DNA from: Chytridium lagenaria
Lineage: Eukaryota; Chytridiomycota; Chytridiomycetes; Chytridiales; Chytridiaceae
Assembly (NCBI GenBank): GCA_025449115.1
Contig: JAHLKC010000037.1
Span: 62,001-126,000 of the forward strand
Reading direction: 5' to 3'
DNA: 64,000 nt
Each line of letters opens with the position of its first letter. The first letter of the stretch is position 1. This document shows, one piece after another, positions 1 to 64,000 of this stretch. Made by a program: the position numbers and the translations under genes. Under the pieces are notes generated by a model. It was not told where the DNA came from, made no database searches, and was given only the letters and a program-made list of their open reading frames with translations.

Positions 1-1370
1 CTCACATAGTTCGGGGAATGACCCCGTCCTCCCATTCAACTTCCCCTCCACCAGTCATTCGATCATCCGACTTTCCCAATACCTCATCTTATCGTCCCTC
101 CTGAACGACAAATCCCTTCCGCCTGTGCCTCATAATCATACAGCGCAACCACAAACTCCTTCCTCGTTGCGACAACAATGCGGTGCGCTCCCTGTCGATG
201 AAGACCCATGGGCTCAAAGGGTTGGATAGGAACAGAGTATGTGAGCGTGCTTTGATGAATGGATCCAAAGTGTTTGAGTGCTGGGTTTGCGAGTTGCTTG
301 TATCGGGGGGGGTAACTCCCCGTCTGTGAATTATCTGCGGATGCCGTGTAATAACCTTGATCTTCAGGAATTCCTAATCTTTTGCAACCACCAACTCAAA
401 TCCGCAAGTAGAGCTGCCTGTGCATCAATGTGCTTCAAGAATTCTCAGAAGTGGGTGGAGTGGCCTTTCCAGAACTTTGTCGGAAGAAAGGGTTGCTCAT
501 CAACTCTCGACTCCCATCAGCGAGTGTTCTAAATACTCTCAATTGATACCAATACAGAGTCAAAAAGCAAGGATCCATGAAGGGTGCCTTCAACGCCAGC
601 AACACCGGTATCTGCTGTTTCAACAGATTATTGATTGCGTTGTATTCTCGTGATGCCTGATCCAGGTTAGCCTCATATTTCCCCAACGTCCGTTCATCCG
701 TCCCTGTGCGATCTGGTTTTTCACGCATCTTTTTGACGCTGTCACGGTGTCGGTCGTAGTCGAGAAGTTTGTGGGACCGTTTGAGGGTAAAGCGTTTGAC
801 TCGCTCAATCATGGCCATGAGTTCTGAGGTGGGAAGAACGAGGCGACGCTCTATACGTCGAGGTCGGGAGAGAGATTCGCGGGCTTTAAGGGTTATCCTT
901 GCGTAGTCTTCGGCGGCGCGGAGGGATTCGGTGGGTTTCTTTGTCGAGCTGTTAGACGGAGGGTCAGTAAATGTACATCACGAAAGGAATGTATTTAAGG
1001 GTAAATAAGTCATTGATAGGGCATAGTCTATTGCTAGAAGGTTGCTCACCGATCTGTTACTCCGCCCAAGCGACGTTTCCGACGCCCCGCCCTCAGAAGT
1101 CGACGTCCTCCGTGACCCCATCTTCCCAATCGGCTGATACACCTCCTGCAGGGTCGCCGCAAACGAAGCCTGATGGGCTAAAAGACAAGACAAGGCGTCC
1201 TTGAACTTTTTAGCATCCTCGTGAAGTTTCCTGGCTTCTCCTTCAAAAGCCTTGAACCTTTCTTCGAGTTCAGTGAACTCGGGATCGATGGTTTCGTCCG
1301 AGTAGCCGGCTTTGGACATCACCATCTGAGGAAGACGGGCGACGGCCTTTTGGAAGCCTTTCCAGGACAT
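1..1370 (-). CDS. RVS167: BAR-SH3 protein, amphiphysin/Rvs167 (Hob1) type, partial at the window edge
   Basis: Membrane-curvature protein of endocytosis and cortical actin patches. The start is the ATG at 1370, opening with MSWKGFQKAV, the amphipathic helix typical of fungal Rvs161/Rvs167/Hob proteins. The first exon runs to about 1050 and gives BAR helix 1. After an intron ending near 938-949 (GTGAGC donor, CTAACAG acceptor region), BAR helices 2-3 follow, including the conserved KRSHKLLDYDRHRD segment near 750-780 and the LKQQIPVLLALKAPFMDP segment near 600. A terminal SH3 domain lies at about 1-190 (core ALYDYEAQAEG, later WWRGKLNGRTG-like). It is readable only across several frames, with at least four single missing bases. 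The 3' end lies at or just beyond the left edge. The tail of the BAR domain at 370-500 is also frame-broken. Family assignment is firm; exon ends are approximate. Confidence 0.8.
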
Positions 1371-3329
1371 GATGGTGTTCGCACGGGTGGAGGATGGGGG
1401 AGTGGGGGGCTGTTGAGTTTTTGAGTTGAAGGTGATGGGATCAAAACAACTTGTCAAGAATTTTTGGAAGCCAACATCACTGTTTGGGTCGTTCGTCTCA
1501 TCAACATCACTGCTGTGTCTCAAGTTCCTTCGAATAGTACTGCGGCAGTGAGTATCAGTTGTGAAGTAAAGTTTTGGAATAGTTTACGATGGTCATCATA
1601 TTCATCACCACGAAGTACAACTTGCAGCCAGCTCCTTTTAGTTTTCACCGAAACAACTGCATCAAGGATCATCTTTTTATAAACAAACGGAGCATGGTTC
1701 AATGCTGTCTCTTTTCGACAGTGTTTATTGTTCCCATCAAACGACTTGAGGATGCTCGGACTCTTATGAATAACAATATTGAAATAGGGGCAAAGTTGGA
1801 CCTCGTCCCAGTGTCATAGGGTTCTATCGAGTCTCACAGATTAGACATGCTGCCAGTATTTGATCTATATATATTATCAACGAGCCCAAGCATTCCGCAT
1901 TCACAATCAATATCGCGGTGGATATTTGCATTTTTCCCATACATCAAGCGGTGTATAGATGATACATTATATCTGACACATATAATCTATATTACAGAAA
2001 GAAAAGGTAAAAAGAATAAATCTGGTAAGATATTAGTGTCGTCTATTTTAGACACCGCTATAAGACGTAGAAAAAGGAAACGGTATCCGACGCGCCAGAA
2101 TATAAAGAAATTATATAGAAAACCGTGGTAGCAGCGGACTCGCCCACCCAACCTCAGATCGCGTCTAAAAGCATTTAGCTATGGAACCGTATCGCATAGA
2201 CAAAATCCCGAATGAGAGAAACAAACTAATAAAAACACACGTCCTCACCTAAAATCCAACGTCCTCATACAGTTTGAATTCGTGTTCGTTCCAGACATAT
2301 CTCAAAATCGGTCAATAACGGTTTGTAATGAGTAGAGCATGGGAGACCTCTGCAAGCAGATCATGCGAAATATCCCTCGGGATCCTTGTTGCAGCCCTTG
2401 TCTTTGAACCGTCGTAGAGACAAAGCAGCGTCGCCCTCAGCCGTAAGCATACATTCAAGGTAGTCTGAGAAGAGCACGCGGTGCGATCCATCATGTTAGG
2501 GCTAGTGTTTGACGTCTGATGCTTAAAGGATCCCTCCCCACCATCCTCGACATCCTCCATTGAATTTTCCGCATTCAGTGTTCTTCTGAACATTTTTGCT
2601 GCTGTGACCAAACTATCAGCAGGAACTCCTGCATCATGGCGTCCTTGGATTCGGAAAGGAGGGTGCTGTCAGTGAGTCATTTGAAGATCTTTGCGGAGGT
2701 GGTGGGGACGAAGCCAGTGAGTGAGTTTCGGAGTCTCGCAATGGTGCTGCTGAGGCCGGTAGCGATGTGTCCATAATTGCAATTAACTTGAGGGTTTGAA
2801 GTTGACGGCTTTGGAATTTGCAGTTGAAAGGATAGGTTAAATAGTATTCTCGACAGGGAATACGTCGACTTTTTATACCCGTGACTTTCGAGACGAACAA
2901 AGGAATTGGTGGCTTTGTCAACGCTGTGTGATGATCTTGCGATCAACACAGTCGAAGAATGCAATGGGTTAGGATTGCCGCGTTGTGGTCTATTTTTGAG
3001 GAGTGGTCAATCCTGAATCAAGAAATGGAAGCGCAACTGAGGTCGCTACAGTACTTTGCTTTCCAGTCTTCTTCACGTGTCATTGTGAGGGTTCTGTTTA
3101 AAAACATCAGCCGATATATCATACAACTCTTTCAAACTTAAGCCCAACTCCATCGACATCCCTTCCTCTTGCAAGTCATCACTCGATCTCAAGAAAGCAA
3201 CAGCGCACATACAGCCTTATCTAATCAAACCGTCGCTCTAGAAGAACAACAGTAGTACTTTCTCATCTCAACCCGAAGCGTTTTCTTATCAAAGCAGTCG
3301 ACTCTCTAGTATCTAGTACCAACTCCACA
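1371..3329. other. Intergenic stretch, no gene supported
   Basis: Holds the 5' flank of the BAR-SH3 gene and AT-rich sequence around 1850-2130. Some longer minus-strand frames (2312-2611, 2634-2964) can be joined only with several shifts and match nothing I recognise. They could be the remains of a small gene, but I do not support a call. The last ~170 bases (3160-3329) are pyrimidine-rich and probably the 5' leader of the next gene. Confidence 0.4.
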
Positions 3330-3714
3330 ATGACTTCCACTACCCGCTTCTACCACCCCACCACCGTCAACCTTTCTGCGATCCGAACTTCCTGGCTCGT
3401 TGAGCCTCGCGAAACCCCCGCCTCCGTAGAATTCCGTCGTCGAGCTCTCAAAACCTCCAACGTGAAGCCCGCCTACGTCTCCTACAAGAACGCTGGGCCA
3501 ACTGGTTTCGTAAGCTACAACTTTCTTTCTTCCAGTCATCTCATGAGAATCTTTAGGGCGAGCGTTTACTTCTACACCAGCTGCTTGGCAAAAAGTTGAC
3601 CTATGCGGCCGCAGTTACTCCCACGCCAAGTTGCCGATGCTTATGAAAAGTTACGGATTTGGTGTTGCGGGACAGCTGTCGATGCCTACATTGAAGCTTG
3701 TTAGGAGCAAGTGA
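3330..3714 (+). CDS. Small protein of unknown function
   Basis: Not recognised. The ATG at 3330 follows a C/A-rich leader. Exon 1 codes for a basic N-terminus (MTSTTRFYHPTTVNLSAIRT) and ends at GGTTTC before a GTAAGC donor near 3511. A TTTAG acceptor lies near 3558. The second exon ends in the readable segment AKLPMLMKSYGFGVAGQ and the stop at 3712-3714. The two halves need one frame change near 3620, consistent with a missing base as elsewhere in the window. The product would be about 110 residues, basic, with no clear membrane segment. A small mitochondrial or ribosome-associated protein is possible, but nothing in the sequence proves it. Confidence 0.45.
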
Positions 3715-5533
3715 GGTCTTTAAACGACAATAGAAAAGTGATTAGCTATTTCAACCCTCAATCCCAATCCCTCCAGCCAAAAGCACATTTTACTTTCCTT
3801 CTCCTTTTCCAACATGTTTCTCTCATATATAGACTTTGTTTCCTACCTAATTTTCGTACGTCAAACTATGTTTTCTTTTTCTCTTGATAATTCAACACAT
3901 TCCATGTATAAATATAATAAAAAGAATAAATATTCCTCTTAAGTCATGCGATATTGTAAAGTCCTCAACATGCTTAAGCCCAGCTCCACCTCATTCAAAA
4001 GGCGACAACTGGAACGAAAAAAATCATCGTGGGGGGAAAGCAACTTAACAGGAATAGGCCGAGAAAGAATGAAAACAAAGAAGATGTTTGTAAAATACAA
4101 GTCGATTAAGGTCGCAAACAGATTTCGTGAAAGGCGAAACTGGGGAGTAATATAATTCCCCATATTTCTTCTTATCCTTCCCACTACTCGTCAGCTGCGT
4201 CTCAATCCACTTACTCCCCTCCTCCCTCTCCCCCTGCGTCAACTCCATGAGGTACTTCTGCCAGTACAAACCTGCAGGCTCGTGCTGCAGTGGAAAGCAC
4301 TATTATCCCATCCTGAATTCTCGTACGGAGGCTATTCGTAGTAGCCGAGCCGTCTGCTGGCAGGCCTCGCGGCTTCCTTTACGTGATGTTAAAGCGCACG
4401 TGCTCAAAGAATTGGTAGAAGAAAGGCCGAGGTGTTAACATCCAGGATTCAGACTGAGTCGAAATATCCAATTGAAAATGACGACGTCGCCAGCAGGGTC
4501 GTCGTGATTTCAATGAAGACTGAATAGCATTCTTGATGTCTTATCGGCCTCCACTAATTGACTACAAATGAAAAAAAATATATGATGAAACGAGTTACGC
4601 AAAGCCTTCCAGGTTATGAGGATTCCAAAAATCCTTCCATGTTGCAGGACGGCGAGGCACACGATGAAGCCCTAACCGCAATACGATCTGCACTCGGGTG
4701 TGAAAAGTGCTAATGACTCTAACTGGAGTTTGGAAATTTACACTATTAACTCCCTAACAATTATTCATTTGGTGTGTAATTGGTAAAAACAAAGAACGTC
4801 AAGGACCAGCGAGCAATTAAAGTAGAAAGGTTGACGGCGAGGGGTCCAGATTGCTTATTTAGACGTTGCTTGTTGTCAGTGTTCCAGCCATATCATTTCA
4901 GTGAAATGAACTATGAACAAACGTTTTATAGAAAAATAACAACAGCTGCGTAAAAAATATATATTTTAGTAATGACCGTTTAGAAGAGAGGCATAAAATG
5001 GCTCTCATTGCTTTTAAAAGCTGAAAGTCGAAATGAATTCAGCTCTGTCGGCGTGTAATTATGATTGTTAATGTGATATGAACGAACACTGCACTTTTAA
5101 ATCGAATTTTTGAAAGTCCTGTTTAAGGCATCGTCTAGATTACTTGTCAAAATCGTCGCCGAGGTGGAACAATAAACATTGCGTGTGTTAAGTCGTGCTG
5201 CCAGTCCTGTATATTTCGTCGTTAGGCATGACCATCCAGCTTCAGCGAAACTATGCAGCAGCACGGTATTCACTCAGTTTCGCGTATAAGGACTGCGCAT
5301 ATTGTCTGTGAATGTGAAATGATTGGACACGTACCGATATTGTTCAAATCCATCCTCCAGAGGGAAAGAAATCAGCCTGGCCAGCTTGGAATGCGCCCAC
5401 AATTTCAAAAAAGCCAAGTCAAAATGGAAGGTCTTGGTAAAGACACCCTCATTCTGGTATTTATATAAAACGAAAAAAAAGAGACAATTTAGCATTCCAT
5501 CCTGCATACCATCACCATCACCATCAACGCAGG
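3715..5533. other. Long intergenic stretch
   Basis: About 1.8 kb without a credible gene. Short frames at 3939-4269 and 5253-5507 overlap one another on both strands and show no domain. The sequence is AT-rich with scattered A-runs. The last 150 bases before 5534 include a TATTTATATAAAA-like element near 5457-5470, about 65-75 bases upstream of the GH76 start codon, a reasonable core-promoter position. Confidence 0.4.
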
Positions 5534-7238
5534 ATGTTCATCACTTCATCAAAGATTGCTGCAGCGGTGTTAGCGACATCGTCATTGACGATCGGGTCTC
5601 TCGCTTCTGTTACGCTGGACGTCAAGAACGCAGGTTCGTACATATAGTCTCTCTGTATACTTCAACCATAGATCACCTTCAATATTGTTAACACCATCCA
5701 GTTGCCATCAAGGAAGCCGCCTTACTTGCCAGCAGATGGCTCGGATATTACTACCAATCTCCCTTTGACAACGCCGCATGGGATGAGGATGTTTTCCACT
5801 GGCACGAGTCCGGAATGTACTGGCAGACCTACCTCGAATACCGGAAATGGTTTGGAGATAACAGTACGATCAATTCGTATCGACCGAGATGGCGAAAGCA
5901 ACGCATTATGAGCAAGGAAGTTTCTTGGATACCTCTAGTGGTCTGAGAATACCTTGCGTGGGAAATGGAATGATGATATTCTGTGGTGGGGACTTGCTGG
6001 TATGTTCTTCAACTTTTCCTTGAAAGGTCTTAACGGACATTTTAGCATTGGCTGGTGCGGATAATTTCGGAACAAGGGCCATGATTAACCCATACGGTGG
6101 CGAAGGCCAGCGAGGTCAAACTTGGGTCTACGCAGCAAACACCACCTTTTTTCAAGTCATGGAGCAGTTGGACATGACAACATGCAACGGAGGAATTTAC
6201 TGGTCACGTAATAGGAACGATTTAGATCGAAAGGATTACAAGTCCTCGATTACCCACGGGCAGATGTTGCTTGCTGGAGCAAAGTTGTATGAGATGACAG
6301 GGGATGTGGTGTACAAGGATATTGCGGATATGCTGTACAAGTGGATGAAGACGTATTTGATTACGTCGGATTACATCGTTGTAGATGGGATCAAGTCTTT
6401 GAGACAGGGCGACTCTCCCGATACGTGCGGTGACGTTACTTACAATCCGGTAAGGGCAATTTTCGGGATTTTGTTCTGCTTTCAATCTTGCATATCTCAT
6501 TTATATGTACTAACAATGAAAAATTCATAAAGTACTCTTACCAACACGGCACAATCATCCCCGCCCTCGCCATCTTCTACAACACCACAAAGGATGAAAC
6601 CTACCTCAACGAAGCCCACCGCCACTTCAACGCCTTCCACGGTTACTTTATCGATAAGGACGGATCCATTTACGAACCCCTTTGTCTTTTGGATGGTTTC
6701 AGAGACAGAGAGTGCAACAAGGACCCTGAGGGCTTCTCATGGTCCGTTTACCGTGGACTCCCGTTGCTTTACGCCGTCACACCTAACATGACCGTCAAGA
6801 ACATGATCCAAAGTGCTGTGGAGGCGACAGCGTTGAAAAATTTCAAGCAATGCCCTGGAACCAATGCGGACTGGAACTGTGTGAGGACTTTGGATCCAGG
6901 TAAGAATATGGTTTCTGCTCTTTTTTCTTTCTGCTGTCAATGCTATTTATCAACGGGTTTTTCTAACATTTATTTTTTAAATTCTAGTTCCGAAAGAGTA
7001 CACATTCCCTAACGGCACCAACCCGCGTGATCAGGTTGAGACGATGGAGCTTTTGGCTGCGCTTGCTATCATTCAGGGTTTCAAACCTGTCGTCCCTCCT
7101 CCTGTCTCGGTTCAAACTGTTCCCATTCCCATTTCTACGTCCACCCCACCAAAGTCGTCTGTTGCTTCAAATGTTCCTTCGGTTTTCGCGTATGCGGGTG
7201 CTGCGGTTCTTGCGGTTGCTGCCATTTTCCTTGCTTGA
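5534..7238 (+). CDS. GPI-type GH76 endo-1,6-alpha-mannanase-like protein (Dfg5/Dcw1 family)
   Basis: Wall-modifying glycosidase or transglycosidase of the DFG5/DCW1 family, thought to act on mannan of GPI proteins at the plasma membrane. Exons: 5534-5633, 5702-5999, 6046-6449, 6533-6899, 6988-7238. Residues 1-25 form a signal peptide (ends SLASVTLDV). Family landmarks are the KEAALLASRW opening, FHWHESGMYWQ, NDDILWWGLA before intron 2, TCNGGIYWS, and YSYQHGTIIPALAIFY after intron 3. The C-terminus is a Pro/Ser/Thr stretch followed by a short hydrophobic tail without basic residues after it, as for a GPI anchor. Exon 2 carries two frame breaks (near 5882 and 5940); adding one base at each restores the family sequence. 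In GH76 two adjacent Asp residues are catalytic; the DD pair in NDDILWW is a candidate. Confidence 0.9.
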
Positions 7239-8175
7239 TTCTTTTTTTTTTCTCGATGTATTTGTTTTCTATTGAATTATATCTTTTCTAATTTCGATCG
7301 TTCCTTTTCTGGTTCCTTCGTTCCATTTGCTACCACCTTTTTTGTTTCTTCCACCTTTGCGTGGTTTCAAAAGTGCCGACGGACGTTTTACGTCTCTCAA
7401 GTTATTCACATTCAGTTCATTTAGAAATATAGACTGTACACTTTCCTTTTCGACCCCTAATACAAAAGTAATTCTTCGAAAACGGATTTCCTTTTTGTTC
7501 ATACGCATAAGCCTTTTGATCTTTTATCCTCATTTTAGAGCTTTAACTTGCAAAGTTAAAAGATAGAAGATGTGTGAAGGATCAAGCCAAACAAACATAA
7601 CCAGAATACAGTAAAGAAACTGATGGATGCGGGGTGTTGCTTTCTTTTCCATCGGTAAAAACAAGACAGTGTTCTCGACAAAGGATGCGATGAATCGCAA
7701 AGCTCAGGGCATGGGTGCATTGGCAGAAGCTGGTGATGTCAGGATGATGGTTTGAGCAGATACTTTATTGCAATGCTGAGGTGGCTCATAATAAAAGAGA
7801 ACTTACCCACAATGATGCACTGAAAGAGTGAGGACTAGGTTTACCATTGATGGTGGAGGATTTCCATGTCTTAAACGGATGACTGTACTTTTACCGAAAT
7901 TTGTACATCAAGTCCGTTCATTTTACTCGATCAAGCTACGAGCAAATAACTTGAAGGCTCTTCACCTGCGTATCGTAGACCATGTCGAACATTTGCAGCG
8001 TCTCAACAGCGCGCTTATTTTCAAACTGATCCGTTGATACTGCACCACAAAAGTGATGGCCGTCACTGAAAGAATTATAAGGCAAGGGACACAAATTTGA
8101 AAGACACAAGCATACTTTTTTGCACCTCAAGCCATCCATCGTCACCGCAATCCATCCCACATCCATTCATCCATC
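7239..8175. other. Intergenic stretch
   Basis: Contains the T-rich 3' flank of the GH76 gene and the 5' flank of the septin fusion gene. No coding sequence is supported on either strand. Confidence 0.5.
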
Positions 8176-9849
8176 ATGGGCGACGTTGATCTTGAAGTTG
8201 GGGAGAGGTACAGTGTCATCTCAACATACATTCCTTTGCAATCAGGTAAGAAATAGCCTTGAAAAACATTCGATCGTTTTGGTTGCCGGTTTTAAAATAC
8301 TTTTATGGTTTAGATGAGCTTTACTTGAACGTTGGTGATGTGGTGGTTGTTCAGGAAACTTTCAACGACGGTGAGCTCTCAACTCTTTCAATGTAGACGT
8401 ATCTGACTGCATTTTTAATGCAGGTTGGGCTCTCGCAGCCAACGAAAAGACCAAAGAAGCCGGTCTGATTCCCACCAACTTTGTCATCAAATACGTCCCC
8501 AACGCCACCGACAGAGCTACAACGGCCACCGCGTTGAAGCGAGTGACGTCGTTGCTGTACAAGAAAGCGGCGGCAAAGGATTTGAGTGATAAGCAATCAG
8601 AGGTGCAGAAGAAGCTTGCGGCGTTGAATGAGGGGAGGGATAGCAGAGCAAAGGTTGCGTCGAATATTGGATCGTTGAAGGTGTTGGTTGTGGGTGATAG
8701 CGGGATTGGAAAGGTGAGGACGCAGTGTTTTTGATGGCATCAGTTTTGGGTTCGTTATATAGTTTCTATTTTTGAAGGATTATATCCACGTAACGGCATG
8801 ATCACTGTTTGATATTGAAAATTATGCAAAGGCTCCCAGACTAGATATGGTAGACTAACCTCTTGTCTTCCACAGAGCTCCCTCATCGAAACCTTTTTCG
8901 AAAGCCCCGAAATCGTCGACCACGACCCGTCCCCCCCAACGACGGCATCCCCGCCATCAAAGAGCTCCGCGCCTCCACCATTCCCTCCATCGAGCTCCAC
9001 ACTGGCGAAGAACCCTTCAACCTCACGTTTGTCGATGGACCTGGTTTTGGAACATTCATGGACGCCATGATGATTATCCGTCCCATCATTGATTATCACG
9101 TTGCGCAGTTTGTCAAGACGGATAAGGTGTTTGCAAGGGGGAATGTGATTCCGAATTTAGTCAAGTTTTTGAATTCGGGAACGGGATGTCATACGCATGT
9201 GGATGCGTGTATTTATGGGATTTTGCATAGATTGAAGCCTGTGGATATCGAGTTTATGAGGTTGTTGTCGAGTCAGGTAATAATCGGTGTACTTGCTTGT
9301 TCATCTTCCCATTTCTAAAAAAAATCAATGCTTTAATTCTTTGTTAAATTATTTATTCATTTTTTATTTTTTTCTCTCTATATTTTCGGGGGTTAGGGTT
9401 ATTAGATTAACGTTTCCATTTATAATCCCTCATTCATTCAAAAAGGTCACCGTCATTCCCGTCATAGTGAAATCCGACACTCTAAAACCCAGCGAAATCT
9501 TTGAACTCAAGCTCAGTGTCCTCCAAGATCTGTCCAAAGCCAACATCCCCGTCTACGGATTCGGTCTCACCATAGACGAAGCGCTTGAACTCGCCAAAGG
9601 AGAAGTTCCTGGTGCCATCCCGTTTGTCGTGTCAAGCCCGGAGCTGCACCCAAGGGAGCGTTGATTGGATGTTTGAATGAGTTTGAGACGTTGAAGAAGG
9701 CTTTGTTTTATACGCATATTGATGATTTGAGACAGTTGTCGGCGGAGAGGTGGGTGGCTTTTTTTTTTTTAATATATATTTGGTGCTAATGTTTTCTTTG
9801 TAGGTTTGTGTCTTGGCGGTCTGCTAAAATTAGTGGTGGATCGAGGTAA
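8176..9849 (+). CDS. SH3-septin fusion GTPase
   Basis: Septin-type GTPase with an N-terminal SH3 domain. Exons: 8176-8245, 8314-8370, 8424-8713, 8876-9276, 9446 to about 9750, then a last exon ending at the stop 9847-9849. Residues ~10-65 form an SH3 fold (RYSVISTYIPLQS, DELYLNVGDVVVVQETFNDGW, AGLIPTNFV). The GTPase has the P-loop GDSGIGKSS split by intron 3, a switch-II motif DGPGFG (septins usually DTPG), and VIVKSDT at the place of the septin AKAD motif. The end resembles the septin unique element (FETLKKALFYTHIDDLRQLS). It lacks a C-terminal coiled coil. Two single-base breaks (C-run near 8935; near 9650) disrupt the frame. Canonical septins do not carry SH3 domains, so this is a divergent member, perhaps bridging septin filaments to proline-rich partners (inference). 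Confidence 0.82.
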
Positions 9850-10333
9850 ATTCTCTTATCGATATACCGCCTTTGTTTCTGGAACCCGATACGTCCGCCA
9901 TTAAGGAGTTTTCCGTACCTACTTCTCCCACCACTAAGTTCCCCTCCTGCACTGTTTTCACGCCAACCTTGTCCTTAACTGTCCTCTTATGTTATTTTCT
10001 GTTATTTTTTTCGTCTTGACTAGATGAATATATGGGATTTATTCGAGCTCAAACATTGCTGTTGCGCGTTTTGAATTGCAGACGAAAGCGAAAAATAGAA
10101 GAAGTAAAGAGAGCGATCATGTAATATCGATTCCCTACCAACTGTCAAATGCATGTACATTACATAGGTACACACTCTACATCTAAATCCCCAGCGAGCC
10201 TCTCTCACAAAAAAATATATATAATCCCTGGAATCCCCCAATCACCACCCCACAACCCACCGTCGTCACCCCAAAAACCCCATACAATGCCACCCACTCC
10301 ATCCCGTCAACCGCGAATCCCAACGCGCCCCTC
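9850..10333. other. Intergenic stretch between convergent genes
   Basis: 3' flanks of the septin fusion (+) and the acyltransferase (-). The right part, 10202-10330, is a degenerate copy of the 3' end of the acyltransferase gene (listed separately). No further gene is seen. Confidence 0.5.
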
Positions 10334-10459
10334 TCACAAAATATAATGAATCCCTGGAATCATTTTCACCGCCATCCCAATCCCCCAACTCACCACCACA
10401 GACGCCACAGCCGTGACCCCAAAAATCCCCAAATAATGCCACGTAGTATACCCCGTCAT
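10202..10459. repeat. Tandem direct repeat copying the 3' end of the acyltransferase gene
   Basis: Two imperfect copies offset by 129 bases: CTCTCACAAAA..TATA..ATCCCTGGAAT begins at 10202 and again at 10331. The second copy is the coding 3' end (last membrane helix, containing GIFGVTAVASVVVSW). On the minus strand the first copy still reads YGVFGVTTVGCGVV, so it is a decayed tandem duplication of the final helix and stop region. Confidence 0.7.
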
Positions 10460-11601
10460 CACCGCCACAAACGTAATCACCACAGGCGTATGCAACAAAT
10501 AAACCGCATAAGCAGCTCCCATCACCCGTTTCCCCATTCCGTCGTCTCCCCATCCCCCAAATCTGAAACCCCACCACCATCACCATCCACATGGACACCG
10601 TCACCCCAGCTTCCAACACAGCAAACGCCGCACCACCCCCTCGATCTCCTTTATACGTGTCCATGAAATGACCGTTATCAACCACGTCCACGTCACCCCA
10701 TACATGGCAGCAGCAAACGCGGCGGCGAACACCACGGCACCGCCAAACAACCATCGTCGGGATGAAGGTGTCGCGGGGAGCATTCTTGGGAATATGGCGT
10801 GATGGTGAAACACGACTCCCATGGTATACGCGAGGATGTATTGAGGGAGGTACCCCATCCCCCCTACAACGGGGTACACCACGCCAATAGGAAACGGTAT
10901 CCTCGTGATAACCGTTACAACGGCCAACCCCACAAACGTCACCACGGCGCCGGCGACAACGTTCCGGTGTTCAACACCCCTCTCACGGGTGCAGGTGTGA
11001 GGAGGATCCGGTTCAAGGCGGTACACGCATCTCGCAACAACGTAGACGAGTCAAAGGCAAACAAGAGGATGACGAACCAAAGATGGTTGTTTGGGAATTC
11101 ATGAAAGTAGGTGAAATACGTGTCCATGAGCGTTTTAGCGTCAAAGGTGTCGCCTCGAGCGTCTTTGGCGATGGCGGCGATGGAGAGGACGAGGATGGGG
11201 TTGATGGTGAGTTCGTAGATGGGGATGGGGAGGAGGAGGCGGAGGAAACGGTCCATGAGGAAGTATAGGGGTTTTTTACGATTGTAGGAATGGGTGATGA
11301 AAGTTCCTGAGAGGAGGAAGAAGAGACCCATAAATAGGATTGGTTGAAGGTGAGGATGAAGAGACCGACTTCGAGGTTTTAAGGTCGGGATGGATGGTGA
11401 GAGAGGGTACCAGCCGCCGACGAGGGTGTAGATGCAGTGGTGGGTGATGACGGTTGCGGTGAGGAGGCATTTGAGACGGTCGATCCAGGTTTGGCGGGGA
11501 GGTTTTGAGGGAGGGGTGGTTGTAGGGTCAATTTGGATCTTGTGAGGAGGGTCGGGGGGTGCTGGATGGACGACGGCGAGATGAGAGGTCGAGGAGGACA
11601 T
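10334..11601 (-). CDS. Acyltransferase 3 family membrane protein, copy 1
   Basis: Multi-pass membrane protein of the acyltransferase-3 family (OafA/OpgC-like), which moves acyl groups onto sugars or lipids. The ATG at 11601 is followed by a ~40-residue Pro/Ser-rich cytosolic tail. Then come WIDRLKCLLTATVITHHCIY (helix 1 with the family His), FMGLFFLLSGTFITHSYNRK, FLMDRFLRLLLPIPIYEL and FPNNHLWFVILLF. After a shift near 10970 it continues with FPIGVVYPVVGGMGYLPQYILAY, then MGAAYAVYLLHTPVVI and a final helix. All are hallmarks of the family: FFxLSG, RK..F..DR..RL..P, and the H in helix 1. No intron is apparent. At least two single-base breaks occur, and a shorter one may lie near 11370-11400. 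It stands head-to-head with a paralogue at 11904. Donor and acceptor substrates cannot be read from sequence. Confidence 0.82.
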
Positions 11602-11903
11602 GATGAGTAGGTTTGGATGGGGAGATGATAGAGTGGTCGTTATTTATTTGGTTGGGTGATCCTCGCGTAAATCACATCTTGGACCTGATTTTGTGTTTGA
11701 GGAGTCCAATTACAGTATATGAAGCGACGTCTCCTTCATTCATCGGACAAGAAGAAAAAAGGGTTCCAACGAGAGGGCCTTTTCTCCGTCAACCTTTAAT
11801 AATGCTGACATAAACATACATATCGGATCTTCAACACGTTCTCGGCATCTCTGGAGGTGTAAACCGTCAAACAAAATTAATTGTCGAGTATTTACACACA
11901 ACC
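11602..11903. promoter_or_regulatory. Shared divergent promoter of the acyltransferase pair
   Basis: Only 302 bases separate the two start codons, so both genes must share this regulatory region. No specific operator is recognisable. A TTATTTATTTGG stretch at 11640-11651 lies 40-50 bases upstream of the minus-strand start. Confidence 0.5.
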
Positions 11904-13212
11904 ATGTCTCCCACTTCAGGAGATCATGCCATCTTATCCTCAAAAGACCCCGATCCTCTATCAAGTTTATCCCACGATCCAGAATCATGCTCCGCATCCA
12001 CCCTCACTCACCCCCCTTCAACGTTTCCCACATCCAAAGCCTCATCAACGACACCACCTTCAAACCCCGCCAATCCTGGATCGATCGCACCAAAGTCTTC
12101 CTCACCATCACCGTCATCATCCACCACTGCATCTACACCCTCGTAGGCGGTTGGTGGCCTCTCCAACCCATCTACCCAGACCTCCTCACCTTCCAAGTCG
12201 GTCTCTACCTTCTCCAACTCAACCAATCCTACTTCATGGGTCTCTTCTTCCTCCTCTCGGTCTCTTCGTCACCCCCTCCTACAACCGTAAACGTCCCCTC
12301 CGTTTCATCATCGACAGATTCATCCGTCTCCTCATCCCAGTCCCATCTACGAACTCCTCATCAACCCCTTTGTCGTCCTCGCCGTCGCCGCCATCCAATC
12401 CAAAACCATAGACCCTCCCCGCATCCTTCAAGACTACTACCGCATCTTCCATCCTTCCCCAACAACCACCTCTGGTTCATCATGCTCCTCTTCGCCTGCG
12501 ACTTCTCCTACCTCCTCCTCCGTCTCCTCATCCCCCACTCAACCGCTCCCTCCTCAACCCCCCTCCAAACCCTCCACAACCCCATCCCGCCTCCCCACCA
12601 TCCTCATCATCACAACCGCCCTCTCCCTCTTCCTAGGTATCACCACCTACCTCACCCGAATCAGCTTCCCCATTGGCATCGTCTACCCCGTCGTCGGCGC
12701 CGTCTCCTACCTCCCCCAATACATCCTCGCCTACGCTCTCGGCATCACCCTAACCCATCACACCATCCTCTCATACCTCCCCCACCGTTCCCCACATCTC
12801 CTCCTCACCTCCCTCACCATCGTCGCCATACTCTCCGCAAGTCTCGGCTGCACAACGTTCCTCTCTGACCTCTCCCTGATCTACGGTGGCACATCCATAC
12901 CAGCCTTCCTTTTTGCGGTTTTCGAATCGGGTCTCGCGGTCTTTATGTGGTTGTTGATGGTGGTGTTGTTCTCGGGTTGGTTTAATGGGAACAATGTGAC
13001 GGGATGCGAGAAACGCATCGTAGAGTCGGCTTATGCGGTGTATCTGTTTGCATCCACCTGTGGTGATTATCATGATTGCGTTGTTTGTGGTGTACGTCAA
13101 GTGGATGCATTATTTGGGTGTGTTTGGGGTGACGAGTGTGATTTGTGTGGTTGTGAGTTGGGGGATTGGGGTGATGGTGAGAGCGATACCGAGGGTGGAT
13201 GTGGTGCTTTGA
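11904..13212 (+). CDS. Acyltransferase 3 family membrane protein, copy 2
   Basis: Paralogue of the 10334-11601 gene in mirror orientation. ATG at 11904 (MSPTSGDHAIL..), then a Ser/Pro-rich tail. Family segments are WIDRTKVFLTITVIIHHCIY (12080-12140), YFMGLFFLLS, SYNRKRPLRFIIDRFIRLL (12270-12340), FPNNHLWFIMLLFACDFSYL, FPIGIVYPVVGAVSYLPQYI (12668-12727), then a run of helices to VVSWGIGVMVRAIPRVDVVL and the stop at 13210-13212. These segments lie in different frames, with breaks near 11985, 12260, 12350, 12560-12660 and 13050-13075. Each is repaired by single added bases, so I treat it as one gene with assembly errors. The number of breaks means a decaying copy cannot be excluded. Confidence 0.75.
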
Positions 13213-13762
13213 CGCCCTCCCATTTGCGGTCGTCTTTGGTGGTTACTATATACGTTGATATTGTTCTTTATAACGTTTTTTTGTGAGTTGCGTTAAATTC
13301 TTTGACGTGAGGCGGGTTTTTTTTTGTCTTTAATATACACACAGTACTTTATACCAAATGATGTCTTCCGTAGATCAACGAGCCTTTTGTCCAAAGTGTT
13401 TTTTTTCTTCCTAAAGGTACTGCCAGGCTAGTTTTCCTTTGTATTTTTTTATGCTATTAGCGTGCCAGACACGCGTGTTCCGAAAGGGCGAGGGTCTGAA
13501 ATAGTTTTGACGGAGCTCGGTATTGGGCAATGACTTTTACCCACAAAGGAGAGAGCTAGAGAAATCCAAAATGCGGATCCTCACCCTTTTTTTGGAGAGT
13601 GGCTGATACGAGTGTCTATTTTTCAAAGGGGGTGAAGGTGGTGAAGGACAATGATGAAATCACGAGCGATGGAGAGGTCGAAAAGTCCCCGATGAAAGTA
13701 TAAGAGTGCCTGCCTCCTCCCACCCATGAACCCTCACGTTTACTTTCTCCCTCGGGAACACA
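13213..13762. other. Intergenic stretch upstream of the first protoglobin gene
   Basis: No gene. T-runs at 13317-13326 and 13400-13410 fit a 3' end signal area. A TATAAGAG element at 13699-13706 lies about 60 bases upstream of the ATG at 13763 and may be the core promoter. Confidence 0.4.
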
Positions 13763-14732
13763 ATGTCCTCCGCAACTCAATTCCAAGAAATCGACCGCGA
13801 GAAGCTCTACACGACACTCTCTACCGTTTCAAGTATTTCATCAAGTTTTATAAACATTAACCCTCTCGAAATTAGATACGTCTCTGGATTCATTGACTTT
13901 GATGCATCCGACATCACGGCAATCAAGGATTCGGCATCGTTGATCGCACCCCTCGTTCCAACGATAGTAGACGCAGTGTATGAGCGGTTGTTCTCGTTCG
14001 ATATAACAAAGGTTTTGGAAGACTTCTTTTTTTTCTATCCATACGATTCTATACACTCATCTTTTAAATGCCCACTATACTCGCCTGCAGTGCTTTAACA
14101 TGTCATATGGTTGGTAGAAAGTCTTTCTTCAAAGGAACGATGGCTTCAAAGGGCGGTGGCGAGCTCCCTCAAGGACTTGACGGCAAACCAAGACCAGATC
14201 AAGTTTCGCAAAGACCATTTATCAAATACCTCGTCAAGCTCGTGACAGCAGAGTACTGTTTCTAAATTCTACGCCCCATGCTAACCAAAAAGCAGATACG
14301 ATGATAAGTTTATCAAATACCTTGATCACGTTGGTCAAATCCATACAGACACGCCAGACAAGAAGTCTCGAATCAATGTTGAATACATCCACGTCAATGC
14401 ATGGTTACATGGATTCCTCGCTCAAGTGATTGACACGCATGAGGCGTTGCAGGGGATGCACAGAGGAGGGCTAAAGTGTTGTCGGCGTTTAGTAAACTGT
14501 TGTGGATTCAGAATGATTTATTTGCGAAATGGTATGTGAAGGATATGGAGAGTGGTCAGCATGACGTAGGAGTAGGATTGAAAGGTGGAGGGGAGAAATG
14601 ATGCAGGAGCAGCAGCAGCAGATGAATCAGTTGGGGATGGGGTTGCTGGTGGGAGTTGTTGTTGGGTATGTGGTATCGAGGGTTGGGCATGTTGTGATGA
14701 TGGGTGAAGATAAAAGGCGAGAGTTTCTATGA
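13763..14732 (+). CDS. Protoglobin-type globin with C-terminal membrane tail, copy A
   Basis: Heme-binding globin of the protoglobin/globin-coupled-sensor family. Exons: 13763-13832, 13876-14011, 14118-14252, 14296-14732. The globin core starts YVSGFIDFDASDITAIKDS after intron 1 and continues with KVFLQRND after intron 2 and HLSKYLVKLVTAEYDDKF across intron 3. YLDHVGQIHTDTP carries the His expected to be the proximal heme ligand, and INVEYIHVNAWLHGFL follows. The last ~45 residues hold a Gln-rich linker and a hydrophobic helix (GMGLLVGVVVGYVVSRVGH) followed by charged residues, like a tail anchor. One missing base in exon 1 and one or two after 14455 break the frame; copy B shows the expected length at the exon-1 site. 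It has no signalling output domain, unlike bacterial globin-coupled sensors. Confidence 0.82.
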
Positions 14733-15555
14733 GCTGTATATGAGCTGTTGTGAGGGTTCTGAGTGAAAATAAATAGTTTTTCTCTTTTCATTGTTCATGT
14801 ATGTTTGAGAGTGTTGTTTTCGCTGTTGAGTTGACGGTTGAGTTGACGGACGACGCCGTCATTGAATTTGAGACAAGACTCCCAAGAGGCAAGGTAAACT
14901 GAATAATTCTTAACAATGAATTAGAAGATTAATTAATTATAGGATATGCTCGGCGGTTTACGGGAAGTCACCCTTTGATCGAATGTTCCATTTAAATAAA
15001 AAAAGGATGGTTCATTGGAAAGAGGGAAAAGGAAGGTATAAAAAAGGAGGGAATAGTTTCCTAAAAAGGAGAAGGAATGAGATGGAGTGAATTGATTGGC
15101 TGAATACTAAGAATGATCGGCAGCGGAATTGAACCGAGATGGAAGAGAGAGAGAGAGAGGCTTAACTGGCTTTTATGGTTGACTCACTCCTCAGTTATTG
15201 CATGGTGAATCATAACCCTAATAAGTAATTCATGAATTGATAATAGTTAATTAAATGTATGTATGTAGAAAAGAATGAATGAAATTATATTAGACATGAA
15301 TGAAATGAAATGAAATGAATGAGTGTGAATGAGTCAGTTTAAAAGTATATTCCTTTTATGCACATACATCCTGTGATATATTATTAATAAAATATATAGA
15401 TAGATAAAAAGTATTTAAACCCCCAACCACCAGTGCTTCACCCCCTTCTTTTTCTTTACTCATTCCATCCACCCTTTACGCGCTAATCACTGCTCTACTC
15501 TCTACTCCTACTCCTACTCCTACTCCTATTCTTACTCCTACAAATCATACATAAA
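14733..15555. other. Spacer between the protoglobin copies, with microsatellites
   Basis: No gene. Contains GA-rich runs (15148-15160), GAATGAAAT-type short repeats at 15273-15335, and a CTACTC/TCCTAC hexamer array at about 15493-15540 just upstream of copy B. A TATATAGATAGATAAAAAG element at about 15392-15410 may serve the copy B promoter. Confidence 0.5.
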
Positions 15556-16411
15556 ATGACTTCAACTTCTGATGAACAAATGATTGACCGTGACAGGCTC
15601 TACACTGACACCATGTACAGATTCAAGTGAGTATTTAGCACTTTTATTTATTCCATCCAACATACTTACTTCTTCCTTCTCACGACAATAAACTAACCCC
15701 TTATTATCTTACCTTTTTAAAAAAGATACGTCTCTGGCTTTGTAGACTTTGGCGCATCCGACATTGCCGCATTAAAGGACGCCGCACCACTCATCGCCCC
15801 TCTCGTTCCCACCGTCGTCGACGCCGTCTACTCCCGTCTCTTCTCCTACGACATTACAAAACAAGTCTTTCTCCAACGCAACGACGGCTACACCGGCACC
15901 CTCGCCACAAACCTCAAAGACCTCACCCAAACACAAGCCCAGATTCAATTCCGCAAATCCCATCTCTCCAAATACCTCGTCAAGCTCGTGACGGCGGAAT
16001 ACGACGAAAAGTTTGTCATGTACCTGGAACACGTTGGCAAGATCCACACCAACACGCCTGGAAAGAAATCCAAGATCAATGTCGAGTACATCCACGTGAA
16101 TGCTCTCTTTGGGTGGCTGCATGGGTTCCTGGCTGAAGTCATTGACCAGCATGAGGCTTTGCAAGGGGATGCGCCGAGAAGGGCGAAATTGATTTCGGCG
16201 TTGAGCAAGTTGCTTTGGATTCAGAATGACTTGTTTGCAAAGTTTTACGTCAAGGAGGGCGTCAACTCTCTGCAGAGGAGGATGTGGAAAAGGGCATGTT
16301 GGGCGGTTACTTGAAGTCCATGCAGGCTCGTCAGCAGGTGAATCAGTGGGCTCCGCTATCGTGATGGGTGTGGCCTTGGGTTATGTCGTTGCGAGATTCA
16401 CTCACATGTAA
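15556..16411 (+). CDS. Protoglobin-type globin with C-terminal membrane tail, copy B
   Basis: Tandem paralogue of copy A with the same intron 1 position (exons 15556-15626 and 15726-16411) but without introns 2 and 3. The sequence reads YVSGFVDFGASDIAALKDAA, SYDITKQVFLQRNDGYTG, HLSKYLVKLVTAEYDEKF, YLEHVGKIHTNTPGKK (candidate proximal His) and INVEYIHVNALFGWLHGFL. The end reads GSAIVMGVALGYVVARFTHM, a single hydrophobic helix suited to tail anchoring. Two frame breaks, near 16270 and 16350, fit single missing bases. Loss of two introns relative to copy A suggests a partly retro-processed duplicate, or intron gain in A. Likely roles are O2/NO binding at an organelle membrane (inference). Confidence 0.84.
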
Positions 16412-17083
16412 AATCTTGAACAAAATGCCCAATCTATCCTCTCTCTCCATACCCATCATCACGTACAACACACACGACTCTTCTCTCCCCATTGCAGTCT
16501 TTTACAAAAACTCTCTCTCTCTCAACAATGTTACTTTTTTCGTACATTTTATTAATACAAGAATTGGGATCAAAAAATGGCCTTATATATCTTACTCGTT
16601 CATCATTTTTCAATTATTTGAATTATCTAATTGCATTCAACTATCAACCTCCAACTATAAGTATTGAATGGTATGTCATGCCACATAACCGTATTTCACT
16701 AGTATCTTGACTTTGACTCCCTCCCCTGATTTTATGTGAATTAGGTACCTGGAAAGGAACAAACTCTACCCCTTACTCGTTCAAACAGCAGACGCCAAAC
16801 AAAACTCACAAAGAAATATCCGCTAACGACATACGTTTTTATAGAAAAGAAAAATATGATGAAATGCGGGCCAAGATAATAACGTACTGACCACAAAAAT
16901 AAATACAGGGGGGGGGTGGGAGGAGAAGCGAAAAAAGGAAAAGGAATAAGCTGACGGCGTAGGCAAGTAGGAGTGGCTTTCCTATAGGAAAGGCCGACTG
17001 AGAAAACCAAACGATTGAAAAGCCACAGCCCATCAACGAACGACATGCTTGCAAAAGAAAAAAAACGTCTAAAAGTAAACCTC
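16412..17083. other. Intergenic stretch between convergent genes
   Basis: 3' flanks of protoglobin B (+) and RPL7 (-). It has CT runs near 16508-16522 and a G9 run near 16909. No gene is supported. Confidence 0.5.
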
Positions 17084-18078
17084 CTAATTCATCTTCTCCA
17101 CAAGCTCATTAATCATATGCCCCCGATTTCCAGACCCCCTCCCCCCCTCAACAAGCATCTCCGCCTTCTTCCCCTCCAACCGTCCATGCGGGTTCGACAT
17201 CATAAACGGCGCCAAAAACCGATTGACCTCTTTAAAATGCTCTCCAACGGTATAAATCTGATGCACCACATCCTCAACACAAATCACCCCGCATTTCCCC
17301 AACTCGGCCTCAACCACTGCGTTATCCGAGATGGCGACACGCTTGTGATCGAGTTTAGCGAAACCACGCTTGAAGATCAGGTCTCGCACGGATTTCATGG
17401 AGGGGTAGCCCCAGGCGACGTAGGGGTTGACGCATTGGAGCATGTGGAGGGTGGATTTGTTGAGTTTGAGGAAGACGCCAGAGTTGATTTTGGTGAGACG
17501 GAGGAGTTGAAGGATTTTACGGGGTTTAGGGGCAAGATGGTTGATTCTAATTGTTATGTTTGTGTTAAATCATGTCGTGAATCATGGATGTATAGTTTGA
17601 ACCCAAAACTCACCCCTTCACTCTCACCACAAACGCCAACTTTTCATCTCCAACATTCAACTCCATCGTTTCAGGTGCTTTCGCAATCTTTCTCATGCGA
17701 ATCTCATCTCTCTCCCTCGTTCTAAACTCTTTCACAAATTGCTCGGCTCGCTTAAAGACGACCTTTTTCTTCTCCTTCTTTTCCTAGTGGATGGTTAGAT
17801 TGCGAGGAGAGCGGGGGAGAGAGGGGGGGGTTGTACCTGTTTTTGAGTCAACGCACGGGCTGCACGTTCGGCTTGAAGCTTCTCTAGAGTCTTGCGCTTC
17901 TTGAGGATGGCTTCTGGGACGGTGGGTTTGCGGCTGGTGTTGGGGGCAATCTCACTATCAATAAATGTTAGCGACATGATCTCCCATCACACCCATGCAT
18001 GCATGTAAGGATGATAAACAAGAATGTAGACGACGATGCCACTTACACTGCAGCTGGTTGTGCTGAAGACGTCGACAT
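17084..18078 (-). CDS. RPL7: 60S ribosomal protein L7 (uL30)
   Basis: Component of the large ribosomal subunit. On the minus strand the exons are 18078-18047, 17954-17837, 17783-17614 and 17546-17084, giving 260 residues in one frame without errors; the family is usually about 245-260. The N-terminus starts MSTSSAQPAA. Then come the basic helix VPEAILKKRKTLEKLQAERAA, the core EFRTRERDEIRMRKIAK, INHLAPKPRKILQLLRL after the last intron, NPYVAWGYPSMKSVRDLIFK and the closing INELVEKMN. All are hallmarks of eukaryotic L7. It is divergent from the gamma-glutamyltransferase gene across 336 bases. A decayed copy of its last exon lies at 21870-22130. Confidence 0.96.
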
Positions 18079-18414
18079 GATGGATTTGAAACAAAAAGAA
18101 AAGTAAGTCGAGTTTGTCACTCTTCAAAAACCAAATCAAGTTGAATCAAACGCTAAACTTCCTTTTATATCGTCTCGTGTCACATCCAAACCTTAAAACC
18201 CGCTTTTACTGAAAGCAGAAGAAATACGAATTGCTGACTAACTGACAAACCTTGGGTATTTCAATGACCTCCCGATCCCGAATGACCTTCTTCTCACCCC
18301 TCTCATCAGCTCTCCCTTCGTTTTTTCCTTATAAAAAAACCTTACACCTGCAACTTACCTTCATCTGCATCTTCGACACAACTCACCTTCATCCGCATCA
18401 ATTCTAACTTTAAG
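18079..18414. promoter_or_regulatory. Divergent promoter between RPL7 and gamma-glutamyltransferase
   Basis: 336 bases carry the 5' regions of both genes. CCTTTTATATCG at 18160-18171 is TATA-like on the RPL7 side, and CCTTATAAAAAAAC at 18336-18348 on the GGT side. CCAAACCTTAAAACCC at 18189-18204 resembles, but does not match, the AAACCCTA box of many ribosomal protein promoters. Confidence 0.5.
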
Positions 18415-21400
18415 ATGAACGACCCCCTCCCCTACACCTCTCGCCGCTCCACCGTCTACTCAACACGCGGCATGGTCTCCACAAGGTACATCCCCTCCCA
18501 TCCCCCACTAACCCCCTCAGTCAACCCCTCGCCACCCGCGTCGGTCTCTCCATCCTCGACCAAGGCGGTAACGCCGCCGACGCCGCGGTAGCCGTCGCGG
18601 CCGTGTTGAATCTGACGGAACCCTGTTCAACGGGGATAGGGGGGGACGCCTTTTGTTTGTTTTATGATGGGAAGGAGAAGACGGTGAAAGGGTTGAATGC
18701 GTCTGGGAGGGCGCCGGAAGGGTTGACGTTGGAGAAGGTGCGGGAGATGGGGATTGAGGGGGAGGCGATACCGTCTAGGAATATTAATTCGGTGACGGTG
18801 CCTGGGGCTGCGGCTGGATGGGTGAGTGGTTTTTTTTTTTTTTGTTTTTTTTTCTTTGATGGACGTTGGTGTGGGTGGGATGGGGGAAGGTTGATGAAGC
18901 GAAGAGCGGGGTGTTTTGATTTATGAACAGCTTGACCCATAACAGTGGTTTGTTAGCAACACTACGCTTTAGCTTTCCCTTCTACTTACCTCCTCATACA
19001 ACAACTGCCATTACTTTCACCAAATCATACTCATAATTATATATTTATCCTCACCCCTACCTTCTCCATCTCTCACATTTTACAAGGTCGACACCATCGA
19101 AATGTTTGGTTCCGGAAAACTGACCATGAAGGAGATCCTCGCCCCCGCCATCAAACTCGCAGAGGAAGGATACCCCATTTCCCCTCTCACCGCATTCTTT
19201 GTAAGTTCCATACTCCCCACCCTCACCTCCTTTCATAAACTCGAGAAAGATGAACCGCATTCTTCCGGCGACATATTTAACAAGTGATGAAACAAAAATC
19301 GACTCTCTGACTCGTCCACACCTTACATTCCCCTACTCGTCTCCATGCGCATCTCTCCATTCTAACCACTCCATACAGTGGGGTCGTTCCGAAAACCTCC
19401 TCAAAATCGCCTCCCCCAACGGCCACGAAATGCTCAAAAACGGCCACGCCCCAAAAGAAGGCGAAATCATGAAAATGCCCACCCTCGCCAGGTACTCCCC
19501 CCAACCCTTCCCTGACTCTAACAAAAAACCACAGAACCTTCCGCGCCCTCGCCGAAGAAGGCAAACCCGGTTTCTACACTGGCCGTATCGCCTCCTCCAT
19601 CGTCTCCCTCATCCAATCCCAAGGTGGTCTCATGACACTCCAAGATCTCTCCACCCACATCTCCACGCCCACGACCCCCGTGACCTACACCTACTCCTAC
19701 GGCGTCGACACCCCTGTGACGGTCCACGAGTGTCCGCCAAATGGACAAGGCATCACGGCGTTGATTGCGTTGGGGATTTTAGAGGCGTTGCAGGAATCAA
19801 AGACGATTCGACCGATAAAGGAGATGGAGTTGAATAGCGTTGAGTATTTGCATGTGTTGATTGAGACGATGAGGATTGCGTTTGCGGATGCAAAGTATCA
19901 TGTGGCGGATCCGGAGGTTGTGGATGTGCCGTCGGAGGGGTTGCTTAATAAGGTATGGACGTGATTTTTTCGTAGGTCATTGCTTTTTTTTTGTTGATTT
20001 TGTCTGGTTGTTCTTCTTTTCATGCTTTTTTTGGTTGATTTTGTCTGGTTGTTCTTCTTTTCATGCTTTCTTCGTTCATCTTTTTTCTGCTTGTCTTGCG
20101 TGTTCGTCAACTGCTTTCTTCAATGTCTTGCTTTTCGTTCCTGCTTCTTCTGCTTGTTTTTCTTAGCCGTCAACTGCTATATTTTATACCTTGCTTTTCG
20201 CTACTCCTCTTCCTGCCTTTCTTGCGTTTCCGTCAACTACTTTCTTCAATGCCTTGCTTATCACACTCCACTTCCTGCTTTTCTTGCATTTCCGTCAACT
20301 GCCTGCTTTTCGCAACTCCTCTTCCTGCTTTTCTTGCGTTTCCGTCAACCCCTCCCGTCGATGCCTTGCTTTCTTCTTGATTTTCGGCAATGTTCAATCA
20401 TCCTCTTCATTTCGTCAACCCCCGTGCTTCTGTTAACGTATCACTATTATTTGCTTACCTTTGTCATCAACCTCCTTTCCATCCAGCAATACCTCGCCGA
20501 ACGCGCCAAACTCTTCAACCCCACCCGCGCAACCATCGACGTCAAAGAAGGCTCTCCCGCCAATTCCAGCAGCACCGTCTACTTTTCGATTGTCGACAAA
20601 GATGGCAACGCGTGTAGTTTCATTGTAAGCCGCACCACATATTCTCGTTCTTTTTTTTTTTTTTTGGTTTGTTGACTATTGTGTTTAGAACTCGAATTAC
20701 GAAGGGTTTGGGACGGGTGCGATTCCAGAGGGATGTGGGTTTACGTTGCAGAATCGGGGGAGTAATTTTGTGTTGAAGGAGGGACACCCGAATTGTCTTG
20801 CGCCAAGAAAACGACCTTATCATACGATTATTCCGGTTTGTCTGCCTTTTCTCTATTTATTTCATGCAATATTGAACTTGACGAAAGAAAAATGGAGACA
20901 AAAAAAAAAGAAAAAAAAAGGAAGAAAAAGAAAAAAAATAGCATGGACACGAATTTAACACTTTGCATATCAGGCCATCGCCACCCGCGACTCCAACCTC
21001 TTCCTCTCATACGGCGTCATGGGTGGTTTCATGCAACCCCAAGGCCACGTCCAAGTTCTCCTCAACCTCCTCCATTTCACACCAACCCCTCAACAATCCC
21101 TTGACGCGCCACGATTCTGCATCACCCCTGTATCGGGACTTGTGGATCTTGAGGAAGGCATCAGCGAGGAGGTGGTGGAAGGATTGAGGAAGTTGGGGCA
21201 TCATGTGAGAGTGTTGAAGGGACAGGGAAGGGCGCAGTTTGGGAGGGGACAGATGATTGAGATGAAGAGGGATGAGGGGAGTCCGACTGGGTTTGTGTTG
21301 GCGGCGGGGAGTGATCCGAGGGGGGATGGACATGCGGCAGCGGGGTTTGTGAATGTGTGTGTGAAGTTTGTGGTTTTTTTTTCCCCTGTGTTTTTTGGAA

Positions 21401-21600
21401 TCATTGTTCCTTTTTCCTGGGTTTTCGTTATCTCTTTTTTTTTAGTTTGTGTTCCCTCATTTGTGGATGTTTTCACGTATGTGTTGACGTGCATCCTTAA
21501 CTGCTGTCCCCAGTGTTGTTATTTTTCCCTTCGTGTACGTCAACGTTCACACCACGCTTATAAGTTTTTTGTGAATGTGGAACATTTGTTTCCTCTTTGA
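18415..21600 (+). CDS. Gamma-glutamyltransferase-like hydrolase (YwrD-like subfamily)
   Basis: N-terminal nucleophile (Ntn) hydrolase acting on glutathione and gamma-glutamyl compounds; the proenzyme cuts itself into two chains. Exons: 18415-18485, 18521-18821, 19087-19200, 19379-19491, 19535-19952, 20487-20624, 20689-20835, 20974 to the end, all in phase without errors. Landmarks are [32 protein letters not shown], a [10 protein letters not shown] segment, [15 protein letters not shown], and [19 protein letters not shown], whose Thr is the expected cleavage site and nucleophile. Further ones are [10 protein letters not shown] and [11 protein letters not shown]. Homology ends at [16 protein letters not shown] near 21350. 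The open frame runs on to 21600 through low-quality hydrophobic sequence, so one missing base near 21345 (TGA at 21350-21352) is the likelier end. No signal peptide, so probably cytosolic. Confidence 0.9.
19953..20486 (+). repeat. Repeat-filled intron 5 of the gamma-glutamyltransferase gene
   Basis: This 534-base intron is far longer than its neighbours (35-265 bases) and consists of repeats. A ~40-base unit (GTTGATTTTGTCTGGTTGTT then CTTCTTTTCATGC) occurs twice at 19993-20075. A family of units built on TTCCGTCAACT and TGCCTTGCTTTTC follows, about six degenerate copies over 20090-20420. The long hydrophobic open frames here are a by-product. Confidence 0.75.
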
Positions 21601-21869
21601 GTGGCTCCTTATGACTTTCAATAAAAACACGTCGAATTATGGCAAGCCAAACAACGTGACGCATCCAATCGTTGAAAGCAACGAATTGATGTATTCAACG
21701 ATTCCCCTTTTCATCCATTCTCTGACCATGAATCGATTTGTAGAAAGTTTTGGCGCGTTTTTCCTCGTTTTCGCGTATATCTTTATGTTTTCTAGGGATA
21801 CGTGGTCATGGCAAATTGCATTTTACGTGGACGGTTTTGATGTGACGACGCAACTGCAAAAACGTGAGC

Positions 21870-22130
21870 TCTTGAGGAAAAGCCTCTCGAACTTAATAAA
21901 AGTGTCGCGGCTGTGATAAGTGGAGATGAAGCGGAGTTGGGGAGCTCTTTGGGGTGATTTGTGTTGTGTCAGATTTATACGGTTGGAGAAAACTTTGAGT
22001 ATATAATGTCGAAACCGTTTGGACGGACGGAGGGGAAGAAGACGGAGACGCTTATCGTGGCGAGAGAGAGGGAGGTCCTCGGCATTGCGGTGGGAATATG
22101 ATTAATGAGCTTTTGGAGAAGATAAAGTAT
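21870..22130 (+). pseudogene. RPL7 last-exon fragment, decayed
   Basis: Nucleotide resemblance to the last exon of the RPL7 gene at 17084-17546, on the opposite strand. It carries remnants of AKLDHKRVAISD (21885-21915), EAELG and GVICV (21927-21966), HQIYTVGE (21968-21990), MSNPHGRLEGKKAE (22006-22050) and HMINELVEKM (22098-22130), in the right order. The frame changes several times, and about 12 and 24 bases are missing at two places, so it cannot encode L7. No intron remains can be judged because only the last exon is represented. Confidence 0.72.
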
Positions 22131-22688
22131 CCATATTATTAAAGCCTCTTTTCCAAAAACGTTTTTACAAACGTATTGTTTTCATGCGCTCTTTTCGACT
22201 TTCCCCAGCACCCCTCTAATCTCATATGCGCTTCTATTTAGCGGTGCGCTCGTTGCCAGCCCGCATAATCGTGTTTTGGTTTACTTAAAAAGGTGGATAT
22301 CGTCAGTTGCTTGATTACTTGTTACCGCAGAAAAGATGTGGAAATCATACTGATGCTGTAATTACGTGTCTTTATGTTTTAATGTTCCAAATCAAGTTTA
22401 ACGGAATTCCTGTGTGGAAAAGAGTTTGAGTTGCGGCGCGGGCTTGGAAAGGGTTCAGTGTGGTATCTAGGAGTACCCGACGTGCTCATGACACTCGCCG
22501 CATCCACCGATGCTGATCAGAAACTTGACCTCTTGGGGCAAAGCCTTCGAAGCAAGCAAACCAATCAAATTGTCATAAACGGGCGCTGTCCAAAAAAAAA
22601 CCCCTAAACGTCCTTTAAAAACGACTCACAACTCCCCTTTGGTTTACCGAAAAAACCCACAACGTATTTTAAACTTTAGGATATATAA
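22131..22688. other. Intergenic stretch
   Basis: 5' flank of the RNA-repair gene. No coding sequence is supported. A short AT-rich element (TTTAGGATATATAAATG) ends at the ATG 22689. Confidence 0.5.
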
Positions 22689-25580
22689 ATGGCGCAAGAA
22701 ACAAACGAAAAGAATATGTCAAGATGTATCCGTCGATACCGCGGGACCCTCTCCCTCTTTGGACCCGACATTGACGTCCTTGCACCTTCCGCACCTAACC
22801 CGCCTCACATCACACTCCTCCTCCCATCCGAGATGAAAAGCTTACCCTCCGACACGGTTGACGCTGCGTTCGCCGGGCTCAAAGATGCGAGGATCTATCG
22901 GCTCGGTGTGTCAAGTGACGGTTCGTGTCAAGTGATCGCGACGCCTTTGTTGCAAAAAGCGAGGATGGGGCTTGGATTTGGGTGGAAGGATTTTCATGTG
23001 ACGGTTAAGGAGGGGTGTGGAGAGACGGGGGTTGCAGCGGTTGATGTTGGGAGATGTGGGGATCGGGAGTGGGAGAATGAGGTTTTAGAATGTTTGAAGG
23101 AACATGTGAAAGTGTTTGGGAGGACGGCGAAATTGTTTGTTGAGGGTGTGAGTGGACGTTTTGTTGAAAAGATGAGCGATGAAGGACGATGGAGGGTTGG
23201 GTTGGTGATGGCCGGGGTGAAGTTTCGGGAAGGTGATTATGAGGGGAGTCTTGGGGATGCGGTTGGGGTTTTAGGGGAGGTGAGAGGGAGGGAGGTTGAG
23301 GTTGAGGCGCTTGTGAGGGTTGGAGATGCGGCGATCAAGTGTGGGAGGTGGGGGGTTGCGGGGAGGGCGTTTTGGGGGGTTGTAGCGGTGGATAGTGGGA
23401 AGGCTGGGGAGTATGCTTGGGAAGGGTTACGGAAGTGTTGGGGAGAGGAGGGTGGGCGTCGATGGAGCTTGTGCCAATGGAAGGGGATGGCGTGTTGGAG
23501 AGGGTGGAGGTGAGCGAGGAAATGAGGAGGGTGTATGTTGGGAGGAGGTTTGAGTTGGTGGAAGCTGAGAGGGGGACGGAGGGGAGAGAGGTTGAGGAGC
23601 CTAGGGAGAGGTATAGCATCGATCCAGCGTTTTTAAAGGAGATTGTGAGGTCAGATGATTCCAAGAATGGGGCGTATCGACTCCCACGATTCTTCTCATG
23701 GCTTGTTCCACTCGTCATTGCTGGGATATCGACACCGAAATGTGCTGCGGATGTACGAGCTCTCAAGACGCTTGGGATACGCACAGTCATCACGTTGACG
23801 GAGGAAGAGCCACTCCCCGAGAAATGGTTTGACGATGCGATCGTCCGTCATCACTTTTGGCCGGTCCGGAATTACCATCCACCATGTGTATCGCACGCTG
23901 ACCAGTTCATCCGGATTGTTGTTGATGCCGTACACGGAAAAGATCGACATGGTGTGCTTGTGCATTGTGGTGGGGGCAAAGGACGTGCGGGGTCTTTGCT
24001 TGCGACCTACCTCGTGAGGTTTGGGCTGGAGGTGCCCCCTGCACCGTGTGACGAGTGCAAGGATGGTTTGACGTTATGGTGCACCGACTCTTCGTGTTCG
24101 TTTGGCAAGTACCCTGTGATGAATGCGACGGACGCGGTGACGCTGTTGAGAAGGTTGCGGCCTGGTAGTATTGAGACGGAGAGGCAGGAAAAGTTTGTAG
24201 CGGATTACGTGTCGGAGATGTATCGAAGATCTGGGTTTGGAAAGAGGATGGTGGAGGGTGAGGAGGAGGTTGAAGGTGGTGGGTTAGTCGTGGAAGGCAA
24301 CACGGCGAATCCCCCAAAAGTACTCTTACTTTGTGGGTTACCCGGATCCGGCAAATCATGGTTCTCCACCGCCTTGCCGAATCCGAAACCGAATGGACGC
24401 GTCTCTGCCAGGACGACATAGAGGGAAGTCGCGACGCTTTTGAAAACGCCGTCTCCAACTTCAAATCCAGCGGGACCTCCCAGCGTCTCATCATCGATCG
24501 CTGCAACCCGACCGCCGACCAACGTAAACACCTATTTGCTCTCACGAATCTCTCCCGTCCATACGCCATTGTTCACTTCGACGCTGCAGCAAAAACATGC
24601 ACCGAACGAGCGTTCCGTCGTCTAAACCATCCTACCGTCCTCCCCCATTCCGCTGCAAACGTTGTCGCATCGTTTGAGAAAACCATGGAACGCCCGGAAC
24701 TCCGGAAAGACGGCGTTGACATCATTTACCGCGTGTCAACATTCGCAGCAGCCCGTGAGCTCCTTGAACGCTTTGGTGTAAAAACCACCGTGAAAGAACC
24801 ACAGGAAAGCGCAACGCTAAAAGATTCTTTCTTCAAGTACCCTAGGACTCGACATCTTATCGATCTTGGGGAGCTACTCGTGATGATCTTGTGATGGCGG
24901 ATGCGGAGGTTCTCGCGATTCTACAGCCGCACCCAACGCTAGGCGACGTGACTGTCACGGTTGAAGAGAAAATCGACGGTGCGAACCTTGGTTTCAGACT
25001 AGTATGGGACGAGTCCAAGTATTCATTTGAAGTAGTTGCGCAGAACCGTGCGCACGATCGCATTACAGCTGATACGCATGTTCAGTTCAAGGGACTTGGA
25101 GGATGGATCCAAAACCACCGTGATGCCTTGGAAAGGATCTTGAGAGGCGTTGAAGACGGTGGGGATGTTTCGGATGGACCTGGACGGTTTGTGATATTTG
25201 GGGAATGGATGCGGGCGAAACATTCTGTCGCCTATGACCGCCTCCCTGACCTCTTCATCGCCTTTGACCTCTACGACACCCAAGCCCTCAAATTCCTTTC
25301 CCGCCAAGACCTTCCACAATTTTTACGAAACTCTGGAATCGCCCATGTCCCTGTTATAGAACTAGACTTGGCGCGAAAGGATCCCAAGGAGTCTGTTTTG
25401 GAGGCCCTACAAGGGATATCGGCGTTTTCGACGAGTGAGAGGAGGGAAGGGGTTGTTGTGAGAGTGGATAAGGGGGATTGGTTGTTGGAGAAGTGTAAGG
25501 TTGTGAGAAAGGACTTTTTGGCGGGAAATAGACATTGGATGAAGAATAAGGTGGAGTTGAATGGCGTTGTGAGGGATTGA
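22689..25580 (+). CDS. RNA-repair polyprotein: 2H-like domain, helical repeat, DSP phosphatase, P-loop kinase, RNA ligase
   Basis: Intronless gene of about 960 residues, readable after three single-base repairs (near 23450, 24370, 24870). Region 1 (22689-23150) has two HxT motifs, H40-I-T42 (PPHITLL) and H103-V-T105 (DFHVTV), the signature of 2H phosphoesterases. Region 2 (23160-23450) is Ala/Gly-rich helical repeat, TPR-like. Region 3 (about 23600-24230) is a dual-specificity phosphatase with HCGGGKGRAGS (Cys codon at 23966). Region 4 (about 24315-24830) is a polynucleotide-kinase-like P-loop domain, GLPGSGKS at 24334-24357, with a later IDRCNPTADQR segment. Region 5 (24840-25580) is an Rnl2/PF09414-type RNA ligase: KYPRTRHL, nucleotidyl-Lys motif KIDGAN (24969), FVIFGEW, EGVVVRV, CKVVRKDF. 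Together these could heal 2',3'-cyclic phosphate and 5'-OH ends and seal them. Domain calls 3-5 are firm; 1-2 are inference. Confidence 0.85.
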
Positions 25581-26049
25581 GAGGTGGTGGTGAGGGGCCT
25601 GTTATTTGCTTATGGTCGACACCACTTTAATAAAACTAAAACATAGAATCATCCATTATTTAACCCCTGTCTTTTCCTCAATTCTGAAAGTGCGATTAGT
25701 CGCGTGTCTTTGTCCGTTTACTCTCATCCATGCATGATGGCGCCTGTTTTGTCGCCTGTCGATCTGCGTCGCCAGCCCCTTGTTTGGACGCGACAGGAAG
25801 AGTTGTCACACATCAAATTCTTTCTCGCCTTCAAGACCATCATCATCACAAGGAGTGACCCCGTAGTCCCATAAGCTAGCTTTGCGTTGTCTCGCTTCCC
25901 TTCTCGTCTAGGTTTCTCGTACAGCACCGTAAAGAAACTGACCGGGAGTAGCGGAACAGGCCTATCTGTTTTCATTGCGTAAACAGCGCATCTTAGGAAG
26001 CTTGACTGGAAGAGAAACTGGCAGTCTTCAGCGACTCTGAAGTGAGGGT
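25581..26049. other. Intergenic stretch
   Basis: 3' flank of the RNA-repair gene, with AATAAAA-like signal at 25629-25636. No gene is seen. Confidence 0.5.
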
Positions 26050-27402
26050 ATGGCGCTTTTACTGCAGCCGTGGGAAGGAGGGCGGGACCCTAACTCCATC
26101 AACTCACCGCTATCTAAAGACGAACACCAAGATCTTTCAGAAGTCTCCCCATCATCTTCCACGCCGCTATCAACCACCATCTCCGACGACCCCTCGTCAG
26201 TCCCCACATCCACCGCCGTCTCTTCCCGCGCCATCACCACGCAACCAACCGACAGTCATAACGGCGCGCATTTTTAAACGCCCCTCCTGAACGACCTAGC
26301 GTCGTTCAAGTTGCGTCTGACTCGATTGCACACACATCATTGGCACCTTTGAACCCTCCATCACCGTCCTGCTCACAACCTGGACACTCTAGTCACGCAC
26401 TTAAACACTCACATCCTGACCATGTCTTCTCTCCGCTTGTCAATCTCTCTCCCGCACTCACACCTCCGCGGAACGATAAACAGAAACAAAGTCAGGACAT
26501 CAACGACCCTCTACATCCAGTTTTTTCGGCAAGCGCAAAGAGCTCTGGAGACGAAGCCATGGCCATCCTCGCTTATCCATGCTCCGAGGCCCAGACAACG
26601 TAGTTTGGGGAAGCGGAGACGGGAGACGATGTCGGGGGCGGAAGCGACGAGGAGATGGAGCTGTTGCATTTGAAATGCTGGGTGACGGAACCGGGTGGAT
26701 GAGGAGGAGGTTGGAAGATGGGTCGAAGGGATTTTACCGATGGAACGCTTGGAGGAGAGTGATGTTGAGGCGGATGTTATTGTGGGAGGGGATTATGGGG
26801 TTGCGGAGGCGGAGTCTGTGGGGCTGAGAGATGAGAGGGTGAAGAGACAGACGGAGATGATAGCAAGTGAGTTTATCAAAATCACTTTCTTCCTATATAC
26901 TGTTCGGTGTTTCCTGCATTTTGGTTAGTATATGGTCTAATTATTGTATATGTTAGCTATCACCCGTCTCATCAACTCTGAAATCAATCAACTCGCCCAA
27001 TCTCAAGCTACGCGCGACCTTAACGTCCGCCTTGAATCCGTCCGTCTCGCAACCCTTGTCGCTCAATCCAAAATTCAAGAATCCCGCCGAGTCCGCGCGA
27101 CTATTAAAGAAACTGCCCGTTGCGCCACATTACTCAAAGCGCGGATTGAACAGACTGAAAAAAAGATTGAACGGATCAAGAGTTTGAAAAGGGGGGTCGT
27201 TGAGAAGATATTTTTGGATGACGCGAAAGAGATTTTGGAGGAGGATGAGACGTTGGTGGATAAGGCTATTAGGATTACGGAACTGGAGGAGGAGACTGGA
27301 GTCCGATGTACGAGATTTTATAGATTTTTGAGGGCTTGTACGGGGATGGAGGAGGAGTTGGATGAAGTTCTGGATGGGTTGGCAGAGGAGTTTGGAATGT
27401 GA
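26050..27402 (+). CDS. Disordered N-terminus plus coiled-coil protein, function unknown
   Basis: Not recognised. The ATG at 26050 starts a Ser/Pro/Thr-rich, probably disordered region that continues across frames to about 26600. An acidic helical segment (MDEEEVGRWVEGILPMERLE) follows at 26695-26870. An intron lies at about 26870-26956 (GTGAGT donor after AGCAA, GTTAG acceptor). The second exon, 26957-27402, is a clean long helix rich in heptad positions (RLINSEINQLAQSQ, LESVRLATLVAQSK, KARIEQTEKKIERIKSL) ending in a Glu-rich segment and EEFGM. Two or three single-base breaks occur in the first part. The shape is that of a subunit of a coiled-coil complex such as a kinetochore or tethering complex, but I cannot name it. 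Confidence 0.6.
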
Positions 27403-27853
27403 TAAGAGTCTATGTCGCATGTACAACTATATTGGCGTGTCGAGGGGCATGAGATGTTTTCTTCAATTATCTTTTTATACGCTTTAACTTGTTTTGTTAT
27501 CATAGACTCTCCCTTTCTGGTCTTAGATTTTTTTTACGCTGACACCTACAGCCTCCCTGTAATTTCACACCATTACCGCCCTCCTGTTTACTATATTTCA
27601 CCCTAAAGATCCCTGTGTGCGCTTTCCCCCTTACCCCCCTCTTTAACACCAGTCTTGTTTATATACCTCCGCAAACCTAAATATCTGATTTATATTATAA
27701 ATATCCCTTATTACATGTTGCCTTTATTCGGGTCGTCACGGTCTAAAGTGCGAATGTGTGAGTAAAACACCTTCGCCATGATTCCATGCTACAAGTTTAG
27801 CCACTAAGGCCTGTACAACGTGCGAATGTTACAAGTGACGTCGTCTCTCCACC
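27403..27853. other. Intergenic stretch
   Basis: T-rich 3' flank of the coiled-coil gene and 5' flank of the DM9 gene. AT-rich with TTATATTATAAATA at 27690-27703, plausible core promoter material. No gene. Confidence 0.5.
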
Positions 27854-29649
27854 ATGCGAGGTGATCGCTTAAACATTGTAGAGCCGCTCGACATTGTCCT
27901 CTTCAACGGGAACGATGTCATTGGAAACTTTATCTCCTCTGTGCAGGCAAAGTTTGTAGTGCCAGGGTTGAAGAATCCGTTTGGGGCATTATGGACGCAT
28001 GCAGGTGGGGAGTTTGTGTGATGATGTCCAGTTTGACGTTTGTGTGTTAATGGGTGTATAGGTATGATTGTGGACAAGACGGTGTTGCCGCTACCTTGTT
28101 TGGATGATGGGAAACTTTACATCTATGAGAGTGTGTTTAGTGGGCAAGTGCTCGGTTATGTTTGTGAGTACGCCGACTTCATCGTTACCACCTTTCATCG
28201 CCAACCTCCTACTTACTTTCTCACGATCGAATGCATTGCTTTACGTACGATCTCCTAAACGCTATAAACTAGACTCAAAAGTTCTCCCCGTCGACCATGA
28301 AGTCCCACCGAACGGCTTTCACCTCGGCCCTCAACTCCGCAACTTCTACGATGTCGTCCAAGAACACCCCGTCGACGTCGCCATATGCAAACTCGACCCA
28401 CAAGAACGAAGACGTCTCATGTCTGATCCTCAACGCATTCAATCCATCCTTCTCGAATTCTACAGAAAATACGAAAAATGGGGGTACCCGCTTAACCCCC
28501 TCCCTCAATTTGCAGCCGCATCACCAGTATTATTCAACACATTAGTAGGAATGCGAAATGCGGTGGATGTTTTTAGTAAAAAGGATCGAAAGAGAGATGG
28601 CACGGAAAGTGGAGGTGGAGAACAGAAGGTGTTTTGTTCGGAGATGGTAGCTCTGGCTTGTAGGGATTTGGGGTTGAGGGATTTTGCGTTGGGGCAGATT
28701 ACGCCTCCAGAGTTTACGCCGGTGGAGTTAAATGCGATGCCGTCGTTTAAGACTTGGTTTTATGTGAGAATTAGGGATGTGAGTTTTTTGGCGAGTCCGG
28801 ATGGTAGGAATGTGAATCCAGTTACGTAAGTGAATTGATGTTCTTTTATAAAGTGACGTTTTGACATGCTGAATTTATATCTTGGTTCGTTCGCTCATAA
28901 TATTTTACCTATAGAGACGAGTTTTTTGCTGCTGCGTTCCCAGGGTTAAGAGTAGTTAGCAATTCACGATGGCAACCCGTACAACCTGGCTCACTTCCTC
29001 CTGTTACAAGTGCCGTAAGTATTTTGTTGAACCTCTCTTCCCTTTCTTTTCTTACTTTTCCTTTGACACCAGCCTGGATACGATGAAAACTTTCAACCAC
29101 TTTTCGTCTCCCGAGCTCGATTTGGGACTAGCGTTATTCTCGGCATGACGAATTCTCAGGGGATTGGGAAGTTTGCGTGGCATGGAAATAAGATTGCTGT
29201 CGAGTATACGCATGAGATGTTGACGGATTATAGCGGATTGGAATGGGTGCGTGCGAGACGGGGAGTGACGCCTAAGAATGCCGTGCAGGGAGGATGTGAT
29301 GAGAAGGGAAATGTAAGATATTTTCTTTACATTTTTTCTATTTGGTTCGCGCGGTTTCGTTTACTATTTGTTTTGCTATCGCTCCATTCTTTCCTTCTTT
29401 TTTGTCTTGTTACTCATCAGTCTGCTCTTCGTCCAGCCTATTTTTGTCGCTCGTGTAAAAGTGATTGATGATAGCAAACTCAAGATTGGTTTACGTAAAC
29501 CTCCACGCTTACTTCCTGGAGGCGCATGCCCAGAGTATGGCGGCGCAAAAGTTCCCGCGTTTGGGAAAGAATACCTCTTTAAAGAGGAGTATGAGGTGCT
29601 TGTGGAAGTGCAGCAGGAGCCAAAGGATAAAAAGTGCGTTGTGATGTGA
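27854..29649 (+). CDS. Permuted papain-like (YiiX/LRAT-type) domain plus two DM9 repeats and CAAX box
   Basis: Six exons (27854-28004, 28062-28163, 28273-28825, 28915-29014, 29073-29312, 29437-29649) join without error into 452 residues. Residues ~10-270 resemble a circularly permuted NlpC/P60 (YiiX-like) fold. It has DIVLFNGNDVIGNFISS at the start, LWTHAGMIV with the likely catalytic His, and FCSEMVALA with the likely catalytic Cys near residue 210. Two DM9 (DUF3421) repeats follow: SRWQPVQPGSLPP..GYDENFQPLFVSRA and WVRARRGVTPKNAVQGG..PIFVARV..PAFGKEYLFKEEYEVLV. DM9 proteins of animals bind mannose. The last four residues, CVVM after KK, form a CAAX box, and Met at the end favours farnesylation. 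The protein is thus probably cytosolic on a membrane face. Substrate of the papain-like part is unknown. Confidence 0.85.
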
Positions 29650-29919
29650 GGGAGGGTCGTTTCACAGCCTTTTTATGGCAGTTTTAGAGGTTTTATACTG
29701 GGTCTTCTATGATTTAATTTATTACACGCGTTACTTCGTTTAGCTTGGAATTTAATACACCTGCAACATTTCTTTTTTTCTAATTGTGAGGGAATTGGTA
29801 AAAAGCTTGGTTACGGTTCAGATTGCACGGATGGGAAGAAATCAACCGAGCACCTCATAAAATTGGACACCGTCACACCCCCCTATCTTTTCTGATTCGC
29901 TTCACAGCAGGAACGGACC

Positions 29920-31737
29920 ATGATATCCATCAAGACGCTCCTAGCGACAGCGGCGCTCGTCGCAACCGCCGTGCACGCTCTCGACAATGGCGTTGGATTG
30001 AAGCCAGCCATGGGATGGTCGTCCTGGAACCTTTACGCCTGCAAGATTGACGAAAACCGTGAGTCCCATACATCAATTGACATGGTCGAGTTCTAAGCAT
30101 GGCTGAATGACTCCTTTTTCCAGTCATTAAAAGGATGGCAGACGCCATGGTCTCCACAGGCCTCATCAATCATGGCTACACCTACATCAACATCGATGAC
30201 TGCTGGCAACACAGCTCTCGAGACGCCCTAGGTCGCATTGAAGCCGATCCCGTCACATTCCCAAGTGGTATTAAAGCGCTCGCCGATTATATTCATTCCA
30301 AGGGTTTGAAGTTTGGTATTTACTCATCAGCTGGTAGCAAGACTTGTGAGAAACTTCCGGGATCTCTGGGGTATGAGGAGAACGATGCGGATAGTTATGC
30401 AGAGTGGGAGGTGGATTACGTCAAGATGGATAATTGTTTTACGGAGAATTTGGTGGATCGAGCGGGAACTATTAAGAGATATTCAGCCATGAGAGATGCC
30501 TTGAACTCGACGGGGAGGCCGATGGTGTTTAGGTTCGTATAGATTTGAAATGCGCTTAGGCTCACCCTAATTATTCGATGAAAAGTCTTTGTAATTGGGG
30601 ATTCGCTAATTCTTGGGAGTACCTGATAATCTTGGGAACTCATGGCGAACAACTGGAGATATCTGGTAGGATATTTTATTTACATCCTTCGATAAATGTT
30701 AATGCTTCCGTATTTCAGCGACTCCTTTACGGGAAAATGGTGCTCAGCGATGGCGATTCTTGATATGGTAAGCCTAGCTCCCGTTTTGAATCTCTATTTG
30801 CCATCCCTTTTTCGTAACAATCATATATTCAACCACCGACATCACCAGCTACTCTCACCCTGGCGGTTTCAACGACCTCGACATGCTCGAAGTAGGAAAC
30901 GGCGGAATGACTCTCACTGAATATCGCACCCACTTCTCCGCCTGGTCGGCCCTCAAATCCCCCTCATCCTCGGTAATGACTTGACCGCAATGACACCCGA
31001 AGTCCTTTCCATTCTTTCCAACGACGAAGTCATTGCCATCAACCAAGACGCGCTTGGAAAATCCGCGCATTTGATGACCAGGAAAGGGGGGATTGATACG
31101 TGGGTGGGTGAACTTGAGGGTGGGGAACGAGTTGTATTGGTGCTGAATAGGGGGGCGGAAGTGGCAGAGGTGGAAGTTGATTTGGAATTGCTAGGTGCGA
31201 CGGAGGGACAGGAAGTGAAGTTTAGGGACTTATGGAAGAAAGAGGATGTGGGCGCTTTCAAGGGGAAGCTTGTGGTGAAGGAAGCTTTAGCTAAGCATGC
31301 TTCAGTTATGTATAGGGTAAGGATTTTACAAACATCATCTATTTTTCTTTCTGAACACTTAATTTTTCCAATCATCATGTCTGTTCCTTTTTCTATGGTG
31401 TTGAAACAATCTAACCTACTCTAACATCCTCATCTGTTTGTTCCTTCAAATCTTGGTGTAAAAGGCTTCTAGCCCTACCCCCCTTTCTCCCATCGCTCCC
31501 CCACCTCCCGGTACCTTTAAGATAACTGGCTGGTGGTGGCCCCTCGTCCAATTTGTTCGCTGGAAGGATACACTCACTGAAGATGATATTGCATGGCTCA
31601 TTGTCAAAGTTGGTGCCCCGTTCATCGTTGGTGTAGTCGCACTGGCCGCTTTCCAACTATTTATGATGGAGTCACCAGAGGCTGCTGAAAAATCAAAGAA
31701 GGAGAGGGAAGCCGCGAAGAAGGCCAAGAAGGAGTAA
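29920..31737 (+). CDS. GH27 alpha-galactosidase with C-terminal membrane helix
   Basis: Secretory-pathway alpha-galactosidase. Signal peptide at residues 1-20 ([20 protein letters not shown]). Exons: 29920-30058, 30124-30532, 30586 to about 30668, then 30720 to about 30771, 30850-31317 and 31466-31737. Family hallmarks: [41 protein letters not shown] with the nucleophile Asp, [30 protein letters not shown] with the acid/base Asp, and NDLTAMTP. The beta-sandwich end is [20 protein letters not shown]. Two breaks (near 30625; C-run near 30960) each lack one base. The last exon adds a Pro-rich linker, a membrane helix ([18 protein letters not shown]) and a Lys/Glu-rich tail ending KKAKKE. Most fungal GH27 enzymes are free secreted proteins, so the membrane tail is unusual. 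Junction GTAAGG..TAAAAG is well formed. Confidence 0.88.
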
Positions 31738-31921
31738 ATCGTGTGACTCGTTCTCTTTCCATTTGTTTGATTCTTTGTCGCGTTTCTGCCAATACGGTCC
31801 TTCGTTTTCTTTCACTATCTTTCGTTTCTAAATCTTTTTTTTTTCTGATGCGATTGCCTAGTTTTCGCACTTCAATCCAAATGACCTCGTCTTTTCCAAT
31901 AAAAAGCCTCTTTAATCACAT

Positions 31922-32826
31922 TTATTTTACCAAATACCTAAACGTCAAATTCATCCTCTCGCCCTTAACCTTCTTTTCTTTCGGAACCCCATGTTTCCAA
32001 AAACTCTGCATCTTTCCGCCCATCACAAGCAACGACCCATGATCCAATGATATTTCACAACCTCCATCTTCAACGTGGACAGTTTTAACGCATTTCATTA
32101 ACAGGTTGCCTTCAAGTCTGTCATTTTTCCAATCATCCACTTTCATGGATTGAAGCGGCGTCATCACTTTTCCGGCGGTACGGTTTGCAGGTTTCACGAT
32201 GAATCGACGCGCAACACCGAGACTAAGAGAGGCGATAACGGGGTCCCCACCCAGCTCCTTTTCGTTATCCGAATGCAGACCCATGTAATCCTCTCCGGTT
32301 CGGTAAAGGTTTGCGAGAAGAGTTGAATGTTGTTGAGAGGGTTGATTCGAGGGATTGTTTTAGGGTAGAAGAATGGCGGGGAAGGGGTGACGATTTGAGG
32401 GGTATTGGTGTAGGTGTAGGTGAGGTCGGGGGATGTTGCTAGCCATGCTGTCAGTCGGGGTTGGAGGATGGGTTTGCCGAACATTTGGATGGGGGTTTGG
32501 AGGAACGGGATGGTGGAGCGAAGTGACGATAGAAGATTGGTTCGGGAAGTGAAAGAGTCGAAGTTGGAGGGAAGAGGTGAGTGCTGCAGAGGAAAGGAGG
32601 GAGGGAAGGGAGGTGAGGAATGGGTTCTTGTGGAGAAATTGAGGAAAATGGATCATAAAGCCGGTGTTTTTGGGAAGGATGTAGAGGACATAGGTAAGAG
32701 TGGAAGCTGGCATAATGGGGGAGGTTGGTCTTGAAGGGGGATACTGTCGATGTGAGCTCGTTTGTTGGGGAGCTCTTCATCTTCAGCCTGTCGTTTCATT
32801 TGCATGCTTTTTAATGGGGTTGTCAT
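31922..32826 (-). CDS. AlkB-type Fe(II)/2-oxoglutarate dioxygenase (ALKBH2/3-like)
   Basis: Oxidative demethylase of alkylated bases in DNA or RNA. The ATG at 32826 is followed by a basic N-terminal segment (MKRQAEDEELPNKRAHID), then FGKPILQPRLTAWLA, the substrate-lid region of the family. The catalytic core reads MGLHSDNEKELGGDPVIASLSLG, with the HxD iron ligands in LHSDN. The second His is in SFWKHGVPK, and ERMNLTFR carries the two Arg residues that bind 2-oxoglutarate. LDHGSLLVMGG is also diagnostic. One base is missing near 32310, before LYRTGEDY, and another is likely near 32600-32680. No intron is seen. Convergent with the GH27 gene, 184 bases apart. The PQPRLTAW and RxxxxxR context favours the ALKBH2/3 repair branch over RNA-specific branches. 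Confidence 0.88.
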
Positions 32827-33265
32827 AGTTTCTGGACGTCACTCATCATTGACGCGTTATAGCTTCCATATCAATCTCTTAGCCACCTTCCACACTTTAT
32901 CGCCACATCCTCAACCCGCACAAGCCCCTTGAACTCAACAGCCACTCCTCTAACTTGCCTCAAGCACATGGGATTTTTATGGAGATTGATATACGTGTTT
33001 GTGAGGTTGAGGCTGTATATCAACTATGAACCGAAATAAAAGAATGTGCCTTTTAAAAACAGGGCTTTTATAGAAAGAGTAATTCTATGACAGCTGCGAC
33101 ATGAGGACGACAAGAACTTTTCCGTTGATATCGTGGTTGGTCCGGCGATTGACGTTCTCGCCGTCTGAAATGCACCCGCTACATCACACTGCTCAAGGGC
33201 TATGAAGGCTTGGACTGATGATGGCGGCTACCTTTAGGGAAGGTGATTATAAAAAGTCTTGAGGA
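32827..33265. other. Intergenic stretch
   Basis: 5' flank of the AlkB gene and 3' flank of SDR copy 1. No gene supported. Confidence 0.5.
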
Positions 33266-34411
33266 TCACGCCATTCCCGCAACCCTCCTCATATCCTCGG
33301 TATGTCTCCAAACCATCTCCCGATATTCCTCCGTATGCATCTTCAACTTATCCAACTTCATCCCCCGATGATTCGCAAGACTCCAACCCCCTCTAAACGT
33401 CTCATTGACCAACAAATACGTCATCGCGTCGCCCGCGTCGTTCGCAGAGGTTAACAACGGCGCAAGCAGTTTCGCAGCGACGCGGAGGGCGGGATGGAGG
33501 TCTCGAAAGATGTTTGTGTTGACGACACCGGGGTGGGCGTGGATGAAGGAGACGGTAGGGTGAAGAAGGGAGAGGCTCTTAGCGAGTGTTAGTGGGAACA
33601 TGAAAGAGAGAAGGAAGAAGGGTAGGTCACCTCTGCTGCTAGATCCGAATAAAAGGTGGTAGCGTCGTGACAGTTTTTCATGGAGAAGGTTTTTTTAAGG
33701 TCTAGATCGTTGAGGTCGGGTGGCATTTGACCGATACATGAGGATAGGACGTTGAGAACGCGAACGTCGGCGTTTGGGAGTTTCTGTTAAAAGTAAAACA
33801 AGAACGAGGAAAGGAGTAAAGTTAAACGTGAAAAAACAGCGGGGAGGGACTCACAGCGGTTTTTTCGAGAAGCGGCATAAGGGATGAGATGAGTTCCATT
33901 CTACAAGGATACATTAGAACAACACCAACAATCGAAAGCAAAGCAGAAAAACAGTACAAAAGAAAACAGTTTCAGCAAGAGAAAGAATATAAGCATCCCC
34001 AACCCCCTACCTCCCATAATAATTCGTCGCCATCTTCTCATCCACCCCCTCCTCCGTCTCCACCCGTCCCTGCATCTTCATAATCCCCGCCGTCACCACC
34101 AAAAAATCCAATCTCCCCTCCCGTCCCCCAACCCGTTCCCCCAATTCCCTCGCCCTCCTCAACAACGACACATCACCCACATCATAATCCACCTTCCCGG
34201 ACCCCATCGCCTTGATGGTTTGAACAGCATGGACGCCAGAAGCTTCAGTGCGGCCTATGACGGTGACATGGGAGCCGAGGAGGTAGAGACGACGGGCGAT
34301 ACCGAGACCTATGCCGAGGTGCCGCCTACGACGAGGGAGCGGGTGGAGTGGAGGGATTTGGAGGTGATGTGGCGTTGCATGGTGGAGAGGGAGATGGAGG
34401 GAGTTGGCATG
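33266..34411 (-). CDS. Short-chain dehydrogenase/reductase, copy 1
   Basis: NAD(P)-dependent SDR. Minus-strand exons: 34411 to about 34020, 33900-33855, 33783-33631, 33577-33266. The nucleotide-binding motif appears as RSLVVGGTS followed, after one missing base near 34325, by GIGLGIARR, giving TGxxxGIG-type glycine spacing. VTVIGRTEASG supplies the cofactor 2' phosphate-side residues. Later LDFLVVTAGIM (NNAG position) and YYGR (active-site region of this subfamily) appear, then NVLSSC with the catalytic Ser and ATTFYSDLAAE as the Tyr-centred segment. It ends with FIHAHPGVVNTNIF. The same exon pattern is found in copy 2, 34915-36347, so the pair is a tandem duplication. Substrate unknown. Confidence 0.85.
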
Positions 34412-34914
34412 ATGGCTGTATAAGGTGTTAGTAAAAGGCCATACGAGCATGTTATATCCCATATCACTAATCCCTGCTTTCAACCACCTCAGCTTCATCC
34501 GCGTCTATTCATTCAACATTAACGCTCACCTATTGCAAGACGTTAGAATGCGATGATGGTTCAACAACGGCCTTTAAGCTTAAATTGTCGACGGTGGATT
34601 TGTTTTCCACCACTGATCCGCTACCGGACCCAACCGCAAAGTCTTTGTCGAGTCATTCTTCTATCCCTAAACACGTATCCCCGAAACCATTCTAAAACAG
34701 ACCGCAAAAACCGGCATACAGCCCACGTTTATTTATACCGTCGCTATTACTTGCAACTACAACGGCTCGCCAACTGAACAAAATTCGGCTGCATAATAAG
34801 CATTATCGACACTAGGGTAAACATCTCCATTCTTCACAACATCCCACCCACATATCATTTACAGCACTCCAAAAAACCTCCCCAAAACCAACAATCACAC
34901 CCCCAAAACCCGCT
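34412..34914. other. Spacer between the SDR copies
   Basis: 5' flank of copy 1 and 3' flank of copy 2. No gene supported. Confidence 0.5.
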
Positions 34915-36347
34915 TCACAATCTCCTCCGTATGTTCCAAACCCTCCTCCGATTCTCCTCACAATGCTCCCCCAACTTCTCCAACTTCATCCCCCGTTCAT
35001 TCGCAAGGCTCCATCCACCTTTAAACGTGTCATGCACAAGAAGATACGTCATGGCGTCCCCCGCGTCTTGCGGCGTCGACAAAAACAGAGGACCGAGAAG
35101 TTTCAGCGGGAGACGGAGGGGGAGGGGGAGGGATCGGAAGAGGTTTGTGTTGACGACACCGGGGTGGGCGTGGATAAAGGTGACGGTAGGGTGGAGGAGG
35201 GAGAAGCTCTGAAGCGGATGTGGAAATGAAATTAAGGAAAGAAAATGGATGGGCTGAAAAAGAAAATAAGGGGAAGAGTTCATACCTCTGCGGCGAGATC
35301 CGAGTAAAAGGTGGTCGCATCGTGACAGTTTTTGATGGAGAATGTGGTTTTGAGGTCTAGGTCGTTTACATCGGGTGGCATTTTACCGTGACATGATGAG
35401 AGGACGTTGAGGACACGAACGTCAGCGTTTGGGAGTTGCTTGAAAAGAAAATAATATCAGTATATTATAAAAAAACGACGAGAAAAGTACTTACGGCTGT
35501 TTTTTCGAGAAGCGGCATGAGGGCGGAGATGAGCTCGACTCTGAATATACGCAGATAATCAGCATCGTTATGAAAGGTAAAAAAAAAAAGAAAAAGAGAG
35601 AAAGAATCTTAAGAAAAGTGGGAATACGCTCAACCCAACACGAAATCATAACCCAAAAACGTAAACCACACATTCCACCCCCCCAAAAAAAGCGCCAAAA
35701 GTCATTGAAAAGGTAAACCACACATTTCACCCAAAAAAACCGCAGACCACTCACCTCCCATAATAATGCGTCGCCATCTTCTCATCCAACCCTTCCACCG
35801 TCTCAACTCTTCCCTGCACCTTCATAATCCCAGCCGTCACCACAAGATAATCCAATCGATCCCACTCCAAAACTCTACGTGCAAGGTCTTTCACATTGGC
35901 TAGGATCGAGATATCACAGACATCGTAATCTATCGATCCCATACTGTCTGGAACCCCTCTGCCTCCATTCGCACCATTCCCTCCATTCGCTTCATTCGCA
36001 CCGTTCGCACCATTCGCTTCATTCGCTTCATTCGCTTCATTCGCTTCATTCGCCCCATTCGCACCGTTCGCCCCATTCGCCCCATTCGCCCCACTCGCTT
36101 CATCCACTCCATCCACATCCTTCCCCCCTCCCCCCCCTCCCCCCTCTCCCCCTAACCCCCTCAACAACCCTCCCCCACTCTCCACCGACCTCCCCACAAC
36201 CACAACCCCACACCCCGCCAACACCAACCTCCTCGCAACCCCATACCCAATCCCAGACGTCCCCCCCACCACAAGTGCACGGCGACCACAGAGTCGAGTG
36301 GATGCGACGTGTGATCGCATGGTGTCAAGTGGGATGGGTGGGGACAT
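34915..36347 (-). CDS. Short-chain dehydrogenase/reductase, copy 2, with a tripeptide-repeat insertion
   Basis: Paralogue of copy 1 with identical intron positions: exons 36347-35755, 35540-35495, 35438-35286, 35208-34915. The Rossmann motif is intact, RALVVGGTSGIGYGVARR, followed by VVVVGRSVESG. After this beta strand there is a long insertion: a poly-Gly stretch and about 14 Gly/Glu-Ala-Asn triplets (35961-36092). Copy 1 and ordinary SDRs have only a short loop there. The fold resumes at IDYDVCDISILANVKDLARR, LDYLVVTAGIM, EKMATHYYGR, NVLSSC and ATTFYSDLAAE, then FIHAHPGVVNTNLF. No frame break was found, so this copy is intact. Confidence 0.88.
35961..36092 (-). repeat. Coding minisatellite, 9-base units (Gly/Glu-Ala-Asn)n
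   Basis: Fourteen in-frame 9-base units of the form GGGGCGAAT or GAAGCGAAT on the minus strand, encoding GAN and EAN triplets. It lies inside SDR copy 2 after the second beta strand. Unit variants alternate in blocks, as expected from slippage. Confidence 0.9.
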
Positions 36348-36871
36348 GGCTGGCGAGGAATGGCGTGGATGGTTACGTTTACGATGGGTTAAAGTACGAT
36401 TGCTGATGATTTTTGTAAGTTTAGTATATACGGTGATACATGTGCAGGGGATTCAAACGGCGGTAAACAATCGCGAATGAATATTTAAAACATAATAAAC
36501 AAACATAAAAACAGTTACAAATCAACCGCTTGATTCCATAACATGTACAGTCACAGAAACTAAACTATCATGAAAAAGAGGCCCATCTTTATTACTCTAA
36601 AACATAAAAAGTCTGCCCTTCCATAAAAAAAAAAGCAAATGACAGATAAAGAACCAGAAAAGGGGGGATTAAAAATATAAAGGTCCAACAGCTTTCCATG
36701 CACGCGGGGGGAAGCGTAAACTAGAAAAGGAGGGTCCAACCACCCAAGAAATAAAAGAAAGGAAAAAAGGGAGGTACGTAAAAAGGTAACTTCAGCGGAT
36801 CAAAAAAAGACGATATGAGGTTCCGTCCACAGAAAACACGGGAAAAAAAAAGGAAAGGATGACAATGAGGT
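36348..36871. other. Intergenic stretch
   Basis: 5' flank of SDR copy 2 and A-rich 3' flank of the large DUF3712 gene. No gene. Confidence 0.5.
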
Positions 36872-39800
36872 TCACCCCAAAACAGTCTTAACCCCCTTCA
36901 ACTCATAATCAATAACAGTCGCAAACCCTCCAACCCTCGTCCCCAACGTCGCCCCAATATCCACAACAAGTCTCCCCTCAATCCCTTCCACCAAAGCCCT
37001 CAACGCCTCCCGACTCACCTCCAACGCCATCCTAATCCCCCTCGTCTCCACAGTCGCACCAGCCGCAACAACAACAGGGTCATCAGAGAGGTCTTGGTCA
37101 ATCGTGCCAATGGCGTTGTTGTTGTACATGACCGTGGAGGTGAGCCGGGTGAGCGTGTAGGGCGCTCCGAGGGGGTTGGTGAGGGTGAGGACGGTGATGG
37201 CGAGTGCGGGGGTGACGGAGAGGTCGATGGAGAGGAGGCGGGCGGTGAGGACGAGGGGGGTGGTGATGGCGGGGAGGGTGGAGGTGATGGAGAGGGCGGA
37301 GAAGGCGGGCTGGAGGGAGGTGTAGGGGGTGGAGGATGCGGAGCCAAAGATGCGCTGGGGTTTCGTAAGATAAGGTTAGCGTTGATGAGTATGATGCAAG
37401 GAAATAAGATTAAAAGTAACGATGAAAAGAATAAATATAAGAATAATTAAAAACGGGAAATACAGAGCGATAAAGACGCGCAAAAAAAAAAGAGAAAAAA
37501 AAGCAAAGAGTAAAGGGATGACGACGGATCGAAAAAACAACGGCGACACGCTATACAGATAAAGCGGACAGAGGAGAGGAAATTATGGCGTAAACAGAGT
37601 AAAAAAAGGTTTCGATGAACAATAAGAATAAGAGCAGTTGAAACGGGAATAACAGCGTTATAAAGACGCGCCAAATAAAAAAAAAAAAAAACAACAAAAA
37701 AAAAAAACAAAACAAAAACAAAGGGATGACATTGTCTCTTAAAAGCCAAAAAAAGGAGGGAAAAAAAGCAAAAAAAACAACAGCGACGCACTAGCCAATA
37801 AAAACCCAGAAACGGAAAAAAAAAAAAGAGAAAAACAAAGGCAAAACTCACCACCGCCTGATCCTTTGCCTGCAAAAACTTTGACAACATAACCCTCCCC
37901 GCCGCCACATTCCCCTCCCCAACCGGTTTAAACAAACTCCTAGCCCTAACCACATTCCGTCCTGGCACCAACTTCATCAACGGAATAACCACACTCCCCA
38001 CAACACTCCCCTCCCGTTCCCCAACCCCAAGTCCAAGCGTCACATCGCCCCCAAATCCATAGCCAACTGCGACGGATTCTCAATGACCGTATCAATCTCA
38101 AGTTCAATCCCATCCTCATCTCCACCCTTCACATTGACCTTTTCCACCGTGACAGCAGGGAGTCCTCGAAGCCCCGCAAACGTGATGGAATCGGTGAGGG
38201 TGACGTTGGCAATGGTGACAAGTCCACCGGCAGTGTCGGCTTTCGCAGAGACGCGTCCGACAACGTTGAACGTGTATTGATCGGTGGTGGTGAGGGATTT
38301 GAGGAAAGATTGGAAGGCTGTGTTGTCGATGGAGGTGAGTGGGACGTTGGTGAAGGAGGTTTGGAGGGTTTGGGCAGTTTGGTTGGCGACGGCGGGAGTG
38401 AAGGGGACGGCGAGGCGACCAAAGGGGGTGGAGGTGGTGGGGTCGATGAAGGTGAGGTCTTGGGCGGCGTCTTTGATGTTGAGGGGGAAGGTGAAGGGGG
38501 AGCGGAAGGTGGCGGAGATGGAGGGGGCGGAGGATTTGAGGGAGTAGCCGGTGGGGTCCGAGGGGTCGAATTGGACAGAGATGCTGGGGATCTGTTGGGG
38601 TGGAGAAACATTGAAAAGTTGTTGTTAGAGGATAGAACGTGAATGTGAGTTTGAGATCGAGTTTAAATAATAGAACGAATAGGAGATTAAAAAGTAAATG
38701 TAATAAAAGCCATGGTATAAAAAGATGCGTTTGAGAGCGCGTTTAAATGAATTATAAAGATGAGTTTGAGAGCGAGTTTAAAATGACAGAACAAATGAGT
38801 ATAGGCGAGTTGAAGAGCGCGATTAAAATGATAATAGAAAAAGAGTATAGAAATAAAAGAGAATTCAATAAATAGGCCGCATGGGGCTACCTTGATACCA
38901 GAAACAAGCTGCTGAGCACCAGTAGGAGGCGAAAGTTTAACCTCCATAGGCAACCCCACAAACCCATCTGACAACCACTTACAAGCACCGGCAGGCGGCA
39001 CAACGGCATCTCCAACAACCGTCAAAGCGGTATCCTGTCCTCCAACATAAAACGAAAAGACTTTTCCAAGAGTCTCCACATCCTCTGCCTTGATAGCCTT
39101 GAGATGCCCCGACAGAGGGAGAAGGTTGACACCAGGATAGAGGGTGACGTTTTGAGCAGAGAGGGTACCAATGTTGGAGGTGGAGACGTAGGAGGTGAAG
39201 GTGAGATCACCGAGTTGGATGGCGATGGGGGAGGGGTTGATGAGACGGGTGGTTGTTTTGATAAAGATGCCTTTGATGAGGTCGGAATCGGGAAGGTCGA
39301 ATTCAGTGATGGTCACATCCTTTAAACCAGAGAATCCTAATAATTTTTTTTGGGTTTGTTGTTAGTGCATGGTTACGGTGTGTGTGTGTGTGGAATGAAG
39401 TTATTTAATAAATCTGTCCATCCTCGCTTTGCTCGTCCTCCTACTAGGTGATCCATATATCCAATCCATCCTCGCTTTGCTCGGAATAAACTACTAACAC
39501 CGAGCTTTGCTCGGTATGAAACTATCTATACATTCATCCTCACTTCGCTCGGAATGAACTACTAATGCCTCGCTTCGCTCGGAAACCCACCCACCCACCC
39601 CCAACGCCTCGCTTCGCTCGGACTGGGACTCACCATTAAGATTGACAACCTTGTTCAAATTCAAGTCCCTGACAGTGATTCCTAGAGCCTTTGCCTCAGC
39701 CTTTCCCTTCAACCTCCAACTAAAAGCGGCACCTCTGACCAAGAATTTAGAAAACTCTGCCATGGCATCGACACTGTCGACGACGACTTTAGCAGGGGGG

Positions 39801-40436
39801 TCAATGACGACCTTTCCAGATTTGGGGGCAGCACCCGAGACATCGAAACCAGGCAAGACATTGATAGCACCGAGGAGAAGGTCTGGTTGATTGTTTGGAC
39901 GGTTGGTCCAGTAGACTTGGACGGGGGAGGGAAAGGAGATGGCAGCATCAAAAGAGCCAGCGTTTTTGACAGAGCCGTAGGAGGTGAGGAGGTAAGAGGC
40001 GTCGGTGATGTCGGTGATGTTGATGGTGTCAAAGGTGAGCTCAGAGTGGTTGATGGAGTCTTGGGCTGTGTTTTTTGTTGTTGGGAAGAGGAAGGAAGGG
40101 ACGCGGTTTTAGATTTTATTAATAAAAGTAAAAAAAGATGTGATGCCATGCAAGCATGGGGGTATGAAGAGAGAGAGAGAGAGAGAGAGCTCTATCGAGC
40201 ATCATGCTTTACATTCTCTCATTCTACTTTATAAACAAAAAAAAAGACTCACCAATCTTTGGCATGATGACGAGCAACAACACGGGGATCATGATGGCGG
40301 TGATGAGGAGACCGACACCGAGACAGACGCCGACATAGATTTTTCTCTTTCTTGTCCAAAAGGAGGATGGTTTATCTGCAGTGGATGCAGGGGATGGGAG
40401 GGTGTCTGTGGAAGGAGGAGAGGCCGACGACGACAT
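36872..40436 (-). CDS. Large single-pass membrane protein with repeated DUF3712 (LEA2-like) domains
   Basis: The ATG at 40436 opens a short Ser/Pro-rich cytosolic tail, then the basic stop RKRKIYVG and one membrane helix (VGLLITAIMIPVLLLVIMPKI), so a type II protein. Exons on the minus strand: 40436-40253, 40065-39634, 39335-38891, 38591-37852, 37354-36872. The outside part is a chain of beta-sandwich repeats of DUF3712/LEA2 type. Recurring elements are ITITDFDLP-like openings, NPSPIAIQLGDLTF / NPSQLAMDLGGDVTLGL, and LxPGxN turns such as LYPGVNLLPL and LVPGRNVV. Frame breaks in exons 4 and 5 (near 38050 and 37110) need one base each. About 760 residues. Architecture resembles the fungal DUF3712 group that includes vacuolar Tag1-like proteins, but that assignment is tentative. 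Three of its introns carry tandem repeats. Confidence 0.8.
37440..37800. repeat. Duplicated A-rich block in intron 4 of the DUF3712 gene
   Basis: Two imperfect copies, about 37449-37560 and 37638-37795. Both start near AACGGGAA(A)TA, run through TAAAGACGCGC and long A-tracts to AAAGGGATGAC, and end with AACAACRGCGACRC. Offset is about 190 bases. Confidence 0.65.
38640..38850. repeat. Degenerate tandem repeat in intron 3 of the DUF3712 gene
   Basis: About four copies of a unit built on GAGTTTGAGAGCGAGTTTAAA (at about 38646, 38727, 38762, 38805), separated by AT-rich filler, 35-80 bases apart. Confidence 0.65.
39419..39626. repeat. CTCGCTTCGCTC mirror-repeat array in intron 2 of the DUF3712 gene
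   Basis: At least six copies of CCTCGCTTYGCTCGG (about 39422, 39470, 39502, 39537, 39567, 39607), spaced 30-48 bases with partly shared spacers (ATGAACTACTAA). The core CTCGCT/TCGCTC is a perfect mirror repeat. Copies differ at one base in the middle. Confidence 0.8.
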
Positions 40437-40940
40437 GGTTGATGGATGGATGGATGGATGAGGTCTGTATGTAGTGATGGTAATATCAAAAGACAACAGG
40501 AAAAGAAGAATAAGAATAAATAAAAGAAATAGAAAAGGAGGGAGTGAAGGAATAAAAGGTCAAGGATGAAATAACATAATAAACTTATAATAATGATGAA
40601 TATATATTATAGTCATTTACCCCTAAACAGGAACAAGTTACACCAAACACAAGAGTCGGTTTCTATTATATTTTGAATAAGAGTGTGTTTGTTGCTGTGT
40701 GACTGTGTTGTGTGTTGTTGTGTGTGTGGTCGTGTGCCCCATTGCATAGTGTGTGTAACCTCTATAGGCATTAGGCTGAGAAGAAGAAGAGGACAAGTTG
40801 ATCTCGTGAGAGAGATATAATAAGATCATGCATGCATGAAAAAGGTATTTATTGAATATATAATACAATAATAGGCGTCATGCTGGCTATCTATATTATA
40901 TTAAATATATAATTACTTGATAAAAGTCTGCTGATCCTTA

Positions 40941-41665
40941 TACAGTGCGTGACACCAAAGATAGGTACGAAAATAATTAAGAGCTCTAAACTTTACACGC
41001 ACTATCGACCCTTCCATAAAGTGTAAAATGCTCTTTACTACGCTGTTCTCCTCCCTTCCCCGCATCAAATGGCTGAGAGCTTTTCTCTCTATCATGTCTG
41101 GGTCATCTTTTATACAGCCTCAAAGTTTATTAATTGTGAAAATTTTTTAATTAATGACCTTCAGAAATATTTGCCACCCAATATATATATAAAAATTATG
41201 AAAATTTTCATATTGGTATCAAACGGAAGCTGAGAACGAGGGGAATGCTACGAAATGTACACTGTGGGATGTATTTCATAGTGTTTTCCCGTCATATCTT
41301 TGAACGGTAAGAAATCTCATAAAAATTTCAAAAATAATTTTTGAAAAAAAAAAAGTAAATTTTTTTCTGAAAAAAATGTTACACATTTTGTTTTGTTGTT
41401 GTTATGATGCGTTGGCTGGCATTACAAGATGTGCGAATAGCACCATTGCACTCCCAGCCATATGTTTTCTTAACAAAATATCAAGAAAATCAAAGATGAA
41501 AATTTTTCAATTAGTAGAGATTTTTTTGCCGCCCCCCTAATATGTCCGTTTTCATACCCCCCACAAGACCCCCTTAGAAGATTGGGGTCGGAAATGCTTC
41601 CTGGAGGAGATATGGGCATATTGGGGTCGAAATTTTCGTACCTATCTTTGGTGTCACGCACTGTA
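40941..41665. mobile_element. Tc1/mariner-type MITE with 32-base perfect inverted ends and TA duplication
   Basis: Left end 40943-40974 (CAGTGCGTGACACCAAAG..) and right end 41632-41663 are exact reverse complements over 32 bases. Both are flanked by TA (40941-40942 and 41664-41665). CAGTG-type ends and TA target duplication are the rule in Tc1/mariner elements. The 721-base interior is AT-rich, and the only frames inside (minus 40913-41095 and 41470-41661) are too short for a transposase. It is therefore a non-autonomous element lying between two DUF3712 genes. Perfect ends suggest recent insertion. Confidence 0.88.
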
Positions 41666-41678
41666 AATGTTTATGAGC

Positions 41679-41765
41679 AGTGTGTGTGTGTGTGTGTGTG
41701 TCTTCTGTCACTTGTCTTTTTATTTATCTATTTGTTTGTTTGTTTATTTGTTTATTTGTTTATTC
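41679..41765. repeat. TG dinucleotide run and TTTG/TTTA tetranucleotide array
   Basis: (TG)n at 41679-41701 and TTTATTTATCTATTTGTTTG-type repeats at 41718-41764, immediately beside the right end of the MITE. No coding function. Confidence 0.8.
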
Positions 41766-42155
41766 ACACTTATTCTGCACAGCAGCATCAAAGCAGCATT
41801 CATGTATAGTGACGTAAGAGATTCTTGCTATCATCCATTTCATCATGGGCGCATCTCCACCTTGGAAAACAGCCTACCATCGCTGCTACTAGCCTGCTGC
41901 TGGCACCATGCTTACCGCCAGTTGTGCTATCACATCATCACACACCATCACAGAGTAAAAAGTGTTAAGATGGAAAAGAGATGGAATACTATGCACATAT
42001 ACTTTTTCTTATTGAGCTTATTCATCAGAGAAAAGCACAAGCGATAGAAAGAACAGAGAAATGAATGAAAAAAAAGAGTTATTTATGAGGGACAATTTAG
42101 GTAGAACAAGAACAACTTGATGAGGGGAGTCACAAAAGTTTAAAAAAGGAACGCA
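41766..42155. other. Intergenic stretch
   Basis: 3' flank of the second DUF3712 gene. No gene seen. The interval 40437-40940 left of the MITE likewise holds only 5' flank sequence of the large DUF3712 gene, with a GT-rich run at 40679-40750. Confidence 0.5.
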
Positions 42156-43771
42156 TCAATCGAATCTAGTAACGACAGGGACACCGTTCTGAACCTAAAG
42201 TTAAAAAAAAAATATAACAGTTAGCGTCATCTATCCACAAATTACCACTTTTTAAAGAACCAGAGAGCAACTCACATAATCAATTCCCGTCCCAAAAGCA
42301 TCCACCGCCACCTCCAACACACTCACAACATCAACACAGAAGTCTCACCAACAAGCTGTTCATTCACAAACTCATTACACACATCCTTCCCCTCTGCATC
42401 AATAATAATCTTGAACGAGGGTGACACCTTCTCCGTCTTGGGTGGGATCACGAAATTCTCGAGAACGCTGTCGGCGCTGACACAGTTGGTGTTTTTGTAG
42501 TTGAGGTTGGCTTTGAGACGGGAAATGGTCACGGGAACGTCAAAGGGGTTGTAGGCCGTGATCGTGGTCGAGAGGGAGATGCGGAACCCGCTGTCGTCAA
42601 TATATTCGATCGTGTTGCCGTCTGCTCTGGCGCTCTAAATAATTTTAAAACGTTTTTTATCAATTAGTAAATGACATTGAGGATCACTAACACCGACTAT
42701 ACAAATAAGCTATTATATAAACTCACGTTAATCAAATTCCTCTCATTCGCCGGAAGCACCTGCGGGATAGTCAAAGCCCCCAACGCCGCATCCAAAACAC
42801 TCAACCCCACCGCCCGTCCCCTCGCCACCGCAACCCGACTCTTCACATTCCCGGTAAACTGCGAAAACAGCTTCCTAGCCTTCCCCGCAGCCGCCACCGT
42901 TGTCGGATTCACAAACGCCGTCGCATGGACCGCATTCACACCCGGTTTCAAACTCAACGCCGGAAGCACCACCTTCCCAAGCACCGTGTCTTCAAACACA
43001 AGATCAAGCTCTACATCGGTTCCCTTGATGTTCAACGCGACGTTGGAGGGGTTGTCAATCGTCAATGGGATGGCGAGTTCAATGCCGCGACCGGGTTTAC
43101 CGGATTTCACGGTGGGGAGACCAGAGATGACCGTGTTCTTGAGACCCCGAGACCGCGGAGGGATGTTGCTTCAAGATCAAACCCGACGTATCGGAGACAC
43201 GTGAAAGAGTTGAATGGATCTTTTAAAATATCCGCCTTGGTGTTGGCGTACCCCTTTAACCTTAATGGCGCGACCCCCGTCGTCAATAAAGTCGATTTCA
43301 AGAACTCACTGAACCCCGCTGCATTGTCAACGGTCAATTTTGAATCGACAAGATCAAGGGTCACAGCACCCTCCGAGATGGTCCCACTCGCCTTCCCATA
43401 ATCATTCGACACAAGGGTACCCACCGTCTCCTTCCCAACCTGTCCAACGCCAATGACAGCACCAGCGCCAACGAAATTGGATCCCAGGAATCCAAGCCAA
43501 GTGGGGATCCCGAGGGCGACTTTGACGTTGGTGGAGGTAGCGAGAGCGTAGGATGGATGGGCCGTGTCGAGGGTGAGAGCGAGGGAGGGGAGGGAGATGG
43601 AGGTGATGAGATCTGCGCCGAGGGAGGGGACGTAGACACCGTTGGATTTGCAGTCGGAGAGGCAGAGTTTGTTGGGGAGGAAGCCGTCGTTGCAGATAAT
43701 GTGGGGGCGGGACCTCCAATGACGGTGGTGGTGAGGAGGGAGCGATGGTGAGGGATGGTGGTGAGCTTCAT
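42156..43771 (-). CDS. Secreted or surface DUF3712-type protein, copy 2
   Basis: The ATG at 43771 opens a hydrophobic N-terminus with one break near 43705. A Cys-rich start follows (CNDGFLPNKLCLSDCKSNGV), then beta-sandwich repeats. Readable segments: ITSISLPSLALTLD, TVDNAAGFSEFLKSTLL (compare the paralogue's NTAFQSFLKSL), FTCLRYVGFDLE, IPLTIDNPSNVALNIKGTDV, LKPGVNAVHATAFVNP and FRISLSTTITAYNPFDVPV. Exons run 43771 to about 43143, 43127 to 42728, 42634 to about 42276, and a last short exon 42196-42156 ending VVTRFD. The first repeat and the LxPGxN turn match the large DUF3712 neighbour, so both arose by duplication. Breaks near 43705, 43135 and 42345 lack one base each. No transmembrane helix beyond the N-terminal signal was seen. 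Confidence 0.72.
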
Positions 43772-44989
43772 TGTTATTGGGTTTGTGGAAAAAAGTGTGA
43801 GGGTGGATGATCTATACGTGAGGGTGTTTGTTTTGTGTCAAGGACTCATAAATGAATGTTTTTGGTGTTTATTTATTTTGTGATAAGGAAGAGAAAGAAA
43901 AGCATGACTGCCAGCCAGGAGAGAGAAAGAGAGAGAGGGGAAAAGAGCATAATACATGAGTAGAACTGGATTGCATGAAAACTCTCAAGAGGAACTATCC
44001 TCAAAGCATCAAAAAAAAAATGAGAGGACACGAAAGAGGAAAAAGAACATAAAAAAAACAGCGAGAGGAGAATAAAGCATCCCACAAACGACTCCAGTCC
44101 TAAATAAACAAATGATCACGCCTTCTTTGTTCCCAATCCAGACTTTTGACAATCCCTCAAATGAATAAACAAAAAAAAACCCAATTTTTCCTAATCAGGA
44201 CTAATTGTGCATGCACCCGTACCACCTCGCCTTGTCACCCAAAAACATGGGGTCACGTTTGTACCCTTTTCTTTGTGTCATCAGTGTCTCACATGCTTGG
44301 ACGGCGTCATTTACTTAAGGGCGTCCTATGATCCTTTCCTCCTTCCTTCAACGCGTTGTTGAATAGTAAAGACACCCCCTTCCCCTATATATCATCCAAG
44401 CAGTAAGAAAAAAAGCAATACGGAAATCACGCAACATCTCATGCGAAAAAAGAATAAAAACAATGTGCGCTTCCTCTCAACGACGTCATCACCAGCAAAT
44501 AAAAACTCAGCCGTGGAATCCTCCCCCAAAATCAATCGCATACACGTGTTTTGAGTTGTGTACAGAGCATGGGCGAGACTGATACCCCTTTTTTTTTGTG
44601 CGTGGTGGCGGTCTCATGACATGAGGATGCTTGATCCTAAACTTGGGTTTCTTTTTGCTTCCAAGAATGTCCTCAAGGCAAGTCCATGGGAAAAAACAAT
44701 GGCATGGTGTGATGGAAAACGCTCGATCTCGCGTGACCCTCCCCCTCCCCTCTCTTCCCGTCCAAGAAACCCGATGTCGCACCACCAAAAAGTCCAGAAA
44801 CGGCGTTCCTTTCTCCTCGCGTCAGGAAAGGCTGCACAGTCTAAGAGGTAAAAGAAAAAAGAAAAAGATAACAGAAGACAAAGGTATGCTGAAAGAGAGG
44901 GAAAAAAGTTGTAATAAAGATGTCCACGTTTTCCTCCTTACTTTCGTTCCCCCAAAAAAAGATCCTCTTATCTCAACATTAGATCAACC
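43772..44989. other. Intergenic stretch between divergent DUF3712 genes
   Basis: About 1.2 kb separates the start codons of copies 2 and 3. Overlapping short frames at 44507-44851 on both strands show no domain. AG-rich repeats at 43924-43940. No gene supported. Confidence 0.45.
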
Positions 44990-46255
44990 ATGCTCTTCTC
45001 TGTCGCTACCGCCCTCTCGCCGCCGTTGCATCCGTCAACGCCGCCATCGTCCCCACCACAGTCGTAAGTACCCACCCCCACTCCACATCCAACCAACATA
45101 AAATGTCATAGACCGCCATCCGCGCCATCGACTCCACCTCCACCACCCTCTCCCTCTCCCTCGACGTCACCATCACCCTCGACCCCCTCACCGACATCAC
45201 CCCCACAACCCTCCCCTTCACCTTCGGTTCCTCCACCGACCCGACCCTCACGTTCGGCACCGGCGTCCTCGCCGTGACCCCCAACGGCGTCGACTCCACT
45301 TCACCGCGGTCGCCAACGCGACATGGGCGCCAGCAGTGGGCGATGCCACGGTGGCAGCGAATGATGTGTTGTCGAAGTTTTGCTCGAATGCTGTGAGTGA
45401 GATTAGTGTGAGTCAGGAGGGGAGTGAGACGCCTTTTGTGGTGGCGGTGAATGGGGTTGGAGTGTCGATTGTGGAACAGTTGATTGTGTTTGTGACGTTG
45501 AGGACGCCTGTGACGAAACAGTCGCAGAGTCAGATTAAGGTGAGATATAGTTGCATTCTTTTTTTGGCCCTTTCATGGCTTGTCCTTCTGCGTTGATGAT
45601 AATTCCTTGACCAACTTCTCGCTTGAGGCTTCTTCACCTTCTTCAATTCCTTGTACTCCCTTCAATCTTACTCATAGTTCCTGTCCACTTTACACTTCCT
45701 TCGTCATTCCCTTCTCCAAATCTTCCTTCTTAATTTCATTCTCCAACCCCCTTTTTTTTCTTCATCCTCTTCTCCCCACATTTTCTCTTCAACCTCCTAC
45801 CAACCCACTCTCCTTTCTCCTTTCACTCAAATCCTTTAACCATCTATTCTCCTCTTCCTAACTTAAAAAACTTCCAAAAAACTCAACTAACGCCCCCACC
45901 CCCAGATCTTCAACCCCTTCCTCCTCCCCCTCACCTTCACCGGCCTCACCGCCACCGCCATCGCCCAACATCACCGTCAGCACCACAACCACCGACCTCC
46001 TCATCGGCACCATCACCCAAACCCCTCTCGGCGTCAACCAATTCACCGTCCCCCTCAATCCTCCTTCCTCACCAACAAACTCAACGCCGTCACCGTCATC
46101 AGTGTTCCTCAGACTGTGCATTGTTGGGGGCTTTCCAGAGAGCCGGGAACGCGCTCCCGGTGATGGCAAAGGCGAGCAGTCAGGTGTTGATTGGAGAGTT
46201 TCCGGCGGATGTCACTTTTGAACAGGTCATTCCGGCTAGCATTGGTACCAACTAG
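44990..46255 (+). CDS. Secreted DUF3712-type protein, copy 3
   Basis: The ATG at 44990 begins a signal peptide that becomes normal (MLFSVATAL.. AAVASVNAAIVP) once one base is added near 45014. After an intron (GTAAGT at 45064, acceptor near 45110) the sequence reads TAIRAIDSTSTTLSLSLDVT and LTDITPTTLPFTFGSS. After a shift near 45300, TVAANDVLSKFCSNAVSEIS and VSIVEQLIVFVTLRTP follow. A long T/C-rich intron (45540-45905) precedes IFNPFLLPLTFTGLTATA. The end (VMAKASSQVLIGEFPADVTF) stops at 46253-46255. Four or five single-base breaks. The domain pattern (NPFxxPLTFTGL, LNAVTVISVPQ) is of the same LEA2-like sandwich type as the two minus-strand neighbours, so this is the third member of a local family. 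Confidence 0.68.
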
Positions 46256-47001
46256 ATACTTTTTTTTTTGCAAAGTCGCCTTTTTTTTGGTGTGAAGGCT
46301 CTTGAACCAGGTTATGCAGGTTGGAATGCATTGGGGGATGGACTTTCTTATACGTTCTGGAACGTCTTTCTCTCTATTTTGTGAACGAACCTCTTTCTTT
46401 TTTAGTGATTGTGTTTTTTTTTCCATAATAAACCATGGTTTTCATATGGAATAACGTCTTTGATTGTTAGCTTGTGAATGCACATTATAAATGCATTCAC
46501 ATTATACACTTCTTTACGCGCTGTTAGCAATGACGCCACAGTTTATAACTCTAAAACCCCACATTCAGTACCTCTTATCTACCCTCCCCTGCAGCAGCGT
46601 ACGAACGCGTCTGTTATTTTTACACGTCAAACTCCCATTCCTGTTTGATTTAATGTTGGTTGCGCTTCTATAGTGAAGATGTTTTTTGTCATGTATCAAT
46701 TCTTTTCCCGCATGCGAGGTGCTACCTGTTCGAATTTGGAATTCGAAACGTAAATGCAGTTCTGATTGCTGGTCGTTGAACAATATTCAGAAATGATAAT
46801 ACGCCGTCGTTGACGTTATCGTTTCTAAGCTATCAGCGAACAAGAAGTATAAATCGCCAGCTAGCGGACAAAACTGTTTTCAGAAATGCTCCCATGCAAA
46901 CATATATAATGTTGTTGATGTTATCGTTTCCAAGCGATGGTATAAGTATTTTCAATGGTATACGATATTAATATATGGACAAGATGCCATCAGCTTATAA
47001 A
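46256..47001. other. Intergenic stretch with a short direct repeat
   Basis: 3' flanks of two convergent genes. Two imperfect copies of a ~55-base sequence (TTCAGAAATG .. GTYGTTGAYGTTATCGTTTCYAAGC) lie at 46787-46838 and 46880-46937. No gene supported. Confidence 0.5.
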
Positions 47002-50000
47002 TTAATCGAAGATAACCTCCACCTCACTATCATAATCATCCACATCCACCACCTCCTCCAGCTCCCCCTTTTCCATCCAAGCCACCTCACTAACCCCCTC
47101 ATCCTCCCTAACCCCATCATCCTCCCGCTGCACCTCATAAACCTCATTCCCCACTTTCGGTCGATACTCTTTCCCATCATGTATAGCAAACTTCCCATAC
47201 GCCTCCACATATTTCCTTGGAAACCCCATAGGGTACCGATTCGGCGGCACCCTATCCAAATGCGACAAATAAAACACATTTTCCTTTGGCGACGCAATAC
47301 CACTAAACAAAAACACTGCCCCACGAAACTCGGCATGATCAAACTGCGTCATCTCTTTACGATCCAATCGACCCATCAAAACATCCCCATGGATCAACAC
47401 CTGCGCGTCACATAATTTTTGTCCAGTGCGTGCATTCTCACGGATACCGTCGAGGTAGGCGAGGTTGGTGAAGAAGGCTTTGGTGAGATGATCGAGAATA
47501 AATGCGATTTGTTGGAGATTCCCCATCTTGGCCGCATCCACAGGATCAAAGAGAGATGAACCAACAAAGTCGTTGGTGTGGGATTTTTGCATCCCCTTTT
47601 TATCCTTCTTCTCCTCCCTATACGATATTTTCACATCATCAATCCAAATCTCATCCAAATTCATCTCATCCCCGCTATCAATCAAATAATAATCCTCAAC
47701 ATCATCCACCTCCGCTTTCGGGCTCAACCCACCGCCGTCCCCCTCCCCATATTCATCCCACGCAACCTGATTCCAATCCTTTGCATCAAAAAAACCATTC
47801 AACACTCGGCACCTCCCACAACCCTCCTCCTCATATACCCCATAACATCCTCTGCGCATTTTCTGCACCTCCTCAAAATCCCCATTCCTCACAAAAAAAG
47901 TTCTACAAAACATCCTCCGTCTCCGTCCCGTCTCCAACCGTCTCCACATCCAATACACATTCAACTTACATATCGTCGCAGGGAGCGACAACAGTTCCGG
48001 CGGACATCCAATCTCCTCAGTCACACCCTGCATGGTCTTTGTGTAAGAGAACGCGGGCTTGAAAACTTCGCGTGACGTTGACAGCGTGGAAGGCCGCGAT
48101 GATGGTGCAGTGTTCTTTGAGTTTAGGGGTGGTGGCTTTGCATCGCCAGACGTCGAGGAGGAAACGGGCGGTTTGGGCGCGAACGTTGTATCGGCCTAGA
48201 TCCATAGCGATTTTGCCGTCAGGGGTGACGGTGTGGCGGTTGTCGTGGGCTTCGATGAACCCGCAGTCTTCGAGAACTTCAAGCGTCCAGGAGATTTCTT
48301 CGTCAGAGGGTCGTGTGAACCAATCGAACCCGTCGACCGTTTCGTACATATCGATGATACCCAGGAGCATGTAATCGAGCTTATAGAAATAAAACCAGAT
48401 TGACAATCAACAAAGTGTTATGTAAAGTACATAAAAAAAAGAGATAAAATAAAAAGAGCCGAGAGTCATTGAGAAAGTACAAAAATACAAAATATACCTG
48501 TTCTGGGTTAGAAAAGATCTGCTCTGGAAAAGATTCCCCCTCTTCAAACGAATAAAGACGATAGCATTTCCCAGGTCCGAGCCTCCCCGCCCGCCCTTTC
48601 CTCTGCAAGGCTGATACCTTTGTCGTCGACAATATCGACGTCCTCTGCACGTTCATGATCGGCATATACGTCACGGAGAACCTCAATCCGGTATCAATGA
48701 CATACCCGATGCGCGGGAACGTCAAACTGGTTTCAGCAATATTAGTGCAGAAGATGACTCGTCGCGTGCCATCGTATCGTAAGGCTTTTTTCCGTTCCTG
48801 TTCGAGTCTTTTTAGTTCTTCACGTCGACGAACGCGTTCGTCGTCGCGTTCTTTTCGCTTTTGCTTTCGATTTTTTTTTGGGCGATGGTGGTTTGATGGG
48901 AGTGCTTGGATCAGAAAGGTCTGCAAAGAAATAAGTATCATGCTGCCACATAATGCAAAAAGCGAGTGAAATAGGTAAAATCGAAAGAGTAATTACCATC
49001 TTCAGGGATTTGAATAACTTCCTTAATTACAATCATTTCCAAGTCATCATCGTCATCAGTGATCTATTACAAAAAAAACCGGTGGTCAAGAACGCATCCA
49101 CCGAATTGAAAAACAAAAGGTGTAGAAATTATAAATATACCTGTTTATGCCCTTGTGATTCATCAGCACCTGCAACCGCCTTCCCCCTATTCATCCCTAC
49201 GTCAAGCGAGTCCTCGATCGATGTCGTAGCCTTTCCATCCACACTCTTCTCGTCATCACTATCCAACAAAATCATACCATCTATCTCCATCAAATCCGTC
49301 ATCGGCTTCCTCACAACTTCCGTGTCGCTATCGCTATCAAGATTGATAACGCCACCGTCAACACGGACCAAAGGGTTGGAGAGTATGCTCCCGCTTGGGT
49401 GATGAAAAAGGTGCAGAGGAGGAAATTGGACCGTTTCGCGTTGGTGATAAAGGCGTTGCAGCGCTGGAGCGGCGAGAGAAAGGGGCTTTCCGTTGGTCAT
49501 GTTGAAGGTTACTCTGAATGGCGTTCATCTTCATCGACCAAATCAATCGTTGATATAACGTCCCGGGGTTTACGCGTTGGGTTGGACACATCTTTCACAA
49601 AACAGGATTAAATTGCGCTGCAGCAGAATACACTAATCTTACCATTAATAATACGGGAGAGGGTATCATTAAGGCTATTCCCTTTACAGACGAAAGTAGG
49701 TGTTAGCAAAGCCAGACAAATTTAAACCGAATCGCACCTTCTCCAGCCCAAATCCCTTTATCCCCAAACACATCCTTCACACCTCCCTCAACATCACTAT
49801 CCCCTTCTTCCGCTGCAGCCGCCCTCCTCTGAATCTCCCCCCACTCCTCAATCCGCCCTCTCTTCAAGATAAACCTTTTATCCTCATCAGGCACCCCTGA
49901 ATGCAACCCAAACGCGAAAATGTTCCGCGCGGCGTCCCCAATCTTTTGTCTCGCGCGTTCTGAAAAGAGGGCGGCGCAGTCTTCAATGGGTTTAGAGAGG

Positions 50001-53000
50001 GGGAGAAAGACGAGAATGTCGGGGTTGTCGTCCATGGGCGTCGTGGTGTGGAGCTCGAGGGCTTTTTCGATGGCCAGGGAGGTGTAGGTCATTTCGTCGG
50101 TGGAGAGGGAGCCCTCATAGAATTCTTCGATAGGGTGGCTTCGGCCGCTTACCTGAGGGAAAGAAGAAACGCGGAAAATAAATTAACACAGATAAACCTT
50201 TGCCAGACGCAAAATTATATGAACATATAAGGCGACTAAAAGCGATATAATTTTATCAAGAGCATTGTTGAAAGAAAACAATGATTGTACAAAGGAGCAT
50301 AACGTCTCCAGAAAAACTCAAACAGAGCGCCAAAAACGGAAATCTTTAAACGTACCTCAATAACGTCACACTTCTCAAAAAACCCAGAAATCTTATCCGA
50401 ATCCACCATGGCCGACATCAAAATCACCTTCAACTCCCGATTGACCTTCAAAGCCTTCCTGACGATCGAAAACAAAAAGTACAATTCTGGTGAATCCTCA
50501 TGCACTTCATCCAAGATAATGACCGAGTAATTCATAAACATCGGGTCCATCCTCGCATAATGCAATAAAATCCCATATGTCGTGCAATTAATGATGGTTT
50601 TATCTTTGTTGACCCTTGCGCGGGATCTTCCGATATGCGAACCAACAGCTTGACCCAGCATTGTATCTCTAGATTGAGCAAGACGTTCGGCGAGGAGAGG
50701 GTGGCCTGACGACGGGGTTGGGCAACGATGATGGGTTTGGAGGGAGTTAAGCGGCCTTGGAAGAAAAGCTCGTTGGCGATAAAGTGGGGAATGCAGGTGG
50801 ACTTGCCGCTCCCTGTTGCGGAAAGGACGAGAGCAACTTTGAGATTCGGACATAAATTGCATAAGCTTCGTACGGGACTCGTAAATGGGGAGCCCGCTGT
50901 CAGCGAGAGTTTAGATATAATGTATAAAGAAATCTTATAACCTTTGGAACATCCATAACTCCATATGCAAAATGACACCGGTATCAACAATAAGCTGAGG
51001 ATCCAATGGCCTTATTTTCCCCTCCAACACGTCCCTACACTTAATCACATCTGACAAAGCCGCATGCCGTTCCTTCATCTTCTCCCACCGTCCCTTAACC
51101 TTCTTTAAGTCTTCCACAGCAGCAAGCCCCTCAGTCATTTTTTCCTTCAACTTCCTCTCCTCGTTTTTCAACTCCTCTAATTTCTCCGTCTCCGCCCAAA
51201 CTTCCTCAGGCTCATACAGTTCCGTCAAGACTTCCTCAACTGCAGCCTTTTCCAAGAGAATCTGCTTATACCGAATCATGGCATGAAACGCATGATTCTC
51301 CTGCATTTCGTCAATGACGTTCTTCAACTCAGCCTCAGCGACCGCAACCGCTTTCGAACATTCCACCACCGTTTCAATACTTAGAAACCGGTTGAAACGT
51401 TCCAGAACTCCCTCATCAAGTATCCCATTGACCATGGGTGAATCCGTGATAAGTCGTTCAGCAAGTCTCATAACCTTCACCGCTAAGTCAATATTCTCCC
51501 TCGCCTCTGGTGGTCGAAACGTGACCATAAACTCCGCATCCTCCCATGTCTTATCTTCATCCCAGCTCATCATAAAAAAGTTCCAAATCGACATGACGTA
51601 TTTCTTCTGTCTCGCTTGAAACTCTATCACATTATTCGACATTCGAATGCACTCGTGCAGTAACAAGTCGATCTCGGTGATGAAGATGTGCGACCATTTA
51701 CAATTTGTTTCTGGATGGCTTTGATGAGAGATTCTACGTCGAGATCCATGTCGTCGACTCCTGCTGAGAACAGCGCGTTGAGAATATTGGTGAGCTCGTC
51801 ACGGGTGAGTTGAGTGCGGGGGGTAAGAGCGGGTGGAGGGCTGATTCTTCTTGGAACTCAAATTTTCGGAGTTCAACGAAAAGAGAGTCGACTTGACCGA
51901 TGAGGGCATCGTTGGATGTTTTAGATGTAAGACGAGCAATAAGGTTGGTTTTATTTCGAGGGGCAGGCTCCTTATACCTTCCTTCTTGAGCTTCAAAATA
52001 AAAACATGAGAAACCTCACATTGTATTATAACGCACACACCTATAATCCCTAACCTCAAGGCCGTCGCCTGTATGCCCGCCTTCAAAACATCAGGCCGAT
52101 AATCAAATGCCTCACATTCAACCAACTCCGACATTATCCTCCTATCCCATATAACCAGAAAAGTATCCCCATCCAAATCCCCTCCACTGCACATATCTGC
52201 AGCAGGTCTCAATCCCTCCGTCGAAAATACAATCACATCCATCAATCCATTCAGAGCCTCACATGGAACCGCGTTTAAAATCACAAGATCTCCCGGGTGA
52301 TAACAGGGATTTCTCACCACACAAACAGGCCCTGTAACAGTCTTGAAGTTTCCAGCGGTTGAGACTCTCACGAAGCATTCGCCAGCTTTCAACAGCCCAC
52401 ACGAATCAGCTACCCCATACAACCGTCTCGAGTCATAAAGAGGTAAAAACACCCTTCTCATTCGATCTCTCGCCCCCATACTCTCAAATTTCGCCAGGAA
52501 ATCATCTCCATGATCATGCAAACTCAACGGCACATTTCCCAGTCCGCCTGAAGGAAGTTCGGTACGGACGTATGACTCAGATTTAGACCAGCGGGAAATT
52601 TCAGATGCTTGAAGGGATTTAAGGTCCTCCCAGATCCGCCGCATAGGCTCTTTACGTATTTCTGGCGGCTTGCGAAGAGCTTCGAGCAGACGCTGAAGTT
52701 CGCTGTGACGGCCCCGGATAAAGAGGTAGTCGATAGCATTCCAGATGTTGATCGTCATGTACATGACGGATGTTTTGTATTGTTGATCTCAGAGCTAGCA
52801 AAACCTACCACATTTAGGACCGATTAGTTTGCTCTTTAGTAAAAAAATGAAAGGAAAGCGTTTGAAGTATTACACAGACTTACGTTAAAGCTCACGCCCC
52901 TCTCCAACAACAGCGTGATCACCTGAGCGTTTAACATTCCACAAGGTTCTGCCTTTGAATACCCCAAAACTGCCATATACAATCTTGACCCATCCAGCGC

Positions 53001-54595
53001 CAGCTTCATCGCCCCTTGATTAAGCTCTTTCACCCACAACTCTCCAACATCCCGATCTGCTAATCCTTCCAACCGTCCCTTTCCTCCCTCCATATCTGGA
53101 TCTCTTACCAACAGCTTCCTCATACTATTTCTTAAAACAACCGTTCGTGGCGACAAACCCACATCCACCACCAATACCCCCTTCACTCCTGGCAATCGAA
53201 CCTGAAAAACACTCGGCATCCTCCCGCGGCCTCGATATTTTGCCCAAACTCACCCGCCAGATCCACGCTAATCCGTCCACATCCATCCGTGAAACAATAT
53301 CCGTTCCTCCCCACATCGTCTTCAATAACTATTTTGACTTTGCTCACCACCAGCGTCGGTCGATCCAGTAATTGAAGAACAGGGACGAGTATTTGGTGAA
53401 TTTAGCGGTGGATGCTATCATTCCTAACCCCGTTATCCCCATCATCGCATCCAGCAACCCCCTCGGTACCATCACGCATCCTCTTGATTCCTCAAGTGCC
53501 CTCTCGTATACGTGAAGAACGCCCACTTTTGAAACCCTTTATGAAGAAAACTCCTATATGCCTCAAGATGCTCCTCATTCCCCGAATCCCCATCAAACCG
53601 CACGTAAATAAACTGTTCCCCGCTCGTGAAAAACCGCGACGCCATGCATGTGGGCGGTGAGCCACGGAAAGCGGTGCGGATGTATTCGGTGGTGACGGTG
53701 TAGGGCATTGGAGTAGGGTTGTTGAGGGGGTAAACGGACGTACAGGTTTGACTGCTATCATGTGAGAGAGGTTGCGTTGGGGTTTGTAAATGGAGTTGAC
53801 TGATTTTCCGCCGCGCATCGGTGGACCACTACGGGGATAATCATCGCGAGCTCCGATGGGACTAGGTTCAGCCGGTTTGGTTGGAGATGGAATTCTTAGG
53901 ATGCTTTGTTTGATGAACACGTTGGGTGTAGTATGGTTTACGGTAAGGATTTCATCGATATCCATTGCTGACTCTGTCCTGCTTTGAAACTCTTTCTCGT
54001 TGTAACGGTTCTTCAAGCCTTTATGCGGTAATCCAGTTCGGCTTTGAGAAATCTGAATACCTTCTCGCATACTCTGCCAACTTGAGTTGGGGTTTTCCGA
54101 AGACGATGAGTCGTAGGCGCCGTTGATGCCTTACCCATAATCGTACTCTGATCATAGCGAGGTTTCTTCAGCGGGCGGCCCAGGTTGGATGATGCGGAAT
54201 CAATGCGACGCTTATTTTCATTAGGCTGGGTGAAGACAGGAGGCTGGAGGATGAGGCCGATGCTGGGGCTTCATCTCCGAACTTGTGCAGCATGGCCTTC
54301 GCCAGTGACGTTTGTTTGAGTACTTTTTGGCGTCACACTAAAAAGATTACGTGTCAGGCATATTCACCAAGTTACTTGCCCTTCAAAACATAAAAAAAAG
54401 GCAGGCGAAAAGATAGATGGTGTGTTTAATAGGACGTCGACAGCAACAGCATAAAATAAAGCATTCCTGGAGTTGAACTTTATCGATTCTAGCATATTGA
54501 AAAAAGCAAAAAGGGTATACTTCTTGAAGTGTTCCATCCGTTATGGTAATCGTGTCTTTTTTCCCCACCTCTGGCACAATTGAAGGAGCAAACAC
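47002..54595 (-). CDS. RNA-dependent RNA polymerase fused to a DEAH/RHA-type RNA helicase
   Basis: Cellular RdRP of the QDE-1/RRF-1 type (copies single-stranded RNA to dsRNA in RNA silencing). N-terminus (54595 to ~53750): low-complexity, with a bipartite NLS-like KRR..KKPR at 54157-54213. RdRP core: FIYVRFDGDSG, HKGFQKWAFFTYTRGHLR, FTDGCGRIS (53267-53293), SVFQVRLPGVKGVLVVD, LNAQVITLLLERGV, NPCYHPGDL, catalytic DLDGD (52165-52179). A coiled-coil linker (51660-50990) follows and reads, via an intron at about 50893-50940, into a helicase: SGLPIYESRTKL, GSGKST (~50797-50814), DEVH (50500-50511), SAM, DILVFLPL, NIAETS, QRKGRAGR (48582-48605), winged helix (48390-48100), OB-fold-like end. At least six single-base breaks. 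Start codon uncertain. No gap, promoter or stop beyond those breaks separates the two halves. Confidence 0.82.
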
Positions 54596-55222
54596 CCAGA
54601 CTACATTTTCGTTGCGGGGAGGAGGGCGTGGGAGGGGGTTAAAAGTTTGACTCTAATGGGTGCATCGATCGACTTTAGATTTACATTGATCCGTCCTTAA
54701 TGGAATGTGCGGCGATGGATGAGATGGATTAAATGGATATGTAGAAGTCGTATGTTTCTCACGGTGTCAAGTTTCTCAAAGGAAGCAAACAGATAGCTGC
54801 ACAATACAAGCCGTGGACCTGCATTCTACAGCTGTAAACATTGAGAAGTGATCGTTGCAGGACGTGGGATCTTGTGGATTGTTTGACGGTGACGGTGTTA
54901 AAGCCATCTGTTACATTGTATCAAGTGGAAGCAGGCGGAACAGTATCTATTTAAAATAGAAATACTGCACGTCACAACTTCTTCTTTAATACTTCGGCAT
55001 GCAGAACTTGAATCGCTTAATATTCGCCTTTACGTGTGTGCTGTTTTATGCGCAAGGACGAGACAGTTCAAAGTCATCAAAAGTCACAAAACAGCACCTT
55101 TTTGGCCAGTCTACCCAATACCTCATAGGTTTGTGGTTATAGGGTGAAAAAAGATTTGAGAAAGAGTATGAGAGGGATGAAGTCGATGCAATATTCGTGT
55201 GCGATATTATAATAAATGGTAT
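54596..55222. other. 5' flank of the RdRP-helicase gene
   Basis: No gene on either strand. The exon coding FAPSIVPEVGKKD is open upstream to about 54640 without an ATG, so the true start may lie in an unrecognised exon here. Confidence 0.45.
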
Positions 55223-56721
55223 CTAATACATGTCGCGTCTATCTACACAAATCTCCACACACAATTCACCTCCCTCCTCTTCCTCTCTTCACCATCACTA
55301 TACACGATCCAAAATCCTTCCCCTTCATCAAACTCCTCATCTTCCGGTATCTTAAACCACTTAACCATTCCGCCAACCACATCCGTACACATCATATTAG
55401 CCCGTCCGACATCATCAAACAAGTCTCATCGTCGCTTAGAAACATTTTTTTGGGTGAAAAAACTCCACCGTCAGGTACCTCAACTCTTTCAACCCAAACG
55501 CTCTCAAGTGTCGCCAACGCGTAGCACTCGATGGAAGCATACGAGTTCCACGGCCCCCCTCACAACGAGCAGATGAAACCTCGTCATCGCCAATCGCATT
55601 TTTGTATCCACACCCATTCCCCCGTACTCGGTATACCTCCTCTCAAAGTGCCATCCAACCAAAAAACCAACACCTCACCACTCGCCTTCCTCGCGGCAAC
55701 CATATGCTCATTCATTACAGGATTATCCAAAAACATATCATTCCCCACAAATCCCTTCAACCATCTAAACCTCTTTTTTGACGCTTCTTCAAGTCCACCT
55801 CCAGTTGATCATCCTCCCCAGTAAACCATAGCTGCAACGTCCCGCCACAACAACCCCGTAAAAATCCCCACAAACCACCCCCTCCCCCGGATTTCTCATA
55901 AGCCTTAAAGCCTCCATCCCCGCCGGTCCCTCTATCACAGCAACCTTCGAAATCGCAAATCCATGATCTCAACCAAAAGCGTCATCGTCCCCTCCTCCAT
56001 AATCTCACCGGAAACCTGCCATGGTGTCTAACAATCGTATCCCCAAGCGGACCGTATGATAACACATCCAACGCAACCACTCGTGTGAGACGAGGTCGAA
56101 CATCGGCGAGGGCGAGTGCTAGAATCTCGCCTGTCCCGGATTGTGGGTGGGTTTGTAGGTAATGAGCGACAGCTAGCGTTGTTCCTGTTGGGTCGTCGTA
56201 GGAGTCAAGCCTTCAGTTGATTCCCGTCGAATTGGCATGTGAAAAATATTGGAAGTTGAGCCGATCGTGTTCATGACACCAAGGATGCGACGATCGTCCC
56301 ATGATACTCCTTCAGGTGGTGGGGCATTAAGGACGACATGATGGTATGTGCTTCAAGCTTTTCAACGTTTTTAAAGCATTTCATAGCGCTATACGACCAA
56401 AGCATGTGGAGTTTAAGAAGCTCCGCCATGTCTCATGTGGTAGTTTACGGGGTATGAATCTCCTAGGTATCCCTTCGTTAGTTTACTTGCGGCAGCGACG
56501 AGATGTTTGAAAACAGCAATATCATTTGAATGGACGAGATGGAAAGTGTGACGACAGAGAATCTGGATGGACCGGACGGTGTTGAGAGATGTGATGTGTT
56601 CTAAGACTTTGAGAATGAGCTCTCCGGGAAGTCGGGCATCGTCCATGTCTTCAATTTCCAACGAAAAAGTTTGAACGATACTTAATAGGCAGTTGCTTTC
56701 TTTATTGCTTTGGATATCCAT
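55223..56721 (-). CDS. F-box-like protein
   Basis: Likely substrate adaptor of an SCF ubiquitin ligase. The ATG at 56721 is followed by an acidic start and the F-box-like segment DARLPGELILKVLEHITSLNTVRSIQILCRHTF at residues 27-60 (Leu-Pro start and spaced Leu/Ile/Val of the motif). The rest is readable on the same strand in shifting frames: HMRHGGAS.., GNDMFLDNPVMNEHMVAARK, GEVLVFWLDGTLRGG, WVWIQKCDWR, LATLESVWVERVEV, and an end at EICVDRRDMY (stop 55223-55225). No leucine-rich or WD repeats are evident; the C-terminal part is not recognised. At least four breaks make it the least certain of the long genes, and it may be decaying. It starts only 75 bases downstream of the CASP gene stop. Confidence 0.55.
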
Positions 56722-56796
56722 CCTGCATCGCCACTACTCCCGGGTTCGCCATGTTCGCCTGTGCGTGATCTGCGCACCGGAGTGAGAAAAACATAT

Positions 56797-59700
56797 TCAG
56801 TAAAAGAATCTCAAAGCAAAAAATGGAATCTTAAACCACTCACCATGCCTACACTCCTCCCACTGACTCAACATATACAGAGACGCAAACACTAACAAAT
56901 GCAATGACATGGAATACACCGCGAAAAAAACCTCGTGTATCGATTTCCTGCTAGTAGCCTTGTAAATGTTAACAAGCCCCTTTCAGCGGGATTCATGTCT
57001 TTGACGCGTCGCAATTCTTCCTGCTTATTAAAACGTTGGAAAGGGTCGAGACCTGCATCGTAGATGCTACGGTAGCGTGTTGTGACATCGTCGGAGCGGA
57101 TATCGTGGGTAGTTGTAGGGAGAGGGGTGCGAGGGCCCGGACGGCGGGAGGCTTTAGAATCCATTTGGATAAGGTAAGCATCCTAATTTATATCAGTATT
57201 AAGCTCCCTTTGGTTGCGTTCTTACCTTTTTCCCGTCATCTCCATCGAGATCGGACCTCCGGTATGATTCGGATGCAGACGCGGCAGTTCCAGGCTGGAA
57301 GGACTCAGCGTATCGCAGCTTCTCATACAGTTTCAGGTTATCTGATTGCAGCTTTTCCATATTCATCTTCAAATCCACGATACTTTGATGCAGAGACCGT
57401 GATTCCTAGCTACGTGTAAAGATATTATTTATCCGTCAGATAATACCTCCTCAAGCTCAACATTTCGTTGTCTATACCGATCTCTCTGGCTCACCAAGAT
57501 AGGAACAATTGTAGTGGATGATTCTGCGGCAGGTTGGCCTATTGTTGCAGGACCTAATGGACTTTGAGAGTTTGGTGTAGTGAGAGAAGGTGGAGAGACT
57601 AGAGACGAAGACCCCGTAACATCTTGGCTGCGAAGACCGAGGGCGTTTGCAGGGGATGGAGTGGTGATGGATAGGATGGGGTCCTAGAATGTAAAGACAC
57701 GACGAGCCCATCTTTAAACAACCTCAATGCGAAATCGGTTCACTTACGTCAATGTTTTGATTGACAAACCCTCTTGACGGTGAAGACGATGATATTGGCG
57801 ACAAAACAGAAGTAGCTGACGGACCTCCTCCGGCGATAAGACTGTTTAATTTATACATATCCTCTTCTAGCTTAGAAATAAGATGAGCCTGAGATTCGGA
57901 TTTGGCGCGAGCCTCTTCTAGCTCTTCGTTCCGTTTCGTCAGGTCCGACGTGATTTCTTCGAGTGATAGCTAGAAACATGGTAAGCAGCCGGGCCGAAAG
58001 CTTAAGGCGATTATATGAAAATATATACTTTAAGGACGTGATTTCTGCTTGGAACCGCTTATTTTCTCCATAAGCAGCTTTTCCAACGAATAATCGATGT
58101 CGGGGTCTCCAGAATTTTCGAGGCCATCTGCGTCAAGGTCGAAGGCTTCAGTACCCTTGCTTGAGAATTGGATCAACTAAGCCAAGATTATATAAATATA
58201 TTTGACCAATGGCGAAAAAGAAAAATCAAGCAACAAAAAACTCCTCACTTTCATAACATGAAGCTCCTTTTTGACCTGCTCATAGTCTTCGTACCGTGCT
58301 GCCTGTTCCTTCATCTGCGCTGCTTCAAGGTTCTGCAACAATACAGGTTGAGAGATGTGTGTAAGCATAAGAGAGCGTCAAAAGGCGTGTATTAAAATTA
58401 TCTAATCCTACCCTTACAGCCGCCTCTCTCTCAAGTTCCGTAATTCGTCTTGTAGTGTAGCCCTCTTTCTCTGTAAGTTGCTGGCGGAGGTTTTCCATTT
58501 CGGTTAAAAGCTTTGAGATCTCGACCTTTAATGCCGATTGTTAGATAAGGGCGGTAGTAACATTGAAGGGAAATTTGAAGGCTAACTTACGTCTTGAGCC
58601 TTTACTTTACGTGACAGAAGAGAAGGGCTAAAAGGATGGTGTCAAACTTTACATAGAGATGCCGCATTGCTAAACTTACTCTTGCCAGACTCCAGAAGCT
58701 GCGTCTCCGCGGAAGCTTGAAAGCTCTTTCCGCAGTTGGTCCTAGAAAATAATAGGTATAGCACGATAAACATAAGCAAATGAATGAAATATATATGGCT
58801 GCGTCACTCACATTATCTCTTTCTAAAACAGACACTTTCTGCGTCGCGCGCTCAAGATCAGCGGCGACAATATCAAGCTCTGCAAGCTTAACGGCCACTT
58901 CTTCATCATACTGCCTCGAATGATCGACAAGTCTAGCCTGGGTATTGTTGTGGGTGGTCTGAAGGCTGACGAGCTGGTCCTTAGCTTGATTTAGCTGGCG
59001 TTGGAGAGAATATTCGCTAAACAAATTTAATGATAAGTAGCTGAAGAAAAAGTAACTGATTTCCAAACAATATCACTCACGTTTCCTTATATACTCTAAT
59101 TTTCTCATCCAAAACTTGCTTCATCTCCGCCTCCTTTGCTCCAACCTTTTCGGCCACCATCTCCTCTAACCTCGCTTCATACTTCCCCAACCTCGACTTT
59201 AACACCGCGACACTCCCCTCCGAATTCCTAATAGCCGCCAGCTCCTTTTCTGCCTCAGCAAGCTCTTCCTTTAACCTCTTATTCTCATGTTGGAGTGTAG
59301 ATGTCTCGGAGGCATGTTTGGCATGGTCTGCGGCGGCGGCGATAAGCGGTGCAGGATCCGGGGCTTCAGCGAGAAGACGGTAGAGGGTAAGGAAAGAGGT
59401 TTCAGCGAGTTTGGAACGTTTGGTGACGTTATCGATTTCGGGTTTGATAGGATTTGAGGAGGACCTTGAATTCTTTCAGCTTCTCGTCATCTGGTATCTT
59501 TTTGAAGTCTATAAAAAAGATGAAAAAAGGAAATCAGATGCGAATGGAAAAACCACAAGCAATGCATTGAACCGCTCGAAAGCATTATACAAAAACCAAA
59601 GAGCGTCTTTCCTACCTTTTGTCTGTTCTGCAAGTTTCTTTCTGCTCTGCAAACCCTCTTTCTGATTTTCCACAATCTCTAATCCTTGAGCATCCAAATC

Positions 59701-59924
59701 CTTTTGAAGCTTTGAAAGGTCAACATCTGGAAGAGGCCAAGGAGGTTTTAGTAACTTCATGATGCATTCTCAGAGATCGATCAATGGAATGGAAAGGAAG
59801 GCTATTGCCCGTGACCGCGGATGCGCATGCATGATGGTTAAGGGAAAGAGAGAAATGAATGAAGTAAATTAATAAATGCCTCACCCTTCCACGCCTTGAG
59901 AGCAGCCGCGAGTCCGTCCTCCAT
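56797..59924 (-). CDS. COY1: Golgi coiled-coil membrane protein CASP (yeast Coy1)
   Basis: Golgi tethering protein anchored by its C-terminus. Exon 1 (59924-59885) gives MEDGLAAALKAWK and is joined in phase to exon 2 (from 59726) at DVDLSKLQKDLD, matching the CASP start (..WK.. DLQQLQRELD). Next come QKEGLQSRKKLAEQTK, DFKKIPDDEKLKEFKVLLKSYQ, SFLTLYRLLAEAPDPAPLI and a ~500-residue coiled coil split over many short exons (QLNQAKDQLVSLQ, ISKLLTEMENLRQQL, EEITSDLTKRNEELEEARAK). The end holds the family signature PAERGLLTFTRLLAGNRYTR and the membrane helix AVYSMSLHLLVFASLYML, ending at 56797-56799. One T is missing from the T-run at about 56927, and another break lies near 58100. Family assignment is firm. 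Confidence 0.9.
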
Positions 59925-60222
59925 TGATGACGGTCTGGTCGGTTCAGCGTTGAGATCTCAATTGTTTTGCAGATGCAAGACGATGAATGTGTCACAAACC
60001 TGCAGAGGCCGACATTAAGTCCGTCGTTGGCCTCCGCGAACATCTGCTGCAGCTTATTTTCCTCCTTAAATTCCCTAAATAGTATCGCTATCACCACCAA
60101 CGTCTTAAGGCGACAAGGTTTTTCAAAGTATCACTCTGAAAGCAGTTTTCCCATCCTTGACCCGCCCTCGGTATAAATTCCGAATACGAACAATTTCAAG
60201 CTTTGTTTCAAGAAAGCAAGGG
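59925..60222. promoter_or_regulatory. Divergent promoter between CASP and the CCCH/CHY zinc-finger gene
   Basis: 298 bases separate the start codons of the minus-strand CASP gene and the plus-strand zinc-finger gene, so both promoters lie here. GGTATAAATTC at 60169-60179 is a good TATA-type element ~45 bases upstream of the ATG at 60223. No other element is recognised. Confidence 0.55.
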
Positions 60223-62770
60223 ATGGAGGGACTCAACGATGCCTCGAAGAACGCCCCAGTGTCCTTGGATACCCCAATTGTTCCCTATGTAACGGATGTT
60301 ACTGTGGCGCCTTTACCGAAGGTAGAGGAGCGCACAAAGTGCAGATTCTTCACCAGTGCGAAAGGATGCCGTTTAGGGTCTGCATGCCGCTTCCTCCACA
60401 TCGCCAAAGCAGTAGTGGATGACTCGAAAGCACTAGAAGGATCAAAACAAGAATTGAACCCGCAAGAAGGACGGTATGGGAAAGGTCCCACGGTCGAGCA
60501 GAAGGAAGGCGTCAAAAACGAATGTCCAAACCCCTTTGTCATTGAGAAAGCTGCGTCACTGGCAAATGGGGAATCATCGGAGACCGCAACATCATCAACT
60601 CCACATATTAAAAAGGTGTTTAATCTTAAGATGGTGGATGGTAAGATGGTTGCAGTGGAAGTAGTTGAACCGTCCAAGGTGGTTCCTTCAAAGAAATCTC
60701 AGGATAAGACTACCGAACCGAAAGCAACGACCGAAACTTTAAAACCTACTAGCCGCTCTAACAAGAAAAAGAAGACAGGAAAGATTGCAGCACCTCCACC
60801 GCAGAAACCATCAGAGCCAGCTTCATCTGCATCTGAACCCTCCATTCTGATCTCTACGAAGGCATTATCCCAAGTTCCACCGCCTCGCGTGCTCCCGTTG
60901 CCCGTCCAGCTCCGCAAACGCCAACCTCCCGTTTTGAAACTGAACTTCTCGCCCTCTCCCGTCGCTTTAAAGACCACTCTTACCGGCCAACCTAATTTTC
61001 GTAAACTTCACGATACCCCAACCACATCTACTTACCATTTCCAACTTACCCCTACGGACCCCGACTTTCCTTTCGACCTCGATCACCTATCCATCGATCT
61101 CAACCTCTTAACCTCGACACTTTATCTGTATCTCATCCACCTATTTCTGGATCTACCATACGCATTCGCAACGCCGATGTGCCTGGTCACCTCGCAAGGG
61201 GAGTAGAGAGAGCTTGGGAACGAACCACAACGGCCATATGCTCATCAAATCCGAACGGGCCTGGAGCCACGCTGCTTGCCATGACGAATTGGGTCGACAT
61301 GGAATTTAGAGAGACTTCTTTCCAGTGTTGAGAGTGTTGGAGTATTACGTTTGTAAAGAATGAGGGTGTCGAGGCAGCACCCGAGAGGATGTGGAAGTGA
61401 AGTCGACATCGCTTGTTGCGAGAGACAATGATGAGGAAATTGAGGGAGATTCAAGGGGTTTTAAGAGCAAAGTATTTTATTATGGTGTGCCTAAGCGAGG
61501 GTGAGGAATCGTCAGATTCTTCAGTTGGGACAGACTTTGAAGATGATGACATTTCGGAACAAGGACAAGCTGACGACGTTGACGCCGAGCTAGAAGAAGA
61601 GGAGGATACACCCGCTTCATCATCTTTCATTCTCAACACTCCCCACCGCGGCGTGCAACTCCGTCTCCCCGACATCCAACTCACTTCCATTTCCCTCTTA
61701 ACCTGCACCTCCCTCTCCCTCCAACTCCGTTGTATCCGGTGCAAAACCGACGTTGATGTTCACAGTCTCACCTCAACGCGTCGTTTCCCATGCATAAAAT
61801 GCTCGACAATGCTGTCGGTGACGTTTCGACCGACACCTGTGCATGCTGAATCGAAGATATGGGATATGTGGATGCGGAGGGGACGAAGGTTGTGGATATG
61901 TAGCCGAGCTCTTGGGAGGCTATGTGTGAATGCGGGAAGGTGAATGCGCCTACGGGTATGTTTAAGGGGTTGGCGAGGGGTGTTGAGGCTGTGGTAGGGT
62001 GTGTTTTGTTTCGCAAAGATGAAGATTTTAAGTAAGTTCTTTTTTTCTCAACTTTTGCACGTTTTTCTTTTACCTCTGGAAATCTTCTTTGACTACCATG
62101 CCATTTGGTCGGTACTCTATTCGACATTTACGTGTTTCTCGCTTTTACGCCGCGCTTTTCCTACTTCAGCTTTCTACGCTTCCTTTCGTCTTTCTTACGC
62201 TCTATTCCCAATTGTTTTTTGTTTTTTTTTGTTTTTTTTTTTCTTGCAGTGAACCACGTCAAGTTCCTTCAACTCTCTGGCTCTTCCACAGAAGCGTCGG
62301 TCCCAACCATGCGAAAGAAAAAGCCCAAAAACGAAGACGCCGGCATCGTCCTCGGCCAGCCCCTACCCAAAAACGGCATCTGCTCTCACTACCGTAAATC
62401 CTACCGCTGGTTTCGTTTCCCCTGTTGTGGCAAAGGTAACCCTGCAACTCCCATTTCCCCAACTCATATTTTTTTTTTCATAGTATACCCCTGCGATCTC
62501 TGCCACGGCTCGAGCGATCATGAAATGGTGTGGGCTAATCGAATGATTTGTGGGTATTGCTCTAGAGAGCAAGCGTATTCTCCGAATAAGGCTTGTGCGT
62601 GTGGACGGGAGCTTACCAGGACGAGTAATAATAAGGGGTATTGGGAGGGGGGACTTGGAACGAGAGATAAGAAGGTGATGAGTCGACATGAAGGGAGGAA
62701 GTATAAAGGGATGAATAAGACTGTGTCGATGAAGTCTACGAGGGTGGGACCGAAGACAGGGAAGAAGTAG
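60223..62770 (+). CDS. CCCH and CHY zinc-finger protein
   Basis: The ATG at 60223 (MEGLNDASKN) starts a protein with one CCCH finger at residues ~40-60 (CRFFTSAKGCRLGSACRFLH, spacing C-x8-C-x5-C-x3-H). A long Lys/Pro/Ser-rich disordered region follows (NKKKKTGKIAAPPPQKPSEP). A mid region holds GHLARGVERAWERTTTA, an acidic patch (61500-61610) and a CxxC pair (CIRCKTDVDVHS..CIKCSTML). After an intron (about 62034-62250) comes a CHY zinc finger: PKNGICSHYRKSYRWFRFPCCGK, intron 62436-62485, then YPCDLCHGSSDHEMVWANRMICGYCS. A Lys-rich tail ends GPKTGKK at 62770. Two or three single-base breaks lie between 61170 and 62040. CHY fingers bind zinc in RNA- and ubiquitin-linked proteins; the CCCH finger hints at RNA binding. 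Confidence 0.86.
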
Positions 62771-62956
62771 GGAGTTGTCGCAATAAAAACGCGTTTTCTC
62801 AATATCACGGCTTTAGGCATAAGTGGACCGACAGTAAATGTATGTATTATAATCTCCAGTAATATCTTACAGTGACCGCACACGTTGCCATCCTTCCTGG
62901 GAAGCACCAAAAGCAAAACGGTGCTTCATATCATCATCACCATCCTAACTGATCTC

Positions 62957-63603
62957 TCAAGGCATCACCAACGCCACAACAGCCCCAGCAACCGCAAATC
63001 CCCGTCCCATCACCATCAAATTCTGTTTTGGCGTCAACACCAACCTCTCCACCTCCGCCTTCACCCCCCAAGTCGAAGCCGCAGCTCTACACCCCAAACT
63101 CGCAATTCCGGCAGCAAAAAACCTAACCCCACCCTTCACAACCTCATCCCCAGTGCCCTCCCTCAACATCCCATGCTCCAACCCTTTATACAGCGACCAA
63201 AACGCCGCATGCGCAATGCCAGCTCTGAACAAGTATTTAGCGTTATGCCGTTGCGGGCGGGCCGCGGATGGGAGGTTTCGAACGTATTCTGAGGGGGATT
63301 CGGGAAGATGTGGAGGGGGCGACGACGGATTGTGGGGTCTGTGAGGAGGGTGGTGAGGAGAGGATGAGACCGGAGGTTGCGCCTGCGGTGGCGGTTTTGA
63401 GAACTTTGGCGTTGGCGAGGGAGGAGGATTGGGGGTTTGGGGAGGATGGATCGGAGGCGGGGGGAGGGGTGGAGAGGCCGAGAGCGAGGGTGAGGTAGAT
63501 GTCGGCAGCAGTATAGGTGGTGTACCTGGATGGGAGTTTGATAAGAATTTGGAGCGATCGTATGTTCTTACCAGCTGAGGATGGGAATGATGGTGGAAGC
63601 CAT
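62957..63603 (-). CDS. Small multi-helix membrane protein, unknown
   Basis: Not recognised. The ATG at 63603 starts MASTIIPILSW; an intron (GTAAGA at about 63570, acceptor near 63530) precedes YTTYTAADIYLTLALGLS. A Ser/Pro-rich linker runs to about 63300. After one break, ARPQRHNAKYLFRAGIAHAAF, LEHGMLREGTGDEVVKGGVR, FFAAGIASLGCRAAASTW and the terminal helix GRGFAVAGAVVALVMP follow. This gives three or four short hydrophobic helices. Length about 205 residues. It could be a small mitochondrial or ER membrane protein; no motif decides. Confidence 0.6.
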
Positions 63604-63797
63604 CGCTGTTATGAAAAGTCGACAAAAAAATAATCAAAGCCGAGTGCTAATTCAATGTTTACACACTGCTGAGTTAATGTTTACGTGTGTAAACGAAAGA
63701 GGAACATGTGTATCATCTATGAACCACATAACGTCTAGTATATTCACATTCACCATCACAGATTAAACTCGCTTCATAACGCTGCAATTTATCTACA

Positions 63798-64000
63798 TTA
63801 CTTTTTTGCCCCCACCCTCGCCATCTTCATCGACACCGTCTTTTTCCGTCCCTTATACTTCTTCCCCTCATTCTTATTCATCAACTTCTTATCCCTGTCC
63901 CAAGCCCTCCCTCCCAATACCCACATCGATTAGAAGCTCGCGTAAGTTCACGTCCACAGATACAAGGTTTATCCGGATGATACAATTGCTCGCGTGAGCA
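63798..64000 (-). CDS. CHY zinc-finger protein, second copy, cut by the window end
   Basis: The minus strand from 64000 reads CSREQLYHPDKPCICGRELT, then SNRCGYWEGGLGT and a Lys-rich tail ending VGAKK with stop TAA at 63798-63800. This matches the end of the CHY gene at 60223-62770 (CSREQAYSPNKACACGRELT .. GYWEGGLGT .. VGPKTGKK), on the opposite strand. One base is missing near 63900. The 5' part lies beyond the window. Confidence 0.85.

Follow-up and report, generated by a model that had tools for sequence, protein, structure and literature searches.

A cellular RNA-dependent RNA polymerase followed by a DEAH/RHA helicase in a predicted protein of Chytridium lagenaria

In the window analyzed here, a 64,000-nucleotide stretch of the Chytridium lagenaria genome, an RNA-dependent RNA polymerase (RdRP) is followed on the same strand by a helicase. 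The locus raises the question of whether the two are made as one protein and, if so, what a helicase placed behind a polymerase might do.

Layout of the gene and its copies in the genome

The window lies on contig C37. On its minus strand, at about 54293–47002, an RdRP core with the motifs FTDGCG and DLDGD is followed by a helical region and then by a DEAH/RHA helicase. The parts of the gene are as follows.

47002–54293, minus strand: whole RdRP–DEAH helicase gene (stop at 47002, start tentative; five paralogous loci share the layout)
53664–54293, minus strand: low-complexity N-terminal part (frame broken in the draft; start codon by eye)
52050–53663, minus strand: RdRP core, comprising the end of the slab and both double-psi barrels, with one intron inside (tblastn with paralog C15a, PF05183)
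53276–53293, minus strand: RdRP motif FTDGCG (sequence)
52165–52179, minus strand: RdRP catalytic motif DLDGD (sequence)
50942–51980, minus strand: RdRP flap and neck, then helical linker (sequence; structure of relative P0140 aligned with QDE-1)
50897–50941, minus strand: junction intron between RdRP and helicase, 45 nt, phase 2, GT..AG (splice sites picked by hand)
50353–50896, minus strand: helicase RecA1 domain (sequence, tblastn)
50799–50816, minus strand: helicase motif I, TGSGKS (sequence)
50494–50511, minus strand: helicase motif II, DEVHED (sequence)
50401–50415, minus strand: helicase motif III, SAMVD, with Met in place of the Thr of SAT (sequence, aligned columns)
49772–50155, minus strand: helicase RecA2, first part (tblastn)
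48860–49700, minus strand: acidic insertion with introns, probably within RecA2 (by eye)
48468–48851, minus strand: helicase RecA2 with motifs V and VI (Helicase_C PF00271, tblastn)
47191–48382, minus strand: winged helix, helical bundle, and OB-like C-terminal part (tblastn; fold of relative P0013)

The polymerase half has the two double-psi-barrel core fold of the cellular (QDE-1/RDR family) RdRPs; PF05183 scored above its cut-off, with 131 bits on one exon of the window gene, and the DLDGD catalytic loop is present. In the window DNA, the helicase motifs I, II, III, V, and VI can all be read, motif II as DEVH. Motifs I, II, V, and VI agree with the DEAH/RHA family, as does the succession of winged helix, helical bundle, and OB domain after RecA2. 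The PDB matches of the helicase of paralog C15a, which has a shorter acidic insertion, are DEAH/RHA proteins, for example Prp43, Prp2, and HrpA (best 60 of 64).

The original prediction placed the start at 54595, but the likely start, tentatively chosen by eye, is nearer 54293. It also described the region between the two halves as a coiled-coil linker; about the first half of this region is the RdRP's own flap and neck, and the remainder is a helical linker. Predicted structures of relatives match QDE-1 and RDR2 to the end of the neck, and that of P0140 aligns with QDE-1 up to this point. Another relative, P0013, has the predicted fold of a complete DEAH helicase. In the VIA-align rows, P0140 stops close to residue 595, which is no evidence against a known fold in the linker. 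QDE-1 of Neurospora and RDR2 of plants are without a helicase: after the neck, QDE-1 goes into a head domain (residues 1196–1372 in the available text of PMC1750930), whereas the RdRP–DEAH family goes into the linker and the helicase.

The sole gap between the RdRP and helicase coding parts of the window gene is the 45-nt GT..AG intron. With hand-chosen splice sites, removal of 50941–50897 joins LHMELWMFQ to SGLPIYESRT in phase 2, which bears out the predicted in-phase junction after LWMFQ with an intron of about 50 bases. A GT..AG intron of 44 to 115 nt interrupts the same site, again in phase 2, in all six copies (five loci and one allele).

These copies were found by searching the genome (41.9 Mb, 356 contigs) with the Pfam RdRP profile, which matched 13 times, in six places: C15 (two loci), C37, C158, C102, and C145. 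C158 is an allele of the window copy and 98% identical to it over the gene. According to tblastn with the C15a protein, RdRP, linker, and helicase follow one another on the same strand and in the same order at all six places (C15a included), so that five of five distinct RdRP loci found are fused to a DEAH helicase, and the fused kind is the only RdRP kind that the RdRP search found in this genome. A search with RecA1 gave 22 matches, with the fused loci (allele included) at 51 to 100% identity; 11 matches at ten other loci had 31 to 37% identity, and none of these coincides with an RdRP match. Two paralogs, C15b and C102, read FTEGCG instead of FTDGCG. The layout is beyond chance, since each of the five RdRP loci found shows the same order and the same junction.

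Apparent frame breaks occur in every draft copy, and no copy is readable as one clean model; near the junction, breaks lie slightly upstream in C145 and C102 and just downstream in C158. Such breaks could mean that the copies are decaying pseudogenes, or assembly-damaged copies without function. Between the window copy and its allele there are 48 indels in the 7.3-kb gene, 41 of them of one base (6.6 per kb), compared with 36 in 7.9 kb of flank, 26 of one base (4.6 per kb), and substitutions amount to 9.2 per kb in the gene and 2.3 in the flank. Both differences would fit decay. Against it, the flank indel rate is similar enough to suggest sequencing noise, and DLDGD and the helicase motifs are maintained in the divergent paralogs; loss of function therefore appears highly unlikely. 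Since the indel rate of the flank is of the same order as that of the gene, most of the exon frame switches are probably assembly noise. This reading does not account for the higher substitution rate of the gene.

Relatives and origin of the fusion

A protein search with the fused protein gave 385 matches, of which the best 120 were examined. Further searches with a Clytia protein and with the RdRP part gave 29 and 60 proteins, respectively, the latter after scoring the 7997 candidates sharing most words. Local profiles were run over 190 proteins; of the 39 among these listed matches that have both parts, 38 have the RdRP ahead of the DEAH helicase. The exception, P0014, has an extra helicase ahead of a normal RdRP–helicase unit and is probably a run-on gene model. 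Some of the models are partial. A script, or inspection by eye, found DxDGD in 43 of 45 fused rows; P0013 and P0014 are without it. The Chytriomyces protein P0009 (1541 aa) is an example of a long model free of breaks.

The fused proteins form two groups. Among the matches listed, the chytrid type comprises at least 17 proteins of named chytrids, spread over nine genera, together with two proteins from metagenomes (P0015 and P0016) and P0017 of the oomycete Aphanomyces astaci. The nine genera are Phlyctochytrium, Nowakowskiella, Irineochytrium, Blyttiomyces, Physocladia, Chytriomyces, Rhizoclosmatium, Entophlyctis, and Siphonaria. The closest protein match listed is from Phlyctochytrium planicorne. 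The Clytia type comprises at least 19 listed proteins with the RdRP-then-DEAH order, some of them unnamed, with members in Clytia hemisphaerica (a hydrozoan), Convolutriloba macropyga (an acoel), Seminavis robusta (a diatom), and Aphanomyces stellatus. P0129, also of this type, is a transcriptome ORF judging by its name.

The suggested search of both halves together against other proteomes thus recovered the same order in nine chytrid genera which, with the five paralogous loci, supports the original reading of one unit with the RdRP first and a helicase of DEAH/RHA type. The opposing view is that an RdRP gene and a DEAH helicase gene lie side by side and have been joined only on paper. In favor of that view, the fusion in this genome is read from DNA, and P0140 of Obelidium is annotated as an RdRP alone on a 492-kb contig. 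However, the P0140 model holds the RdRP and part of the linker and ends inside the linker, as expected of a cut gene model. In addition, a phase-2 GT..AG intron of 44 to 115 nt is the sole separation in six of six copies, and both halves are joined in 19 gene models of the chytrid type and in one Clytia-type protein that apparently derives from a transcript. On the strength of the junction intron and the fused relatives, the two-gene reading was rejected as scarcely credible, and the RdRP and the helicase are almost certainly made as one fused protein, as judged from gene structure.

A quick RdRP tree of 87 rows, with SH-aLRT support only, was calculated after dropping C37, C102, P0032, P0173, P0185, P0186, and P0188–P0190, as well as rows spanning outside 330 to 800 residues; the window copy was represented by its allele. 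Each of the two types, chytrid (22 rows) and Clytia (14 rows), has an SH-aLRT of 100, and four of the own copies group with P. planicorne P0001 within the chytrid type (support 95). Both types and 12 of 13 fusions of an RdRP with a superfamily 1 (SF1) helicase fall into a 51-row group (SH-aLRT 98); four of its rows, P0055, P0120, P0147, and P0140, have models that lack a helicase. The SF1-fused P0135 lies outside this group, beside another long branch. Holding together the 36 RdRP rows labeled DEAH-fused, including P0140 with its helicase-free model, was not rejected (p-AU 0.659).

The helicase tree was likewise quick and had SH-aLRT support only; every seventh HrpA-like row was kept, and C158, P0018, P0001 (too long), and P0125 (too short) were dropped. 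On one side of a branch with support 88 stand 41 fused rows and P0130. A tree joining the Clytia type with DEAH11-like helicases was not rejected either (p-AU 0.229). These tests are compatible with one origin of the DEAH fusion or with two.

Motor motifs and known helicase–polymerase systems

Motif III and the hook-turn were counted by aligned columns over fused and unfused rows. The unfused rows came from the best 120 of the list of 385 and from the Clytia-protein list of 29; many are bacterial HrpA. SAT is kept in 3 of 44 readable fused rows versus 90 of 91 unfused DEAH helicases. The third residue of motif III is Lys in three and Met in three of the own six rows (five loci and the allele), so that these copies depart from the DEAH/RHA family in reading SAK or SAM. 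Among the 20 rows of the chytrid type with A. astaci it is Lys (11), Ser (4), Thr (2), Ala (2), or Gln (1), and among the 19 Clytia-type rows Ser (17) or Thr (1), with one unreadable. In the 91 DEAH helicases without an RdRP it is Thr except for one Ser, in P0130. This unfused Clytia protein lies inside the Clytia-type helicase clade.

The hook-turn RF, characteristic of the genuine DEAH-box subgroup (Prp43 type), is found in none of 44 readable fused rows (C102 being unreadable) versus 85 of 91 unfused ones; the six unfused rows without it are P0130, P0134, P0137, P0138, P0139, and P0089. Two of these, P0089 and P0137, carry the names DEAH11 and DEAH12. Of the ten unfused DEAH loci of the C. 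lagenaria genome, seven were readable and all seven have SAT, whereas the fused loci have SAK or SAM. The changes in the fused helicases are SAT to SAK, SAM, or SAS and RF to GK, GR, or GS. The available text of PMC5262380 assigns to motif III the coupling of ATP hydrolysis to unwinding and describes hook-turn mutants of Prp43 that no longer unwind but keep their ATPase activity. The fused helicases look like modified translocases, and from their shared loss of the motif III Thr an unusual motor mechanism is to be expected. Against an altered motor, or a translocase feeding the polymerase, it may be held that SAT is kept in 2 of the 20 rows of the chytrid type and in 1 of the 18 rows of the Clytia type and that RF is also absent from 6 of the 91 unfused helicases.

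Helicase and cellular RdRP also share one protein in Dictyostelium (RrpA and RrpB, with a Dicer-like helicase) and in the RDR of Peronosporomycetidae. There, the helicase is an N-terminal DEAD-box domain, whereas that of the chytrid family is C-terminal and of DEAH/RHA type. In Phytophthora P0155, Helicase_C lies at 160–265 and the RdRP at 674–1204; in six of six own copies the RdRP comes first, and the PDB matches of C15a mentioned above speak for DEAH/RHA rather than a Dicer-like DEAD-box helicase. The available text of PMC4791657 names N-terminal DEAD-box fusions in Dictyostelium, Peronosporomycetidae, Hydra, and Nematostella and reports none in Saprolegnia; the original contrast with Dictyostelium was right as to the N-terminal position, the helicase there being DEAD-box. 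An amphioxus RdRP with an AAA_12 domain is mentioned in PMC6396948, in whose available text the word helicase is absent.

The RdRP–SF1 fusions, such as Fusarium FGSG_09076 (P0092) and Ascobolus P0069, also have the RdRP first (P0092) but carry a UPF1-like AAA_11/AAA_12 helicase of superfamily 1, in contrast to the DEAH helicase of the chytrid family, which does not have AAA_11/AAA_12. A Chlamydomonas DEAH-box helicase, reportedly required for transgene and transposon silencing (Wu-Scharf, 2000), resembles the present family as a DEAH helicase in silencing, a likeness drawn from the title of the study. Fission yeast RDRC and Neurospora SAD-1/SAD-3 also combine an RdRP with a helicase in silencing, but there as separate proteins. 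RDRC consists of Rdp1, Hrr1, and Cid12, and Hrr1 is SF1-like. SAD-1 works with the helicase SAD-3 (available text of PMC7763443).

A literature search, in which subscription journals were thinly covered, found no description of an RdRP–DEAH fusion, nor do the available parts of PMC4791657, PMC6396948, PMC12663654, PMC4290597, PMC5262380, PMC6486627, PMC1750930, PMC7763443, and PMC12768352 contain one. This agrees with the original statement that no family with an RdRP first and a DEAH helicase second was known, although annotated, undescribed fused proteins of this kind are present in public databases. What is new is the RdRP-first, DEAH-second order with altered motif III and hook-turn; helicase–RdRP fusions as such are known.

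A transfer of the Dicer helicase onto the RdRP, a coincidence discussed in the available text of PMC4791657, was considered and, on inspection by eye only, is not supported. QSRGRAR occurs in frames at both Dicer loci, and FDEAHH in addition at the C2 locus; the frames listed for the C45 Dicer locus showed no DEAD-type motif II by eye.

Candidate roles of the helicase

The genome contains 17 Piwi-domain (Argonaute) matches and two Dicer_dimer (Dicer) matches. Given these genes, a role of the fused protein in RNA silencing is likely. The explanation that we favor as a whole, with moderate confidence, is a single chain of a QDE-1/RDR-type RdRP, a linker, and a DEAH/RHA motor that would act as a dsRNA synthase for silencing, with the motor feeding the template.

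RdRPs read their template in the 3′-to-5′ direction. DEAH ATPases translocate 3′-to-5′ along single-stranded RNA (available text of PMC6486627). As the two directions are the same, a motor on the same strand could travel with the polymerase or winch the template toward it. The motor would then draw the template in, or clear it before it is copied, and pass it, single-stranded, to the polymerase. The loss of the SAT Thr and the hook-turn RF suggests a translocase or an ATP-gated RNA clamp rather than a strong unwinder. The original proposals, clearing of structured template or stripping of the product, remain conjectural in mechanism, and the same losses speak against a conventional duplex-unwinding helicase.

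Of the roles considered, template feeding is the one that we prefer, tentatively, over a regulatory clamp and over product stripping. Alternatively, the helicase could translocate little and serve mainly as an RNA sensor dependent on ATP, as a regulatory clamp, or as a scaffold, choosing templates or passing dsRNA on to Dicer. This would fit the combination of kept ATP-binding motifs with a changed coupling motif III and hook-turn, but the DEAH fold and, in most rows, motifs I, II, V, and VI are retained over deep divergence, which favors ATP turnover, and we regard this role as rather doubtful. Product stripping seems unlikelier still. A motor behind the polymerase on the template strand would peel off the nascent strand, so that the template is recycled and single-stranded antisense RNAs are released in place of long dsRNA; 3′-to-5′ motion on the template is equally suitable for this, and the helicase comes after the neck, where QDE-1 runs into the head bordering the proposed dsRNA product groove. 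Stripping, however, requires duplex unwinding, and motif III and the hook-turn are altered.

Template feeding would make the family, as a tentative proposal, an ancient eukaryotic class of self-feeding RdRP in which a linker and a DEAH motor with rewired coupling elements take the place of the head region. Together with the DEAD-box-first and SF1-second fusions, the DEAH-second order suggests that the joining of helicase and RdRP is a recurrent theme. Where the helicase is a separate, transient partner, feeding, product removal, and RNA licensing are hard to tell apart; with both activities in one chain, in five copies in one fungus and in divergent relatives among animals and algae, their coupling becomes directly testable by point mutants. 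If the proposal is true, a self-feeding RdRP has persisted in lineages as far apart as chytrids, oomycetes, diatoms, hydrozoans, and acoels, and all RdRP-dependent dsRNA synthesis in this genome would pass through the fused enzyme.

Alleles and arrangement of the RdRP–helicase genes

Between the allele in the window and that on contig C158, the substitution density within the RdRP–helicase gene (47002–54293) is four times that of the flank. Contig C15 carries two of the five RdRP–helicase genes, at about 46.6–49.7 kb and 66.5–69.4 kb, which lie on opposite strands with about 17 kb between them and are directed away from one another.

Other features of the window

The window also contains an RNA-repair-like set, encoded in consecutive frames, and an ORF with a possible zinc finger.

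Features outside the RdRP–helicase gene (window coordinates)
Within 22689–25580, + strand: 2H phosphoesterase (2H-SAK; 26.8 bits, cut-off 27)
Within 22689–25580, + strand: PTP-SAK phosphatase and start of a P-loop domain (P-loop part: AAA_33, below cut-off)
Within 22689–25580, + strand: RNA ligase (PF09414, 94 bits)
60109–61206, + strand: ORF weakly matching a CCCH zinc finger (score below cut-off)

Helicases and additional domains in related RdRP proteins

Among the matches listed, RdRP domains occur together with superfamily 1 (SF1; AAA_11/AAA_12-type) helicase domains in 12 proteins (P0069, P0090, P0092, P0132, P0143–P0145, P0149, P0151, P0156, P0157, and P0163) of Fusarium, Ascobolus, Serendipita, Hericium, and Effrenium, as well as of unnamed sequences, the domain order of this set being read from P0092 only. 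In the RdRP tree, the RdRPs of all 12 fall with the DEAH-fused RdRPs, and a thirteenth SF1-fused RdRP, P0135, lies outside this grouping.

Some Clytia-type proteins, which form a second RdRP-then-DEAH clade, extend beyond the helicase. A cysteine-rich, RING/IBR-like C-terminal part was recognized by eye in P0025 and P0028, and P0023 carries PF22191, an IBR family.

The Phytophthora cinnamomi protein P0155 has an N-terminal Helicase_C domain, an RdRP and, C-terminal of the latter, a weak match to the poly(A)-polymerase-like PF22600 (17.4 bits, cut-off 27). This protein perhaps combines helicase, RdRP, and nucleotidyltransferase on a single chain.
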